DNA of 64,000 nucleotides from the NCBI RefSeq assembly GCF_036826855.1, contig NZ_CP104578.1, forward strand, positions 7,746,501 to 7,810,500. The letters run 5' to 3'. A model generated the notes under the pieces. That model saw nothing but the letters and a program-made list of their open reading frames with translations, was not told the origin of the DNA and did not search any database. Numbering within the stretch: the stretch's first letter is position 1; each line of letters starts with the position of its first letter. Position numbers and translations under genes: made by a program. Of this stretch, positions 1 to 64,000 are shown in pieces. The DNA is from Streptomyces sp. SJL17-4. GTDB lineage: Bacteria; Actinomycetota; Actinomycetes; Streptomycetales; Streptomycetaceae.

Positions 1-476
1 TCCTCCCGCTCCCGCGGGTGCAGGCTGTCCGCCACGAGGTCCGACACCTCGGCCTCCGGGTGTTCCTCGACGTCCACGCCCACGGGCGTCGCGGCGATAC
101 CGACGAGCGCCAGGTCCCCGCTGTGCGAGAGCGAGAAGTGGAACCCACCGCCCCGCACGGCCGGCCGGCCGTGCGGACCGGCGCAGACGGGGCAGTCCTC
201 CCTGAAGAACTCCACCTTGTCCGCCCGTACCCCCAGGTAGTGCCCGAGCAGACGCCGCAGCCCGCCGTGCGCGGCGAGGTACCGGGCCCGGTGGTCCGCC
301 CGTATCAGGGCCTGCCACCGTCGGCGCTCCTCGGCGTCCAGAAGGGCGGGTGCGCCCGGGTCCTCCGCCAGGGGCAGCAGCCAGAGCGCCATGGTTCCGT
401 CGGCGACGGGCGGTACGTCCGAATGCGGCGTGTCGCCGGCGCGCAACACCCGTACGGGGGTGATCTCCAGGGTCAT
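1..476 (-). CDS. 4'-phosphopantetheinyl transferase, Sfp type (3' end outside window)
   Basis: The first 158 codons of a leftward gene are visible; it runs off the window edge. The reading contains FSLSHSGDLALVGI followed by TPVGVDVEEH. These match the Sfp-superfamily motifs in which the GVDVE acidic residues bind Mg2+ and coenzyme A. Members move the 4'-phosphopantetheine arm of CoA to carrier-protein domains of polyketide, peptide and fatty-acid synthases in the cytoplasm. The ATG at 474-476 is the first codon of the conserved frame. Substrate preference cannot be judged from the fragment. Confidence 0.85.
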   Translation of the reverse strand, partial: MTLEITPVRVLRAGDTPHSDVPPVADGTMALWLLPLAEDPGAPALLDAEERRRWQALIRADHRARYLAAHGGLRRLLGHYLGVRADKVEFFREDCPVCAGPHGRPAVRGGGFHFSLSHSGDLALVGIAATPVGVDVEEHPEAEVSDLVADSLHPRERE

Positions 477-575
477 GCCACCATTCTGCACCGGTCGCGT
501 CCGACCGCTCGGCCGACTTCCCCGCAGAGGGCGGCCGAGCGGTCGGATGTCCTCGGGCAGCCCGCCCGTGCGCGC

Positions 576-2021
<1,446 letters not shown>

Positions 2022-2125
2022 CTAGATTGCGTCCAGCCAGCCGCCGGTCGCGGGGCACTTGGCCCCGAGAGCGTATCGATCTTGCGAAAACGTTGATTTC
2101 CGCAGGTCACTGGCTACGGCTGGAG

Positions 2126-2156
2126 ATTCTGCACCACGACGGGGGCCTTGCCGCAA
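2126..2156 (-). promoter_or_regulatory. Candidate leftward promoter for rox within the RAE
   Basis: On the minus strand TTGCGG (2156-2151) lies inside the RAE palindrome and is followed after 19 bases by CAGAAT (2131-2126). The hexamers and spacing are weak but place a start about 115 bases before the rox ATG. The -35 falls in the same palindrome used by the rightward promoter, so polymerases firing in the two directions would compete. Confidence 0.4.
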
Positions 2157-2163
2157 GGCCCCC
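2141..2163. promoter_or_regulatory. Rifampin-associated element (RAE), 10+3+10 palindrome
   Basis: Perfect inverted repeat with arms GGGGGCCTTG (2141-2150) and CAAGGCCCCC (2154-2163) around the triplet CCG. It resembles the RAE described upstream of rifamycin-inactivation genes in actinomycetes (a roughly 19-bp GGGGCTTGC-type inverted repeat, from memory), and it sits directly upstream of rox. The cognate factor is not encoded next to it. Confidence 0.85.
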
Positions 2164-2176
2164 TGTGCGCTATACA
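2148..2176 (+). promoter_or_regulatory. Rightward promoter embedded in the RAE
   Basis: TTGCCG (2148-2153), a 17-base spacer and TATACA (2171-2176) form a near-consensus housekeeping promoter reading away from rox. The -35 hexamer is inside the RAE. A start near 2183 would place the attenuator at 2185-2222 at the very 5' end of the transcript. Confidence 0.6.
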
Positions 2177-2184
2177 TTGAGAGT

Positions 2185-2222
2185 GGCGAGGAGACGTTTC
2201 AGCTCCTTGCCTTTTTCCTTTT
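2185..2222 (+). terminator. Intrinsic terminator/attenuator just after the RAE promoter
   Basis: Stem GGCGAGGAG (2185-2193) pairs with CTCCTTGCC (2203-2211) with one G-U pair and a 9-base loop, followed directly by TTTTTCCTTTT (2212-2222). A stem plus T-tract is unusual in such GC-rich DNA. It begins only a few bases after the predicted start, so most rightward transcripts would end at about 40 nt. The remaining stretch to 2373 holds only an 11-codon ATG frame (2331-2366) of doubtful significance. Confidence 0.65.
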
Positions 2223-2373
2223 CTCCTTCGTGGTCAGGCGACGGGCGGCTCTCCTGAGGTCCGCGCGGGCGTCCACGCGGCGGCCGCGGTCGACTCGCCC
2301 GACCACTCGCGTGTTACTGGTTGGTAGGGCATGCTGGCGGCAACCATCCACACGGCCGGGGGCTGAGGTAGCG

Positions 2374-3786
2374 GTGACGACTTTCGAAGAACGGGCCACG
2401 GTGCACGCCTTCCGGGACGACGCGCTGGGCGAGCACGACGCCGTCGGGCTGGCCGCGGCGATACGGCGGGGCGAGGTCAGCGCCGCCGAGGTCGCCCGGG
2501 ACGCGGCCGCGCGCGTGCGGGAGGTCGAGGACCGGCTCCACGCGGTCCAGGTGTACATCGACGCCCCCTCGTTCGCCACCGGCCCCGGCGCCTTCGCCGG
2601 AGTGCCGACCTTCGTCAAGGACAACACCGACTACCTGGGGCTGCCCACCGGTCACGGCAGCGCGGCCTTCACCCCGCGCCTCGCCCGGCGTCACGCGCCC
2701 TTCACCCGCCAGCTCCTGAGCAGCGGCGTCACGGTCCTCGGCAAGACCCGGCTGCCCGAGTTCGGATTCAGCCCCGCCACGGAGTACGAGGCCGCCGAAC
2801 CGGTCCGCAACCCGTGGAACACCGGCTGCTCGGCGGGCGGTTCGTCGGGCGGCAGCGCGGCGCTCGTCGCCGCGGGCGCGGTGCCGATCGCCCACGCCAA
2901 CGACGGCGGCGGGTCGATCCGCATCCCCGCCGCCTGCTGCGGTCTTGTCGGCCTCAAGCCGACCCGCGGCCGGGTCGTGACGAACCCGCAGAGCCGCCAA
3001 CTCCCCCTGGACATCGTCTCCGACGGCATCGTGAGCCGTTCGGTACGGGACACCGCCGCGTTCCTCGCCGCCGCCGAGACCCACTGGCGGAACCCGAAGC
3101 TGCCGCCCCTCGGTCTGGTCGAGGGACCGTCCGAACGGCGCCTGCGCGTCGGGTTCCTGATCGACTCACCGAACGGTGTCCACGCCGACCCCGCGACCCG
3201 GGCGGCCGTCATGGACACCGTCGCGACGCTCGAACGGCTCGGCCACACCGTGGAGCCGGTCGAACTCCGCCTCGACCCGCGGTTCACCGACGACTTCCTC
3301 ACGTACTGGGGCATGCTGTCGTTCCTCATCGGCGTCACGGGCCGGACCTTCGGTCCGGACTTCGACCGGCACCGGATGGACGGCCTCAGCCGGGGACTGC
3401 GCGAGGACTACGTGAAGAGCTGGCGGCGCACGCCGGGCGTGCTGCGGAGGCTGAAGCGGACGAGGGAGGCGTACGCGGCGGCGTTCCGCGGACTCGACCT
3501 CGTCCTCACCCCCGTACTGGCGCACACCACGCCGCGGATCGGTCACCTCAGTCCGACCGTGCCGTACGCGACGCTGGTCGAGCGGATCCTCGCGTACGTC
3601 GCCTTCACACCGGTCAACAACGTCGTCGGGACGCCGTCGATCTCGGTCCCCGCGGCGAGCGCCACGGAGGACGGGCTGCCCATCGGCGTCATGTTCTCCG
3701 GCCGCCCCGGCAGCGAACGGACGCTGCTGGACGTCGCGTACGCGCTGGAGGCGGACCGCCCGTTCCGGCGTATCCAGGACGTCTGA
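2374..3786 (+). CDS. Amidase-signature family hydrolase
   Basis: A 470-residue amidase-signature enzyme. The Ser-cisSer-Lys triad can be read: the lysine in PTFVKDNTDYLGLPT, and the serines in the glycine/serine-rich loop (CSAGGSSGGSAALV) and in NDGGGSIRIPAACCG. The family hydrolyses carboxamide bonds such as aryl or alkyl amides; the substrate cannot be inferred. The GTG at 2374, preceded by GAGG (2365-2368), is chosen because the upstream extension of the same frame lacks any family similarity. The promoter upstream may be its own, or read-through from the RAE promoter past the attenuator. Its stop abuts the next gene, which converges on it. Confidence 0.85.
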   Translation: MTTFEERATVHAFRDDALGEHDAVGLAAAIRRGEVSAAEVARDAAARVREVEDRLHAVQVYIDAPSFATGPGAFAGVPTFVKDNTDYLGLPTGHGSAAFTPRLARRHAPFTRQLLSSGVTVLGKTRLPEFGFSPATEYEAAEPVRNPWNTGCSAGGSSGGSAALVAAGAVPIAHANDGGGSIRIPAACCGLVGLKPTRGRVVTNPQSRQLPLDIVSDGIVSRSVRDTAAFLAAAETHWRNPKLPPLGLVEGPSERRLRVGFLIDSPNGVHADPATRAAVMDTVATLERLGHTVEPVELRLDPRFTDDFLTYWGMLSFLIGVTGRTFGPDFDRHRMDGLSRGLREDYVKSWRRTPGVLRRLKRTREAYAAAFRGLDLVLTPVLAHTTPRIGHLSPTVPYATLVERILAYVAFTPVNNVVGTPSISVPAASATEDGLPIGVMFSGRPGSERTLLDVAYALEADRPFRRIQDV

Positions 3787-4116
3787 TCAGCCGTCGCCGC
3801 CGAGGGCGCGCAACAGCTGTGCCTTGTTCATCTTCGAGCGGCCGTCGATATGACGGCGCTTGGCCTCTTCGTAGAGCTGGTCGTACGTGCGCCCCTGGGC
3901 GCCGCTGTGAGAGCGCCGGCCACCGCGCTCGCCGGACGACATGTCCTCCCGGGACAGCCGGCTCGACGTCTCGGCCTCGCCGTGCCGGGCCCGTTCCTTG
4001 TTCACGGTGCGGGCGGCGATCTCCTTGGCGCGCTTCTCGCTCTCGCCGCGCTCCTCCGCGCTCTCCTTGATGTGCTCGTACTGCCGTTCCCGCTTCGGGC
4101 TGGATCCGCGAGGCAT
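3787..4116 (-). CDS. Small charged protein with Rho-N/SAP-like C-terminus (plasmid-stabilization-like)
   Basis: A 109-residue, highly charged, Lys/Arg/Glu-rich protein common in streptomycetes and often labelled plasmid stabilization protein. The first half (KRERQYEHIKESAEERGES) is predicted helical. The tail (QLYEEAKRRHIDGRSKMNKA) looks like the short helix-turn-helix found in Rho-N and SAP domains, which bind nucleic acid. The ATG at 4116 has a strong GGAAGGAG ribosome site, so the longer frame starting at 4176 is not used. Convergent with, and directly abutting, the amidase gene. No function is established. Confidence 0.7.
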   Translation of the reverse strand: MPRGSSPKRERQYEHIKESAEERGESEKRAKEIAARTVNKERARHGEAETSSRLSREDMSSGERGGRRSHSGAQGRTYDQLYEEAKRRHIDGRSKMNKAQLLRALGGDG

Positions 4117-4228
4117 GACGTGCTCCTTCCCGCCTGCGCCGATTTCCGCATGCGCCGGTCCGCTCGGTTCGCTCACGCGCCGAGCGGTTCTCCGGTGCGG
4201 ATACCCGCCGCCTCTCCCCGCACTCCCC

Positions 4229-4870
4229 TCACTCCTGCTTCTTCGCGGTGTGCCGGGTGCGGGCCCACAGCGGCAGGGCGAACCAGCACAGCAGGTACCA
4301 GACCAGGACCCCGGCCACGAGCCACGGCACGATCGCGTTGTCGGTCGCCACGCGGAGGATGAGGATGAGCGCGCTGGTGAGGGTGGCGACCAGGAGCAGG
4401 ATCCCGATGAAGGTCAGCCGGGACGCCCACATGACCGCCGCGGGTTTGATCCGCCGACCGGCCACGAGGCGGTGGAAGGAGACCGGGCCGATGAGCGCGC
4501 CGGTGGCCAGCGAGCCGAGAACCACCGTCAGGATGTAGATCGCCTTGTCGGCCGACCCGAGGCTCTCGTACCGGGGAGTGAACACCACCGTCAGGAGGAA
4601 GCCGAGGAGGATCTGGACGCCGGTCTGGACCACCCGGATCTCCTGCATGAGGTCCTGCCACTGCCGGTCGGCACGCTCGTCCGCGGTCTCGTCGCGCCCG
4701 CGAGCGGCTTTCCCGCCCGCGCGCGTTCCGTCCTCGTCGCCGCGCACGTCACCCGCGCCTCGACGAGCGGTTTCCTCGCCTCCGCGCGCGGTCTCCCCGC
4801 CTCCGCGCATGCTCTCCTGGCCATCCGGCCGCCCCTCGGCCAGCCCCCGTCCGGTCTCGCGGTCAGTCAT
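4229..4870 (-). CDS. DUF6328 family membrane protein
   Basis: A 213-residue protein with a charged, glycine-rich N-terminal third and four predicted membrane helices: VQILLGFLLTVVF, AIYILTVVLGSLATGALIG, LTFIGILLLVATLTSALILI and IVPWLVAGVLVWYLLCW. The sequence around RQWQDLMQEIRVVQTGVQ is characteristic of DUF6328. The ATG at 4870 has GGAAGGTGAG upstream; the longer frame to 5176 runs into a low-complexity Arg/Gly stretch and is rejected. The N-terminal arginine- and glutamate-rich repeat segment (GGETARGGEETARRG) is probably disordered. Function unknown. Confidence 0.75.
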   Translation of the reverse strand: MTDRETGRGLAEGRPDGQESMRGGGETARGGEETARRGAGDVRGDEDGTRAGGKAARGRDETADERADRQWQDLMQEIRVVQTGVQILLGFLLTVVFTPRYESLGSADKAIYILTVVLGSLATGALIGPVSFHRLVAGRRIKPAAVMWASRLTFIGILLLVATLTSALILILRVATDNAIVPWLVAGVLVWYLLCWFALPLWARTRHTAKKQE

Positions 4871-5127
4871 CCGTCTCACCTTCCGGTTCCGGTTCGAGGG
4901 GCCCGCGCGGGGCCGGGGCCGTACGACACGTCTTCCCTGCCCGGCCCGTCGCAGCCGTTCCGCCGCGGATCTTCGTCGCATCACACGACAGCCCGGTCGC
5001 GGGCGGCTCGGTCGACCACGGCGCGTACTCCACGCGGCCGGAGGGCTTCCGCTCGCCGTGCCCGGAGCCCTCGGCGTATCGTCGGCCACAGCTCGGAATT
5101 CTGCGCCGACGGGAACCGGAGTGCCGG

Positions 5128-5520
5128 ATGCCAAGGGATGCGACAGGGACGGGTGACGCCGGGCTCGGCGGCCCACGCCTGACGGCCGGGGTCCGGTGGA
5201 GCGGCGCCACGGCCGTCGTCACGGTGGCGGGGGAGCTCGACCGCGACACGCAGGAGCCCCTGCGCACGGCGCTGACCGAGGCCCTGGACCGGCATCCCGA
5301 ACGGACAGTCGTGGACTGCGGACGACTGACGTTCTGCGACTCGACCGGGCTCAATCTGCTGCTCACGACACGACTGGACGCGATGGAGTCCGGCAGCCGG
5401 CTGGAACTCGCCGCGCTGCGCCCGCCCGTCGCCCGGGCCTTCGACATCACCGGCGTCGTGGCGGTCTTCACGGTGTACGACGAGCTGCCCGCGGACCTGG
5501 CCGAGGAGGAGCACCCGTGA
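5128..5520 (+). CDS. STAS-domain anti-sigma factor antagonist
   Basis: 130 residues with one STAS domain. The core VVDCGRLTFCDSTGLNLLL carries the DSTG motif whose Ser/Thr is phosphorylated by the partner kinase in SpoIIAA/RsbV proteins. Unphosphorylated antagonist binds the anti-sigma kinase and frees the sigma factor. The kinase-type gene follows 34 bp downstream, as in an RsbV-RsbW pair. The ATG at 5128 lacks a clear Shine-Dalgarno site, so a short leader or later start is possible. Confidence 0.85.
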   Translation: MPRDATGTGDAGLGGPRLTAGVRWSGATAVVTVAGELDRDTQEPLRTALTEALDRHPERTVVDCGRLTFCDSTGLNLLLTTRLDAMESGSRLELAALRPPVARAFDITGVVAVFTVYDELPADLAEEEHP

Positions 5521-5554
5521 ACGCGACGCGGCACCGGGCGCGGTGGAGGCAGGG

Positions 5555-6148
5555 ATGAGTGAACCGGTCCGGTCCAGGGGGCAGATCAGACGGCTCGTCC
5601 TGCGGAGCGGGGAGTCGGTGGTCGCACGGTGCCGTGACTTCTGCCGGGTGGCGCTCACCGACTGGGACTGGCCCGGTCCGCCGGAGGGCACCGGCCTCAC
5701 GGCGGAGGAGCGGGACTTCGCGATCGAGGACGTGCTCCTGATCGTCTCGGAGGCCGTGACCAACGCCTGCCTGCACGCGGGCGGCCCCACGGAGCTGGTC
5801 ATCCGGCTCGCCCCCGCCGAACCGCGGAGCGACGATACGGAGACCGGCGCGGAGACCGGGACGGCCGGAGACCTACGGATCGAGGTGAACGACCGGAGCA
5901 GCCGGATTCCGGTCTTCCGCCCACGGGGTGCGCCGGGCCAACCGGGCGGCAACGGCCTGATAGTGATCGACCGGCTCGCGCGTGCGTGGGGAGCCGTCCC
6001 CAGGGAGGCGGGCAAGTCCTTCTGGGTGGAGGTGGCGGCCCCGGTCCCGGCGAACGGGCCGGCGCTCGATCCGGAGCCGTCGCGGGCGGCGTCGGGCCGT
6101 GGAGGCCCCCGTGGGGGTGATGGCGCGACCCTGGACGGCGGCCCGTGA
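5555..6148 (+). CDS. Anti-sigma regulatory factor, HATPase_c_2 (RsbW-like)
   Basis: 197 residues with the GHKL fold of serine-protein kinases. The N box is LIVSEAVTNACLHAGGPTEL and the G box is GGNGLIVIDRLARAWG. Such proteins bind ATP and either sequester a SigB-type sigma factor or phosphorylate its STAS antagonist. The ATG at 5555 follows GGAGG by five bases and is preferred to the upstream ATG at 5543. An acidic Thr/Glu-rich loop interrupts the domain between the N and G boxes, and a glycine-rich tail follows it. Convergent with the sigma gene. Confidence 0.85.
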   Translation: MSEPVRSRGQIRRLVLRSGESVVARCRDFCRVALTDWDWPGPPEGTGLTAEERDFAIEDVLLIVSEAVTNACLHAGGPTELVIRLAPAEPRSDDTETGAETGTAGDLRIEVNDRSSRIPVFRPRGAPGQPGGNGLIVIDRLARAWGAVPREAGKSFWVEVAAPVPANGPALDPEPSRAASGRGGPRGGDGATLDGGP

Positions 6149-6192
6149 CGTGCGGCCGTCGAGCGGCCGCCGTGCGGCCCCGGCCCCCGGTC

Positions 6193-7158
6193 CTACCGGT
6201 GCGGTGCCGACGTGGTCGCGACGGTCGGGACGGTCGCGGTCGGTGGCTCGTCCGCCGTCAGGGCTGTCCGCAGACCGCCGAGGATGCGGCTGAGGAGACG
6301 CGACACGTGCATCTGTGAGAGGCCGAGGCGTTCGCCTATCTCCGCCTGGGTCAGCTCGTCGCCGAACCGCAGCGCCAGGATCGCGCGGTCGCGCGAGGAG
6401 AGGGCGGCGACGAGCGGCTTGAGCGCCTCCAGGTTCTCGATCTTCTCGAAGGAGTCGTCCTCGCTGCCGAGGCAGCGTGCGAGCATGCCGGGGCCGCCGT
6501 CCTCGTCGTCCACGGGAACGTCGAGCGAGCGACTGGAGAATCCGTTCGCGGCGACCCGGCCTTCGCACAGTTCCGCCTCGGTGATGTGGAGGCGGTCGCC
6601 GAGCTCGGCGGCCGTCGGCGGGCGACCCAGCTCCTGTTCGAGGGCGTCGTTCGCCTTGGCCAGGTCCAGGCGCAGTTCCTGCAGCCGGCGCGGTACGTGG
6701 ACGCTCCAGCTCGTGTCCCTCAGATGCCGCCGTATCTCACCGAGCACGGTCGGCAGGGCGAAGGACATGAACTCGTTGCCCCGCTCGGGGTCGAACCGGT
6801 TGATCGCCTTGATCAGACCGACGGTGCCGACCTGGACGATGTCCTCCCAGGACTCGTTGGAGTGGCGGAAGCGGGTCGCGGCGTACTTGACCAGACTGAG
6901 GTTCAGCTCGACGAGGGTGTTGCGTACGTACGAGTAGTCCGCCGTGCCCTCCTCGAGCACGCTCAGCCGCTCGAACAGGGCGGACGAGAGAAGGCGGGCG
7001 TCCGAGGTGCTCACCGCCAGGGGATCCGCGATCTCAGGGAGCCCGGCCGGCGGCTCGGGACCGTGCCGGACCGGCCGGCGGTCGCTCGGCAGGGAGTGGC
7101 GGTCTCGTGAGACGGCCTGGTCGCGGCTCCGGACGGTGGTGGTGCGGTGGTTCGACAT
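6193..7158 (-). CDS. SigB/SigF-type group 3 RNA polymerase sigma factor
   Basis: 321 residues. Region 2 reads LVKYAATRFRHSNESWEDI and LIKAINRFDPERGNEF; region 3 starts near WSVHVPRRLQELRL; the region 4 helix-turn-helix is LTQAEIGERLGLSQMHVSRL. This is the arrangement of SigB/F/G/H/I/K-type stress and differentiation sigma factors of Streptomyces. The N-terminal 45 residues are basic and variable. The strong ribosome site GAGGAGCC precedes the ATG. The promoter at 7191-7215 matches the SigB class, suggesting autoregulation. Neighbouring anti-sigma and antagonist genes are the likely partner-switching regulators. Confidence 0.92.
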   Translation of the reverse strand: MSNHRTTTVRSRDQAVSRDRHSLPSDRRPVRHGPEPPAGLPEIADPLAVSTSDARLLSSALFERLSVLEEGTADYSYVRNTLVELNLSLVKYAATRFRHSNESWEDIVQVGTVGLIKAINRFDPERGNEFMSFALPTVLGEIRRHLRDTSWSVHVPRRLQELRLDLAKANDALEQELGRPPTAAELGDRLHITEAELCEGRVAANGFSSRSLDVPVDDEDGGPGMLARCLGSEDDSFEKIENLEALKPLVAALSSRDRAILALRFGDELTQAEIGERLGLSQMHVSRLLSRILGGLRTALTADEPPTATVPTVATTSAPHR

Positions 7159-7190
7159 GAAGGCTCCTCGTGCGAGGTCCCTCTGGCTTC

Positions 7191-7215
7191 ATACCCGCTC
7201 CCGCACCCCACAAGC
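7191..7215 (-). promoter_or_regulatory. SigB-type promoter of the sigma gene
   Basis: On the minus strand GCTT (7215-7212), a 15-base spacer and GGGTAT (7196-7191) fit the Streptomyces SigB consensus GNNT-N15/16-GGGTAC/T. The predicted start is about 26 bases before the sigma ATG, leaving room for the ribosome site. Confidence 0.65.
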
Positions 7216-7398
7216 GACGTGGCGTGGCCGACGGAGGGGAGAAGGCGGGAGAAGGCAGGGGAATACGGAGGGAATGCGGGGGAATACGAACGGATCGTCG
7301 GGGCAGGGGCCCGTTGAAACGCCCGGGGGAAGCGGGGCGGGGCGCGGAGCGGGGCCGAAGGAGCGCGGGGGACGAACAAGGACTGGGTGGGAAGAACA

Positions 7399-7848
7399 GT
7401 GACCACAGGGCATCGCACGGAACAGCCCCCGCCGGACGGGATCCGGCCCCCCGTTCCGCATGACGCCGCCGAGGCGCGCGCCAGGGTGGCGGCGGTGCTG
7501 GAGGTGGCCGCGGCGGGGGAGCGCGGCCCGCAGTCCACCACCGCCGTCGGGGACGCGCTGCTCGTGACGTCCGAGCTGGTGACCAACGCGCTGCGTCATG
7601 CGGGAGGTCTCACCGGATTCGCCGTGGAACTCCACCAGGGCGCGGTGACGATCACCGTCGCGGACGCGAGTGACGAGCTGCCGCACACCGGAGACGGCCG
7701 TGGGGCGGATGGGGTGGCGGATCGGGCCTCCGGGCTGACGGAGGGTGGTTTCGGGTGGTCCCTGGTCAGGTTGCTCGCCCAGGAGATCAGACTGTCGCTG
7801 CCGCCGGAGGGCGGCAAGATCATCGAGGTGCGGTTGCCGCTTCATTGA
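7399..7848 (+). CDS. Second HATPase_c_2 anti-sigma/regulatory ATPase
   Basis: 149 residues with N box LLVTSELVTNALRHAGGLT and G box GGFGWSLVRLLAQ, the small GHKL fold typical of the many Streptomyces RsbW-like proteins. It is transcribed divergently from the sigma gene. GTG codons at 7387 and 7399 are both possible; 7399 is preferred because GGGAAG lies eight bases before it. The 3' end overlaps the convergent STAS gene by 7 bp. Confidence 0.8.
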   Translation: MTTGHRTEQPPPDGIRPPVPHDAAEARARVAAVLEVAAAGERGPQSTTAVGDALLVTSELVTNALRHAGGLTGFAVELHQGAVTITVADASDELPHTGDGRGADGVADRASGLTEGGFGWSLVRLLAQEIRLSLPPEGGKIIEVRLPLH

Positions 7849-8315
7849 GGCCGTCCCGTCTTCGGCGGCGAGAAGAGTTCTCCCGTGCCGGTCAGCTGGA
7901 GCAGGCGGGTCATCCGCGGGCTCACGGGGCCGAGAGCGAGGGGTGTGAGGGGCGCGAGGGAGTCGCCTCCGCCGTCGGGGCGACGAGGGGCGGCCCACGA
8001 GGCCCATGCCGCCCATGCGGCCCGCGCCGCCCACGAGGCCCGCGCGGTCAGGAAGGCGCGCAGACCGGCGCAGTCGCAGAAGGTGACGGCCGCGAGGTCG
8101 AGCGTGACGCCTTCCGGGTGGGCGTGCAGCGCGGCGAGCAGGCTCCGGTGGAGCTGCGGGGCGGTGACGCTGTCGATCTCGCCGCTGACGACGACGGTGC
8201 CGTCCGGCGTGACCTCCACGGTCATCTGTGCGTCCGGGCCGATCGCGGGCGCCAGAGGGTCGGTCTTCCCGGCGGGCGACCGGAGATCGGTGGAGCGGTC
8301 TGGAAGGGGGTGCAC
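7842..8315 (-). CDS. STAS-domain protein with an Ala/Trp repeat insert and no phosphorylatable residue
   Basis: 157 residues. The STAS core is TPDGTVVVSGEIDSVTAP and LDLAAVTFCDCAGLRAFL. At the DS[ST]G position it reads DCAG, so neither candidate phosphoacceptor is Ser or Thr. Directly after the core is a low-complexity stretch of Ala/Trp/Arg repeats (near WAARAAWAAWASWAA), encoded by imperfect repeats at about 7981-8041. The GTG at 8315 follows GGGAG by seven bases; upstream TTG 8387 is an alternative. It would behave as a constitutively active antagonist, if it still binds an anti-sigma factor. Confidence 0.75.
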   Translation of the reverse strand: MHPLPDRSTDLRSPAGKTDPLAPAIGPDAQMTVEVTPDGTVVVSGEIDSVTAPQLHRSLLAALHAHPEGVTLDLAAVTFCDCAGLRAFLTARASWAARAAWAAWASWAAPRRPDGGGDSLAPLTPLALGPVSPRMTRLLQLTGTGELFSPPKTGRPQ

Positions 8316-8413
8316 GGTGAGCTCCCAGTGGCCAGCCAAACCTGGTCTTTCGAGACTTATCGTCCTCTTCCTCGTGTAACCCGTCAATCATTACACGAGA
8401 AAAATTTCCGGTC

Positions 8414-8443
8414 TTGCGGCTCGTGATTAAAACGTCGCATAAT
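8414..8443 (+). promoter_or_regulatory. Promoter giving a leaderless transcript
   Basis: TTGCGG (8414-8419), 18 bases, CATAAT (8438-8443). The ATG at 8451 lies seven bases after the -10, where transcription should start, and there is no Shine-Dalgarno sequence, so the mRNA is probably leaderless. Confidence 0.6.
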
Positions 8444-8450
8444 GGGGTGT

Positions 8451-8816
8451 ATGAGTGACCTTTCAGGCGATCGTCAGTCGTGGACCTTCCTGACGAATCA
8501 CGCCCGAGTGCTCGTGGTGATCGCCAGAGATCCCGGCGTACGCCTGCGTGATGTCGCCGCCGCGTGCGGGGTGACCGAGCGAACGGTGCAGGGGATCGTC
8601 GCCGACCTGGAGGCCGCCGGATACCTGACGCATTCGCGGGAGGGCCGGCGCAACCGCTACCGCCTGGCCCCCGGCAAGCGATTCCGGCACCCGCTGGAGG
8701 GCGACTACGAGATCACCGGCCTCCTGGACCTGCTCAAGGCGGCCCCGAACGACGGCGGCCACGTGGCCCGCACCGGGACGATCGACACCGACTCCCGGTC
8801 GCGCGTCGACTCCTGA
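8451..8816 (+). CDS. Winged helix-turn-helix transcriptional regulator
   Basis: 121 residues. The DNA-binding domain is evident in VRLRDVAAACGVTERTVQGI and VADLEAAGYLTHSREGRRNR, which is the MarR/ArsR-like helix-turn-helix plus wing. A short C-terminal tail carries LLDLLKAAPNDGG. It belongs to a family of small HTH proteins common beside STAS/anti-sigma genes in streptomycetes. It reads divergently from the second STAS gene, and its promoter overlaps that gene's upstream region, so cross-control is possible. The target is unknown. Confidence 0.75.
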   Translation: MSDLSGDRQSWTFLTNHARVLVVIARDPGVRLRDVAAACGVTERTVQGIVADLEAAGYLTHSREGRRNRYRLAPGKRFRHPLEGDYEITGLLDLLKAAPNDGGHVARTGTIDTDSRSRVDS

Positions 8817-8844
8817 GGAGTGCCTGCCGAGTCTCCCTCAGCCG

Positions 8845-8858
8845 GTGCCGGCCGGCAC
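8845..8858. terminator. Hairpin between convergent genes
   Basis: GTGCCGGCCGGCAC is a perfect 14-bp palindrome in the gap between the HTH gene and the lipoprotein gene that converges on it. It lacks a T-tract, as is usual for Streptomyces terminators. Confidence 0.4.
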
Positions 8859-8886
8859 TTCGTCAGCCGTGTAGGCCGGGCCTCCG

Positions 8887-9381
8887 CTAGCCGTTGAGGA
8901 ACTCGGCGCACCGGTAGGGGCCGAGGGCCGGGCCTTCCGGCTGGCGCAGCGTGACCTCCACGTCGTCGGCCCTGACCTTCGGATCCAGCACGGACTGGGC
9001 GCGGGCGAGCGTGCACACCAGCTGCCCCGTGCCCTGGTCCCGGCCCGTCGGCGCGTACGGGTCCTCCAGGCGCACCGTGACCTGCGCGCCCCGGCCCGTC
9101 ACCGTGTAGCCGCCGAGCTCGACGAGGTTGGTGAGGCCGTCACGCTGTTCCGCGGGCGGCGGGCCGTCCGCGAGCAGCTTCACCACCGAGCCGAGGTTCT
9201 CGATCTCCCGGTCGAGTACGGGAACACCCCGCAGCCCGCTGTCCGACGCGTAGTACAGCCGGATCCCGCGCGTCAGCCCGGTCGCAGGCTCGCCCGCCCC
9301 TATCACCCCCGTCGGCTGCACACCGCACCCCACCAGGGCGACCCCGAGGACGGAGACCAGCACTCCCGCGCGTACCTTCAT
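8887..9381 (-). CDS. Lipoprotein in a two-component operon (GerMN-like)
   Basis: 164 residues. A short signal peptide ends in lipobox LVGCG, so the mature protein would be lipid-anchored outside the membrane. The segment VKLLADGPPPAEQRDGLTN and YTVTGRGAQVTVRL resembles GerMN/LpqB-type domains, but this is uncertain. Its ATG overlaps the stop of the sensor kinase gene (ATGA), so it is the third gene of a response regulator-kinase-lipoprotein operon. Lipoproteins in this position, such as CseA, modulate the neighbouring sensor. Confidence 0.8.
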   Translation of the reverse strand: MKVRAGVLVSVLGVALVGCGVQPTGVIGAGEPATGLTRGIRLYYASDSGLRGVPVLDREIENLGSVVKLLADGPPPAEQRDGLTNLVELGGYTVTGRGAQVTVRLEDPYAPTGRDQGTGQLVCTLARAQSVLDPKVRADDVEVTLRQPEGPALGPYRCAEFLNG

Positions 9382-10991
9382 TCCGCGTCCTCTCCCGTAC
9401 GCCGCAGGGGCAGCCACAGGGTGAACACCGCTCCGCCCTCCGGTCCTTCGGCGACGTCGATCGTGCCGCCGTGCAGCCGCGCGTTCTCCAGGGCGATCGC
9501 CGTCCCGAGGCCGCTGCCCTGTCCGCCGGTGTCGGCCGCGCTCCGCGTGCGGGCCGCGTCCGCCTTGTAGAACCGGTCGAACACCCGCTCCCGTGCCTCC
9601 GGCGGCAGCCCCGGGCCACGGTCGGCGACCTCCACGGTCACCCACTCGCCCCCGGCCACGGCGACGTCCGCGCTCGGCGTCGTCCTCGTCGCCCTCGTGG
9701 TCCGCGCCGCCCCCGCGACCGCCGTCGTCGTCCGCGTTCGCGTCCTCGTGCCGAGGGTCACGGTGACCGGCGGCGCTCCGTGCCGGAGCGCGTTGCCCAC
9801 CAGGTTCGCCACGATCACATCGACGCGGCGCCGGTCGACCACGGCCCGTACGCCCTCGTCGAGACGGACCTCCACCCGCTCGGTCCAGCCGCGCAGCGCC
9901 AGGGAAGCCCGTACCGTGTCGGCGAGATCGGTCTCGGCCGCGTTGAGCCGGATCGCGTTCGCGTCGAAGCGGGAGATCTCCATCAGGTCCTCGACGAGCC
10001 GCGAAAGCCGCGCCGTCTCCGCGCCCACCGTGCGGGCCGCCCGCGCGGCGTCCGGGGGCAGCTGGTCGGCGTCCTCCTCCAGGACCGTCGCCACCATCGT
10101 CATCGCCGCGAGGGGCGTCCGCAGTTCGTGCGACACGTCCGCGACGAAGCGGCGCGCCTTCGCCTCCTGCTCGCGCAGGCGCGTGTCGGAGGCCTGCAGG
10201 GCGTCCGCCGTGTCGTTGAACGTCCTTGCCAGATCAGCGAGTTCGTCGTGTCCCGAGACCGCGACCCGGCTCCCGAGGTCACCCTCCGCGAGCTCACGCG
10301 TGGCCCGCCCCAGCTTCCGTACGGGGCGGAGGACCGTTCCGGCGGCGAGCAGCGCCAGGACGGCGGCCAGCACCACCACCGGCAGGATGCCCGCCCGCAC
10401 GGAGTCCAACAGGGCTGCGGTGTCGTCGCGTTCGGCGCGGAGATCGGTGATCGCGAAGACCTCGAGGCCGGAGAAGCGACGATCCCCGTCCGCGTACGTC
10501 ACGGGCATGCCGACCACCAGATACGGCTCGTCCCGCCACATCACCCGCTGGAACCGGGTTCCGTCCCCGGCCCGCACCGCGGTCCGCAGCGCGACGGTGA
10601 TCCGGCCGCCCGTGTCGGCGAGGGGGTCGGACACCGCGACGAGGTCCTGGTAGCGGGCCACGACGATCCGGGCGCCGAGGCCCTCCGAGACCTTCGCCGC
10701 GAACCGGGCCAGCGACCGCTGGTCCGGCGGCAGGTCGAAATCGGCCGCGACCGCGGTGACCCGCGTCCGTACGTCGTTCACGGCGGCGTCCTGCGTACGC
10801 CGGAGGACCGCGGTCCGCGCGTCCCGGTAGGCGAGCGCGGTCGCGGTCACCGCGCTGATGAGCGCGACGACGACGAAGGTCACGACGAGCCGGGTCCGCA
10901 ACCCTCCGACGAGCCGCCGGGAGCGCCGCTTCGGGGGGTCCCCGGCGGGCCCGGAACCGCCGGCCCGGCCGGTGTCTCCGGTCCTGCTCAC
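9378..10991 (-). CDS. Two-component sensor histidine kinase
   Basis: 537 residues. Two membrane helices near residues 28-50 and 185-208 flank an extracytoplasmic sensing domain of about 135 residues. A HAMP linker follows, then HisKA with the phospho-accepting histidine in FVADVSHELRTPLAAM (near residue 287), and a HATPase domain with N box NLVGNALRHGAPPV and G boxes DRGPGLPPEARERV and GQGSGLGTAI. A Thr/Arg-rich low-complexity insert sits inside the ATPase domain around 9670-9760. The GTG start overlaps the response regulator stop (GTGA), implying coupled translation. The ligand is not known. Confidence 0.9.
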   Translation of the reverse strand: MSRTGDTGRAGGSGPAGDPPKRRSRRLVGGLRTRLVVTFVVVALISAVTATALAYRDARTAVLRRTQDAAVNDVRTRVTAVAADFDLPPDQRSLARFAAKVSEGLGARIVVARYQDLVAVSDPLADTGGRITVALRTAVRAGDGTRFQRVMWRDEPYLVVGMPVTYADGDRRFSGLEVFAITDLRAERDDTAALLDSVRAGILPVVVLAAVLALLAAGTVLRPVRKLGRATRELAEGDLGSRVAVSGHDELADLARTFNDTADALQASDTRLREQEAKARRFVADVSHELRTPLAAMTMVATVLEEDADQLPPDAARAARTVGAETARLSRLVEDLMEISRFDANAIRLNAAETDLADTVRASLALRGWTERVEVRLDEGVRAVVDRRRVDVIVANLVGNALRHGAPPVTVTLGTRTRTRTTTAVAGAARTTRATRTTPSADVAVAGGEWVTVEVADRGPGLPPEARERVFDRFYKADAARTRSAADTGGQGSGLGTAIALENARLHGGTIDVAEGPEGGAVFTLWLPLRRTGEDAE

Positions 10992-11728
10992 AGCGGCCCG
11001 AAGCGGTAGCCGAAGCCCCGCACGGTCTGGACGTACCGAGGCTTCGCGGGTACGTCCTCCAGCTTCGCCCGCAGCCGTCCGACCGCGGCGTCCACCAGCC
11101 GGGAGTCACCGAGGAAGGTGTGCTCCCAGACCGAGGCGAGGAGCTGCTCGCGGCTGAACACCCGGCCGGGCGAGGCGGACAGTTCGAGGAGCAGACGCAG
11201 TTCGGTGGGCGGAAGGGGGATCAGGACGCCGTGTTTGGTGACGGTGAGACCGGCGCGGTCGATCACCAGGCCGGCGGAGTCGGCGGCGGCCGACCGTCGG
11301 GCACCCGCCGATCCGGCCGATCCGGCCGATCCCGCCGCTCCTGCGGCTCCCGACGGCTCCGCGCGCCGCAGTGCGGCCCGGATGCGGGCCTCCAGGACGG
11401 GCGCGGTGACCGGCTTGACCACGTAGTCGTCGGCGCCGGCCTCCAGACCCGTCACGATGTCGTGGTCGTCCCCGCGCGCGGTCAGCATGATGACCGGAAG
11501 CGTGGTCGTCCGGGCACGGATGCGGCGGCACACCTCGAATCCGTCCATCCCCGGCAACATCAGGTCGAGGACGGCCAGCTCGACCTTCTCCCCGTCCGGG
11601 GCGTCGAGCAGCGCGAGCGCCTCCTCGCCGGTGGCCGCCGTGTCGACGTCGTACCCGTGCCGGCGCAGCACGAGCTCCATTCCGTCCCGTACGGACGCGT
11701 CGTCCTCGATGAGCAGTACATGCGGCAT
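10988..11728 (-). CDS. OmpR-family response regulator
   Basis: 246 residues. The receiver domain has the acidic pair D9-D10 and phosphoacceptor D55 (AVLDLMLPGMDGF). The winged-helix output domain reads LPPTELRLLLELSASPGRVF and ends VQTVRGFGYRFG. The interdomain linker is expanded by a Gly-Ala-Ser repeat (AGSAGSAGSAGARRS). The ATG at 11728 has no ribosome site but lies seven bases after CATAAT on the coding strand, which would fit a leaderless mRNA, although no good -35 is visible. It is divergent from the lipoprotein/ABC transporter operon, a likely target. Confidence 0.9.
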   Translation of the reverse strand: MPHVLLIEDDASVRDGMELVLRRHGYDVDTAATGEEALALLDAPDGEKVELAVLDLMLPGMDGFEVCRRIRARTTTLPVIMLTARGDDHDIVTGLEAGADDYVVKPVTAPVLEARIRAALRRAEPSGAAGAAGSAGSAGSAGARRSAAADSAGLVIDRAGLTVTKHGVLIPLPPTELRLLLELSASPGRVFSREQLLASVWEHTFLGDSRLVDAAVGRLRAKLEDVPAKPRYVQTVRGFGYRFGPL

Positions 11729-11862
11729 GCCGTCGATTATGGGTGCCGCGAGGGCCCGCCCATCGCCCCGGAGGGGGCTCGATGCGCAGGTCGGGGGCAT
11801 TGTTACGTTCTCATCATGTCGCCATGGAATCGCCATCACGTGGCATGACGAGGGTGGTCGTC

Positions 11863-12576
11863 ATGACCCCGAAGACAAGCTCCCGCGTGCTTCCCCGTGC
11901 GATGTCCCGCGTGATTCCCCGTTCCCTCCGCCGTGCCGTCCCGGGCCCCACCGCCCGGCTGCGCCTGACCGCCCTCGCCGTGCTCCCCGTCCTGGCCTTC
12001 TCCGCGGCGTGCGGCAGCGGTGACGACAGCGCCGGTGGTGCCGGGAAGAACGACGAGATCGCCTCGGTGCCGGAGACCACCACCGTCCCGCCGTCCGAGC
12101 GGAACGACACCACCCCGAGCGCCCGGCCCGCCGGGAAGAGCGCCTTCTACGACGCCCAGCTGGACTACGTCCGGTGCATGCGCGTCAAGGGCGGCTACGA
12201 GGACTTCCCCGACCCCAAGCTCAGCGGGCACCTCGACTGGGGGAAGGTCGAGGAGATCTCCTCCCGGCCCGGCCAGATGGAGGCCGCCAAGGGCGGCAGG
12301 AACGGCGTCTGCGTCGACGAGCTCCAGAAGGTCATGCTGGCCGAGCCCGAGCGCAACCAGCAGAAGGACTACGAGTCGATGCTGGAGCACGCCCAGTGCA
12401 TGCGGGACAACGGCGTCTCCCGGTTCACCAACCCCACGATGAGCGGCGGCAACGCCCAGCCGGGCGGCGACCCCAACCCGGCGTCCCCGGCCATCGACAG
12501 CGACTCACCGGTGTACAAGCAGGCCCGCCAGGCGTGCAAGTCGAAGCTGCTCGACGGTCTGGACGGCATGCAGTGA
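11863..12576 (+). CDS. Secreted lipoprotein
   Basis: 237 residues. A long basic N-region is followed by LRLTALAVLPVLAFSAACGS with the lipobox cysteine. The mature part has paired cysteines in two repeats of similar form, LDYVRCMRVKGGYEDFPDP and LEHAQCMRDNGVSRFTNP, plus two further cysteines (GVCVDEL and QACKSKL), which could form disulfides. ATGs at 11824, 11845 and 11863 are in frame; 11863 has GAGGGTGG upstream. It is the first gene of an operon in which each gene overlaps the next by four bases. It may be the periplasmic sensing or substrate-binding partner of the exporter. Confidence 0.75.
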   Translation: MTPKTSSRVLPRAMSRVIPRSLRRAVPGPTARLRLTALAVLPVLAFSAACGSGDDSAGGAGKNDEIASVPETTTVPPSERNDTTPSARPAGKSAFYDAQLDYVRCMRVKGGYEDFPDPKLSGHLDWGKVEEISSRPGQMEAAKGGRNGVCVDELQKVMLAEPERNQQKDYESMLEHAQCMRDNGVSRFTNPTMSGGNAQPGGDPNPASPAIDSDSPVYKQARQACKSKLLDGLDGMQ

Positions 12577-13673
12577 AGCGCCGCACCGCTTTCCGTACGC
12601 TCGGCGCGGTGACGGTCGCCGCCGCGGTCACCGGGGGAGTCGTCCTCCTCGGCGACGTCGGACTCCTCGACGGGGCCGCGGGCGGCTCCGGTACCGACGG
12701 GAAGGGCGGCGATCCGCCGCCCGCCACCGCGACCGTCGTACGGACCGACCTCGTCCGGTCCAAGACCGTCGACGGCAGGCTCGACTTCGCGCAGCGCCGC
12801 CCCGTCAAGTCCGCCGTCGACGGCACCGTCACGGTCGCCGCCACCGAGGGCGCGACGCCGACCCGGGGGCAGGCCCTGTACGAGCTGAACGACAAGCCCG
12901 TCACCCTCCTCTACGGCCCCGTCCCGATGTTCCGCGAGATGAGGACGGGCGACCGGGGCAGCGATGTACTCCAACTGGAGCGGAACCTCCGCGACTTGGG
13001 ATACGGAGCGGGGCTCTACGTCGACACGCGCTACGACAGGGACACCGAGACGGCGGTCAAGCGGTGGCAGAAGTCCCTGAACCGTGAGCCCACCGGCAAG
13101 GTCGGCAGAGGAGACGTCGTCTTCCTGCCCGGCCAGGTCAAGGTGGTCTCCGCGGACGCCGCGCTTGCCGACCAGGTCGGCCCCGGTGAGGCCGTCCTGA
13201 CGATCGCCTCCACCCAGCCCGTGGTGAGGGCTCACCTGGACCAGACCGACGGCGCGCTCACCGCCGCCGGCACCAAGGTCGAGGTCACCCTGCCCAGCGG
13301 AAAGACCGTGGCCGGGCGGGTCGCCGGGACCGTACGCCCCGAGGAGACCGGCTCGGGAGACGGTGCCGTATCGCAGGAAGGCATCGTCGTCGAGGTCGTC
13401 CTCGACGGCGGGGCGCGTGCCGCCTCCGGCGAGGACGCCAGGGCGTCGGCCGGCGTGACGTTCGTCAGCGAGGCCCGCAAGGGAGTCCTCGCGGTGCCCG
13501 TCGAGGCGGTCCTCGCCCTGCGCGGCGAGAACGGCGGTTACGGCCTCCAGATCGTCCAGGGCACCACCACGAGGACGATACGGGTGGAGACCGGCATGAC
13601 CGCCGACGGGCAGATCGAGGTCAGCGGCCCGGACGTGAGGGAAGGCCTGAAGGTCGGAACGGCGGCCTCATGA
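12573..13673 (+). CDS. Membrane fusion protein with peptidoglycan-binding domain
   Basis: 366 residues. The N-terminal membrane anchor is [22 protein letters not shown]_binding_1 domain follows ([33 protein letters not shown]), then a barrel-sandwich/beta-barrel region ([20 protein letters not shown]) and a membrane-proximal domain ([20 protein letters not shown]). This is the MacA-like adaptor arrangement of Gram-positive ABC exporters. The GTG at 12573 overlaps the lipoprotein stop, and the gene's stop overlaps the ATPase start. It probably links the FtsX permease to the cell wall. Confidence 0.85.
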
Positions 13674-14446
13674 CCCCGGCCCGCGACAGGACCGCCGCAG
13701 CCCCCACCCGGTCGCCGGCGGCTCCCACCGGCACCCCCGCGGCCCCCGCCCCCGTCGTGGAACTGCGTGACGCCACCAAGTCGTACCCCGGCGGTGTCCA
13801 CGCACTGCGCGGAGTGAACCTCACCATCGGCGAGGGCGAACTGCTCGCCGTCGTCGGCCCCTCCGGGTCCGGCAAGTCCACGATGCTCCACGTCATGGGC
13901 ACCCTCGACAAGCCCACCGGCGGCACCGTCCGGATCGCCGGCCACGACGTGTCCGCACTCTCCGACAGCCGGCTCTCCGCACTCCGCGCCCGCCACGTCG
14001 GCTTCGTGTTCCAGCACTTCCACCTGGCGGCGGGGCGCGACGCCGTCGACAACGTCGCCGACGGGCTGCTGTACGCGGGCGTGCCGCTCCGGGAACGCAG
14101 GGCGCGGGCACGGACCGCGCTCGACCGGGTGCGCCTGGGCCACCGCCACGCCCACACGCCGAACGAGCTGTCCGGCGGAGAGAAGCAGCGCGTGGCCATC
14201 GCCCGCGCGCTGGTGGGGGAGCCCCGGCTGCTGCTCGCGGACGAGCCCACCGGCGCCCTCGACACCACCTCGGGGAAGATCGTCATGGAGCTGCTCCACG
14301 AACTGAACGCCGCCGGCACCACGATCTGCGTCATCACCCACGACAACGGAATCGCGGACTCGCTGCCCCGCCGGGTCCGCTTCAAGGACGGTGAGATCGT
14401 CGCGGACGAGCGCGGCGTCCTCACCGGGGAAGGAGCCGCGCCGTGA
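13670..14446 (+). CDS. ABC transporter ATPase, MacB/LolD type
   Basis: 258 residues. Walker A is [10 protein letters not shown], the Q-loop FVFQHFHL, the signature [10 protein letters not shown], Walker [13 protein letters not shown], and the switch histidine lies in VITHDNGI. The 30 N-terminal residues are a Pro/Thr/Ala-rich extension. It energises the downstream FtsX-type permease. In MacAB/BceAB-like systems this mechanochemical pair moves antimicrobial peptides or lipoproteins out of the membrane. Start and stop codons overlap both neighbours. Confidence 0.92.
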
Positions 14447-15636
14447 AAGCCGCCCTCAAGCCCTCTCGTCTCTCCGCCGGCGACATCCTCCGGGTCGGCG
14501 CGGTCGGTCTCCGCGCGCGCCGCGCGCGCGTGGTGCTGTCCGCGCTCGGGATCGCCATCGGCATCGCGACCATGGTCGCGGTCGTCGGCCTCTCCGAGTC
14601 CAGCCGCGCGGACCTGATGGCCCGGCTCGACCGGCTCGGCACCAACCTCCTCACCGCCGAGGCGGGCAAGGACGCCCTGGGCAGAGAGATCCGACTTCCC
14701 AAGAACGCGGTCGCGATGGTCGAGCGGATCGGCCCCGTCCAGCACGCCACCGGAACCGGCGACGTCGACGCCCGGATCCGCCGCAGCGATCTGGTTCCCG
14801 AGGAGCGCACCGCGGGCGTCACCACCCAGGCGGTCCGCACCGACCTCCTTGCCGCGCTCGGCGGCGAGGTCGACAAGGGCGCCTGGCTGGACCCGGCCGG
14901 CGAACGGCTCCCGGTGACGGTCCTCGGAGCGGTGGCCGCCGACCGGCTCGGCATCACCCGCACCGGCGAGACGATCATGATGAACGACATCCGTGTGGTC
15001 GTCGTCGGCATCCTCGAGCCGCTCGAACTGGTGCCGAACCTCGATCGGGTGGCCATGGTCGGATTCCCCGCCGCCGAGCACCACTTCGGCTTCGACGGTC
15101 ATCCGACGACGATCTTCGAGCGCTCCACGGACGCCTCGGTCGAGGACGTACGGGCGGTCCTGGCCCGCACGATCAGCCCCGGCGGCGAAGGGGGCGTCAA
15201 GGTCTCCCGGCCCTCCGACGCGCTCGCCGCCAAGGCAGCGACCGACGAGGGCCTGACGACCCTGATGCTGGGCCTGGGCGCGGTGGCGCTCCTGGTCGGT
15301 GGCGTCGGCGTCGCCAACACCATGGTCATCTCCGTCCTGGAGCGCCGTCAGGAGATCGGTCTGCGCCGCTCCCTCGGCGCGACCCGCCACGCGATCCGGC
15401 TCCAGTTCCTCACCGAGTCGCTGCTGCTGTCGGCCCTGGGCGGGGCCACGGGCGCGCTGCTCGGCGCGGCGGCGACGTACGGCTTCGCGCGGGTCCAGGG
15501 TTGGACGGCGGTAGTCCCGCCCTGGTCCCTCGTGGGCGGCCTCGCCGCCACCCTCGTGATCGGGGTGATCGCCGGCCTCTACCCGGCGATCCGCGCCTCC
15601 CGGCTCCACCCGACGGTGGCACTCAACTCGACGTGA
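14443..15636 (+). CDS. ABC transporter permease, FtsX/MacB type
   Basis: 397 residues. One N-terminal membrane helix ([20 protein letters not shown]), a large MacB_PCD-like extracytoplasmic domain, and three C-terminal helices ([60 protein letters not shown]) surround the conserved [16 protein letters not shown] coupling loop. The GTG overlaps the ATPase stop. With the adaptor and lipoprotein it completes a likely export or envelope-protection unit controlled by the divergent two-component system. The stop overlaps the convergent MazG-like gene by 14 bp. Confidence 0.9.
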
Positions 15637-16000
15637 CCACGGGGTCGTCGTCGTGCGGGTCCGGCTCCGCGGGCGGGAGGAACGCGGCCGCCTTCCGGGC
15701 GAGTACGGAGGCGAAGAACTCGGGCGCGTCGTCGGGGCGCATCCGGGCGAGGGAGACCATGCCGGTGATCACGGCATCGACCACCTCCTCCTGCACCTGC
15801 TCCCAGTCGTGGCTGCGGCCCTTGCGCGGATTCACCGCCCGGACCCCGATGACCGCCTGCGCGGCCTCCCCCACCTCCTCCGAGAGCTTGAGCACCTGCA
15901 GGGTCCACTGCTCCTCCGCCGTGAGCCCCCGCTCGGAGTCGTACCCCGCGAACAGCGCGGCGAGCGAGCGGATCGTGTCCCACGGGTCGTTGTCCCTCAC
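15623..16000 (-). CDS. MazG-like nucleotide pyrophosphohydrolase
   Basis: 125 residues. The all-alpha NTP pyrophosphatase metal site is seen in LQVLKLSEEVGEAAQAVIG (EExxE-type) and EEVVDAVITGMVSLARM (ExxD). Members hydrolyse non-canonical or house-cleaning NTPs to NMP and pyrophosphate. The GTG at 16000 follows GGAGGAG by six bases. The short form lacks the second domain of E. coli MazG, which is usual for this actinobacterial family. Confidence 0.8.
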   Translation of the reverse strand: MRDNDPWDTIRSLAALFAGYDSERGLTAEEQWTLQVLKLSEEVGEAAQAVIGVRAVNPRKGRSHDWEQVQEEVVDAVITGMVSLARMRPDDAPEFFASVLARKAAAFLPPAEPDPHDDDPVVTSS

Positions 16001-16067
16001 GGGGTCTCCTCCGGTGTGCCGGCGCGGCCCCACGCCATGAGGGGCCCTATGGCATGTCAGACAGGCC

Positions 16068-17522
16068 CTACTTGCCTCGACGGATGCGGGCCGCCTGTCG
16101 TGCCTCGGCCGTCTTGCGGGCCTCGGCGGCCTTGCGGGACTCGTTCTTGGCGCGGCCCGGGCGGCCCGGGACGGTGCCCATGCCGCGGAAGGCCGCCCCG
16201 CCGCGCTTGACACCCTCCTGGCTGGGCGCGGCGCCGTCGACGGGCACACCCGAAGGGGTACGGGCGCCGGTGATACGGCTCAGCGCGGCCTCGCCCGAGC
16301 GGACCTGGGTCACGCTGGGGCGGATGCCCGCGTCCGCCATCAGCCGGGCCACCTCACGCCGCTCGTCGGAGGTGACCAGGGTGACGACGACCCCGGACTC
16401 GCCGGCGCGCGCGGTGCGCCCGCCGCGGTGCAGGTAGTCCTTGTGGTCGGCGGGCGGGTCGACGTTCACGACGAGGTCGAGCTCGTCGACGTGGATGCCG
16501 CGCGCCGCCACGTTGGTGGCGACGAGGACCGGGACCTCGCCGGACCTGAAGCGGTCCAGGGTCCGGGTCCGCAGCGGCTGGGACTTCCCGCCGTGCAGCG
16601 CGGCGGCGCGCACGCCGCTGCCGAGGAGGTGCTTGGTGAAGCGGTCGACGGCCGCCTTCGTCGACAGGAACATGATGACCCGCCCGTCGCGGGCGGCGAT
16701 CTCCGTGGCGGTGGCGAACTTGTCGGCGCCGTGCACATGGAGCACGTGGTGGTCCATCGTGGAGACCGTCGCCGCCGAGGGGTCGACGGAGTGGACGACC
16801 GGGTCGGTGAGGTACCGCTCGACCAGGAGGTCGACGTTGCGGTCGAGCGTGGCGGAGAACAGCATCCGCTGGCCCTCCGGGGGCACCAGGTCGAGGAGCT
16901 CGGTGACCTGGGGCATGAAGCCCATGTCGGCCATCTGGTCGGCCTCGTCGAGGACGGTCACGCCCACCCGCTCCAGCCGGCAGTCCTTGCGCTCGACGAG
17001 GTCCATGAGCCGGCCCGGCGTGGCGATCAGGACCTCGGCCCCGTCGCGCAGCGCCGTGGCCTGGCGGCCGATCGACATGCCGCCCACGACGGTGGCCAGG
17101 CGCAGCTTGAGTGCCTCGGCGAAGGGGTCGAGGGCGTCCGTCACCTGCTGGGCCAGTTCACGTGTGGGGACCAGGACCAGCGCGAGCGGCTTACGGGCTT
17201 CGGCGCGCCGTCCGGCGATGCGGACCAGCAGGGGGAGGCCGAAGGCGAGGGTCTTGCCTGATCCGGTGCGCCCGCGCCCCAGGACGTCACGGCCCGCGAG
17301 GGCGTCGGGGAGGGTCGCGGACTGGATCGGGAACGGCGTGTCGACGCCCAGCCGGGTGAGGACGTCGTGGACCTGCGCCGGCAGCTCGAGCTCGGCGAAG
17401 GTGGCGGCGGGCGGCAGGGCCGGGGTGCCGGCGGGCAGCGCCGCCCATTCGTCCTTCGCGGGGGTGCCGCGTCCCGCCCGGTCCGTACGGGGTGCGGCGT
17501 TCGCGCTGTGCGTGGTGTTCAT
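16068..17522 (-). CDS. DEAD-box ATP-dependent RNA helicase
   Basis: 484 residues. Motif Q is FPIQSATLPDALAG; motif I GRGRTGSGKTLAF; motif Ia PTRELAQQV; motif II LDEADQMADMGFM; motif III SATLDRN; motif V ATNVAARGIHVDELDLV; motif VI HRGGRTARAG. The tail is basic and rich in Arg, Lys and Ala (RKAAEARKTAEARQAARIRR), as in RhlE/CsdA-type helicases that bind structured RNA. The ATG follows GGAGGAC. It lies 230 bp downstream of the cold-shock gene in the same direction, suggesting a role in remodelling RNA in the cold, with or without co-transcription. Confidence 0.92.
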   Translation of the reverse strand: MNTTHSANAAPRTDRAGRGTPAKDEWAALPAGTPALPPAATFAELELPAQVHDVLTRLGVDTPFPIQSATLPDALAGRDVLGRGRTGSGKTLAFGLPLLVRIAGRRAEARKPLALVLVPTRELAQQVTDALDPFAEALKLRLATVVGGMSIGRQATALRDGAEVLIATPGRLMDLVERKDCRLERVGVTVLDEADQMADMGFMPQVTELLDLVPPEGQRMLFSATLDRNVDLLVERYLTDPVVHSVDPSAATVSTMDHHVLHVHGADKFATATEIAARDGRVIMFLSTKAAVDRFTKHLLGSGVRAAALHGGKSQPLRTRTLDRFRSGEVPVLVATNVAARGIHVDELDLVVNVDPPADHKDYLHRGGRTARAGESGVVVTLVTSDERREVARLMADAGIRPSVTQVRSGEAALSRITGARTPSGVPVDGAAPSQEGVKRGGAAFRGMGTVPGRPGRAKNESRKAAEARKTAEARQAARIRRGK

Positions 17523-17706
17523 GGGTCCTCCTCGAAACGGTGCGCTTCGAGGAATTCGCGAGGGGCCGCGGGCCCGATGAATTACTGGAACGTACCGAAT
17601 GCCACGGGCGAGTGGATCCGGCCACGCCGAGGGGGTGAAATCGGCGGCCGGTCGGTGAAAAGCCCGGGAACGTTTGAAAAGCCTGGAAAATGCGACGAGC
17701 CGGGGC

Positions 17707-17725
17707 CCTCACCACACGGGTGAGG
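17707..17725 (-). terminator. Terminator of the cold-shock gene
   Basis: CCTCACC (17707-17713) pairs with GGTGAGG (17719-17725) around a five-base loop, 28 bases after the csp stop codon. Read-through would supply the helicase gene. Confidence 0.55.
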
Positions 17726-17752
17726 ACACCGGCTGCGTCGGACGTGTCAACG

Positions 17753-17956
17753 TCAGGCGGGGAGGATGTTCTCCGCCTGGGGGCCCTTCTGGCCCTGCGT
17801 GACGTCGAAGGTCACCTTCTGGCCTTCCTGGAGCTCACGGAAGCCAGAGGTGGCGATGTTGGAGTAGTGGGCGAAGACGTCCGGGCCGCCACCCTCCTGC
17901 TCGATGAAGCCGAAGCCCTTTTCAGCGTTGAACCACTTCACGGTGCCGTTAGCCAT
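17753..17956 (-). CDS. Cold-shock protein (CspA family)
   Basis: 67 residues forming a single cold-shock OB-fold. RNP1 is KGFGFIEQ and RNP2 is VFAHYSNI. These proteins bind single-stranded nucleic acid and melt inhibitory RNA structure. The ribosome site GAAGGAG is optimal. A leader of roughly 170 nt with a strong stem-loop precedes it. Its downstream neighbour is a DEAD-box helicase, another cold-adaptation function. Confidence 0.95.
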
Positions 17957-18057
17957 GTCAATTCTCCTTCGGGGCGTAGCCCTGGGGGCCGCACTGTGCG
18001 GACCCCGGAGTCGCCGTGATGATTGCCCCGTCCGGAAAACTGCACCGAAAACACAGA

Positions 18058-18092
18058 AAGTGCCTGACGATGTCGAATCGTCAAAGGCACTT
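18058..18092 (-). promoter_or_regulatory. Stem-loop in the cold-shock 5' leader
   Basis: AAGTGCCTGACGAT (18058-18071) and ATCGTC-aa-AGGCACTT (18077-18092) form a 14-bp stem with an AA bulge and a five-base loop. It lies about 100 bases before the csp ATG. The possible -10 TACAGT at about 18130-18140 on the minus strand would put it in the mRNA leader. It could be a thermosensitive regulatory element, or an upstream attenuator. The rest of 17957-18168 holds no gene. Confidence 0.5.
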
Positions 18093-18168
18093 GTAAGTTT
18101 CTTTGGGAACCACGACTGCAACTGCTGTCGACTGTACCACGTCCCCTGGACCGGTGCACGGAATTGCC

Positions 18169-18939
18169 TCAATTCTCGTGTCTCACGGAGCGGGAAGACA
18201 TTGCCAGGACGAACGTGACCGTCATCAGCAGCGCCCACGCGCCGAACTTGGCGAGGGACACCGGCTGCCAGCCGTCCAGCTGGTCCGGATAGCTCCAGGC
18301 GCCGACGTAGGTGGCGGCGTTCTCCGCGACCCAGAGGAAGAAGCCGATCAGCACGAACGACAGGGCCAGCGGCATCCGGTGGTCCCGGTCGCCCACCCGG
18401 AACCGCACCCAGGTCCCCGCCGTCGCCACGAGCAGCAGCGCCGCCAGGGCCCAGCGGGCGTCGGGCAGCCAGTGGTGGCTGAAGAAGTTCACGTACACGG
18501 CCGCGGCGAGCGCGGCCGTCGCGCGCGGCCGATAGCCCGTGAGCCGCAGGTCGAACAGGCGCCGGGCCCGGCAGACGTAACTGCCCAGCGCCGCGTACAG
18601 GAACCCGCCGTACAGCGGCACCCCGCCGACCTTCGTCAGCGCGTCCTCCGGGTAACTCCACGAGCCCATCCGTACCTTGACCAGCTCGAAGAGCAGGCCG
18701 GTGGCATGGCAGGCGGCGATCACCGCGATGTCCCGCCCGGTGTCCCACCCGACCTTCCAGGCCACGACGGTGAGCCCGATGCCGTACAGCAGCAGCAGGT
18801 CGTAGCGGGCGATCGGCAGCTCGGGCAGCAGGGACGAGACGGCGATCCCCCCGACGAGCGCGACGGCGAAGGCGCAGCACCGCGCCTCCAGTACCGCGAA
18901 CCGCAGGAGCTGGCGTATCCCGTGCGTGAACGTGTCCAT
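18169..18939 (-). CDS. DUF817 family integral membrane protein
   Basis: 256 residues with about eight predicted membrane helices. The segment [20 protein letters not shown] and [14 protein letters not shown] is characteristic of DUF817. The ATG at 18939 is chosen over an upstream start at 19029 because the extra residues are Pro/Arg-rich, but no good ribosome site precedes it. Paired WSYP motifs ([16 protein letters not shown]) occur in two halves, suggesting an internal duplication. Function is not known. Confidence 0.75.
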
Positions 18940-19017
18940 GCGGGGAGGGACGCCGGGCGGCGGCGGTCGGTTCGCGCGGCGGGGCGGACGTGCGTCGCGG
19001 GGGAGCGGGCGAACGAC

Positions 19018-19053
19018 GGCGCGCCGCACCTCCCGGAGGAAGTGCGGCGCGCC
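19018..19053 (-). terminator. Terminator of the GAPDH gene
   Basis: GGCGCGCCGCAC (19018-19029) and GTGCGGCGCGCC (19042-19053) form a perfect 12-bp stem with a 12-base loop, 24 bases beyond the GAPDH stop. Confidence 0.65.
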
Positions 19054-19077
19054 GCCGTGCCGATGAGCGGGTGGAGA

Positions 19078-20523
19078 TCAGACCGCCGGGGCCGGGAAGG
19101 TCGGGTACTCCACGCCGGAGACGTGCTGGACGACCCGGATGACCTGGCACGAGTAGCCGAACTCGTTGTCGTACCACAGGTAGAGGATCGCGTTGTCGCC
19201 GTCGACCTTGGTCGCGCCGGCGTCGACGATCGACGCGTGGCGCGAGCCCACGAAGTCCATCGAGACCGCGTCGGGGGCCGTGGTGAAGTCGATCTGACGC
19301 TTCAGCGGCGAGTGCAGCGAGACGTCGCGGAGGTACTCGAGGACCTCGTCGCGGGTGGTCTCGCGGCCCAGGCGCAGGCTCAGGATGGCGATCGAGACGT
19401 CCGGGACGGGGACGCGGATCGAGCTGCCGGTGATCGGGGCCTTCAGCTCCGGCAGCGCCTTGGCGACGGCCGAGGCGGCACCGGTCTCGGTGATCACCAT
19501 GTTGAGCGGCGCGGAACGGCCGCGGCGGTCCGCCTTGTGGTAGTTGTCCAGCAGGTTCTGGTCGTTCGTGAACGAGTGGACCGTCTCCACGTGGCCGCGG
19601 AGCACGCCGTACTCGTCGTCCATCGCCTTCAGCGGCGGCACGATCGCGTTGGTGGTGCAGGAGGCGCAGGAGAGGATCTGCTCGTCCGGCTTGATCGTGT
19701 CGTGGTTGACGCCGTGCACGATGTTCGGCACGTCACCCTTGCCGGGCGCGGTCAGGACGACCTTGTCGATGCCGGGGCGCAGGTGCTTCGACAGGCCCTC
19801 GCGGTCGCGCCACTTGCCGGTGTTGTCGATGAGGATGGCGTTCTCGATGCCGTACGCCGTGTAGTCGACCTCGGAGGGGTCGTTGGCGTAGATCACCTTG
19901 ATGGTGTTGCCGTTGGCGACGATCGTGCTGTTCGCCTCGTCGACCGTGATCGTGCCCTGGAACTGGCCGTGGATCGAGTCGCGGCGCAGCAGCGAGGCGC
20001 GCTTCACCAGATCCTGGTCGCCACCGCCGCGGACGACGATCGCGCGCAGGCGCAGACCGTTGCCCGAGCCGGCCTTCTCGATGAGGAGGCGGGCGACGAG
20101 GCGGCCGATGCGGCCGAAGCCGTAGAGGACGACGTCGCGTCCGTCGCGGCGCTCGATCTTGTTCTCACCGGTGGCGCCGGCGACGGCCTCGGCGGTGAAC
20201 TCCTCCACCGTGAGACCGCGGTTGTCGGTCTTGTACTCGGCGGCCAGCATGCCGATGTCGATCTGGGACGGGCCCAGGTCGAGGGTGGTGAGCGTCTGGA
20301 GGAACGGAAGCGTCTCGGTGACCGACAGCTCCTCGCCGGCGATCTGGCGGGCGAACCGGTGGGTCTTGAGGATGCTGACCACCGACTTGTTCACCAGGGA
20401 GCGGCTGTGGACCAGGACGGTGATGTCCTGCTCCCGGTGCAGCTTCCCGATGATCGGGATCATCGACTCCGCGATCTCCTCGCGGTTCTTCCAGCTGGTG
20501 AACGAGTCGTCATTGACAGTCAC
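19078..20523 (-). CDS. gap: Glyceraldehyde-3-phosphate dehydrogenase, long form
   Basis: 481 residues. After an N-terminal extension of about 125 residues comes the NAD-binding Rossmann motif [20 protein letters not shown], then the catalytic cysteine in [17 protein letters not shown] near residue 288, and the C-terminal [19 protein letters not shown]. It interconverts glyceraldehyde-3-phosphate and 1,3-bisphosphoglycerate. The extension is a feature of this actinobacterial and proteobacterial long subfamily (about 480 residues), not a mis-start: it begins [20 protein letters not shown] and is conserved. The GTG at 20523 lacks a clear ribosome site. Confidence 0.93.
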
Positions 20524-20630
20524 AAGTTTATCTTTCGAGCTAGGCGGCGCTCATATGGTAACCCCCGGCTTGATTGCTCCATCAGAGGGGTGTCCAAGCT
20601 CACGACCCTGTCGGCGTCGCCGTGGCGCGG

Positions 20631-21662
20631 TCACCGGAAGGCGAGCGTCCGGAACACCTCCCTGACGCGGGCCAGCGGGCCGGGGTCGCGGGTCAGGTGG
20701 AGGCGGTTGGTGAGCAGGACCGCCCAGCGGTCCCGGGCCGGCGACACCCACATGCCCGTGCCGGTGAACCCGAAGTGCGACCAGACGTCGTCCGCGGGTT
20801 CCGTGCCCGGCGCCGGATGCCAGAAGAGGCCACGGGGAGGTGCGAGCTCGCCGGTGCGGACGCGGAGCGAGCCGGCCGTCCACTCGGCGGAGAAGGCGCC
20901 GGGCACCGGGGCGAGGAGATGGCGGAGGAACCGTCCGACGTCGCCGGTGGTCGTGAAGACCCCCGCGATCCCGCAGGCCCCGCCGAGGAGCCGGGCCGAG
21001 AAGTCGTGGACGGTGCCTCGGAGATGCCGGCCGCTCTCCTCGTCGTACTCGGTGGGCGCGCACCGCTCCCTGAGCGCGGCGGGCAGCGGACCGTACCGGG
21101 TCTCCGCCATCCCGAGCGGGGACCAGATCCGCTCCTCGGCGAGCCGGGGGAGCGGACGGCGGGTGAGGTGCTCGGCGAGGTAGCCGAGGATCAGGGCCGC
21201 CCGGTCGGTGTACGCGACGGCCTCCCCGGGCCGGTGCCGGAGCCGCTCGGCGAGGACGCCGTCCCGCACGTCCTGCGGGTCGGAGCCGTACAGATGCCGG
21301 AGGTTGGCGCGGAGCGGCATGCCGGCGGTGTGGGTGAGGAGGTGATGTGCCGTGACATCGGCGAGCGGCCGCCCCGCCGCCTCGGGCCAGTAACTGCCGA
21401 GCGGGGCCGTCAGGTCGAGCTTCCCGGCGTCGACGAGAGTGCCGATCACGGCCCAGACGGCGAGGATCTTGGTGAGGCTCGCCACGTCGAACAGCGTGTC
21501 GCGGCGCATCGGTTCACCCGGCCGTGCGGGGTCGAGCAGACCGACGGCCCCGTCGGACACCGTCGTACGGGCATCTCCCACGGCCCAGACCATGCCGGGG
21601 CACACGCCCGCGCGCACGGCGTCGGCGAGGAGCCGCTCGAAGGGGTCGCTGCGCTGCGCCAA
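20631..21662 (-). CDS. Serine hydrolase, beta-lactamase/class C PBP-like
   Basis: 343 residues. The SxxK active-site motif is SLTK (residues 62-65, in FDVASLTKILAVWAVIG). The Y-x-N/S position reads YTD (VAYTDRAALILGYL), and the third-motif region is HFGFTGTGMWVSP in place of KTG. These are features of the esterase and D-aminopeptidase-like branch of the class C family. No signal peptide is seen, so it is probably cytoplasmic. The start is a TTG at 21660-21662 with GGAGG seven bases upstream; no better start exists in frame. Confidence 0.8.
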   Translation of the reverse strand: MAQRSDPFERLLADAVRAGVCPGMVWAVGDARTTVSDGAVGLLDPARPGEPMRRDTLFDVASLTKILAVWAVIGTLVDAGKLDLTAPLGSYWPEAAGRPLADVTAHHLLTHTAGMPLRANLRHLYGSDPQDVRDGVLAERLRHRPGEAVAYTDRAALILGYLAEHLTRRPLPRLAEERIWSPLGMAETRYGPLPAALRERCAPTEYDEESGRHLRGTVHDFSARLLGGACGIAGVFTTTGDVGRFLRHLLAPVPGAFSAEWTAGSLRVRTGELAPPRGLFWHPAPGTEPADDVWSHFGFTGTGMWVSPARDRWAVLLTNRLHLTRDPGPLARVREVFRTLAFR

Positions 21663-21782
21663 GGCGGGCCTCCGGACGGTTGAGGGCGGCCCTGGCCTGG
21701 TGGGCCGTGCTCCGGAGTCATGCCCCGGCCGTACGGGAAGACACCCTTCCGGCCGTCCGTCTCCCCACCGGCCGTACGCCGG

Positions 21783-23573
21783 TCACCTGGCGTCCGTCTC
21801 CTTGTCGGGCGTGTCGACGTCGGGCTCGTCGACCGGCTTGCAGGTGACCTCGTCGCGCGGGGTGTAGTGGGTCTTGAAGGTCTCCCGCTTGACCTCGGCC
21901 CCGTCGTTCTTGAAGACCCGGTCCACCGCGATGTCGAAACCCTCCAGCGGCGGCTGCGGCACACAGGCCTTGCCGGTGCCCTCGGCCTTCTTCGGCTCCG
22001 TGAGGTTGGTGCGCTCCCCGGCGACCGCCTCCACGGAGTCGTACTTCTTCGTCCCGAGGAAGCTCACGGTGACGGACGAGTCGGTCGCGCCCGCCTTGAT
22101 GTAGATCGGCTTCCCGGAGTCGTTGCGGAACTTCAGGTCGAGCTGGCCCCAGGCGACGGTCGCCTCGCGGCCGGCCGGGTAGCGCTCGATGTAGAAGGAG
22201 TGGGCGCCGTACTCGACGGGCTTCACCCCGGCGAAGAACATGGCGTTGAACACGGTGGTGGCCATCGCCGAGACACCGCCGCCGGGCGCGGAGCGGTACT
22301 GGCCGTCGAGGATCATCGTGCCGTCGACGAAGCCGTTGTCCGGGGTGCGCTCGCCGACCGTCTCGTTGAAGCTCCACACCTCGCCGGGCCGCACGATCGA
22401 ACCGTTGATGAGCTCGGCGGCCCGGCCGATGTTCGTCGTCCGGTACGGAGCGGCCGGGAAGTCCACCGTGAACGTCGACATCTGCTCGGTGATCCCGAGA
22501 CGCGCGAGGGAGTCGGAGGTCAGCTCGGGCTGGGTGACCGTCGTGGCCATGGCGGCGGTACGCGCGGCGGCGCCCGACCGGGTGAGCAGCGGGCGTACGG
22601 CGTCGCCGAGGGCCTTCGCGGTCACCTCGTGCCCCGGCCTGCCCTCCGACTCCACGACGACCTTGCCGTCCCGTACGCCGAGGGTCGCCTCGACGGGCGC
22701 GCCCGTCAGGGAGGAGATCGGGTCCGCCACATCCGGATCCCGCAGCAGCGCCTCGGCGTCGAGGGCGGTGGTCAGCCGGCCGTTCTCCTTCTTCACGGTG
22801 AGGTGGTCGCCGAGGGTGGCGGCGGAGATCCGCAGCCGGTCCGTGCCAGTGGTGAGCGTCACCGGGCCGGAGACGGCGGGCTTCGCGTCCGTGTCGAGGA
22901 AACGGTTCACCTCGGCCGCCGACAGCTTCGGCTCGGTCACGGCGACGGGGAGGGTGACGGGCGAGGCGCCGGTGGCGGCGGGGTAGGCGGCGCGCAGGGT
23001 CTCGACGGCCTTCCCCGTGTCCAGCTTCTGGCCGGCGACGGGCTGGGTCGCGACGGCCTTGCCCTCGCGGAAGGCCACGGACCCCTCGCGCACCGTGCGG
23101 TCGTTCTTCTTCGCCAGTTCGGCCACGATGGCGTTCACCTTGGCCGCGTCGTAGGCGAGGACCGGCTGGATCTCGCGCGCGCCCGACGAGAAGAGCCGCC
23201 CGATGACGGTGAACGGGTCGCGGGAGGGATCGGCCGCCAGCTCGGCGGTCTTCGCCAGGTCCACGGTGAGACCGGCGGACGCCGGCGTCACGGTCGAGGC
23301 ACGGTCGCCGACCCGCACGGGTATCGGCGCGCTCCACGAGGCCGGGGCCTCGGCCGCCAGCTTGGCCTCGGCGTCGGCACGGCTCATGCCGCCGATGTCC
23401 ACGCCGCCGACGCGGGTGCCGGCGGATATGTCGTCGCCGGTGGCGACGAGCCCCGCCACGTACAGGCCGCCCGCGGCGACGGCGACCACGCCCGTCGCGA
23501 TCGCCGCCGTCCGGAGACGCGGACGGCGCCCCTCGTGGGGCGTCGGGGCATGGTGGGTCGTGGAGCGGGGCAC
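21783..23573 (-). CDS. VanW family protein with PG_binding_4 repeats
   Basis: 596 residues. One N-terminal membrane helix (AAIATGVVAVAAGGLYVAG) is followed by two repeats of the PG_binding_4/YkuD-associated type (DISAGTRVGGVDIGGMSRAD; EVNRFLDTDAKPAVSGPVTL) and then the VanW domain (RTTNIGRAAELINGSIVRPG; GEVWSFNETVGERTPDNGF). The C-terminal segment is acidic. VanW accompanies some vancomycin-resistance loci but is widespread as an envelope protein of unknown activity. The frame stays open far upstream because of GC bias; the GTG at 23573 is chosen because GGGAG lies five bases before it and the anchor follows. Confidence 0.85.
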   Translation of the reverse strand: MPRSTTHHAPTPHEGRRPRLRTAAIATGVVAVAAGGLYVAGLVATGDDISAGTRVGGVDIGGMSRADAEAKLAAEAPASWSAPIPVRVGDRASTVTPASAGLTVDLAKTAELAADPSRDPFTVIGRLFSSGAREIQPVLAYDAAKVNAIVAELAKKNDRTVREGSVAFREGKAVATQPVAGQKLDTGKAVETLRAAYPAATGASPVTLPVAVTEPKLSAAEVNRFLDTDAKPAVSGPVTLTTGTDRLRISAATLGDHLTVKKENGRLTTALDAEALLRDPDVADPISSLTGAPVEATLGVRDGKVVVESEGRPGHEVTAKALGDAVRPLLTRSGAAARTAAMATTVTQPELTSDSLARLGITEQMSTFTVDFPAAPYRTTNIGRAAELINGSIVRPGEVWSFNETVGERTPDNGFVDGTMILDGQYRSAPGGGVSAMATTVFNAMFFAGVKPVEYGAHSFYIERYPAGREATVAWGQLDLKFRNDSGKPIYIKAGATDSSVTVSFLGTKKYDSVEAVAGERTNLTEPKKAEGTGKACVPQPPLEGFDIAVDRVFKNDGAEVKRETFKTHYTPRDEVTCKPVDEPDVDTPDKETDAR

Positions 23574-23706
23574 GCGCTCTCCCGGGGCATCGAGAATCAG
23601 GGGAACACCCGACGGTACGCCGAAAGAGTGTCTTATGCACATAAGGGGGGTTTGACCTGCGGAGATACGGAGGGGAGCGGAGGCGGGACGGAGAGTGCCC
23701 GGGGCC

Positions 23707-23794
23707 GCTCCGCCCGGCCCTGTGCTTCCCGCTCCGCCCGGCCCTGTGCTTCCCGCTCCGCCCGGCCCTGCGCTCCCCGCTCCGCCCGGCCCGG
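23707..23794. repeat. 24-bp tandem repeat, about 3.6 copies
   Basis: Units begin at 23707, 23731, 23755 and 23779, each starting GCTCCGCCCGGCCCTG. The first two are identical, the third differs at two positions, the last is partial. They lie in the intergenic space between the divergent VanW and IclR-family genes, so copy number may affect promoter spacing. Confidence 0.85.
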
Positions 23795-23828
23795 GATGCG
23801 TCCCGCCCCGCCCGCCTAAGCTGGACCG

Positions 23829-24590
23829 ATGCCTGCCCCGTCCCCGAGCCCCGGGCCCCAGTCCGCCGACCGTGCCCTCGCCGTCCTCGACGCCGTCGCC
23901 GACGCGGACCGGCCCGTCGGGGCGAAGGCGCTGGCCAGGCACCTCGGCTGCGCCCTCTCGACCGTCTACCACCTCGCCGGGCCCCTGCTCGCGCGCGGCT
24001 ACCTCGTCCGTACCGCCGAGGGGTACGCCCCCGGGCCCCGCGTCCCGGCCCTGCACCGTTCCCACCAGCGGCACCACGGGCTCGGCACAGGCACCGGCGA
24101 GCTCCTCGGCCGACTGCGGCGGGCCACCGGCGCGGAGGCGTACCACACCGCCTACCGCGACGGCCTGATCACCGTCGTCGACACCACCGCCCCCGTCACC
24201 GACGCGGGCCACCCCTTCACCCCGGGCCCCGAACAGCGCGCCCACGCGACCGCCCACGGCAAGGCACTGCTCGCCGCGCTGCCGCGACCGCTGCGCCGCC
24301 GCTATCTCACGGAGCACGGGATGGCCCGCTTCACCGAGCGGACGATCACCAGCGCCGAGCGCTTCGAGGCCGAGGTCGACCGCGTGCGCGGGCAGGGCAT
24401 CGCCGTCTCCGTGGGCGAGGCGGACCTCGCGTACACCTGTCTCGCCGTCGCGCTGCCCGAGCGCGGCGACGGCATCGTGCACGCCCTGTCCGTCTCGCTG
24501 CCGACCGCCGACTTCGGGCGGCGGCAGGGCGAGATCCGGGCCGCCCTCACCCGTGCCGTACCGGAGTTTCCGGCCCTGCCGGAATCCTGA
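23829..24590 (+). CDS. IclR family transcriptional regulator
   Basis: 253 residues. The N-terminal winged helix-turn-helix is SADRALAVLDAVADADRPVG and KALARHLGCALSTVYHLAGP. The C-terminal IclR effector domain contains HATAHGKALLAALP and the TITSAERFEAEVDRVRGQGI segment typical of the family. Such regulators bind small carboxylates or aromatic acids. It is divergent from VanW and 45 bp upstream of a small monooxygenase gene that may be co-transcribed. Confidence 0.88.
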   Translation: MPAPSPSPGPQSADRALAVLDAVADADRPVGAKALARHLGCALSTVYHLAGPLLARGYLVRTAEGYAPGPRVPALHRSHQRHHGLGTGTGELLGRLRRATGAEAYHTAYRDGLITVVDTTAPVTDAGHPFTPGPEQRAHATAHGKALLAALPRPLRRRYLTEHGMARFTERTITSAERFEAEVDRVRGQGIAVSVGEADLAYTCLAVALPERGDGIVHALSVSLPTADFGRRQGEIRAALTRAVPEFPALPES

Positions 24591-24635
24591 CCGGACCGAC
24601 TGGCCGCGCCGGCCGGGGCGCCGCAGGCTTGTCGC

Positions 24636-24965
24636 ATGATCTTCATCGCCGTACGTTTCACCGCCCGCCCCGACCACGCCGACCGCTGGCTCGACCTGGT
24701 GGCCGACTTCACCCGCGCCACCCGCGAGGAGCCCGGCAACCTCTTCTTCGACTGGTCGCGCAGCGTCGACGACCCGAACGTCTTCGTCCTCCTGGAGGCC
24801 TTCGCCGACGCCGACGCGGGCGCGGCCCACGTCGCCTCCCCGCACTTCACGGCCGGTCTGGAGGCGATGGCCGGAGCCATCGCCACCACGCCCGAGATCA
24901 TCAACGTCGAGGTCCCGCAGCAGGGTTGGGGTGCCATGGCGGAGCTCGCCCCCACCGGCGCCTGA
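24636..24965 (+). CDS. ABM-domain putative quinol monooxygenase
   Basis: 109 residues with the dimeric ferredoxin-like ABM fold: MIFIAVRFTARPDHADRWLD; EEPGNLFFDWSRSVDDPNVF; and a helix ending HFTAGLEAMAGAI. Relatives (YgiN, ActVA-Orf6) oxidise quinols or aromatic polyketides without cofactors. It follows the IclR regulator in the same direction with a 45-bp gap. Confidence 0.85.
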   Translation: MIFIAVRFTARPDHADRWLDLVADFTRATREEPGNLFFDWSRSVDDPNVFVLLEAFADADAGAAHVASPHFTAGLEAMAGAIATTPEIINVEVPQQGWGAMAELAPTGA

Positions 24966-25137
24966 GCGTTCCCCCGCCCGGCGCCCGAACGTCCCCCGCC
25001 CGGCGCCCCCACCCCCTCCCGGCGGTCCGGGGCACGTGCCTGGAGCCCTTCCGCGGTTCCCTCGGGGCGCCCCGCCCCGCCTGATAGGTTCGCGTGCACA
25101 CGCAGGCGGGGCGGCGGCCCGAGGGGAGAAGCGGCAC

Positions 25138-26172
25138 ATGGCGGTGAGCGGGCGGCAGACCGGCAGGCCCACCCTTGAGGAGGTCGCGGCCAGGGCAGGA
25201 GTCGGCCGCGGCACCGTATCCCGGGTCATCAACGGCTCCCCCCGGGTGAGCGAACAGGCCAAGGCCGCCGTCGAGCGGGCCGTCGCCGAGCTCGGCTACG
25301 TACCCAACCGGGCCGCCCGCGCCCTGGCCGGCAGCCGGACCGACGCCGTCGCCCTGGTGATTCCCGAGACCGAGGCCCGGCTCTTCGCGGAGCCGTACTT
25401 CCTCGACATCATCCGTGGTGTCAGCAGCGAACTCGCCGGCGCCGACAAGCAGTTGCTGCTCACCCTGATCCGCAGCGAGCAGGAGCGACAGCGCTTCGAG
25501 CAGTACCTCGCCGCCCAGCGCGTCGACGGCGTCCTCCTCGTCTCCGTACACGCCGCCGACCCCCTGCCCGACCAGGTCCGCGCCCTCGGCCTGCCCGCCG
25601 TCCTCAACGGCCGCCGCACCGAGGACGAGCGCGTCGCCTTCGTCGACTCCGACAACACCGGCGCCGGCCGGGCCGCCGTCGCGCATCTCGCCGCGCGCGG
25701 CCGACGCGCCGTCGCCACGATCACCGGACCGCTCGACATGTACGTGGCCCGCTGCCGTCTCGACGGCTACCGGGAGGGCCTGGCGGAGGCCGGACTCGCC
25801 GCCGACGACGGGCTCGTCGCCACCGGGGACTTCACCGAGGAGGGCGGGCGCCACGCCATGCGGGAACTCCTGGACCGCAGGCCGGACCTGGACGCCGTCT
25901 TCGCCGCCTCCGACGTCATGGCCGCGGGCGCGCGCGGCGTCCTTCGCGAGGCGGGCCGCCGGGTCCCCGAGGACGTGGCGCTCGTCGGCGTCGACGACTC
26001 GGCCGTCGCCCGGCACATGGACCCGCCGCTGACCAGCGTCCGCCAGCCCATCGAGGAGATGGGCCGCACCATGGCCCGACTGCTCCTCCAGGAGATCGCC
26101 GCCCCCAGCGAACCGGACGAGCAGCCCCGCCGGATGCTCCCGACGGAACTCGTCGTCCGCGCGTCCTCCTGA
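25138..26172 (+). CDS. LacI family transcriptional regulator
   Basis: 344 residues. The helix-turn-helix and hinge helix are TLEEVAARAGVGRGTVSRVI and VERAVAELGYVPNRAARALA. The periplasmic-binding-protein-like effector domain includes VALVIPETEARLFAEPYFLD, the sugar-binding-type RCRLDGYREGLAEAG and FAASDVMAAGARGVLREAGR. The ATG at 25138 follows GAGGGGAGAAG. No sugar transporter is adjacent, so the effector and regulon cannot be guessed. The preceding gap (24966-25137) contains a 20-bp C-rich direct repeat but no gene. Confidence 0.9.
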   Translation: MAVSGRQTGRPTLEEVAARAGVGRGTVSRVINGSPRVSEQAKAAVERAVAELGYVPNRAARALAGSRTDAVALVIPETEARLFAEPYFLDIIRGVSSELAGADKQLLLTLIRSEQERQRFEQYLAAQRVDGVLLVSVHAADPLPDQVRALGLPAVLNGRRTEDERVAFVDSDNTGAGRAAVAHLAARGRRAVATITGPLDMYVARCRLDGYREGLAEAGLAADDGLVATGDFTEEGGRHAMRELLDRRPDLDAVFAASDVMAAGARGVLREAGRRVPEDVALVGVDDSAVARHMDPPLTSVRQPIEEMGRTMARLLLQEIAAPSEPDEQPRRMLPTELVVRASS

Positions 26173-26227
26173 CGCCCGGCCCTGCCGGTACGCGCCTCCG
26201 CGCCCACACGTTCCGCGCCGAGATGCA

Positions 26228-26242
26228 GGCGCCCCGGGCGCC
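26228..26242 (+). terminator. Hairpin downstream of the LacI gene
   Basis: GGCGCC-CCG-GGCGCC, 56 bases beyond the LacI stop, could terminate that transcript before the next gene. Confidence 0.35.
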
Positions 26243-26329
26243 CCGGAGAATGGACACCGTACGGGGTCCCATCCGCGAACAGGGCGCTCCCGACGGCGTC
26301 CGTCCGACCCGGCAAGGGGGCGGTCGACG

Positions 26330-29300
26330 ATGTCGCTGCGCCAGCGGAACCGGCCGCTCGCCGCGACCGGGGCACTGCGCCGATGGACCCTGCTGTACCT
26401 CCTGATCGTGGCCGCGTTGACGGCCGCCTACCTGGAGTTCCCCGCCCGGCACACCGTCCTGTGGGCGCTCATCGGCCTCGGCGGCGTCGCCGCGATCCTC
26501 GTCGGCGTCCGCCTCCACAAGCCGGCCCGGCGCTGGCCCTGGCTGGTGCTCGCCGCCGCCAACCTCGCCTTCGTGGGCGGCGACACCGCGTACAACGCCC
26601 TGGAGGGCTTCTTCGGCCAGACCAGGCCGTTCCCCTCCGTCGCCGACGCCCTGTACCTGGCCACCTACCCCCTGTTCGCCATCGGCCTGTTCGGCTTCAT
26701 CCGCTACCGGGCCGTCGGCCGCGACCTCGGCGTCGTCCTCGACGCGCTGATCCTCACCTCGGGCCTCGCGCTGCTCTCCTGGGTCAACCTCATCACCCCG
26801 CTGGCCAGGAGCGAGGACATGAGCTGGGTCGAGAAGGCCATCTCCATCGCCTATCCCCTCGGCGACGTGCTCATGCTCGCGATGCTCGCCCGGCTGCTCG
26901 TGCCCGGCGGCCTCAGATCCCGGTCCGTGCAGCTCCTCACCCTCGGCACCTGCGGCATCCTCGCCTCCGACGTCATCTACGGCACGCTCCAACTGCGCGG
27001 CACCTGGCAGGTCGGCACCCCCTGGGACCTCGGCTGGGTCGTCTTCTTCACCGCCTGGGGCCTCGCCGCCCTCCACCCTTCGATGACCGGCCTCACCGAG
27101 CGCGCCCCCGAACCCGCGCCGCACGTGGCCGAGCGACGGCTCGCCCTGCTCGCGGGCGCCTCGCTCGTCGCCCCCGCCCTGCTGCTGCTCCAGTCGCTGC
27201 GGGACGACCGGGACAAGGACATCGCCGTCATCGCCGTCATCGCGGTCTTCTCGGCCCTGATGTTCCTGCTGGTCCTCGCCCGGCTCTGGGGCATGATGAA
27301 CGACCACGGCAAGGCCGAGGCGCGCGAACGGAGCCTCCGGACAGCCGCCGCCTCCCTGGTCGCCGCCCTGAGCCCCCGCGAGGTCGCCGGAGCCGTGGAG
27401 ACGGCGTCCGCGACCCTCTTCGGGCCCGGCACCGAGCACCGGGTCCTGCTGTTCACCCGGGACCGCCGGGGCGGCCTGAGCGGCGTGGCCACGGCCGACC
27501 ACCCCTGGAGCTGCCGCACGGACGAACTGACCCGGCCCCCGGCCTCACCGCCCCGGACGCCGAACCAGCCGACGCCACCTTCGTACGACTCCGCCCACCC
27601 GCCGTACGACGCGAGCCGCCCCGCGAACGAGCCGAGCGGGCACCTCACCCCCTCCGGCGCCGATCCGGGCGGTCCCCCCGCCGATCCGCCCCGGCCTGTC
27701 ACCGACCCGCGCCCCCGGACCCCCGCGACCGCCTGGCCCGAGAGCGTCTCCGACGGCACCCGGCTCCTCCCCGTCTCCCGGCTCGACCCCGCCGTCGCCG
27801 CGGAACTCGCCCCCGAGCCCTTCGTCCTGCTCTGCCCCCTGGAACTCCAGGCACCGGCGGGTCCCGAACCGCTGCTCGGCGTGCTGCTCCTCGCCGGCCC
27901 CGAGAAGAAGCTCGCGGAGATCTCCGGCCCGGCCCAGTCCCTCGCCTCCCAGGCGGCCCTCGCCCTCGAACGCTTCGCCCTCAGCGAGGAGGTCAACCGC
28001 CGCACCAGCGAGGCCTACTTCCGTACCCTCGTGCACAACACCTCGGACGTCATCCTCATCGTCGACGACGACGACAGCGTCCGGTACGCGAGCCCCTCCG
28101 CCGAGTCCATGTTCGGCCGCTCCCTGCTCCCCGGCACCCCCCTCACCGACCTCGTCGCCCCCGCCGACACGGCCGCCGCCCTGCGTGTCCTGGCCGACGC
28201 CCGCACCCGCGCCGCCGTCGACGCCCGGGACGACTGGAAGCTCCTCCACGGCGGCTCGGCCGACCTGGAGGTCGAGGTCCGCTGCAGCAACCTCCGCGAC
28301 GAGCACACCGTGCACGGCCTCGTCCTCACCCTCCGCGACGTGACCGAACAGCGGAAACTGGAACGCGAACTGACCCACCGGGCCTTCCACGACTCGCTCA
28401 CCGGGCTTCCCAACCGCGTCCTGCTCCTGGAACGGGTCGAACGGGCCCTGCTCAGGGGCCGCCGCGAATCCACCCTTACCTGCATGCTCTTCGTCGACCT
28501 CGACGACTTCAAGGTCGTCAACGACACCATGGGGCACTCCGTCGGCGACGAACTCCTCGTCGCCGTCGCCCGCCGCCTCACCTCCGTGCTGCGGCTCACC
28601 GACACCGCGGCCCGCCTCGGCGGCGACGAGTTCGCCGTCCTCATCGAGGGCGCGCGCGAGCCCCGCGACGCCGAGACCCTCGCGGCGGAGATCGTGCACA
28701 CCCTGAGCCAGCCCTTCCACCTCACCGACGGAGCGGTCTCCGTGTCGACCAGCGTCGGCGTCGCGACCGTCCTCGACAGCGCCCACGCCGAGGAACTCCT
28801 CGGCCACGCCGACCTCGCCCTGTACGCGGCCAAGGCGGCCGGCAAGAAGCGCTGGCGGCTCTTCCACCCCGAGTTCCACTCGCGGCTCGTCGCCCGGCAC
28901 GAACTCCAGGCAGGCATGGACACGGCCATCGCCGACCACGCGTTCGCCCTGCGGTACCAGCCGATCGTCGAGGTAAGGGACGGCGCACCGGCCGGCCTCG
29001 AAGCGCTCATCCGCTGGCCGCACGCCCGCCGCGGCATGGTCCCGCCGGACCAGTTCATCGCCCTGGCCGAGGAGAGCGGCCACATCATGCCGCTCGGCGC
29101 CTGGGTCCTCGAACAGGCCGCGCTGGACATCGCCCGCTGGCAGCGCGCCCGCCCCCGCAAGGCCCCGCTGTACGCCAGCGTCAACGTCTCCGCCCGCCAG
29201 TTCCGGGACCCCGGATTCCTCGAAGGCGTACGCCGCACCCTCCACTCCTCGGGGCTCGTGCCCGGCTCCCTCGTCCTGGAGCTCACCGAGACCGTCCTGA

Positions 29301-30991
29301 TGCGCAGGGACGCCCAGATCAGGACCACCATGGCCGCCCTGAAGGAGCTGGGCGTCTCCATCGCCATCGACGACTTCGGCACCGGTTTCTCCTCGCTCAG
29401 CTACCTCCGCGAGTTCCCCATCGACGTCCTGAAGGTCGACAAGTCGTTCATCGACAACATCACGACCGACCCGCAGCAGGTGGCGCTCGTGGAGGGCATC
29501 GTGCGCATCGCCGACGTCCTCGGCCTCCAGGTCGTCGCCGAGGGCATCGAGCACGAGGAACAGCGGGCGCTCCTCGCCGAGATGGGCTGCCGCTACGGCC
29601 AGGGCTACCTCTTCGCCCGCCCCATGACGGCCCACCAGGCCGAGTTCTATCTGCACCGCGCTCCGTCGTCCGGTGAGCGTCCGCCCGCCCGGCCCGCCGT
29701 CCGCCCCGCCGCCCGGGTGGGGCACCCCCCGCGCGCCTCCCGCTGGCGCGACCTCGAGCACCTCCACCGGACCAGCCGGATGTGCGACGCCGTCATCGAC
29801 GAGGTCGATGGCCGCCGCATCCGGGTCGGCGACGACTGGCTCATCGACTTCGCCTCCTGCAACTACCTGGGCCTCGACCTCGACCCGACGGCCATCGAGG
29901 CGATCGAGCCGGAGGTCAGGCGCTGGGGCACCCACCCCAGCTGGTCCCGGCTCATCGGCAGCCCCCGGCTCTACCCCCGCATCGAGGAGCGGCTCACCGA
30001 ACTCCTCGGGGCCTCCGACACGCTGCTGCTGCCCACCGTCACCCTCATCCACCAGTCGGTGATCCCGCTGCTCGCCGGCACCGGACAGGTCTTCGTCGAG
30101 GCACAGGCGCACCGCACCGTGTACGACGGCTGCGTCGCCGCCCGCGGTCAGGGCGCGGAGATCCACCGCTTCCACGCCGAACGGCCCGACGAGCTGGAGG
30201 CGCTGCTGCGCGGCGCGCCCGGCGACGCGAGCCGTCTCATCTGCATGGACGGCGTCAACAGCATGACCGGCAACTTCCCGGACCTCCCCACCCTGGCCCG
30301 GGTCTCCCGCGAGAACAGCGCCCTGCTGTACATCGACGACGCCCACGGCTTCGGAGTCATCGGAGAGCGGCGCCCCGGCGAGACCAGCCCCTACGGCTCG
30401 CGCGGCAACAGCATCGTCCGCCACCTCGGCGAGACCTACGACGACCTGGTCCTGGTCGGCGGCCTCTCCAAGGCGTTCTCCTCGCTGCTCGCCTTCCTCG
30501 CCGTGCCGAAGTGGCTCAAGGACCACCTCAAGGTGGCGGCGGCCCCGTACCTCTACTCAGGCCCCTCGCCGACGGCCTCGCTCGCCACCGCCCTCGCCGG
30601 ACTCGACGTCAACGACGCGCGCGGGGACGAGATCCGGGCCGGGCTCTACCGCAAGACGGCCCGTGTCCTCGACCACGTCCGCGCCCTGGGCATCGCCACT
30701 CCCAACACCGACGGACTGCCGATCGTCGAGATCCCGCTCGCCGACGCGGACGACCTCGACGCGGTCGCCGCCTTCCTCTGGGAACACGGCATCTACGTGA
30801 CGCTCGCCTCCTACCCGCTGGTCCCGCGCGACCGGGTCGGGTTCCGCGTCCAGATCACCGCCGCCAACACCGACGAGGAGATCGGGGAACTCCGCGTCGC
30901 CCTCACCGAACTCGCCGAACGGTTCTCCCTGCAATCCGCCGACGCCGCACGCCCCTCCGTCGTCACCGGCGGCCGGACAGCGGAACCGTGA
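26330..30991 (+). CDS. Fusion: membrane PAS-GGDEF-EAL c-di-GMP protein + PLP-dependent alpha-oxoamine-synthase-like enzyme
   Basis: One uninterrupted frame of 1553 residues. Residues 20-330 hold about eight membrane helices. A GAF-like region split by a Pro-rich insert follows, then a PAS domain (about 560-670; TLVHNTSDVILIVDDDDSVR). A diguanylate cyclase domain has the intact motif GGDEF at 764-768 (ARLGGDEFAVL), and a phosphodiesterase domain has EAL at 891-893 plus TETVLMRRDAQ, IDDFGTGFSSLSYLR and EGIEHEEQ. A 30-residue Pro/Arg linker leads to a fold-type I PLP enzyme (about 1137-1540): FASCNYLGLDLDP, D1336 and H1339 in YIDDAHGFGVIG, Schiff-base lysine K1381 in GGLSKAFSSL. This half resembles AONS/KBL/CqsA enzymes that condense an amino acid with an acyl thioester. 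The ATG has AAGGGGG upstream. An in-frame GTG at 29717 could also start the PLP half alone, but has no clear ribosome site. The methyltransferase frame overlaps its stop (TGATG). Confidence 0.85.
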   Translation: MSLRQRNRPLAATGALRRWTLLYLLIVAALTAAYLEFPARHTVLWALIGLGGVAAILVGVRLHKPARRWPWLVLAAANLAFVGGDTAYNALEGFFGQTRPFPSVADALYLATYPLFAIGLFGFIRYRAVGRDLGVVLDALILTSGLALLSWVNLITPLARSEDMSWVEKAISIAYPLGDVLMLAMLARLLVPGGLRSRSVQLLTLGTCGILASDVIYGTLQLRGTWQVGTPWDLGWVVFFTAWGLAALHPSMTGLTERAPEPAPHVAERRLALLAGASLVAPALLLLQSLRDDRDKDIAVIAVIAVFSALMFLLVLARLWGMMNDHGKAEARERSLRTAAASLVAALSPREVAGAVETASATLFGPGTEHRVLLFTRDRRGGLSGVATADHPWSCRTDELTRPPASPPRTPNQPTPPSYDSAHPPYDASRPANEPSGHLTPSGADPGGPPADPPRPVTDPRPRTPATAWPESVSDGTRLLPVSRLDPAVAAELAPEPFVLLCPLELQAPAGPEPLLGVLLLAGPEKKLAEISGPAQSLASQAALALERFALSEEVNRRTSEAYFRTLVHNTSDVILIVDDDDSVRYASPSAESMFGRSLLPGTPLTDLVAPADTAAALRVLADARTRAAVDARDDWKLLHGGSADLEVEVRCSNLRDEHTVHGLVLTLRDVTEQRKLERELTHRAFHDSLTGLPNRVLLLERVERALLRGRRESTLTCMLFVDLDDFKVVNDTMGHSVGDELLVAVARRLTSVLRLTDTAARLGGDEFAVLIEGAREPRDAETLAAEIVHTLSQPFHLTDGAVSVSTSVGVATVLDSAHAEELLGHADLALYAAKAAGKKRWRLFHPEFHSRLVARHELQAGMDTAIADHAFALRYQPIVEVRDGAPAGLEALIRWPHARRGMVPPDQFIALAEESGHIMPLGAWVLEQAALDIARWQRARPRKAPLYASVNVSARQFRDPGFLEGVRRTLHSSGLVPGSLVLELTETVLMRRDAQIRTTMAALKELGVSIAIDDFGTGFSSLSYLREFPIDVLKVDKSFIDNITTDPQQVALVEGIVRIADVLGLQVVAEGIEHEEQRALLAEMGCRYGQGYLFARPMTAHQAEFYLHRAPSSGERPPARPAVRPAARVGHPPRASRWRDLEHLHRTSRMCDAVIDEVDGRRIRVGDDWLIDFASCNYLGLDLDPTAIEAIEPEVRRWGTHPSWSRLIGSPRLYPRIEERLTELLGASDTLLLPTVTLIHQSVIPLLAGTGQVFVEAQAHRTVYDGCVAARGQGAEIHRFHAERPDELEALLRGAPGDASRLICMDGVNSMTGNFPDLPTLARVSRENSALLYIDDAHGFGVIGERRPGETSPYGSRGNSIVRHLGETYDDLVLVGGLSKAFSSLLAFLAVPKWLKDHLKVAAAPYLYSGPSPTASLATALAGLDVNDARGDEIRAGLYRKTARVLDHVRALGIATPNTDGLPIVEIPLADADDLDAVAAFLWEHGIYVTLASYPLVPRDRVGFRVQITAANTDEEIGELRVALTELAERFSLQSADAARPSVVTGGRTAEP

Positions 30992-31781
30992 TGGGCACGA
31001 CCCAGGTGCGCCGCAACCGGGACGCCGACTGGGACGCCTGGCCCTGGCCGACTACCTCGCCGAGAACTACCGCCGCCTCCACCCCTGCGACATCGGCGTC
31101 ATCCACCACCACGCGTCCGTCCACCGGCGCTACGCCCCCGGCAGCCTGGCCCGCACCCTCGAACTCGGCGCGGGCCCCAACCTCTACCCCCTGATGCTCG
31201 CGGGCGCCGCCAGCCGCCGGATCGACGCCCTCGAACCGAGCGTTGCCAACCTCCGCTATCTGCGCCGCCAGCTCGACCGGGGCCCCGACGACAGCTGGCA
31301 GCCCTTCTACGCCCTGTGCCGCTCCCTCGACCCCGCGCTTCCCGAGAGCTGCACGGAGGCGCTGCACCCGGTGCGGGTCGTGCCCGGCACCGTCGACGAC
31401 CTGGTCCCCGGCACGTACGACCTCGCCTCGATGAACTTCGTCGCCGAGAGCGTCACCGAGGACATCGACGAGTTCACCCGGTTCTGCGACGTCTTCGTCC
31501 GGGCGGTCCGCCCCGGCGGGCGGCTCCTCGCCGCGTTCATGGAACGCATGCCGAGCTACCGCATCGGCGCGGGACCGGTCTGGCCCGCCTGCCCGGTCGA
31601 CGAGGCAACCCTGCGGGCCGTCTTCACGCCCCGTACCACCGGTCTGCGGATCGCCAGGGTCGTCAAGGACCTGACCCTGCCCGAGTACGGGGACACCGGC
31701 ATCCTGCTCCTCACCGCCGAACGGCCGGCCGGACCCACGCCCCCGGTCACGACCAGCACCGCCGCACCGCGGCACGGGTGA
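30991..31781 (+). pseudogene. SAM-dependent methyltransferase with an apparent one-base deletion
   Basis: The ATG at 30991 overlaps the stop of the fusion gene and reads MGTTQVRRNRDADWDAW. The frame then goes wrong. One base over, at about 31041, the protein resumes as LADYLAENYRRLHPCDIGVI and continues to 31781 with ARTLELGAGPNLYPLMLAG (SAM-binding motif I) and DLASMNFVAESVTEDIDEF. No start codon serves this second frame before 31194, which would cut off motif I. Restoring one C in the run at 31039-31043 gives a 263-residue protein. It is either a real frameshift, a programmed one, or a sequence error. Likely a small-molecule methyltransferase acting with the PLP enzyme. Confidence 0.75.
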
Positions 31782-31800
31782 TACCGGACCGCTTCCCCGG

Positions 31801-32160
31801 TCACGACAGCAGCTCCCGGTAGAGGGCCATGTACCGGGCCGCGAACCGCTCGGGGCCGAAGTGGTCCTCGACGAGCGCCCGGCCCCGCTCGGCGAGCACG
31901 TCCCAGGAGCGCGGCTGGTCGAGCAGCCAGGCCGGCTGCTGCCCGGTGCGGCGCGCGTCGCCCGCCGGAGCCCGGAGCACCGCGTGGCCCAGGTCGGCGA
32001 ACCGGGGGAGGTCGCTGAGGATCGCCGGCCGTCCCGAGGCGAGCGCCTGGAGGACGGTCAGCGGGATGTCGGCCCTGCCGCCGAGCGCCGTCGGCGGGAA
32101 CAGCAGCACATGGACGCCGGCGAGCAGGCACGCCCGCCCGAGCCCGGACCCCTGAGCAGG
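31801..32160 (-). pseudogene. Glycosyltransferase C-terminal remnant
   Basis: The leftward frame ending at 31801 resembles the C-terminal half of a GT-B glycosyltransferase: LLAGVHVLLFPPTALGGRAD, PLTVLQALASGRPAILSDLP, WDVLAERGRALVEDHF. Upstream of about 32160 the frame turns into Arg/Pro-rich translation with no family similarity, and no N-terminal domain exists before the PAP2 gene. It is probably a 5'-truncated relic. Confidence 0.65.
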
Positions 32161-32275
32161 CGCACGCGTCCGCGACCGGCCGCCGGGCGGGCCCTGCCCG
32201 CCGAGCCGCCCCCGAGGCGTTTCGTTCGGGTGCGTCCAGCGGGCGGGGCCGCCGCGCGTGGGTTCGAATCGGGGC

Positions 32276-35609
<3,334 letters not shown>

Positions 35610-35617
35610 TCCGGCAC

Positions 35618-35636
35618 GGGAGGCCCCGCGCCTCCC
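35618..35636 (+). terminator. First hairpin downstream of icd
   Basis: GGGAGG (35618-35623), a seven-base loop and CCTCCC (35631-35636), nine bases after the icd stop. Confidence 0.5.
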
Positions 35637-35662
35637 CCGCCCCATCGAGCACGCGCGTGGCG

Positions 35663-35695
35663 CCGCCCCGGACGGAACTCTTCCGACCGGGGCGG
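35663..35695 (+). terminator. Second hairpin downstream of icd
   Basis: CCGCCCCGG (35663-35671) pairs with CCGGGGCGG (35687-35695) around a 15-base loop. With the first hairpin it forms a tandem terminator. Confidence 0.6.
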
Positions 35696-35739
35696 TCCCG
35701 TCGGTGGCGCATCCGCCGTCCGGGTGTGAACCTGGATGG

Positions 35740-36036
35740 ATGAGCTGGGCATCTTGGACGACCGCCGGTGTCTACACCGGGCGAGGTGGGGTGCTGACCG
35801 TCGAGGCCGGAGTCGTCACGGGCGATGTGACCGTCCACACGACCTGGGCCGCCGTCGACGGCCAGGCAAACGTGGCCGTGCAGTACAGCGGCGCGTCCGA
35901 CTGGTTCACCATGTCGGGCAGTCCCGTTCCGTGCGCGTCGGAGGAGGAGAGCCGCGATCTGCACGACGCCGTCGTGGAAGCCGTCCGGGAGGGGAACGGG
36001 GCCACGGTCCCGACTCTGCCCGTACCACCGGTGTGA
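35740..36036 (+). CDS. Small hypothetical protein
   Basis: 98 residues beginning [20 protein letters not shown]. Predominantly beta-strand in the first half ([36 protein letters not shown]) followed by an acidic helix ([20 protein letters not shown]). No family is recognised; similar small proteins are found across streptomycetes. Codon usage matches the neighbours. The ribosome site is weak. Confidence 0.55.
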
Positions 36037-36055
36037 TGGACGTCGGCGTCGATCA

Positions 36056-36092
36056 CCGATAAGTGTTATCCCTCGCTCGCCCACGGGTCTCC
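36056..36092 (+). promoter_or_regulatory. Candidate ECF-type promoter of the sigma-CAP gene
   Basis: CCGATAAGTGTTATCC (36056-36071) with core AAGTGTTA, then TCTCC at 36088-36092, 19 bases after the core. The same core, with TCTCC at exactly the same 19-base distance, precedes the neighbouring CAP gene in its own coding direction. The ATG lies 41 bases beyond. Confidence 0.5.
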
Positions 36093-36133
36093 GAACCACG
36101 GGGGACTCGTACCAGGGATGAGGGAGCAGATCC

Positions 36134-37780
36134 ATGCACAGCGACGAGCGCCGCACCACCGCGCTGGTGGAGGCCGCCAGGGCCGGTGACGCGCACGCCA
36201 GGGACGCGCTGGTCCGCGCCTACCTGCCCCTCGTCCACAACATCGTCGGCCGGGCCCTCGACGGCCATGCCGACACCGACGACATCGTCCAGGAGACGAT
36301 GGTCCGGGCCCTCGACGGCCTGGCCGGTCTCCGCGACCCGGCCCGTTTCCGGCCGTGGCTCGTCGCCATCGCCATGAACGGGATACGCCGCCGCTGGCGC
36401 GAACGCCAACAGGCACCCGTGGCCGGCCTCGACCGGGCCGCCGGCCTCGCCGACCCGGCCGCCGGCGACTTCACCGAGGCCACCATCCTCCGGCTGGGCC
36501 TGTCCGGACAGCGCCGCGACGTGGCCCGGGCGACCCGCTGGCTCGACGAGGACGACCGCGAGCTGCTCGCCCTGTGGTGGCTGGAAGCCGCGGGCGAGCT
36601 GACCCGCGCCGAGCTCGCCGAGGGCCTCGGCGGAATATCCCCGCAGCACGCCGCCGTCCGCGTCCAGCGGATGAAGGAACGCCTGGAGACGGGCCGCGCC
36701 GTCGTCCGCGCCCTCGACGCCGTGCCGATGTGCCCCGGCCTCGCGGAGACCGTCACGGCCTGGGACGGCCGCCCCTCCCCGCTCTGGCGCAAACGCGTCG
36801 CCCGCCATGTGCGGACCTGCGCCTCCTGCGCGGCGAGGGTCACCGGCCGCAGCGGCCTCGCCCCCGTCGAGGGCCTGCTCGTCGGCCTCGGCCTGGTACC
36901 CCCGCTCGTGATCGCCCTCACGGACGGCCCCGGCCCGGAGCCCGTCGCCTTCGACACGGTCGCGTCCGAAGCGGCCATCCCGGACACGGCAGCCCTGGAC
37001 ACGGCCATCCCGGACACGGCAGGCCCGGACACCGCCATCCCGGACACCGCAGGCCCGGACACGACCGTTGCGGACACGGCCGTTGCGCACCCGTCCGGGT
37101 CCGGGAGGACCGCCCCGGACACGGCCGCGTCCGACACCGTCTCCCGCTGGACACCCCTGCGCCGGGCCGGCGTGGCCGGGGCCGCGGCCGTGGCCGTCCT
37201 CGGCGCGGTCGCCCTCCTCGTACCCCAGGAGCCGCACGCGCGCATGGCGCCGGGCAGCCCGGCCGCCGCGCCCCCGGTGACGCCCGCCCCGACGACGACG
37301 CCCCCCGCGCCACCGACCCCTACCCGCACCGCCCCACCCACGCCGACGACCACGCCCCCGACCCCACGCCGCACCTCCCGCCCCACACCGGCACCCACGG
37401 GCGAGGAGCGGGTGACCGGGCTCGTCAACCGGCTCCGGGCGGCGGCGGGCTGCGCCCCGCTGCGCATCGACCCCCGCCTCACCGAGGCGGCCCGCGGCTA
37501 CGCCCGTGACATGGCCGCCCGCGGCTACTTCGGACACGCCAGCCCCGAGGGCGAGTTCGCGGACACCCGGATCACCGCCGCCGGTTACGACTGGAGCGCC
37601 TGGGCCGAGAACCTGGACCGGGGCACGGCCGACCCGGCGTCCGTCGTCGACGACTGGACGGACGGGTCGATGCACGAGGAGAACATGCTCGACTGCCGGT
37701 ACCGGGACACCGGAGTCGCGTCGGTGCCCGGTCCCGGCGGCACGATCTGGGTGCAGAAGCTCGCCGCTCCCGCCTCCTGA
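36134..37780 (+). CDS. ECF-type sigma factor fused to membrane anchor and extracellular CAP domain
   Basis: 548 residues. Sigma region 2 (ALVRAYLPLVHNIVGRALDG; DDIVQETMVRALDGL; RFRPWLVAIAMNGIRRRW) and region 4 (LTRAELAEGLGGISPQHAAV) are followed by a zinc-finger-like segment (CPGLAETV, RHVRTCASCAARV). Next come an Asp-Thr repeat stretch (PDTAGPDTAIPDTAGPDT), a single membrane helix ([19 protein letters not shown] near residues 345-365), a Pro/Thr-rich wall-spanning stretch and a C-terminal SCP/CAP domain (about 425-548; LVNRLRAAAGCAPLRIDPRL, GYFGHASPEGEF). This joins transcription factor, anti-sigma-like anchor and exterior sensor in one chain. Activation might need cleavage or a conformational signal. 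The CAP SPGH motif is replaced by GSMHEEN. Confidence 0.88.
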   Translation: MHSDERRTTALVEAARAGDAHARDALVRAYLPLVHNIVGRALDGHADTDDIVQETMVRALDGLAGLRDPARFRPWLVAIAMNGIRRRWRERQQAPVAGLDRAAGLADPAAGDFTEATILRLGLSGQRRDVARATRWLDEDDRELLALWWLEAAGELTRAELAEGLGGISPQHAAVRVQRMKERLETGRAVVRALDAVPMCPGLAETVTAWDGRPSPLWRKRVARHVRTCASCAARVTGRSGLAPVEGLLVGLGLVPPLVIALTDGPGPEPVAFDTVASEAAIPDTAALDTAIPDTAGPDTAIPDTAGPDTTVADTAVAHPSGSGRTAPDTAASDTVSRWTPLRRAGVAGAAAVAVLGAVALLVPQEPHARMAPGSPAAAPPVTPAPTTTPPAPPTPTRTAPPTPTTTPPTPRRTSRPTPAPTGEERVTGLVNRLRAAAGCAPLRIDPRLTEAARGYARDMAARGYFGHASPEGEFADTRITAAGYDWSAWAENLDRGTADPASVVDDWTDGSMHEENMLDCRYRDTGVASVPGPGGTIWVQKLAAPAS

Positions 37781-37795
37781 CGACCGGTCGGAGGC

Positions 37796-38878
37796 TCAGC
37801 GCCGGGCACCGAAGTTCTGCACCCACCAAGGGCCGTTGGCCGTCAGCGTCACCCCGACGCCGATGTCCTTGAACGAGCAGTTGAGGATGTTCGCCCGGTG
37901 ACCGGGACTGTCCATCCAGTCCTCCATCGCCCGTGCCGGGGTCTTCGGCCCGCGGTGGATGTTCTCCCCCCAGGTCGACCACGTGTACCCCGCGCCGGTC
38001 ATCCGGTCGCCCGCGTCCCGGCCCTCCGGGTCGGCGTGCTCGTAGTAGCCGCGGGCGGACATGTCGTCGGCGTGGCCCTGCGCGGCGGTCCGCAGATGGC
38101 TCTCGGAGCGCAGCGGGCCGCAACCGGCCTTCTCCCGCTCGGCGTTGGCGAGGGCGACCACGTCCTGGACGAACCGCGCGGCCGTCCCCGCCGGCGCCTC
38201 CGCCACGGGGGCCGCGCCCTGCTGCCGGCCTTGCCGCTCCCCTTGGGGCTGGGCCGGTCGCGGCTGTGCCGGGGCCTGTTGGGGCCGAGGTTCGAGCCGT
38301 CGCTCCGACTCGGCCTTCGGAGGAGTCTCCGGCCGGGGCGTCGTGGGTTCGGAGCCGGCCGGTGTCGCCCGCGCCGTACGGGGGGACGGCGTGGCAGCGG
38401 TCGAGGGCGCCGACGGGGCCGAGGACGTCGGCCTGGGCCCACGTGCGGTCCCCGCCTCCCGTACGGTCCCCACCTTCCGTACCTTCCGTACGTCCTCCGG
38501 CGCGCCGCTTGCGGCTTCGGCGGTGGGGGAACGCAGCGACACCACCGGCTCGGCGGCCGAGGGGGTGGCGGTCGTGCCGCCGGTCCCGAGGGAGGCGACG
38601 TACATCCCGGTGGCCACCGTCAGGACGGCGGCCGCGGTCCCGGCGACCGTGACGGCGGTCCGGAAGGACGGCCGGGGCGCGGCGCGTCGCCTCGCTCCGC
38701 CGCCCTTGCGGTGCCGTCCGCTCACCCGCGCCGCCGGGCCCTCCGCCGCCGCGGGCCCGTTCTCAGCCGCGGGCCCGTTCTCCGTCGCGGGATTCGCCGC
38801 GAAGTCCCGTACGGCATCGTGCGGGTGCGGGGTGTGTTCAGGGGTGCCGGGGTGACCGGGACGGTCGTGGTGCCGCAT
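37796..38878 (-). CDS. CAP (SCP/PR1) domain-containing secreted or anchored protein
   Basis: 360 residues. A cytoplasmic basic segment is followed by one membrane helix (AVTVAGTAAAVLTVATGMYV), a long Pro/Ala/Ser/Thr-rich stalk and a canonical CAP domain (FVQDVVALANAEREKAGCGP; GYYEHADPEGRDAGDRM; WGENIHRG; WMDSPGHRANILNCSFKDIG). Its CAP domain is clearly paralogous to that of the adjacent sigma-fusion gene, which converges on it tail to tail with 15 bp between stops. The ATG at 38878 follows GCGGAG. CAP proteins act at the cell surface; the bacterial activity is not established. Confidence 0.88.
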   Translation of the reverse strand: MRHHDRPGHPGTPEHTPHPHDAVRDFAANPATENGPAAENGPAAAEGPAARVSGRHRKGGGARRRAAPRPSFRTAVTVAGTAAAVLTVATGMYVASLGTGGTTATPSAAEPVVSLRSPTAEAASGAPEDVRKVRKVGTVREAGTARGPRPTSSAPSAPSTAATPSPRTARATPAGSEPTTPRPETPPKAESERRLEPRPQQAPAQPRPAQPQGERQGRQQGAAPVAEAPAGTAARFVQDVVALANAEREKAGCGPLRSESHLRTAAQGHADDMSARGYYEHADPEGRDAGDRMTGAGYTWSTWGENIHRGPKTPARAMEDWMDSPGHRANILNCSFKDIGVGVTLTANGPWWVQNFGARR

Positions 38879-38923
38879 GGAGCTCCGCTCTCTCGCCGTG
38901 GTCGCCGAACGGTCCGGCGCTGG

Positions 38924-38960
38924 GGAGAGCCACCGGGGCGACGGCGGTAACACTTTCCGG
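38924..38960 (-). promoter_or_regulatory. Candidate ECF-type promoter of the CAP gene
   Basis: Read on the minus strand: CCGGAAAGTGTTACCG (38960-38945), then TCTCC (38928-38924) 19 bases after the AAGTGTTA core. It matches the motif upstream of the sigma-CAP gene at 12 of 16 positions. The start codon is 45 bases downstream, compared with 41 for the sigma gene. Confidence 0.5.
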
Positions 38961-39004
38961 CCCCGGCCACCCCGACACTCCTCGTCAACCTCTGTCGCAC
39001 CCTT

Positions 39005-39877
39005 TCAGCCCTGCGGGACGACCGCCACCGGACAGGGGGCGAGGTGCAGGGCCGCGTGTGCCACGGACCCGATGCGCGGCCCGACGGCCCCCCGCTTGGC
39101 CCGCCGGCCGACCACCAGGAGCTGGGCGGCCCCCGAGTGGGAGAGCAGCACCTGGCCGGCGCTGCCGAGCTCGACGTGCTCGGTGACCGGCACGTCCGGG
39201 TAGTGCTCGCGCCAGGGCGCGAGGGCCTCGCGCAGCGCGTTCTCCTCGTACGGGACCAGCCCGCCGGCCTCGTCGGCGAGCCGCATCGAGGCCGGGCTGT
39301 ACGCGTAGAGCGCCGGCAGGCTCCATGCCCGTACGGCCCGCAGGGACGCCCCGCGCGCGGCGGCGGTGGCGAAGGCGAAGCCCAGCGCGGCGGCGCTGTC
39401 CTCCGGGCTGCCGAGCTGCCCGACGAGCACGTGCCCGGTGGGCGGTTCGGCCGGATCGCCGTCGCGGGACCGGACGGCCACCACGGGGCGGGTCGCGCCG
39501 GCGATGATCTGCTGGCCGTACGAGCCGAGCAGGAATCCGGCGATCGCCCCGTGCCCGCGCGAGCCGATGGCGAGCATCTCGGCCCGCTCCTCGGTGCCGA
39601 GCAGCGCGGCGACCGCCGTGTCGCCCAGCACCTCGGCCGTGAGGGTGAGCTTCGGGTAGCGTCGGGCGATCGTGGCCTCGGCCTCGCGCAGGACCTCCTC
39701 CGCGACGCGCTCCTGGGTCGCGCGGTCCTGGATCAGGGGGAGATCGATCGGCTCCCAGCGCCACGCGTGCACGAGCCGTAGCGGGAGGTCCCGGTGGAGC
39801 GCCTCGCGGGCTGCCCAGTCCGCCGCGGCGAGGCTCTCGGGGGATCCGTCCACTCCTGCGACGATCTCACGACTCAT
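39005..39877 (-). CDS. Universal stress protein, tandem UspA domains
   Basis: 290 residues with two Usp folds. The first starts MSREIVAGVDGSPESLAAAD and carries the ATP-binding loop IGSRGHGAIAGFLLGSYGQQ; the second ends VVGRRAKRGAVGPRIGSVAH. ATP-binding tandem Usp proteins are linked to dormancy, hypoxia and redox stress in actinobacteria. The ATG at 39877 follows GGAGGCAG. It lies upstream of the CAP gene in the same direction, separated by 126 bp that contain the CAP promoter motif. Confidence 0.92.
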   Translation of the reverse strand: MSREIVAGVDGSPESLAAADWAAREALHRDLPLRLVHAWRWEPIDLPLIQDRATQERVAEEVLREAEATIARRYPKLTLTAEVLGDTAVAALLGTEERAEMLAIGSRGHGAIAGFLLGSYGQQIIAGATRPVVAVRSRDGDPAEPPTGHVLVGQLGSPEDSAAALGFAFATAAARGASLRAVRAWSLPALYAYSPASMRLADEAGGLVPYEENALREALAPWREHYPDVPVTEHVELGSAGQVLLSHSGAAQLLVVGRRAKRGAVGPRIGSVAHAALHLAPCPVAVVPQG

Positions 39878-40031
39878 CAGGCTGCCTCCGTGGGTTGCCG
39901 TGTCGGGCCCGCCGGACGGCCGGACCCGCACCTCCCAGCTTGGGCCCTTGGGCCGCCCGACGAGAGGGCCGGACGTCCCGACATGCCGGTCCGTCCGTCC
40001 CTTCGCCCCTCCGGTCGGGGCGGGTCCGATG

Positions 40032-41408
40032 TCAGGCCGGCTGGGTCAGCCGCGCGTGGGTGCCGTTGAGGTAGTGGTCCCCGATGTCGCGGAGCCGGTG
40101 GGCCGCCCGGGTGGGGGCGGTGAGCGCGCGGGCGTTGCGCCAGAAGCGGTCGAAGCCGGGACCGCCGGCGCGGGTGTCGGCGCCCGCCGTGCCGTCGACG
40201 AGTTCGAGGACGCGGGTGGTGATGTGCCCGGCCGCCCGGCCGGTGACCGTCTCGGCGGCCGCCACCAGGACGGCGATGTCGGCGCGTTCCTCCACGCCCA
40301 GCGACCAGCCGGCGAGCAGGCCGTGGTCCAGCGCGTCCGTCGCCCGTTCCACCACCGCGGCGGCGGCGTGCGCGGCCGTCGCCAGCTCCCCGTACGCGAG
40401 CAGGAGGTACGGATCGTCCCCGGCGCCCCACGGTACGGAGCCGCCCGCGGCGCCACCGGAGCGGCCCGCCGGTGGCGGTCCGGCGTGACCGGCGCGGTTG
40501 ATGTCCCGGGCCTCGGCGAGCGCCCCCTCGGCGATGCCGAGTCCGACGTGGACCAGGAGCAGTCGCAGGACGAGCGGGGCGAGGGTGGAGAAGGGGGCGA
40601 CGGCGTGCTCGTCGTGGGGGAGTGCGCCCAGGACGTCCTCGGGCGCCACGGGGACCCGGTCGAAGGTGACGGTGCCCGCGCCGGCGAGTCGCTGGCCGAC
40701 CCGTTCCGTCCCGGCGTCGGTGAACACCCCTGGTTCGGCCGGGTCCACCAGGACGACGAAGAGGTCGCCGCTGCCGCCGGGGCGGGCCCCGACGACGAGC
40801 CGGTCGGCGACGGTCACGGCGGAGGCGAAGGCACGGGTCCCGTCGAGGATCCAGCCCCCGCCGGAGTCGGCGGGGGTGAGCGTGAGGCCGCCGCCGGTCT
40901 CGGGGCGCGGCGCCTCGACGCCCCCGGCGAGCAGCCAGCGTCCCTCCGTGGTGCGCACGTCGAGGGGGTGGCCGTTGGCGAGCGGGGTGCCCGGGTCCCG
41001 CGCGGGGCCGCCGAAGAAGCGGCTGCTCCAGGACAGGGCGTAGTGGTGGGCGAGGAGTTCGCCGACCGAACTGTCGGCGGCGGAGATCTCCCGTACGACC
41101 GCACACGCCGCCTGCCAGTCGGCGCCCCGCCGGTTCGGGCCCGGGGCCGTCAGGAGGGCGGGGAGCCCGGCCTCCTGGAGCCGGGCGACCTCGTCGAACG
41201 GCGCTTTGCCCGCCCGGTCCCTGGCGAGGGCGTCGACGGCGAGGTCGTCGGCGAGTTCGCGGGTGACGCGGGGCCAGATCGCGTCGTCGGCGGGCCGGTC
41301 GACCGGGCTTTCGCCCGGCCTTTCGGCGGGCTGCGCGACGGGGCCCGCGGCCGGTGCGGAGGTGGTGCGTATCGCTGTTCTCTTCGGCGATCTCCTCGGC
41401 GTACTCAC
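40032..41408 (-). CDS. SfnB/DszC-like flavin-dependent oxidoreductase (acyl-CoA dehydrogenase fold)
   Basis: 458 residues. The acyl-CoA dehydrogenase fold is seen in EVARLQEAGLPALLTAPGPN, VREISAADSSVGELLAHHYA, GGWILDGTRAFASAVTVADR and RFWRNARALTAPTRAAHRLR. The catalytic glutamate region of true acyl-CoA dehydrogenases is not evident. The pattern fits the SfnB/DszC group, FMNH2-dependent monooxygenases and related proteins that release sulfur from sulfones and thioethers. The adjacent Rrf2 regulator and leader peptide support a sulfur role. The GTG at 41408 has GAGGTGAC upstream. Substrate not known. Confidence 0.75.
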   Translation of the reverse strand: MSTPRRSPKRTAIRTTSAPAAGPVAQPAERPGESPVDRPADDAIWPRVTRELADDLAVDALARDRAGKAPFDEVARLQEAGLPALLTAPGPNRRGADWQAACAVVREISAADSSVGELLAHHYALSWSSRFFGGPARDPGTPLANGHPLDVRTTEGRWLLAGGVEAPRPETGGGLTLTPADSGGGWILDGTRAFASAVTVADRLVVGARPGGSGDLFVVLVDPAEPGVFTDAGTERVGQRLAGAGTVTFDRVPVAPEDVLGALPHDEHAVAPFSTLAPLVLRLLLVHVGLGIAEGALAEARDINRAGHAGPPPAGRSGGAAGGSVPWGAGDDPYLLLAYGELATAAHAAAAVVERATDALDHGLLAGWSLGVEERADIAVLVAAAETVTGRAAGHITTRVLELVDGTAGADTRAGGPGFDRFWRNARALTAPTRAAHRLRDIGDHYLNGTHARLTQPA

Positions 41409-41429
41409 GTCACCTCACATGGTTCCCGA

Positions 41430-41454
41430 TATCCCCACTGGAATAGTAGGGATA
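41430..41454. promoter_or_regulatory. 25-bp inverted repeat upstream of the SfnB-like gene
   Basis: TATCCCCACT (41430-41439), GGAAT, AGTAGGGATA (41445-41454): nine of ten arm positions are complementary. It is centred about 33 bp before the GTG of the flavin enzyme and is a likely operator, with the downstream Rrf2-family protein as the obvious candidate binder. The rest of 41409-41565 holds no gene. Confidence 0.55.
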
Positions 41455-41565
41455 GTGGCAGAGGTAGTGGCGCCGCCCCAAGGGGTGTCCGTAAGCTGGA
41501 CAAGGCCGTCTCGGCAGGTGAGAAGCAGTCACATATGCGCAGTTCGGGAGCGGTTGGCCCGTCGC

Positions 41566-42021
41566 TCAGGGGTTGGTCCAGGCCTCCGGATCGTCCGCGA
41601 GAGCGACGATCGTGTCCGGCAGCTGAGCCGCCGCGACCTCCGCGAGCGAGACCCCCAGCACCTCGCGGACGCCGGCCCGGAGCGCGATCCAGAGGGTCAG
41701 CAGCGACTCGGCGGGACCGGTGTACGACAGGTCCGGCGGCCGTTCCCCGCGGACCGAGACCAAGGGGCCGTCCACGCAGCGGATGACCTCGGCGACCGAG
41801 ATCGACTCGGCCGGCCTGGCCAGCCAGTAGCCGCCGTTGCCGCCGCGCTGGCTCTCCACGAGGCCGCCCTTGCGCATGTCCCCGAGGATGCCTTCGAGGA
41901 ACTTGTGCGAGATGCCCTGGCCCTCGGCGATGGCCTCGGCCTTCAGCGGACCCCCGTCCTGGGCGGCGGCGAGCTGGAGGGCGGCACGCACCGCGTAATC
42001 GGCCCTGGCTGAAATGCGCAT
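41566..42021 (-). CDS. Rrf2 family transcriptional regulator (CymR-like)
   Basis: 151 residues. The winged HTH is DYAVRAALQLAAAQDGGPLK and AEAIAEGQGISHKFLEGILG, and the wing RGGNGGYWLARPAESISVAE is characteristic of Rrf2. Only one cysteine (VIRCVDGP) is present, not the three that hold a cluster in IscR/NsrR, so it is more like CymR, the cysteine-metabolism regulator. It is divergent from the leader-peptide gene and upstream of the SfnB-like gene in the same direction. The coding strand reads AATAAT six bases before the ATG, possibly leaderless. Confidence 0.88.
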   Translation of the reverse strand: MRISARADYAVRAALQLAAAQDGGPLKAEAIAEGQGISHKFLEGILGDMRKGGLVESQRGGNGGYWLARPAESISVAEVIRCVDGPLVSVRGERPPDLSYTGPAESLLTLWIALRAGVREVLGVSLAEVAAAQLPDTIVALADDPEAWTNP

Positions 42022-42068
42022 GCGCGCATTATTCCGCACGCTCCCGGGAGGTGGCCCGTACCGCACCC

Positions 42069-42097
42069 TTGACGTCGTCCGGGGCCGGTCGGACACT
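42069..42097 (+). promoter_or_regulatory. Promoter of the leader peptide/GST unit
   Basis: TTGACG (42069-42074), 17 bases, GACACT (42092-42097). The predicted start near 42104 leaves about 29 bases before the leader ATG, including AGGTAGGGA as ribosome site. Confidence 0.6.
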
Positions 42098-42132
42098 CGG
42101 GACGGGGAAACCGAGCGAACAGGTAGGGAACC

Positions 42133-42279
42133 ATGGGACGCAGCGGTCGACGCGACACGCCACTCGCCGCACCCCTCCCGCGCCCCCTGCCCCTCACATC
42201 CCGCCGCCACATCGACCTGCTGCGGGTCTGCAGCGCGGCGAGTCGTGGCCACCGCCGGGTGGTTCACCCCACCCGCTGA
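42133..42279 (+). CDS. Leader peptide of the RRHIDLxRV type
   Basis: 48 codons. The central motif SRRHIDLLRVCSAAS matches the small actinobacterial putative leader peptides (RRH[IV]DLxRV[AS]S) that precede sulfur- and cysteine-related genes. The Cys codon within the motif makes it a plausible sensor of charged tRNA-Cys through ribosome stalling. GC-rich stems follow it (GGGTGG/CCACCC overlapping its end at about 42256-42273, then 42367-42409). The GST-fold gene starts 180 bp downstream in the same direction. The N-terminal half is Pro/Arg-rich and longer than in most family members. Confidence 0.7.
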   Translation: MGRSGRRDTPLAAPLPRPLPLTSRRHIDLLRVCSAASRGHRRVVHPTR

Positions 42280-42366
42280 GGGTCTGTTCGCCGAGGGGAC
42301 GTCGCCCTTCCCGCGGGGACCCTGCCGCGCCCCTCATCTCCTCTTCCCGTACCTCTGCTGCCTCCT

Positions 42367-42409
42367 GGCCCCGCGGGGCCGGTGCCGTCGCGACGCCGCG
42401 ACCGGCGCC
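42367..42409 (+). promoter_or_regulatory. Attenuator-like stems between leader peptide and GST gene
   Basis: The palindrome GGCCCCGCGGGGCC (42367-42380) is followed at once by a 12-bp stem (GGTGCCGTCGCG 42381-42392 with CGCGAC-c-GGCGCC 42397-42409, loop ACGC). The position between leader stop and structural gene fits attenuation. The remainder of the 42280-42458 gap shows nothing else. Confidence 0.4.
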
Positions 42410-42458
42410 GCACCGCGCGCCGCCCGGACCCAGCACCGAGCGCCCCCAAGGGAGAAGC

Positions 42459-43319
42459 ATGTCCGTCGTGCCGTCCTCGCTGCTGCCCGCCTCCACCGTG
42501 CCCGCCTTCCGGGGCCGGATCGGCCGCGACATCCACAGCGGCCACTACGCCGTACCGCACCGCTACCGCCTCCACGTCGCCCCGTACGACCCCGGCTGTC
42601 TGAGCATCGCCCTGACCCACAGCCTGCTCGGACTCGACGACACGCTCCCGCTCTCCGTGCTGCCCGAGAGCCCCGACACGACCGACGGCGGGTACGCGGC
42701 CCTCCGCCCGCTCTACGAGGCGAGCGCCCACCTCTACGACGGGCCGGCCGCGGCGCCCGTCCTCAGCGACGGGTGGACCGGACGGATCGTCAGCACGCAC
42801 GTCCCCGACATCCTGCGGGACCTCGCCCTCCGCTTCCGCGGCGAAGGCCCCGAGCTGCTGCCGGAGGAGCACCGCGGCGAGATCGAGGCGATCACCGACC
42901 TGTGCGAACGGAGCGTCAACCGGGCCGCCCAGCGCGCCGGTGAGCTCGGACTCCACGGCGAGGACGCCCACCACGACCCCCTCACGGTCCTCTTCGCGGC
43001 CCTCGGCTCCCTGGAACGCCGCCTCGCCCGCCACCCGTACGTGCTCGGCGACGCGCCGACCGCCGCCGATGTGCACGTCTGGGTCACCCTGGTCCAGCTC
43101 GACACGGTCCACCGCTGGCACCTGGACGCCGCCGCGATGGACCGGGTCGCCGGATATCCGGCCCTCTGGGCCTACGCCCGACGCCTGGCCGCGCGCCCCG
43201 AGTTCGCCCACCGGCTCGACATCGAAGGCATCCTGCGCCGCCACCGCACCCACTGCCGGGGCCGCGAGGCCGCGGGCGCGGGCATCCGCCTCGTCGACTG
43301 GTCCGGCCCGACCGGCTGA
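42459..43319 (+). CDS. Glutathione S-transferase C-terminal-fold protein (xenobiotic/hydroquinone reductase-like)
   Basis: 286 residues. The C-terminal half is the all-helical GST domain (DAHHDPLTVLFAALGSLERR; HPYVLGDAPTAADVHVWVTL; YPALWAYARRLAARPEFAHR), resembling the ECM4/YqjG glutathionyl-hydroquinone reductase group. The N-terminal thioredoxin-like part is divergent and I do not see the family's CPWA motif. Streptomycetes make mycothiol instead of glutathione, so the thiol partner is uncertain. The ATG at 42459 has AAGGGAGAAG. The upstream leader peptide suggests control by sulfur or cysteine status. Confidence 0.75.
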   Translation: MSVVPSSLLPASTVPAFRGRIGRDIHSGHYAVPHRYRLHVAPYDPGCLSIALTHSLLGLDDTLPLSVLPESPDTTDGGYAALRPLYEASAHLYDGPAAAPVLSDGWTGRIVSTHVPDILRDLALRFRGEGPELLPEEHRGEIEAITDLCERSVNRAAQRAGELGLHGEDAHHDPLTVLFAALGSLERRLARHPYVLGDAPTAADVHVWVTLVQLDTVHRWHLDAAAMDRVAGYPALWAYARRLAARPEFAHRLDIEGILRRHRTHCRGREAAGAGIRLVDWSGPTG

Positions 43320-43385
43320 CGGTCGGCGCGCGGGCACCGCGCGACACACGGGGTGGCCCAGGAGCCGGGCTCCTGGCCGCCCTGG

Positions 43386-44423
43386 TCAGCCGATGCGGTG
43401 ACCCGCCAGCGGGCCCGTGTCGTCGCCCGCCCCCGCACGGACGCCCCGCAGGAACTCCTCCAGGGTCTCCAGGGACGTTCTCGACGGCTCCCACTCCAGC
43501 TCCTCACGGGCCCGCTCCGTCGCGAGCAGCGGCATGTGCCGCAGCGCGTCGAAGAGGTCGGGGGACGCGGACGCGAGTCTCAGGCGCCAGGCCGCCGACA
43601 GGGCGCCCCGTACCGCGCCCGCCGGCACCCGTACGGGCTTGGCGTCCAGGAGTTCGCCCAGGACCGCGCCGTCGATCACCGGCTCCGCGGCCAGGTTGAA
43701 CGCGCCGCGGACGTCCCGCAGCAGCGCCCGCCCGTAGGCGTCGGCCGCGTCCTCGGTGTGCAGGACCTGGAAGCGGAGCCCGTCGAACTCCGGGAGCACC
43801 GGCAGCAGATCGGGCCGCACCAGCTGCCCGGGGAAGAAGCGCCCCGCGAAGATCCGGCGCTGCCCGCTCGCCGACTCCTCCTTGAAGAGGAACGCCGGGC
43901 GCATCCGCACCACCCGGATCAGCGGATGATCCCGCTCGAACGTGTCCAGGACCCGCTCCAGATAGGCCTTCTCCCGGGTGTACGCGGCACCCGGCCAGCC
44001 GTGCGTCGGCCACGCCTCGGACACCGGGGCGCCACCCGCCGGGCCGGGGGAGTACGCCCCCACCGAGGAGGCGTGCACCAGCACCGGCACCCGCGCCGCC
44101 GCGACCGCGTCGAAGACGCGCACCGCGCCCAGGACGTTCGTCCGCCACGTCTCCACCGGATCGTGGGTCGGCCCGAACCGCCAGGCCAGATGCACCACGG
44201 CGTCCGCGTCGGCGACGTGCCGCGCAAGCAGCGGTTCGTCGCCCTCCCGGGACAGGTCCACCTCGGCCCACTCCACCCCGGGCAGTTCGAGGCCCGGCCG
44301 GCGCCGGGCCAGACCCAGGACCGAGCCGACGCGCGGCTCGCGCGCCAGCAGCCGTACCAGACTCGTGCCCACGTTGCCGGTGGCGCCGGTGACGACCACC
44401 CGCGAAATCGCGCTCGGATTCAT
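43386..44423 (-). CDS. NAD-dependent epimerase/dehydratase (extended SDR)
   Basis: 345 residues. The nucleotide-binding loop is VVVTGATGNVGTSLVRLLAR. The catalytic residues are in HASSVGAYSP and YTREKAYLERVL (YxxxK). The acidic residue DLS after strand 3 and the HLAWRFGP loop are typical of extended SDRs acting on nucleotide sugars or related compounds; the substrate is unclear. The ATG at 44423 follows GGAGGGTCGGAGAC. Confidence 0.85.
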   Translation of the reverse strand: MNPSAISRVVVTGATGNVGTSLVRLLAREPRVGSVLGLARRRPGLELPGVEWAEVDLSREGDEPLLARHVADADAVVHLAWRFGPTHDPVETWRTNVLGAVRVFDAVAAARVPVLVHASSVGAYSPGPAGGAPVSEAWPTHGWPGAAYTREKAYLERVLDTFERDHPLIRVVRMRPAFLFKEESASGQRRIFAGRFFPGQLVRPDLLPVLPEFDGLRFQVLHTEDAADAYGRALLRDVRGAFNLAAEPVIDGAVLGELLDAKPVRVPAGAVRGALSAAWRLRLASASPDLFDALRHMPLLATERAREELEWEPSRTSLETLEEFLRGVRAGAGDDTGPLAGHRIG

Positions 44424-44564
44424 GTCTCCGACCCTCCGCCATGGGCGTCGGAACCGCACTCCGGGAGCGTCTCGAACGCCCGGTCGTCACAGAGCGTGTC
44501 CGTGTCGGTCGCGAGTGTGGCCGACGACCGGGAGTATGGAGCGACTCAGGAGAAGGAGGACGCG

Positions 44565-44807
44565 ATGCTTCTGCCCGACAGGAACACGGTCGACCGGCTG
44601 CTCCGGCACTACCGTGCCCAGGAGCGGACCGTGCTGGCCAGGCCGTGCGACCTGTCGGCGCGCCGGCGGTTCGAGGACACGGCGTACACGCTGTGCGTGC
44701 TGATGGGGGAGCGGACCGCCCGCGAGGCCGTCCACGCCGCGGAGCGCTATGTGGCCGGAACCCACCCGGCGTCGCACCAGACCCTGGAAGGCCTCCCGGG
44801 CGCCTGA
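44565..44807 (+). CDS. DUF5133 domain protein
   Basis: 80 residues: MLLPDRNTVDRLLRHYRAQE, then RFEDTAYTLCVLMGERTARE and a final helix ending AAERYVAG. This layout, with the central DxAYTLCVxxG motif, is the small streptomycete DUF5133 family, whose genes often lie near secondary-metabolism clusters. Function unknown. The ribosome site AGAAGGAGG is strong. Its stop is followed immediately by the 13-bp tandem repeat. Confidence 0.75.
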   Translation: MLLPDRNTVDRLLRHYRAQERTVLARPCDLSARRRFEDTAYTLCVLMGERTAREAVHAAERYVAGTHPASHQTLEGLPGA

Positions 44808-44808
44808 T

Positions 44809-44912
44809 CGAGACCGTCGATCGGGATCGCCGATCAGGGTCCTCGATCACGGTCGCCGATCACGGTCGCCGATCACGGTCGTCGATCAGGATCGCCGATC
44901 AGGGTCGTCGAT
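44809..44912. repeat. 13-bp tandem repeat, eight imperfect copies
   Basis: Eight uninterrupted 13-base units, each ending CGAT; approximate consensus CAGGGTCGCCGAT. Two adjacent units are identical and a third differs at one base. A GATC occurs at almost every unit junction, giving regularly spaced GATC sites. The array begins one base after the DUF5133 stop and ends 149 bases before the UvrA gene, which also has room for a promoter. Nothing else is seen in 44913-45061. Confidence 0.85.
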
Positions 44913-45061
44913 CCTGGCCGGGCTCATCGATCAGGATTTGAGAAGCGTCCGGATCCGGCCGCCGCTAGCGTGGCAGTCATGGACCCCGCGATACGTCCGC
45001 CGTCGCTCACGGCGCACCGCGCCGGTCCGTTTTTCGGCCCCGCGCGACAGCTGGAGAGACG

Positions 45062-47440
<2,379 letters not shown>

Positions 47441-47445
47441 CGGCG

Positions 47446-47487
47446 GGCGGCCCGGCGGCTCGGCTGTCCTCATGCTGCCGGGCCGCC
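47446..47487. terminator. Bidirectional terminator after the UvrA-like gene
   Basis: GGCGGCCCGGC (47446-47456) pairs perfectly with GCCGGGCCGCC (47477-47487). A further copy of the second arm lies at 47502-47512, inside the end of the convergent gene, as part of a 25-bp direct duplication. Confidence 0.55.
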
Positions 47488-47494
47488 GCTGTTC

Positions 47495-48226
47495 TCACGC
47501 TGCCGGGCCGCCGCGCGGGAACAGGGCGCGCGGCGCGTCCACGCAGGTGTCACGCGAGGTGGGGCCGCCGAAGCGCAGCCGGTCGTACGCCGTGAAGGCC
47601 GGCTCCAGCGCGTCGAGCTCGTCCACGCGCGCGTGAAGCGCGGCACGCCACTCGGGGGAGGGGCCGGCTCCGTCCGCCGGTCCGGCCGCGACGCCCTCCG
47701 CGGGTCCGGCCGCGACGCCCTCCGCGGGTCCGGCCGCGACGCCCTCCGCCGATCCGGCCGTGGCCGTCGCCGTCGTCGTGGCCGCCGCCGTGGCCATCGC
47801 CCCGGTGATCTCCGCCGTCAGCTCCTCCTTTCGCCGGATGAGCGTCGGCGTCACCGTGTGCAGACAGACGTACTGACCACTCAGATACGCCTCCCATTCC
47901 GCCTCGCCCCGCGACCGGTCCTCCCAGTGCGCGGTGAACCAGGCGTGCAGCCGCTCGGGTCCGCCCGCCGCCTCGGCGAGGCGGAACAGATCGCTCGGTA
48001 CCATCTCGGCGCCGTCGGAGCGCAGATAGCCCGGCAGCGGAAGCAGTCGCCCGAGCATCAGTTGCCGGGCCGCGTCGGCGTCCCGGCCGAGCGAGGCGCA
48101 CAGGGTCTCCAGGGGGACGAACTGCGCGGTGACGTACGCGTCGTCGGCCGCGGTCATCGGATGGTCGCCGTTCACCTCGCGGAACCGCTCGGCGATCTTC
48201 CTTACCAGCGTCCGGTCCACCATCAC
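47495..48226 (-). CDS. DUF6058-like protein with in-frame octapeptide repeats
   Basis: 243 residues. The N-terminal portion (YVTAQFVPLETLCASLGRDA, LPLPGYLRSDGAEMVPSDLF, WEAYLSGQYVCLHTVTPT) resembles DUF6058, a family linked by name to natural-product biosynthesis; I am not certain of the assignment. A threonine/alanine-rich segment and repeats of AEGVAAGP separate it from the C-terminal part (AALHARVDELDALEPAFTAY). The second ATG at 48223 may be the actual start. No partner gene is evident. Confidence 0.6.
   Translation of the reverse strand: MMVDRTLVRKIAERFREVNGDHPMTAADDAYVTAQFVPLETLCASLGRDADAARQLMLGRLLPLPGYLRSDGAEMVPSDLFRLAEAAGGPERLHAWFTAHWEDRSRGEAEWEAYLSGQYVCLHTVTPTLIRRKEELTAEITGAMATAAATTTATATAGSAEGVAAGPAEGVAAGPAEGVAAGPADGAGPSPEWRAALHARVDELDALEPAFTAYDRLRFGGPTSRDTCVDAPRALFPRGGPAA
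47677..47748. repeat. 24-bp in-frame repeat in the DUF6058-like gene
   Basis: Three units at 47677, 47701 and 47725, plus a half unit after 47748; the last two full units are identical. On the coding strand each adds the octapeptide AEGVAAGP. A multiple of three keeps the frame when copy number changes, so this linker could vary in length between strains. Confidence 0.85.
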
Positions 48227-48340
48227 GTCACTCCCTCGGGAAGGCCGTCCGAGCTCGTCCCGGACGGCGTCCCCGCAGGCTAGAAGCGGGATCGTGCGGC
48301 CCCCGCCGAACCGTCGCCGACGGCTCGGGGCGACCTGCGG

Positions 48341-49690
48341 TCACTCCGCCCGGTGGGCCGACCTGCGCCGCCAACCCCACAGCGCCAGTGCGGCCGTGCA
48401 GGCCGAGCCCACCAGGGCCAGCGGAAGGCCGGCCGACGCGCCCGAGGGCTCAGCCTCGCGCGCGGGGTCCTCGGCGGGCGCGGCCACCGCCTCCGCCCCG
48501 GCCCGGGGCGCCCGACCGTCCCCGCCCGCATCGCGACCCCCACCGGCCGCCGAGACCGCCCGGGTGCCCGAACCGGCCGCCGCCTTCGCCCGTACCGCCT
48601 TCGTCCGTACGGGGAGCAGGGAGCCCACCGGCTGGACCCGGTCCGCCGCCTCGAAGCCCCAGTCCAGGAGTTCTCGTGCCTCCTCGTACACGGCGAGTCC
48701 ACCGCCGCCCTGTGGGTTCATCACCGAGACCACCAGCGTCCGGTCACCGCGCCGGGCCGCGGAGATCAGCGTGTTGCCCGCGTTGCTCGTGTAGCCGTTC
48801 TTGATTCCGATGAGCCCCGGGTAGCGGGCCACACCGTCCGCGCCCGTGAGGAGCCGGTTGGTGTTGGCGATGCCGTACGACCAGGAGCCCGCCGGGAAGT
48901 CCGCGTACGCCGTCGAGCAGTACCGGGTGAACACCGGGTCCTGGAGCCCGGCCCTGCCGAACACCGCCAGGTCGTACGCGGAGGACACCTGCCCCGGGGC
49001 GTCGTACCCGTCGGGGGACACCACATGGGTGTCCAGAGCCCCCAGTGACCTGGCCTTCTCCTGCATCTGCCGGGACATCGACTCCCAGCCGCCGTTCATC
49101 GCGGCCAGGACGTGCACCGCGTCGTTCCCGGAGCTGAGGAACACGCCGTTCCAGAGGTCCGAGACCTTGTACGTGTACCCCTCCTTCACCCCGACGAGGC
49201 TGCTGCCGTCCCCGATCCCGGTCAGCTCGGAATGGGCCACGGTGTGCTGCTCGGAGGGTTCGTGGTGGGGGAGCGCCGTCAGGGCGAACAGCGCCTTGAG
49301 GGTGCTGGCCGGCGGAAGCTTCCGGTGCGCGTCGCGCGCGGCGAGCACCTCGCCCGAGGACGCGTCCGCGACCACCCACGACAGCGCGGAGACCGAGGGC
49401 ACGGCGGGCGCGCCCGGCAGCGGCTGCACCTGGGTGCCCTTCCGGCCGAGCCGGGCCCGGTCGAGGTACTGGCGCGCGGGCGGCGTGGGCTCCCGGAGGG
49501 AGGACGTGGCCACCGCGGTCGAAGCGGCCACCGCGGTCGAGGTGGCAGTCGCGGTCGAGGTGGCAGTCGAGGTCGAAGTGACAGTCGCGGTCGAGGTGAC
49601 AGGAGATGCCGTGGCCGACGGAGCGGGCAGCACGAGCAGCACCGCCGCGGTACCGGCGGCAGCATGACGGACAGCTGACGTGACGATCAT
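48341..49690 (-). CDS. D-alanyl-D-alanine carboxypeptidase (class A LMM-PBP)
   Basis: 449 residues. A signal peptide (AAAGTAAVLLVLPAPSATAS) is followed by a Ser/Thr/Ala/Val repeat segment encoded by hexanucleotide-like repeats near 49511-49611. The peptidase motifs are SxxK in PASTLKALFAL and SxN in FLSSGNDAVHVL; the third reads KNG (IGIKNGYTSNAG) in place of KTG. A C-terminal Ala/Gly stalk and membrane helix (LPLALVGSACTAALALWGW) ending in RRR anchor it. The enzyme trims D-Ala from peptidoglycan stems. ATG 49690 is used. Confidence 0.88.
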   Translation of the reverse strand: MIVTSAVRHAAAGTAAVLLVLPAPSATASPVTSTATVTSTSTATSTATATSTAVAASTAVATSSLREPTPPARQYLDRARLGRKGTQVQPLPGAPAVPSVSALSWVVADASSGEVLAARDAHRKLPPASTLKALFALTALPHHEPSEQHTVAHSELTGIGDGSSLVGVKEGYTYKVSDLWNGVFLSSGNDAVHVLAAMNGGWESMSRQMQEKARSLGALDTHVVSPDGYDAPGQVSSAYDLAVFGRAGLQDPVFTRYCSTAYADFPAGSWSYGIANTNRLLTGADGVARYPGLIGIKNGYTSNAGNTLISAARRGDRTLVVSVMNPQGGGGLAVYEEARELLDWGFEAADRVQPVGSLLPVRTKAVRAKAAAGSGTRAVSAAGGGRDAGGDGRAPRAGAEAVAAPAEDPAREAEPSGASAGLPLALVGSACTAALALWGWRRRSAHRAE

Positions 49691-49840
49691 TCAGTCACCG
49701 TAGGAAGGAGATGCCGGACGCGCAGATCGGAGTGCGCCGACCGGCGTAGCGGGTGTGGCGTACGGCGGCGCGTCGTGAGCCCGCCCGGGTGGTGATCCCC
49801 TCCCCGGCCCGCTGTCGGTGGCGCAGGGCATGCTGGTGAC

Positions 49841-51955
49841 GTGCCCTCACACCCGTACCAGAGCAACGCCGTTCCGGCCGAGAGCGCCGGAGCGCCCCCC
49901 GTCGAGCCGGCCTCCCGGTCCGTCCCGGGCCCCGCCAGGTCCCCGGGGACCTCCGGCGGCGGTCCCTTCGGCGCGCCCGCCTTCCGCACCGAGCGGCAGC
50001 CGCGCCAGGACGCCGCCGGGCACATGATCGTCTGCGGGGACGACGCCCTCGCCCACCGTCTCGCGGGCGAGCTGCACGAGGTGTACGGGGAGCGGGTCAC
50101 CCTCCTCGTGCCGGTACGGCCCGACGCGCCGCGCACGCCCACCGCCCGCACCGGCCGGGCGCTGGCCCTCTTCGGACGCGTCACGGCGGCCGTCATCCGC
50201 ACCACGGGGAGCACCGCTCCCGCGGGCGCTCCGGGCGCCTCCGCCCCCTCCACCCCGGCGGCTTCCGACGCGGACGGCGGCGAGCCCACCGGCACCCTGC
50301 GCGTCGTCGAGTCCGCGGAGGCCGACGACCGTGCCCTGACGGACGTCGGCGTGGAGCGGGCCGCCGCGCTCGCCCTCGTCCACGAGGACGACGAGACCAA
50401 CATCCGGGCCGCACTCACCGCCCGCCGCCTCAACCCCCGGCTGCGCCTCGTCATCCGGCTCTACAACCGCAAGCTCGGCCAGCACCTCGAAACCCTCCTC
50501 GACCAGGCCGCCGCCGTCGCCGAACCGGGCCTCGACCCGGAGAAGCTCGACGCCGCCACCACCGTCCTCTCGGACGTCGACACCGCCGCCCCCGGCCTCG
50601 CCGCCGCCGCCGTCGCGGGGACTAGCAAGGTGGTCCAGGCCGGGGGACTGCTGCTGCACGCCGTGGAGCGGCTGCCCGCCGCCGGAGAGGCCCCCGACCC
50701 GGGTCTGTGCACGCTTGCCCTGCTCTCCGCCACGGCCGGCGACCCGGCGGGCTGCGAAGGCTCCGAGCGGAGCGGCGACGCGGGCCCCCGACTCCTGCCG
50801 GACGACCGCACGGTGGCCGCCGCCACCGGCCGCGCCGCCGTCACCCTCGAAGCGGTCACCGCGGCGGGCCCCGTGCTCGCGTCCGCCCGGCTCGCCGCCT
50901 CCGCGCTGCCCGTCGCCTCGCTCTTCTCGCGCCGGCTGCGGTGGTCCCTCGCCGGGGCGGCGGCCGCCGTCCTCGCGCTCGCCCTGGCCTCCACGTTCAC
51001 CACCGGCGACCACCCGCTGCACGCCGCCTATCTGACGCTTCTGGACATCTTCGCCATCGGCGACCCGGCCCTGGGGGAGTCGACCAGCCGCCAGGTCCTC
51101 CAGATCCTCGCCGGGTTCGTCGGGCTGCTCCTGCTGCCGGTGATCGTCGCCGCCGTCATCGAAGGCCTCGGCACGTTCCGTACGGCGACCACCCTGCGTC
51201 GGCCGCCACGCGGACTCTCCGGGCATGTCGTCCTCCTCGGCCTCGGCAAGGTCGGCACCCGTGTCCTCGCCCGGCTCCGCCGGCTGAACATCCCCGTGGT
51301 CTGCGTCGAGTCCGACCCGGAGGCCCGCGGCATCGCCGTCGCCAGACGGCTGCGCGTCCCCACCGTCATCGGCGACGTCACGGAGGAGGGCGTCCTGGAG
51401 GCCGCCCGCATCGACCGCGCCCACGCCCTGCTCGCGCTGACCAGTGTCGACATCACCAACCTGGAGGCCGCGCTCTCCGCCCGCGCCGTCAGCCCCGACC
51501 TGCGGGTCGTCCTGCGCCTGTACGACGACGACTTCGCCACCGCCGTCTTCCGCACCCTCCGCACCGCCCACCCGGCGGCACTCACCCGCAGCCGCAGCGT
51601 CTCCCACCTGGCCGCACCCGCCTTCGCGGGCGCCATGCTGGGCCGTCAGGTGCTCGGCGCCGTACCGGTCGAGCGGCGAGTCCTCCTCTTCGCCGCGGTG
51701 GACGTCGCGGCCCACCCGCTCCTGGACGGAGCGACCGTGGCCGCGGCCTTCCACCCGGGCAAGTGGCGCGTCATCGCCATGGACCGCGGCGGCACGAAGT
51801 CCGGTACGGGACAGGCCTGGCGCCTGGACCCCGACCGCGTCCTGAAACCGGACGACCGGGTCGTCGTGGCGGCCACCCGCCGAGGCCTCGCCGAACTCCT
51901 GGGCCGCGGCGGCGGTCACCTGCCGGTCAACACCCCACGAACGGACAACGATTGA
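49841..51955 (+). CDS. RCK/TrkA-N domain channel-like membrane protein
   Basis: 704 residues. Two NAD-binding RCK modules: a divergent first one (HMIVCGDDALAHRLAGELHE; DDETNIRAALTARRLNPRL) and a canonical second one (GHVVLLGLGKVGTRVLARLR; GDVTEEGVLEAARIDRAHAL). Between them are membrane helices (LRWSLAGAAAAVLALALAST; ILAGFVGLLLLPVIVAAVIE) enclosing a pore-like loop LLDIFAIGDPALGEST without a TVGYG potassium filter. It resembles CASTOR/POLLUX-like or ion-transport NAD-binding proteins. The GTG at 49841 has only a weak ribosome site. Ion selectivity is unknown. Confidence 0.75.
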   Translation: MPSHPYQSNAVPAESAGAPPVEPASRSVPGPARSPGTSGGGPFGAPAFRTERQPRQDAAGHMIVCGDDALAHRLAGELHEVYGERVTLLVPVRPDAPRTPTARTGRALALFGRVTAAVIRTTGSTAPAGAPGASAPSTPAASDADGGEPTGTLRVVESAEADDRALTDVGVERAAALALVHEDDETNIRAALTARRLNPRLRLVIRLYNRKLGQHLETLLDQAAAVAEPGLDPEKLDAATTVLSDVDTAAPGLAAAAVAGTSKVVQAGGLLLHAVERLPAAGEAPDPGLCTLALLSATAGDPAGCEGSERSGDAGPRLLPDDRTVAAATGRAAVTLEAVTAAGPVLASARLAASALPVASLFSRRLRWSLAGAAAAVLALALASTFTTGDHPLHAAYLTLLDIFAIGDPALGESTSRQVLQILAGFVGLLLLPVIVAAVIEGLGTFRTATTLRRPPRGLSGHVVLLGLGKVGTRVLARLRRLNIPVVCVESDPEARGIAVARRLRVPTVIGDVTEEGVLEAARIDRAHALLALTSVDITNLEAALSARAVSPDLRVVLRLYDDDFATAVFRTLRTAHPAALTRSRSVSHLAAPAFAGAMLGRQVLGAVPVERRVLLFAAVDVAAHPLLDGATVAAAFHPGKWRVIAMDRGGTKSGTGQAWRLDPDRVLKPDDRVVVAATRRGLAELLGRGGGHLPVNTPRTDND

Positions 51956-52001
51956 CCGTAGGCTCTGCCCACACACGCACCGCCGACCCCGCGCACGGCC
52001 G

Positions 52002-52049
52002 CGCACCGCTCCGGTCCCGCACCGCTCCGATCCCGCACCGCTCTGGTCC
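52002..52049. repeat. 16-bp tandem repeat, three copies
   Basis: CGCACCGCTCCGGTCC at 52002, repeated at 52018 and 52034 with single changes. It sits between the RCK gene and the P450 start, in the P450 upstream region. Confidence 0.8.
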
Positions 52050-52082
52050 CGCCCCCAACGGCCCGCAGTCAGGAGCTCCCCT

Positions 52083-53348
52083 GTGGACACACCACCCGTG
52101 CACGCCCCGCACCACACCACCGCCCCCCGCCCACCTCACCTCATGGACCCCTCCGGCGGCTGCCCCCACGCCCACAACTTCCGCCTCCTCGCCGAAGGCG
52201 CCGTCACCCCGGTGGTGCTCCCCGGCGGCATCGACGGCATGGCGGTCCTCGGCCACGACGCCCTCCGGGAATTCCTCTCCCACCCCGACGTCGCCAAGGG
52301 CCCCCGGCACTTCACCGCGCTCGCCGAGGGCCGCATACCCGACGGCTGGCCGCTGCGGACCTTCGCCACCGTGCCCGGCATGATCACCGCGGACGGCGCC
52401 GACCACCGTCGCCTCCGTACCCTGGTGAGCAGCGCCTTCACCACCCGCCGGGTGGAGGAACTCCGCCCGCGCGTCGAGGCGGTCACCGCCGGGCTCCTCG
52501 ACGGGCTCGCCGAGGCCGCCAGGACCGGCGACGGCATCGCCGACCTGCGCCGCCACTACGCGCTTCCGCTGCCGCTCGGAGTCATCTGCGAACTGCTCGG
52601 CGTCGACCCCGCCCACCAGGACCGGCTGCACCACCTCTCCGGACTGGTCGTCGCGACCGACACCACACCCGCACAGGCCGTCGCCGCCAACCGCGAACTC
52701 GTCGAACTCCTCGCCTCCATCGCCGCCGACAAGGCCGCCGCCCCCGACGACGACCTCACGAGCGCGCTCATCGCCGCCCGGGACGGGGACGGCGACCGGC
52801 TCGGCCAGGCCGAACTGATCGGCACCCTCCTCCTGCTGATCGTCGCGGGCCACGAGACCACCCTGAACCTGCTCACCAACGCGGTCCGGGCGCTCTGTGC
52901 CCACCGTGACCAGCTCGCCCTGGTCATCGAGGGCCGCGCGAGCTGGGCCGACGCGGTGGAGGAGACCCTCCGCTGGGACAGCCCGGTCAGCTACTTCCCG
53001 TTCCGCTATCCCACCCGCGACCTCACCGTCGACGGCACCCTCGTCCCACGGGGCACGCCCGTGCTCGCCGGGTACTCGGCGGCGGGCCGGGACACCAAGG
53101 CCCACGGCCCGGACGCGGACCGCTTCGACGTGACCCGCACGGCGAGGGCGAAGCACCTGTCGCTCGGCCACGGCCCCCACTACTGCCTGGGCGCCCCACT
53201 CGCCCGAATGGAGGCCACCATCGCCCTGGAGGCGCTCTTCACCCGCTTCCCGGAGCTGGACCTGGCCGTCCCGGAATCCGAGCTGCCCCGCCACGCCGGG
53301 TTCGTCGGCAACAGCGTCAGGACGCTCCCGGTCCGGCCGGGAGGCTGA
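52083..53348 (+). CDS. Cytochrome P450
   Basis: 421 residues. The oxygen-binding I-helix motif is LLIVAGHETTLNL, the ExxR motif lies in VEETLRWDSPV, and the heme-thiolate loop is LSLGHGPHYCLGAPLAR with cysteine 368. The lack of a membrane anchor marks a soluble bacterial class I P450 that needs ferredoxin and reductase, neither encoded nearby. It resembles CYP105/107-type enzymes for xenobiotics or secondary metabolites. GTG 52083 is the first codon; the ATG encoding LMDPSGGC at 52143 is a possible later start. Confidence 0.92.
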   Translation: MDTPPVHAPHHTTAPRPPHLMDPSGGCPHAHNFRLLAEGAVTPVVLPGGIDGMAVLGHDALREFLSHPDVAKGPRHFTALAEGRIPDGWPLRTFATVPGMITADGADHRRLRTLVSSAFTTRRVEELRPRVEAVTAGLLDGLAEAARTGDGIADLRRHYALPLPLGVICELLGVDPAHQDRLHHLSGLVVATDTTPAQAVAANRELVELLASIAADKAAAPDDDLTSALIAARDGDGDRLGQAELIGTLLLLIVAGHETTLNLLTNAVRALCAHRDQLALVIEGRASWADAVEETLRWDSPVSYFPFRYPTRDLTVDGTLVPRGTPVLAGYSAAGRDTKAHGPDADRFDVTRTARAKHLSLGHGPHYCLGAPLARMEATIALEALFTRFPELDLAVPESELPRHAGFVGNSVRTLPVRPGG

Positions 53349-53404
53349 ACGCCCCCGGGCCGTGCGGGTGCGGGAGAGGCCCGGCCCCGCACCCGGCTCC
53401 CTCC

Positions 53405-53481
53405 GGACCCGGACCCGGAGCCGGACCTGGACCCGGAGCCGGAGCCGGAACTGGACCGGGACCTGGACCTGGACCTGGACC
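53405..53481. repeat. Hexanucleotide repeat tract (GGACCN/GGAGCC)
   Basis: About 13 six-base units of the type GGACCT, GGACCC or GGAGCC between the P450 gene and the small gene converging on it. No gene is supported in this stretch. Confidence 0.85.
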
Positions 53482-53486
53482 CCTCC

Positions 53487-53738
53487 TCACCCGGCCCGGC
53501 CCCACGCGGTCGCGGGGGAGGCGCGCAGGGACGAGACGAGCCGCAGCAGCCGTGCCTCGTTCCCCATGAGGCCCGCGGCGCGGAGCGCCTCGTCCGCCTC
53601 GGCCATCGGATGGGTGAGCATCACCCCCGCGTACGGGGCGAGCTGCGGATCGGTCAGCACGGCCTGGGTGGATTCGAGCAACCGCAGGTACGCCTGGGCG
53701 GCCGCGCGCTCGCTGGCGGTGATCGTGGTCGTGGTCAT
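53487..53738 (-). CDS. Small helical hypothetical protein
   Basis: 83 residues: MTTTTITASERAAAQAYLRL, then TDPQLAPYAGVMLTHPMAEA and MGNEARLLRLVSSLRASPA. Predicted mostly helical and cytoplasmic. The ATG at 53738 has GAGGGAG upstream. No family is recognised with confidence. Confidence 0.6.
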   Translation of the reverse strand: MTTTTITASERAAAQAYLRLLESTQAVLTDPQLAPYAGVMLTHPMAEADEALRAAGLMGNEARLLRLVSSLRASPATAWGRAG

Positions 53739-53800
53739 GTCGGGCTCCCTCTCGACAGTTCGGCGCTCACCACCCTCTCGTACGGGTCTGACAATCGCCC

Positions 53801-54277
53801 TCAGCCCCGCCCGTCGAGCCGCTCCACCAGCCGTTCCAGGAAGACCCGCTGGCCCTCCACGAGCAGCGGGGAGGCCGACTCCGGGACGAACCAGCCCACC
53901 CGGTCGATCTCCGGGAACTCCCCCTGGACGCCGGACCGGGGCGGCCATTCCATGACGAAGGTGCCCGGCACGATCGCGGCCGGGTCGAGCGTCCCCTCGA
54001 CGGCCCAGACGGTGACGAGCTTTCCGTTGCGCTGCCGGGACTCGCCGAGGTCCAGCCACTCGCCCTCGGGCGCCGGAAGACCCAGCTCCTCCAGGAACTC
54101 GCGGCTCGCCGCCGCCTCCGGGGCCTCGTCCGGCTCGTACTCCCCCTTGGGGATCGACCAGGCCGACTGCTCGCGGGACGCCCAGAAGGGCCCGCCCATA
54201 TGACCGATGAGTACCTCGACGCCACCGTCCGTCGTGCGGCGGAAGACCAGAAGACCCGCACTGCGTTTGTCAGACAT
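53801..54277 (-). CDS. Nudix hydrolase
   Basis: 158 residues. The Nudix box is read from GEYEPDEAPEAAASREFLEE continuing LGL, that is Gx5Ex7REUxEExGU with all catalytic glutamates. It starts SDKRSAGLLVFRRTTDGGVE and carries PKGE before the box, as in diadenosine-polyphosphate or NTP hydrolases of the YjhB/Ap4A type. Its upstream region abuts the end of the FAD protein gene, which runs in the same direction. Confidence 0.9.
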   Translation of the reverse strand: MSDKRSAGLLVFRRTTDGGVEVLIGHMGGPFWASREQSAWSIPKGEYEPDEAPEAAASREFLEELGLPAPEGEWLDLGESRQRNGKLVTVWAVEGTLDPAAIVPGTFVMEWPPRSGVQGEFPEIDRVGWFVPESASPLLVEGQRVFLERLVERLDGRG

Positions 54278-54322
54278 ACGGGCAAGTCTGGCCGAAGGAC
54301 CCCGCCGTCGCAGCAGTGCGCG

Positions 54323-55546
54323 TCACTCCTCGGCGCCGACCACCACCGGACCGCCCCCGAGATCCACCCCGTGCGCCCACCACGGCGGCAGCCGCACCGA
54401 ACGCCACGGGGCGAGCGCACCGTTCAGCCGCACCCGCCGCAGTGGCGCGCCGTCCTGGGTGACGGTCAGGACCGGGCGTACGAGCCGACGCTCCGGCCGT
54501 ACGAGCAGGGGCGCGGCGACCGGACCGAGCAGACCGGGCGTCACCCACCGCAGCGGCCCCACCGATCCCGCCGGCACTCCCACCGGCACCCGGCCCTCCG
54601 GCCAGGGGCGTCCTTCGAGCAGGCCGATCACGGCCGCCGCCACCGTGCGCCCCTCGGCGGCGGCCACCACCGCCGGCTCCACCCCGCGCAGGAGGTTGCC
54701 CACCGCGAAGACCCCGGCCGCGGCGGTGCGGAAGGCGCTGTCCGTCGCGGGGCCCCGGGTGCCGGGGGCGAGCGGCAGCCCGCAGGCGCGGGCGAGTTCG
54801 TGGTCCGGGATCCAGTCCCCGGTGAAGACCACGGTGTCGCATCGCAGTGTGTGCCGGGTCGTACGGCCGGCCCCGCTCCGGACCGCGACCCCGGTCAGCC
54901 GACCGCGGCCGAGGAGTTCCGACACGACCGCGCCGCCGAGCACGGGAACAGCGCCGAACGCCGTTCTTCGCGCCGGGTGTTCGGTGACGACGGCCACCAC
55001 CTCGACCCCGGCGGCGCGCAGCGTCCGCACGGCGGCACGGGCCACGGGATCGCCACCGACGACCACCGCCCGCCGCCCGATGTGCTCCGGCCGCGCCCCG
55101 AACCGGAGGACCAGCCGCTGCAGCTCGCCCGTGGTCAGGACCCCGGCGGGCCGGGACCCGGGGACGAGCCGTGCGCTGCGGGGGCGCTCGCGGGCCCCGG
55201 TGGCCAGGACGACCGCGCGGGCCCGGACGCGTTCGAGCCCGGTCGGCGCGGTGACGTCGAGCGTGAGCGGCCCAGCCCACCCGGTGGCCGACACGCCCGT
55301 ACGGACGGTGGCCCCGGCGCGCAGGGCCGCGCGCACCGAGCGGCGCGCGTACCCGGGACCGTCCAGGGGGCGGCCCCGGGCGTCCGCGCCGAACCCCGGG
55401 CGGGCGCAGTGCCGGGGGATCCCGCCGGCGTCGAGCTCCCGTTCCAGGACCTCGACGCGCCCCGCACCCGCCGCGGCGAGGCGTGCGGCGGCGGCGAGAC
55501 CGGCGGGTCCGGCGCCCACCACGAGCACGTCGACCGTACGGTTCAC
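54323..55546 (-). CDS. FAD/NAD(P)-dependent oxidoreductase, GlpB/HcnB-like
   Basis: 407 residues. The first FAD-binding loop is VDVLVVGAGPAGLAAAARLA, the second nucleotide-binding fold is RRAVVVGGDPVARAAVRTLR, and AAGVFAVGNLLRGVEPAV is the FAD motif near the C-terminus. It follows the GlpA-like dehydrogenase as in kinase/dehydrogenase/oxidoreductase operons, and probably passes electrons from it. The GTG at 55546 follows GAGGAGGGG. The start lies in a locally duplicated sequence (see 55534-55594). Confidence 0.82.
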   Translation of the reverse strand: MNRTVDVLVVGAGPAGLAAAARLAAAGAGRVEVLERELDAGGIPRHCARPGFGADARGRPLDGPGYARRSVRAALRAGATVRTGVSATGWAGPLTLDVTAPTGLERVRARAVVLATGARERPRSARLVPGSRPAGVLTTGELQRLVLRFGARPEHIGRRAVVVGGDPVARAAVRTLRAAGVEVVAVVTEHPARRTAFGAVPVLGGAVVSELLGRGRLTGVAVRSGAGRTTRHTLRCDTVVFTGDWIPDHELARACGLPLAPGTRGPATDSAFRTAAAGVFAVGNLLRGVEPAVVAAAEGRTVAAAVIGLLEGRPWPEGRVPVGVPAGSVGPLRWVTPGLLGPVAAPLLVRPERRLVRPVLTVTQDGAPLRRVRLNGALAPWRSVRLPPWWAHGVDLGGGPVVVGAEE

Positions 55547-55594
55547 CGGGCCCCTCCTCGTACGCGTACGACGACACCCGTACGGTTCACCGGG
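55534..55594. repeat. 17-bp direct duplication at a gene junction
   Basis: CCGTACGGTTCACCGGG occurs at 55534-55550 and again at 55578-55594, 44 bp apart. Each copy carries a GTG start on the minus strand; the first belongs to the FAD gene and the second overlaps the stop of the GlpA-like gene. Confidence 0.85.
55543..55590 (-). CDS. 15-codon junction ORF
   Basis: The GTG at 55590 overlaps the stop of the GlpA-like gene (GTGA), and its TGA overlaps the GTG of the FAD gene. It reads MNRTGVVVRVRGGAR. It arises from the 17-bp duplication of the start region. It may act only as a coupling device carrying ribosomes to the next start; no separate function is claimed. Confidence 0.4.
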   Translation of the reverse strand: MNRTGVVVRVRGGAR

Positions 55595-57014
55595 TCCCCT
55601 CCCGGTGCTCCGCGTGTTCCTCGAACAACGCGCGTACCTCGGCGCCGCAGGAGTGGCCCTGACAGCGGCCCCCACGCGCGCGCGTGCGGCGGCGCAGTCC
55701 GTCGAGGCCGCCCGGCGGGATCGTCGAGGTGAGCGCGGCCCGGATCTCGCCACGGGTGACCCGCTCGCAGTGACAGACGATCGCACCGAACTCCGGGTCC
55801 CGGGCGATGAGCCGGGCGTCGCGGTACGGGCGGGGGAAGGCCTCGCCGAGGTTCGGCATCCGGAGCCGGGCGAGCGGCCGCTCGGGCCCGAGGCCGAGCC
55901 CGCAGTCGGCGAGGAGCCCGCGGACGTGCTCGGCGATGGCCAGGGACGCGGTGAGCCCGGTGGACCGGATGCCGCCCACCGTCACGTACCGGAGGCCCGG
56001 GTGTGCGGCGATCCGGTAGTCCTCCTGCCCGGTGGCGGCGCGCAGTCCCGCGTAGACGGCGGTGACCTCCTCGTCGAGCAGCGCCGGGAGGATCCGGCCG
56101 CCCTGCTCGCGGAGCCCGGCGAGTCCCTCCGCCGTGGTGCCGGTGGCGGTCTTGTCGTCCAGGTCCTCGGCGGTGGGCCCGAGCATGACGTTCCCGTAGA
56201 CCGTCGGCGCGATCAGCACGCCCTTGCCGAGCGGGCCCGGCACGGGGAGCAGGATGTGCCGCACCAGGTCGCGTGCGAACTTGTCGAAGACGAGCAGCTG
56301 ACCCCGGCGCGGGGTGACGGTGAAGTCCTCGCGTCCGACCAGTGCGTCGAAGGCGTCGGCGTGGAGTCCGCAGGCGTTGACGAGATGGCGGGTCCGCAGC
56401 ACCCCGCGCCGGGTGACGAGCCGGTGGTACGGATCGCCCGGACGCACCTTCTCCACCCGGCAGTCGAGGTGCAGGTCGACGCCCGAGCGGACGGCCTGGG
56501 TGGCGTACGCGAGGGTGGTCGTCCACGGGCAGATCACCGACTCGCCCGGCACTTCGAGCGCGGCGAGCGCGCCGGGGCCCAAGTGCGGTTCGCGTGAACG
56601 GAGTTCGGCGGCGGTGAGCAGCCCGGTGGTGCGGTGTCCGTTGCGTTGGGCCTTCTCCGCGAGGCGGGGGAGGGCGGCGCGCTGCTGCTCGTCCCAGGCG
56701 ACGAGCAGCGCGCCGAGCGGCTCCACGGGGATGCCGGTCTCCTGGGCGTACGCGGAGAGGAGGTGGTATCCCTCGCGGACGAGCCTCGCCTCCAGCGTGC
56801 CCGGCAGCGCGTCGAAACCGGTGTGCAGAATGGCGGTGTTGGCCTTCGACGTACCGTCGCCGACGTCGTTCGCGGCCTCCACGAGGGCGACCCGCAGGGG
56901 GTGGCGGGCGAGCGTCCGGGCGATGGCGGAGCCGACGACCCCCGCGCCGACGACCACGACGTCGTACGTCGCGTCGGCGCCCGCGGGGAGGGGGCCGGTG
57001 CGGGTGACGCTCAT
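55587..57014 (-). CDS. GlpA-like FAD-dependent glycerol-3-phosphate/2-hydroxyacid dehydrogenase with BFD-like domain
   Basis: 475 residues. The DAO fold starts DVVVVGAGVVGSAIARTLAR with the second glycine-rich region VNACGLHADAFDALVG and YVTVGGIRSTGLTASLAIAE. The C-terminal 100 residues carry four cysteines (IVCHCERVTRGEI; RCQGHSC) that match a BFD-like [2Fe-2S] domain, as in GlpA. Its ATG overlaps the stop of the kinase gene, so the product of a FGGY kinase is its likely substrate. The GlpC subunit is absent; the downstream FAD protein may replace it. Confidence 0.85.
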   Translation of the reverse strand: MSVTRTGPLPAGADATYDVVVVGAGVVGSAIARTLARHPLRVALVEAANDVGDGTSKANTAILHTGFDALPGTLEARLVREGYHLLSAYAQETGIPVEPLGALLVAWDEQQRAALPRLAEKAQRNGHRTTGLLTAAELRSREPHLGPGALAALEVPGESVICPWTTTLAYATQAVRSGVDLHLDCRVEKVRPGDPYHRLVTRRGVLRTRHLVNACGLHADAFDALVGREDFTVTPRRGQLLVFDKFARDLVRHILLPVPGPLGKGVLIAPTVYGNVMLGPTAEDLDDKTATGTTAEGLAGLREQGGRILPALLDEEVTAVYAGLRAATGQEDYRIAAHPGLRYVTVGGIRSTGLTASLAIAEHVRGLLADCGLGLGPERPLARLRMPNLGEAFPRPYRDARLIARDPEFGAIVCHCERVTRGEIRAALTSTIPPGGLDGLRRRTRARGGRCQGHSCGAEVRALFEEHAEHREGTR

Positions 57015-58495
57015 GAGGAGCCGGAGCCGGAGCCGGAGCCGGACCCGGAGTGACCCGAGCCCGTCCGCTCGACCAGCGCCGCCACCTCCCCACGGAACCG
57101 CGCGAGGCGCTCGCCCGCCTGGTCGCGCGAGATCCGGGGCTCGTACACGGCGGAGGGCTTCCACTCCGGTACGGCCTCCCGGAGCGTGAGCCCCGGGTCG
57201 AGTCCGAGCCGCGCGACCGCGCCGACGCCGAGTGCCGTCGCGTCGGGCAACGACGCGACCTCGACCGGAAGTTGGAGGAGATCCGCCTGGGTCTGCATGA
57301 GCAGCGCGGACCGGGTGAGGCCGCCGTCGGCGCGCAGCGAGGTCAGCGGCGCGCCCCGGTCCGAGGCGACGGCGGAGGCGAGTTCCACGACCTGCGCGGC
57401 GATGCCCTCGCACAGGGCGCGGACCAGATGGCCCGGCGTGGTGTCCAGGCCGAGTCCGGTGAGCGAGCCGCGGACGTCGCCCCGCCACCACGGCGCGGCG
57501 AGCCCCGCGAGCGCGGGGACGAAGGTGACGCCTCCGGTGTCCGGAACTCCGTGGCCCACCGGGTCGATCTCGGCCGCGCCGCCGATGACGCCGAGCTCGG
57601 TGAGCCAGCGCACGGCGGAGGCGACGGTGTACACCTGGCCGTCCAGACAGTGGGCGACCTGCCCGCCGAGCCGCCAGGCGACACAGCTGACCAGGCCCGA
57701 GGACGCGCGCCGGGGTTCGGGGCCGGTCTGCGCGAGGAGGAAGGCCCCCGTGCCGTACGTGCACTTGGCGGCGGCCGGATCGTCGGCGCTCTGGGTGAGC
57801 AGCGCCGCCTGCTGGTCGACCAGGAGTCCGGTGAGCGGGAGTGGCGGGCCGAAGGCGGTGGTGGTGCCGACGGGGCTGTCGCAGTCCACGACCCGGGGGA
57901 GGCGTTCGCCGCCGAGGCCGTACAGGTCGAGGGCGGTCTCCGACCAGGAGACGGTGTCGAGGTCGAGGAGTCCGGTCCGTCCGGCGGTCGCCGCGTCGGT
58001 GACGAAGGCGCCGGTCAGCCGGTGGACGAGCCAGCTGTCGCTGGTGGTGACGACGCCGGCGCCGGTGGTGTGGCGGCGGATCCAGGCCATCTTGGGCGCG
58101 GCGAAGTAGGGGTCGAGCGGAAGACCGGTGAGGTGCCTCAACTGTTCTGCGTGGACGTCGAGTTCGGCGCAGACGGAGGCCGCCCGGCGGTCCTGCCAGA
58201 CCAGGGCGTCGGTGAGTGGCTCACCGGTGGCGGGGTCCCACGCGAGGACGGTCTCGCCCTGGTTGGCGAGACCCACGGCGACGACCGCCGTGCCGGCCTC
58301 GGCGAGCGCCGTGCGTCCGGCGGTGACCACGGAGTCGTACAGCTCACGCGGGTCGACCTCGACCAGACCGCCCGGCAGATACCGGGGCCGCACCGGAGCC
58401 GTACCGCTGCCGATGACACCGCGCTCGGGGCAGAGGACGAGGGCCTTGGTGCCCGAGGTGCCCTGGTCGACGGCGAGTACCGGGCCGCCCGTCAT
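57011..58495 (-). CDS. FGGY-family carbohydrate kinase (glycerol kinase-like)
   Basis: 494 residues. The N-terminal phosphate loop is VLAVDQGTSGTKALVLCPER, followed by ANQGETVLAWDPATGEPLTD, ALVWQDRRAA and the C-terminal FGGY domain with LTSLRADGGLTRSALLMQTQ. The sequence is close to glycerol kinase but several glycerol-specific residues differ, so xylulose- or other polyol-kinase activity is possible. A C-terminal Gly-Ser tail is encoded by a GGAGCC repeat at 57017-57050. It is the first gene of an operon with two FAD proteins. Confidence 0.88.
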   Translation of the reverse strand: MTGGPVLAVDQGTSGTKALVLCPERGVIGSGTAPVRPRYLPGGLVEVDPRELYDSVVTAGRTALAEAGTAVVAVGLANQGETVLAWDPATGEPLTDALVWQDRRAASVCAELDVHAEQLRHLTGLPLDPYFAAPKMAWIRRHTTGAGVVTTSDSWLVHRLTGAFVTDAATAGRTGLLDLDTVSWSETALDLYGLGGERLPRVVDCDSPVGTTTAFGPPLPLTGLLVDQQAALLTQSADDPAAAKCTYGTGAFLLAQTGPEPRRASSGLVSCVAWRLGGQVAHCLDGQVYTVASAVRWLTELGVIGGAAEIDPVGHGVPDTGGVTFVPALAGLAAPWWRGDVRGSLTGLGLDTTPGHLVRALCEGIAAQVVELASAVASDRGAPLTSLRADGGLTRSALLMQTQADLLQLPVEVASLPDATALGVGAVARLGLDPGLTLREAVPEWKPSAVYEPRISRDQAGERLARFRGEVAALVERTGSGHSGSGSGSGSGSS

Positions 58496-58518
58496 CGCGC
58501 TGCTCCTGTCCCTGGACG

Positions 58519-58542
58519 TTCGGTGATCATCCGATCACCGAA
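58519..58542. promoter_or_regulatory. Inverted repeat upstream of the kinase operon
   Basis: TTCGGTGAT (58519-58527), CATCCG, ATCACCGAA (58534-58542): perfect nine-base arms, 24 bp before the kinase start codon. A probable operator for repression of the operon; no dedicated regulator gene is adjacent, the nearest being the GntR gene at 61.4 kb. Confidence 0.6.
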
Positions 58543-58695
58543 AAGGGCCAGGGTGCCGTCGTCGCGGCGCTCCGTCAAGCCTCGCCGGAGGATCACGTCA
58601 GGTCCGGCGCCGAACCTGACAGTGAGTCAAATCCGGTCGTTGGCTTGATAATTTCTGTCACGAAAGAAAGTGGACCGGTCGCATCCAGAGCCCTC

Positions 58696-58701
58696 TATAG
58701 T
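58696..58701 (+). promoter_or_regulatory. -10 element TATAGT for the TTA gene
   Basis: TATAGT is preceded after 19 bases by TGGACC. The predicted start (about 58708) precedes the nine-codon ORF by some 60 bases. The rest of 58543-58768 contains no gene. Confidence 0.4.
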
Positions 58702-58768
58702 GATCGCCGATCAACGGCCGGGACGCCCGCCGGGGGACTGACCACCCCCTCCCATCCACCGAGGACCC

Positions 58769-58798
58769 ATGTCATCCACACCACGCACCACCCCCTGA
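58769..58798 (+). CDS. Nine-codon upstream ORF coupled to the TTA gene
   Basis: ATG at 58769 preceded by GAGGACCC reads MSSTPRTTP and its TGA overlaps the ATG of the next gene (TGATG). The main gene has no ribosome site of its own, so it probably depends on re-initiation from this short frame. Confidence 0.5.
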   Translation: MSSTPRTTP

Positions 58799-59772
58799 TG
58801 GCCGGACACGGCTTCAGACCCGTCTACCACCCCGCGGGCCACGACCACGCCCTGCGCAACGCCGTCCAGGACTTACGCACCGGGCGCTGGGTGGCGATGG
58901 CGCGACTCCTCGACGAGACGACGGGCTGGGACGGCTGGACCCGACGCACCCAGGTCCTCGCCGCCGTCGCCGCCGGCACCGACGTCATCCACATGTGGCG
59001 GACCGAACAGCCAGGGAGCCTCGCCGCCACCGTGATGCACAGCCGCGTCGCCGTCGAACGGGCCGTACGTGCCCACCGCGCCGGCCACGCCCGCACCCGG
59101 GAACTCTGGCAGGAGGCCTGGACCGCGTGCCGGGAGGCCGCCGACCTGGCCCCCGACGACCCGGTGCCCTGGGTCGGCCTGATCGCCCTCGCCGCCCTCG
59201 ACGGCCGCCAGCGCATGGAGGAGCACCGGCTGCCCCCGCCGGCCCCCATGCTGCCGCCCGGCCCCTGGGGCCTGCTCGCCGAGGCGGAGAAGCGCGACCC
59301 GCACAACCGCGAGGCGCACCACCGCATGCTCCAGTTCGTGTACGCCCGACGGCCGGGACCGCTCTCCGAGGCCGTCAACTACGCGCACTGGGCCGCCTCT
59401 TCGGCACCCGTCGGCTCCGCCCTGCACGTCCTCCCGCTGTACGTGCGCGTCGAGCGCTACCGGCGCGAGCGCGGCCACGAGCGGGCCCTGGACCTCCACT
59501 GGGTCGCCGAGGACGCCGTCCGCGAAGCCCAGCGCGCCCTCGACACCTGGTTCCTCTTCTGCGCCACCGACGAGGCCTCCCTGCTCGACCTCAACCATGT
59601 GGCGCACGCCCTCTTCGGAGCCCTCCGCTTCACCGACGCGGCCCGGGTCTTCGCATCGCTCGGCCCGTACTACACGACGCTGCCGTGGGCGTACCGGACC
59701 CCGCATCCGGACGACCGCGTGCTCGCCGAAGAGGTCTTCCTGCGGGCCCGCGCCCGCTGTCTCAGCGGCTGA
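58798..59772 (+). CDS. Conserved hypothetical protein with TPR-like helices and a TTA codon
   Basis: 324 residues, starting MAGHGFRPVYHPAGHDHALR. The rest is helical with motifs reminiscent of TPR/alpha-solenoid proteins (WVGLIALAALDGRQRMEEHR; AEKRDPHNREAHHRMLQFV). Residue 26 is leucine encoded by TTA (58873-58875), the only bldA-type codon I noticed in the window, so expression probably follows development through tRNA-Leu(UUA). No family or function is recognised. The next gene is a permease 70 bp downstream. Confidence 0.7.
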   Translation: MAGHGFRPVYHPAGHDHALRNAVQDLRTGRWVAMARLLDETTGWDGWTRRTQVLAAVAAGTDVIHMWRTEQPGSLAATVMHSRVAVERAVRAHRAGHARTRELWQEAWTACREAADLAPDDPVPWVGLIALAALDGRQRMEEHRLPPPAPMLPPGPWGLLAEAEKRDPHNREAHHRMLQFVYARRPGPLSEAVNYAHWAASSAPVGSALHVLPLYVRVERYRRERGHERALDLHWVAEDAVREAQRALDTWFLFCATDEASLLDLNHVAHALFGALRFTDAARVFASLGPYYTTLPWAYRTPHPDDRVLAEEVFLRARARCLSG

Positions 59773-59842
59773 GGTCCGTTTCCCCGCCTCACGCCGTCCC
59801 CCGCCTCCCCGCCCCCGCTCACCCCCGTCCCCGGAGGAACGC

Positions 59843-61378
59843 ATGTCCCGCACCGCCCCCGACACCACCGACACGCTGCGCAAGCCACCCCCCGCCCAGG
59901 ACGAGGAGGCGCGGCTGAGAGAGCTCGGTTACCAGCCCGTCCTCGCCCGCCGCATGGGCGGCTTCGGCAACTTCGCGATCAGCTTCTCGGTCATCTCCGT
60001 CCTCTCCGGATGCATGACCCTGTACGGCTTCGGCATGGGCACCGGCGGCCCCGCCGTCATGCTGTGGGGCTGGGCCGGCGTCGGTCTCTTCGTGCTGTGC
60101 GTGGGCCTCGCCCTCGCCGAGGTCACCAGCGCCTACCCGACCTCCGGCGCCCTCTACTACATGGCGGACCGGCTCGGCGGGCGCCGTTGGGGCTGGTACA
60201 CCGGCTGGCTGAATCTGCTCGGTCTGCTCGGAGCCATCGCGGGCATCGACTACGGCGCCGCGCTCTTCACCGGCGCCTTCCTCAACCTCCAGTGGGGCTT
60301 CGAACCCACCGCGGGCTCCACCTTCCTGATCTTCCTCGCGATCCTGCTGCTCCACGCCGTCCTGAACCTCTTCGGCGTCCGCCTGGTCAGCGTGCTCAAC
60401 TCGATCAGCGTCTGGTGGCACCTCGCGGGCGTGGCGATCATCGTCGGCGCCCTCGCCTTCATCCCCGACCGGCACCAGTCCGTCGACTTCGTGTTCACCG
60501 AGTTCGTCAACGACACCGGGTGGGCCAACCCCTTCTACGTCGCCGCGATCGGCCTGCTCCTCGCCCAGTACACCTTCTCCGGCTACGACGCCTCGGCCCA
60601 CCTCTCCGAGGAGACCTCGAACGCCTCCGTCGCCGCCTCCAGGGGCATCGTGCGGGCCATCTGGGTCTCCTGGCTCGCCGGATTCGCCCTGCTCGCCGGG
60701 CTGAGCTTCGCCATCCAGGACTACACCGCCACGCAGAACAGCGCCACCGGCGTCCCGCCCGCCCAGATCTTCCTGGACGCGCTCGGCACCGGCGGCGCCA
60801 CCGCCCTGCTCCTCGTCGTCATCGTCGCCCAGCTCTTCTGCGGCAATGCCGAGGTGGCCGCCGCCAGCCGCATGGTCTTCGCCTTCAGCCGTGACAACGC
60901 GCTGCCCGGCTCGGCGATCTGGCGCAAGGTCAGCGGCCGCACCCAGACCCCGGTCCCGGCCGTCTGGCTCGCCGTGGCCGTGGCCGCGGTGCTCGCCCTT
61001 CCCTCGCTGTACTCCGCCACCGCGTACGGTGCCGTCACCGCGATCAACGTCATCGGCATCACGCCCGCCTACGCCATCCCGATCTATCTGCGCCTGCGCG
61101 CCGGGAAGCGGTTCACCCCCGGCCCGTGGAGCCTGGGCCGCTGGAGCAAGCCGATCGGCTGGACCGCCGTCGTCTGGGTGGCGCTCGTGACCGTGCTGTT
61201 CTGCCTGCCGCAGAAGTCCCCGGTGACGGTCGACACCATGAACTACGCCGTGATCGCGCTGGCCGTCGTGCTCGTCCTCGCCAGCGTCTGGTGGTACGTC
61301 GCCCGCCGCTCGTACGGCACGCCGACGGCGTACGGCAACGCCCGCGAGGAGGCGGAGATCTCGGAGGGCATCATCTGA
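59843..61378 (+). CDS. APC superfamily amino-acid permease
   Basis: 511 residues with 12 predicted membrane helices. It starts with a soluble segment ending RLRELGYQPVLARRMGGFGN, then FAISFSVISVLSGCMTLYGF and WTGWLNLLG-type helices (GWYTGWLNLLGLLGAIAGI). The APC substrate-unwinding region in helix 1 and the conserved SGYDASAHLSEETSNASVAA loop point to the amino-acid/GABA/choline transporter subgroup. Substrate is unknown. The ATG follows GGAGGAAC. It ends at a strong bidirectional terminator. Confidence 0.9.
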   Translation: MSRTAPDTTDTLRKPPPAQDEEARLRELGYQPVLARRMGGFGNFAISFSVISVLSGCMTLYGFGMGTGGPAVMLWGWAGVGLFVLCVGLALAEVTSAYPTSGALYYMADRLGGRRWGWYTGWLNLLGLLGAIAGIDYGAALFTGAFLNLQWGFEPTAGSTFLIFLAILLLHAVLNLFGVRLVSVLNSISVWWHLAGVAIIVGALAFIPDRHQSVDFVFTEFVNDTGWANPFYVAAIGLLLAQYTFSGYDASAHLSEETSNASVAASRGIVRAIWVSWLAGFALLAGLSFAIQDYTATQNSATGVPPAQIFLDALGTGGATALLLVVIVAQLFCGNAEVAAASRMVFAFSRDNALPGSAIWRKVSGRTQTPVPAVWLAVAVAAVLALPSLYSATAYGAVTAINVIGITPAYAIPIYLRLRAGKRFTPGPWSLGRWSKPIGWTAVVWVALVTVLFCLPQKSPVTVDTMNYAVIALAVVLVLASVWWYVARRSYGTPTAYGNAREEAEISEGII

Positions 61379-61395
61379 CGTCGGCGTCGGAGAGA

Positions 61396-61430
61396 GCCGG
61401 TTCCTGTCCCCGTACCGGACAGGAACCGGC
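61396..61430. terminator. Bidirectional terminator
   Basis: GCCGGTTCCTGTCC (61396-61409) and GGACAGGAACCGGC (61417-61430) form a perfect 14-bp stem with a seven-base loop between the convergent permease and GntR genes. Confidence 0.8.
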
Positions 61431-61436
61431 CCGCCC

Positions 61437-62195
61437 TCAGGCGCTGAACTCGTACGTCCAGGCCGCCGACTGGGCCGAGAAGTCGATGTCCGTGATCTCC
61501 AGCGCGTGCCCGTGCTGATCGCTCACCACCCGGTGGACGAGCAGCCGGGCCGCGCCGCCGGCCGTCGTCATGGCCGGGCCGGGCACGCCGACCGACTCCC
61601 GGTGGGTGATCCGCAGCCCCGCCTGGTGCATCCAGTGGTAGAGCAGCCGCAGGTCCGGCTGTTGGCGCCAGTCCCGTCCCCGCCGGTAGCGCGCCAGCTG
61701 GGGGATCTCGGTGAGCGCGGGCCGCGAGAACCACGACACCGCGCGCTGGAGCGCCGTTCCCTGCGGTCCGAGCACGACGTGCCGGTGGACCAGCGTCGGC
61801 TCGCCCGGCGTGAGCAGGAGCCGCGCCGTCAGCGGCGTGGGTGGCGGCTCCCAGGTGAGCGAGGCCCGTACCAGGGCCTCGGCCGCGCGGGGACCGCCCG
61901 GGAACGTCGGCCGGCGGGCCGTGAGGGCCGGGGCGACGGGCTCGTTCCCGCCCTCGGCTCCGGAGGCGGCGAAGGTGCCGCGCCGGTCGGTCACCACGAG
62001 CCGTTCGTCCCGCAGGAGTTGGAGTGCGCTGCGTACCGTCTGCCGGTTGACGTGGTAGCGCTGGGACAGGGACCGTTCCGAAGGGAGCCTGGTGCCGGGG
62101 GAGATGCGGCGGTGGGCGAGGTCCTCGCGCAGCGCGGCGGCGACCCGGAGATAGAGCGGCGCGTCTGCCGCCGCCTCGGATGCGGGCTCGGCCAT
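61437..62195 (-). CDS. GntR family regulator with UTRA domain (HutC subfamily)
   Basis: 252 residues. The winged HTH is YLRVAAALREDLAHRRISPG, RLPSERSLSQRYHVNRQTVR and SALQLLRDERLVVTDRRGTF. The UTRA effector domain is read in PTPLTARLLLTPGEPTLVHR and VHRVVSDQHGHALEITDIDF. HutC-type proteins bind amino-acid or amino-sugar metabolites. The palindrome at 62259-62270 upstream is its likely operator and suggests autoregulation. Its convergent neighbour is an amino-acid permease. Confidence 0.9.
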   Translation of the reverse strand: MAEPASEAAADAPLYLRVAAALREDLAHRRISPGTRLPSERSLSQRYHVNRQTVRSALQLLRDERLVVTDRRGTFAASGAEGGNEPVAPALTARRPTFPGGPRAAEALVRASLTWEPPPTPLTARLLLTPGEPTLVHRHVVLGPQGTALQRAVSWFSRPALTEIPQLARYRRGRDWRQQPDLRLLYHWMHQAGLRITHRESVGVPGPAMTTAGGAARLLVHRVVSDQHGHALEITDIDFSAQSAAWTYEFSA

Positions 62196-62258
62196 GATCA
62201 AACCCTCTCTTCGCTCAGCGTGACCGCATGGGTCGTGCGGGTGATCAATTCCTATCAT

Positions 62259-62270
62259 TGGTCTAAACCA
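62259..62270. promoter_or_regulatory. GntR/HutC-type operator (DasR-like)
   Basis: TGGTCTAAACCA, within ATTGGTCTAAACCATT, differs at one base from the TGGTCTAGACCA core known for the Streptomyces DasR dre site and related UTRA regulators. It lies 64 bp upstream of the GntR start and 111 bp before the DUF2252 start, so both genes could be controlled. Confidence 0.6.
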
Positions 62271-62380
62271 TTTTGCCAGTGCTCTCCGGCAGAGTGGCCG
62301 AAACGAGCGAGTCACCTTGTAATGAGGTACCAGGTGGCAGGGGCGAGACCGCGACCGCGGACTGAGGCGGGTGAGGCCGG

Positions 62381-63721
62381 ATGACGACACCGTCGGAGCG
62401 TGCCGAACGAGGCAGGGCGGCCCGCAAGCGGGTGTCACGGTCCTCCCACGGCCGCTGGATACCCAGCGCGCAGCGCCCCGATCCCGTCGGCGTGCTCGAA
62501 CGTCAGGCGCAGGACCGGCTGCCCGAGCTCGCGCCCCTCCGGTACGGCCGGATGGCGGCCTCCCCCTTCGCCTTCCTCCGCGGCGCCGCCGCCGTCATGG
62601 CCGCCGACCTCGCCGCCCAGCACCACACCGGACTCACCGTCCAGCTCTGCGGCGACGCCCACCTCCTCAACTTCGGGGTCTACGCCTCACCCGAACGGAC
62701 GCTCCTGTTCGATGTGAACGACTTCGACGAGACGCTCCCCGGCCCCTTCGAGTGGGACGTGAAGCGGCTCGCCGCCAGCGTCACCGTCGCCGCCCTCCAG
62801 AACGGCAGCAGCAAGACCAAGGCCCGCCGAGCGGCGCTCGTCTCCGTGGAGTCGTACAGGAACGCCATGCGCCGCCTCGCCGACCTGGGGGAACTCGCCG
62901 TCTGGTACGAGCGGATCGCCGCCGACGACCTCGTCCCCCTGGTCCGCCGCGACGAACGCGCCCGATTCGAGAACCGGCTCGCCCGCGCCCGCCGGCGCAC
63001 CAGCCTCCACGCGCTCGCCAAGCTCACCGAGACCGACGCGACCGGGGTCCGGCACATCGTCGACGACCCGCCGCTCCTCGAACGGACCACGGACCTCGAC
63101 CGGGTCACCCTCGGCAAGATCTTCAACGACTACCGCAGCTCGCTCGCCGAGGAACGGCGCGTCCTCCTCGACCGCTACCGCTTCGTCGAAGCCGCCCGCA
63201 AGGTCGTCGGGGTCGGCAGCGTCGGCACCCGCTGCTTCGTCCTCCTCCTCGAAGGCCGGGACGACGGCGACCCGCTCATCCTCCAGATCAAGGAGGCCGG
63301 CCGCTCGGTCCTCGAGCCGTACCTCCAGCCGAGCGCGTACGACCACCAGGGGCATCGCGTCGTCTCCGGGCAGCGTCTCATCCAGGCCGCCAGCGACATC
63401 TTCCTCGGCTGGATGACCGGGCCCGAGCAACGCCACTTCTACTGGCGTCAGCTCCGCGACATGAAGGGCTCCGCCGAGGTCGAGACCATGTCCCCGGCCA
63501 TGCTGCGGGACTACGCACGGCTCTGCGGCCGGGCCCTGGCCCGCGCTCACGCCCGCTCCGGCGACCGCATCGCGATCGCGGCCTACCTCGGCGGTTCCGA
63601 CGGCTTCGACCGCGCCGTCGCCGACTTCGCCCTCGCCTACGCGGGCCAGAACGCCGACGACTACGCGGCACTCGGCGGGGCCATCGCCGCGGGGATGGTG
63701 GTGGCGGCGCCGGGCGTGTGA
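62381..63721 (+). CDS. DUF2252 domain protein
   Basis: 446 residues of the DUF2252 family: MAASPFAFLRGAAAVMAADL, VQLCGDAHLLNFGVYASPER, FDVNDFDETLPGPFEWDVKR, QIKEAGRSVLEPYLQPS. The GDxHxxNFG and DFDE motifs resemble the catalytic loops of aminoglycoside phosphotransferase/protein-kinase-like folds, so phosphotransfer is a reasonable but unproven guess. It is divergent from the GntR regulator. Confidence 0.85.
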   Translation: MTTPSERAERGRAARKRVSRSSHGRWIPSAQRPDPVGVLERQAQDRLPELAPLRYGRMAASPFAFLRGAAAVMAADLAAQHHTGLTVQLCGDAHLLNFGVYASPERTLLFDVNDFDETLPGPFEWDVKRLAASVTVAALQNGSSKTKARRAALVSVESYRNAMRRLADLGELAVWYERIAADDLVPLVRRDERARFENRLARARRRTSLHALAKLTETDATGVRHIVDDPPLLERTTDLDRVTLGKIFNDYRSSLAEERRVLLDRYRFVEAARKVVGVGSVGTRCFVLLLEGRDDGDPLILQIKEAGRSVLEPYLQPSAYDHQGHRVVSGQRLIQAASDIFLGWMTGPEQRHFYWRQLRDMKGSAEVETMSPAMLRDYARLCGRALARAHARSGDRIAIAAYLGGSDGFDRAVADFALAYAGQNADDYAALGGAIAAGMVVAAPGV

Positions 63722-63759
63722 GGAGGAGCGTGCCGAGGGGGCCACAGGCGACGCGCCGA

Positions 63760-63833
63760 TGGCCGGGCCGAGCTGGTGGCCGGGCAGGGCCGAGCCGGGC
63801 CGGGCCGGGCCGAGGCGGTGGCCGGGCCGAGCT
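63760..63833. repeat. GC-rich direct repeats downstream of DUF2252 gene
   Basis: TGGCCGGGCCGAGCT occurs at 63760-63774 and 63819-63833, with several GGCC(GA)GG units between them. No gene is supported in 63722-63866. Confidence 0.65.
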
Positions 63834-63866
63834 CCACGGCTGCGGCCCGACCCCGGGAGCCGGGTC

Positions 63867-64000
63867 CTACGCGTCGCGGCGCAGCGGCGGTCCCGACGGC
63901 GTCTCGGCGACCCCGCCGAAGAGCACCGCCCGCGCCACGGAGGGGGCGAAAAGGCTCGTCAACGGGGCGGTCAGGGTCATCGCCGCACGGAACGCCGCCC
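63867..64000 (-). CDS. C-terminal fragment of an unidentified gene
   Basis: The last 44 codons of a leftward gene end at the stop codon at 63867-63869. The visible sequence includes AAMTLTAPLTSLFAPSVARA and ends in LRRDA. Not enough is present to assign a family. The tail resembles the ends of some FAD-dependent monooxygenases, but this is only an impression. Confidence 0.4.
   Translation of the reverse strand, partial: AAFRAAMTLTAPLTSLFAPSVARAVLFGGVAETPSGPPLRRDA

Follow-up and report, generated by a model that had tools for sequence, protein, structure and literature searches.

The systems already described that come closest to the locus reported here are the quorum-sensing pairs CqsA/CqsS of Vibrio and LqsA/LqsS of Legionella and, on the side of second-messenger turnover, the c-di-GMP enzyme CdgF of Streptomyces venezuelae. 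CqsA is an AONS-type enzyme which joins decanoyl-CoA, or a similar substrate, with an amino acid or SAM, and the product of CqsA/LqsA is read by a six-helix kinase, binding by LqsS not having been demonstrated according to that source (PMC3376566). CdgF, as presented in its description, is a 10TM-PAS-PAC-GGDEF-EAL protein predicted to be bifunctional, membrane bound, and of low abundance; deletion of cdgF in S. venezuelae caused no developmental phenotype, and the signals sensed by the N-terminal domains of Streptomyces c-di-GMP enzymes are stated there to be still unknown (PMC6205966).

The window, i.e., the whole 64-kb stretch of Streptomyces DNA that was analyzed (7.75 to 7.81 Mb of an 8.54-Mb single-contig genome), harbors a gene at positions 26330 to 30991 (+) which, on the basis of its frame, Pfam matches, and synteny, encodes a 1553-aa fusion of a membrane domain, PAS, GGDEF, and EAL domains, and an AONS-like PLP enzyme. 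The N-terminal multi-helix membrane domain (approximately residues 15 to 316; 26372 to 27277, +), which is proposed to act as a receptor, was delineated by hydropathy, profile, alignment, and co-occurrence, and eight hydrophobic segments were discerned in it by hydropathy. It is followed on the same strand by a PAS domain (residues 563 to 671; 28016 to 28342, +), a GGDEF domain (residues 685 to 841; 28382 to 28852, +) in which the GGDEF motif, beginning at residue 764, and the RxxD I-site at residue 755 are both intact, and an EAL domain (residues 865 to 1098; 28922 to 29623, +) with the EAL motif at residue 891 and its catalytic residues intact. A junction defined by HMM bounds and made up of a variable linker and the start of the enzyme (residues 1099 to 1171; 29624 to 29842, +) leads into the AONS-like fold-type I PLP domain (Aminotran_1_2, residues 1172 to 1522; 29843 to 30895, +), which carries H1261, D1336, H1339, K1381, and R1506. 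An earlier note on this DNA had described an uninterrupted 1553-codon frame with membrane helices, PAS, intact GGDEF and EAL motifs, and a fold-type I PLP domain with D1336, H1339, and K1381; the frame indeed runs without a stop, and hydropathy, Pfam, and inspection of the residues bear out the remainder, the PLP domain being of AONS type. Across the aligned rows that reach each site, the GGDEF residues are kept in 105 of 105 and the EAL glutamate in 107 of 107, while, of 105 rows that extend to the RxxD I-site, 86 retain its R and 86 its D. Such retention suggests that c-di-GMP is probably turned over and, with both catalytic sites kept in all rows reaching them, that the protein could either raise or lower its level. 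No BldD box was detected in the 64-kb window with the one pattern applied. Upstream of the fusion (23829 to 26172) lie genes for an IclR-type regulator, an ABM-domain protein, and a LacI-type regulator, each of which occurs within four genes of the enzyme in 18 to 22 of 120 loci.

Relatives of the enzyme are encoded on 337 stretches of one genome collection. The loci analyzed comprised the window, 40 regions chosen by the analyst among enzyme matches, including those at genus and class level, and a further 80 loci (the best 80 of the 337). Genes were called with a caller built for this analysis, for which five genes of the window supplied the codon scores. It returned an AONS gene in 120 of 121 loci, having found none in L138 and having missed a neighbor in L244. 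Within these 120 loci, the enzyme is fused in 48, adjacent to the GGDEF-EAL gene on the same strand in 51 (at gaps of -31 to 161 nt), nearby in 20, and alone at a contig end in 1. Once nine duplicates and a short fragment had been removed, the corresponding figures for 110 non-redundant loci are 41 fused, 49 adjacent on one strand, 19 near, and 1 alone. The fusion is real, and the finding reaches beyond the window: residues 1100 to 1140, where the earlier note envisaged a stop or frameshift as fatal to its claim, contain neither, and the two halves are not always encoded separately, as the 41 fused loci attest. An assembly artifact or a lost stop at the EAL-PLP junction was considered and rejected, since the reading frame also continues across this junction in fused relatives; in the 48 fused loci, HMM boundaries place a linker of 24 to 85 aa between the EAL and PLP domains.

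All fused rows fall in a single Streptomyces clade of 45 rows (SH-aLRT, 96), which also includes four split rows, and the fused or split state changes four times across the tree, which was inferred by a quick method under the simple LG+G4 model with a midpoint root. One fusion followed by later re-splits is the simplest reading of this pattern, of which four changes are no proof. At a threshold of 1e-80, the enzyme was detected in 51 of 295 genomes at genus level, 63 of 293 at order level, and 36 of 394 at class level. A stop-to-stop frame of at least 1400 aa surrounds the domain in 40 of the 51 enzyme-positive genus genomes; its absence from the remaining 11 makes additional split or broken copies likely, so that split forms in the genus may exceed the 4 of 45 seen in the tree, an open frame being in itself no proof of fusion. 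One locus (L104, G538) was rejected as a fused case, as an overlapping open frame had hinted at fusion but the end of one gene and the start of the next are separated by 5 nt. Decaying copies were also encountered, namely, a fusion in pieces (L132, G009) and a copy with Gln at the position of the catalytic Lys, for which no adjoining methyltransferase was called (L172). Outside Streptomyces, the enzyme is encoded as a separate protein in every locus examined; in the Frankia-type family, the enzyme and GGDEF-EAL genes are oppositely oriented in 14 loci and share a strand, separated by other genes, in 4. The presence of the same parts as neighboring genes in relatives suggests a chemical signaling system that has not previously been described.

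By gene order and elimination, the fusion is assigned as the ortholog of S. venezuelae CdgF (vnz_02140, sven_0451). The genome from which the window derives contains five GGDEF-EAL genes at 1e-40 which, read from the other end, follow the S. venezuelae number order CdgF, CdgA, RmdB, CdgC, and RmdA. The products in the RmdA and CdgA places possess no hydrophobic segments before GGDEF, and that in the RmdB place has seven, six helices being given for RmdB in the published account (PMC6205966). The product in the CdgC place has eight such segments and no EAL motif, CdgC being credited in the same account with a degenerate EAL (PMC6205966). The RmdB and CdgC places are 22 kb apart, and the S. venezuelae gene numbers are likewise close. 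A fused 1547-aa protein from S. venezuelae shares 89% identity along its entire length, its cluster having been matched by species rather than by the locus tag vnz_02140. The fusion resembles CdgF in its place among the five GGDEF-EAL genes, its many membrane helices, its PAS domain, and its two intact catalytic sites, whereas the architecture given for CdgF in the source stops at EAL and is without a C-terminal enzyme. The words "aminotransferase" and "pyridoxal" are absent from the main text of that paper (PMC6205966), and a search of the open-access literature returned no paper on the fusion or on an enzyme half of CdgF. Public records name the fusion as an aminotransferase-class enzyme. 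The enzyme domain is already in databases and the gene is known as cdgF, its enzyme half being unremarked in the literature searched.

The C-terminal domain of the fusion has the AONS fold of fold-type I PLP enzymes. D1336 and H1339 are kept in 110 of 110 non-redundant rows and K1381 in 109 of 110; we take K1381, D1336, and H1339 to be the catalytic Lys, the Asp, and the PLP-side His, respectively. Identity to BioF, Kbl, serine palmitoyltransferase, and ThAOS is 18 to 29% in the matches obtained, and scores lie far below the listed NCBIfam cut-offs, as exemplified by the BioF model (TIGR00858), on which the fusion reaches 171.5 bits and the family member L108 169.3 bits against a cut-off of 426.45. 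The likeness to CqsA/LqsA that the earlier note had drawn finds no particular support at the level of homology: L108 obtains 66.6 bits on the NCBIfam CqsA/LqsA model (NF005526), the cut-off of which is 428, the fusion has no match to this model among the matches listed (25 of 42 models), and L003, a BioF-like paralog in the genome of the window, scores 155 bits, above L108. Direct homology to CqsA/LqsA was, therefore, rejected. A loop which is nearly invariant in this enzyme family, WGTHPSWSR, reads WGAGSGAAR in ThAOS (8s1y), which leaves room for a different acyl donor or indeed a different reaction, a point which counts against a role as signal synthase with its own receptor. Judging from fold and residues, the enzyme is predicted to join an amino acid and an acyl thioester in the decarboxylative condensation of its family, which would yield an alpha-aminoketone.

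The partner of the enzyme was further assessed in 20 distant loci of the same phylum but another class, representing 20 of 26 positive genomes. By gene calls, the enzyme adjoins a protein bearing the N-terminal domain of the fusion in 19 of these 20 loci; this neighbor is present as fragments in two (L252 and L257), and in L244 a genome search located the membrane domain directly downstream of the enzyme. In six of the 20 (L241, L242, L243, L245, L249, and L258), the membrane domain is carried by a histidine kinase, in which Pfam detected no c-di-GMP domain; it is 38 to 39% identical to that of the window in the four of the six kinases that were aligned. In three of these loci (L242, L245, and L249), the enzyme is followed by domain-bearing proteins of both kinds, kinase and GGDEF-EAL, and in the other three (L241, L243, and L258) the histidine kinase is the only domain-bearing partner in the stretch seen. 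The occurrence of the enzyme family beside kinases which have the same membrane domain and no c-di-GMP domain implies that the membrane domain, rather than c-di-GMP, is its constant partner. Among 396 genomes of the phylum (enzyme at 1e-80, domain at 1e-50), the domain is found in 26 of 26 enzyme-positive versus 28 of 370 enzyme-negative genomes (Fisher, 5e-26, kinship ignored). Proteins linked to the enzyme supplied the membrane-domain profiles, and 7 of the 26 positive genomes contributed rows to alignment A4, on which the co-occurrence figures rest; when the seven genomes that feed the profile are left out, 19 of 19 co-occur (Fisher, 8e-20, kinship ignored). Enzyme and domain are no more than 10 kb apart in 25 of the 26 genomes and reside on different contigs in G985.

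Certain observations in this respect count against a dedicated synthase and receptor. The domain occurs without the enzyme in the 28 of 370 genomes and, within the genus, where 21 of 24 domain-bearing genomes are enzyme positive, in three Streptomyces genomes (G030, G127, and G134), and may, therefore, have other ligands. In G548, the sole Frankia-type genome tested, the domain is weak, with 59 bits at the locus and 21 to 24% identity. The enzyme-linked GGDEF-EAL gene is the best match of the corresponding half of the window's fusion in six genomes (G000, G004, G038, G538, G805, and G616) and a second or lower match in eight (G041, G044, G045, G548, G595, G749, G580, and G644); best-match orthology of the GGDEF-EAL halves thus fails in 8 of 14 genomes searched, and partners may have been exchanged. 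The lack of a developmental phenotype upon deletion of S. venezuelae cdgF (PMC6205966) likewise weighs against the proposal. Separately, four Streptomyces genomes (G009, G123, G134, and G138) possess extra strong copies of the membrane domain elsewhere, in open frames of approximately 590 to 1200 aa, which are possible receptor solos.

On balance, we lean toward the view that the locus combines, in one chain, a signal synthase and its membrane receptor, with c-di-GMP or phosphorylation as the output. The linkage and gene-order pattern on which a signaling role rests makes a case for it that is strong by association. The AONS-type C-terminal enzyme would generate the alpha-aminoketone, which the NNMT/PNMT-like enzyme may N-methylate and which may, in other lineages, leave the cell through an MFS protein; the membrane domain, whether in the same chain or in a neighboring protein, would sense the compound and set the balance between GGDEF (c-di-GMP formation) and EAL (c-di-GMP breakdown) or, when situated on a histidine kinase, would drive phosphorylation instead. 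The sequences show the fusion (with, on the simplest reading of the tree, a single origin), the retention of the catalytic residues, the association of the enzyme with the membrane domain across several gene orders, and the exchange of output domains. From these we infer what is made, that it is secreted and bound by the membrane domain, and which way control runs. Only tentatively is it proposed that these loci might constitute a phylum-wide actinobacterial system in which an AONS-derived aminoketone autoinducer is read by a multi-helix receptor and which, in Streptomyces and by synteny in S. venezuelae CdgF, takes the form of a one-polypeptide synthase-receptor-second-messenger fusion.

The opposite direction of control, in which c-di-GMP or the state of the GGDEF-EAL module gates the enzyme in cis, had been advanced in the earlier note, in which the covalent link would place synthesis under second-messenger control. 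The covalent fusion, the kept GGDEF and EAL residues, and an RxxD inhibitory site with its R and its D each present in 86 of 105 rows would suit such gating; nevertheless, we regard it as unlikely, given that a histidine kinase devoid of any Pfam c-di-GMP domain is the sole domain-bearing partner in the stretch seen of L241, L243, and L258 and accompanies the GGDEF-EAL protein in three more loci, and that the enzyme is a separate protein in every non-Streptomyces locus examined.

The genes that surround the enzyme provide further context for the proposed signal synthase with its own receptor. An NNMT/PNMT-like N-methyltransferase gene (30991 to 31781, +) starts with an ATG at 30991 that overlaps the stop codon of the fusion (30989 to 30991), as had been noted earlier, but it is not a single frame in this strain, being broken near 31044: residues 1 to 18 of an intact relative match the frame from 30991, and residues 19 to 249 match another frame from approximately 31044. 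The open reading frame at 31194 to 31781 accordingly represents the rear part only, and intact copies are present in relatives. The methyltransferase scores 22.6 bits on PF01234 (NNMT/PNMT/TEMT), below the gathering score of 25, and falls below the cut-off of 240 for SCO2525-family methyltransferases. Among 120 loci, an N-methyltransferase neighbor occurs in 50 and a SnoaL-like gene in 21, and 34 of 140 loci have a related MFS gene no more than four genes away; exporter and methyltransferase are thus not universal, and this fact and the broken methyltransferase frame of this strain weigh against the synthase and receptor proposal. In L258 (6374 to 9721) and L259 (8465 to 11695), a sister-group AONS is fused to AMP-binding (acyl-AMP ligase) and phosphopantetheine-carrier domains, an architecture suggestive of an acyl donor bound to a carrier, and adjoins a membrane-domain hybrid kinase (L258) or a GGDEF-EAL protein (L259). 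Exporters, N-methyltransferase, and this sister-group acyl-loading module fit small-molecule synthesis, and the idea of a small-molecule signal, likewise raised in the earlier note, appears plausible in such a context.

Several further neighbors were recorded. A 102-aa glycosyltransferase remnant in the window (31801 to 32109, -) shows approximately 92% identity to the C-terminal 102 residues of 364-aa glycosyltransferases, which sit downstream of the fusion in relatives; the glycan gene group seems to have been lost here. In eight Streptomyces loci (L101, L102, L174, L197, L199, L201, L202, and L210), a beta-helix protein gene is located upstream of the fusion and, farther up, a UDP-glucose dehydrogenase gene, judged as such from its first residues, possibly indicating a link to exopolysaccharide. 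In eight loci of the Frankia-type family (L113, L116, L118, L120, L124, L125, L128, and L129), the last 4 to 10 nt of the GGDEF-EAL gene beside the enzyme are shared with a leucyl/phenylalanyl-tRNA-protein transferase gene. This transferase was set aside as a pathway member, as it is the single family match in each of the eight Frankia-type genomes searched and may, therefore, be housekeeping.

It is improbable that the enzyme instead serves the membrane or envelope, forming a sphingolipid-like or other long-chain aminolipid under adjustment by c-di-GMP enzymes and with no cell-to-cell signal, since the membrane domain is carried by sensor-type proteins with swapped outputs, the glycosyltransferase seen downstream of the fusion in relatives was not found beside the enzyme outside Streptomyces, and scores on the BioF and serine palmitoyltransferase models are far below cut-off. 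MocR-type regulators have a fold-type I domain that binds a metabolite, and the fusion of the enzyme to a signaling protein might suggest that the AONS-fold domain is similarly a metabolite sensor reporting to GGDEF-EAL rather than a synthase; this appears quite improbable in view of a catalytic set that is complete in all rows but one, separate enzyme genes of which some are on other strands, the acyl-AMP ligase and carrier domains fused to the sister-group enzyme, and the methyltransferase and exporter neighbors. Finally, GGDEF-EAL genes are common in actinomycetes (5 to 20 matches per genome at 1e-40 in 14 genomes), but a hitch-hiking pair of coincidental neighbors without shared function is scarcely credible when linkage is found in 119 of 120 loci and several gene orders, one fusion is kept in 41 rows, and co-occurrence with an otherwise sparse domain is 26 of 26.

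Should the locus indeed couple a synthase to its receptor, a c-di-GMP enzyme would carry the synthase of its own ligand in cis, and its input would be findable by feeding the AONS domain and following c-di-GMP. The phylum to which Streptomyces belongs is known for gamma-butyrolactone-type hormones, to which aminoketone signals would then be added, and the exporter, methyltransferase, and sensor kinases would offer a genetic handle in many genomes.

We know of no described quorum-sensing system in which synthase and receptor are fused. As in CqsA/CqsS of Vibrio and LqsA/LqsS of Legionella, what appears to be a PLP-dependent AONS-type synthase is paired with a multi-helix membrane sensor; a synthase gene adjoining such a sensor protein is the arrangement encountered here, "receptor" being our interpretation, and in six of the present loci the output is likewise a histidine kinase. 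In contrast to CqsA and LqsA, the enzyme belongs to another AONS subfamily; CqsS and LqsS have six helices, whereas eight hydrophobic segments were counted here (ten helices in the CdgF paper); and the main output is GGDEF-EAL, with a single-chain fusion in Streptomyces. The locus probably follows the logic of CqsA/CqsS, in that a signal made by the enzyme would be read by the membrane domain, the enzyme itself not being a CqsA homolog.
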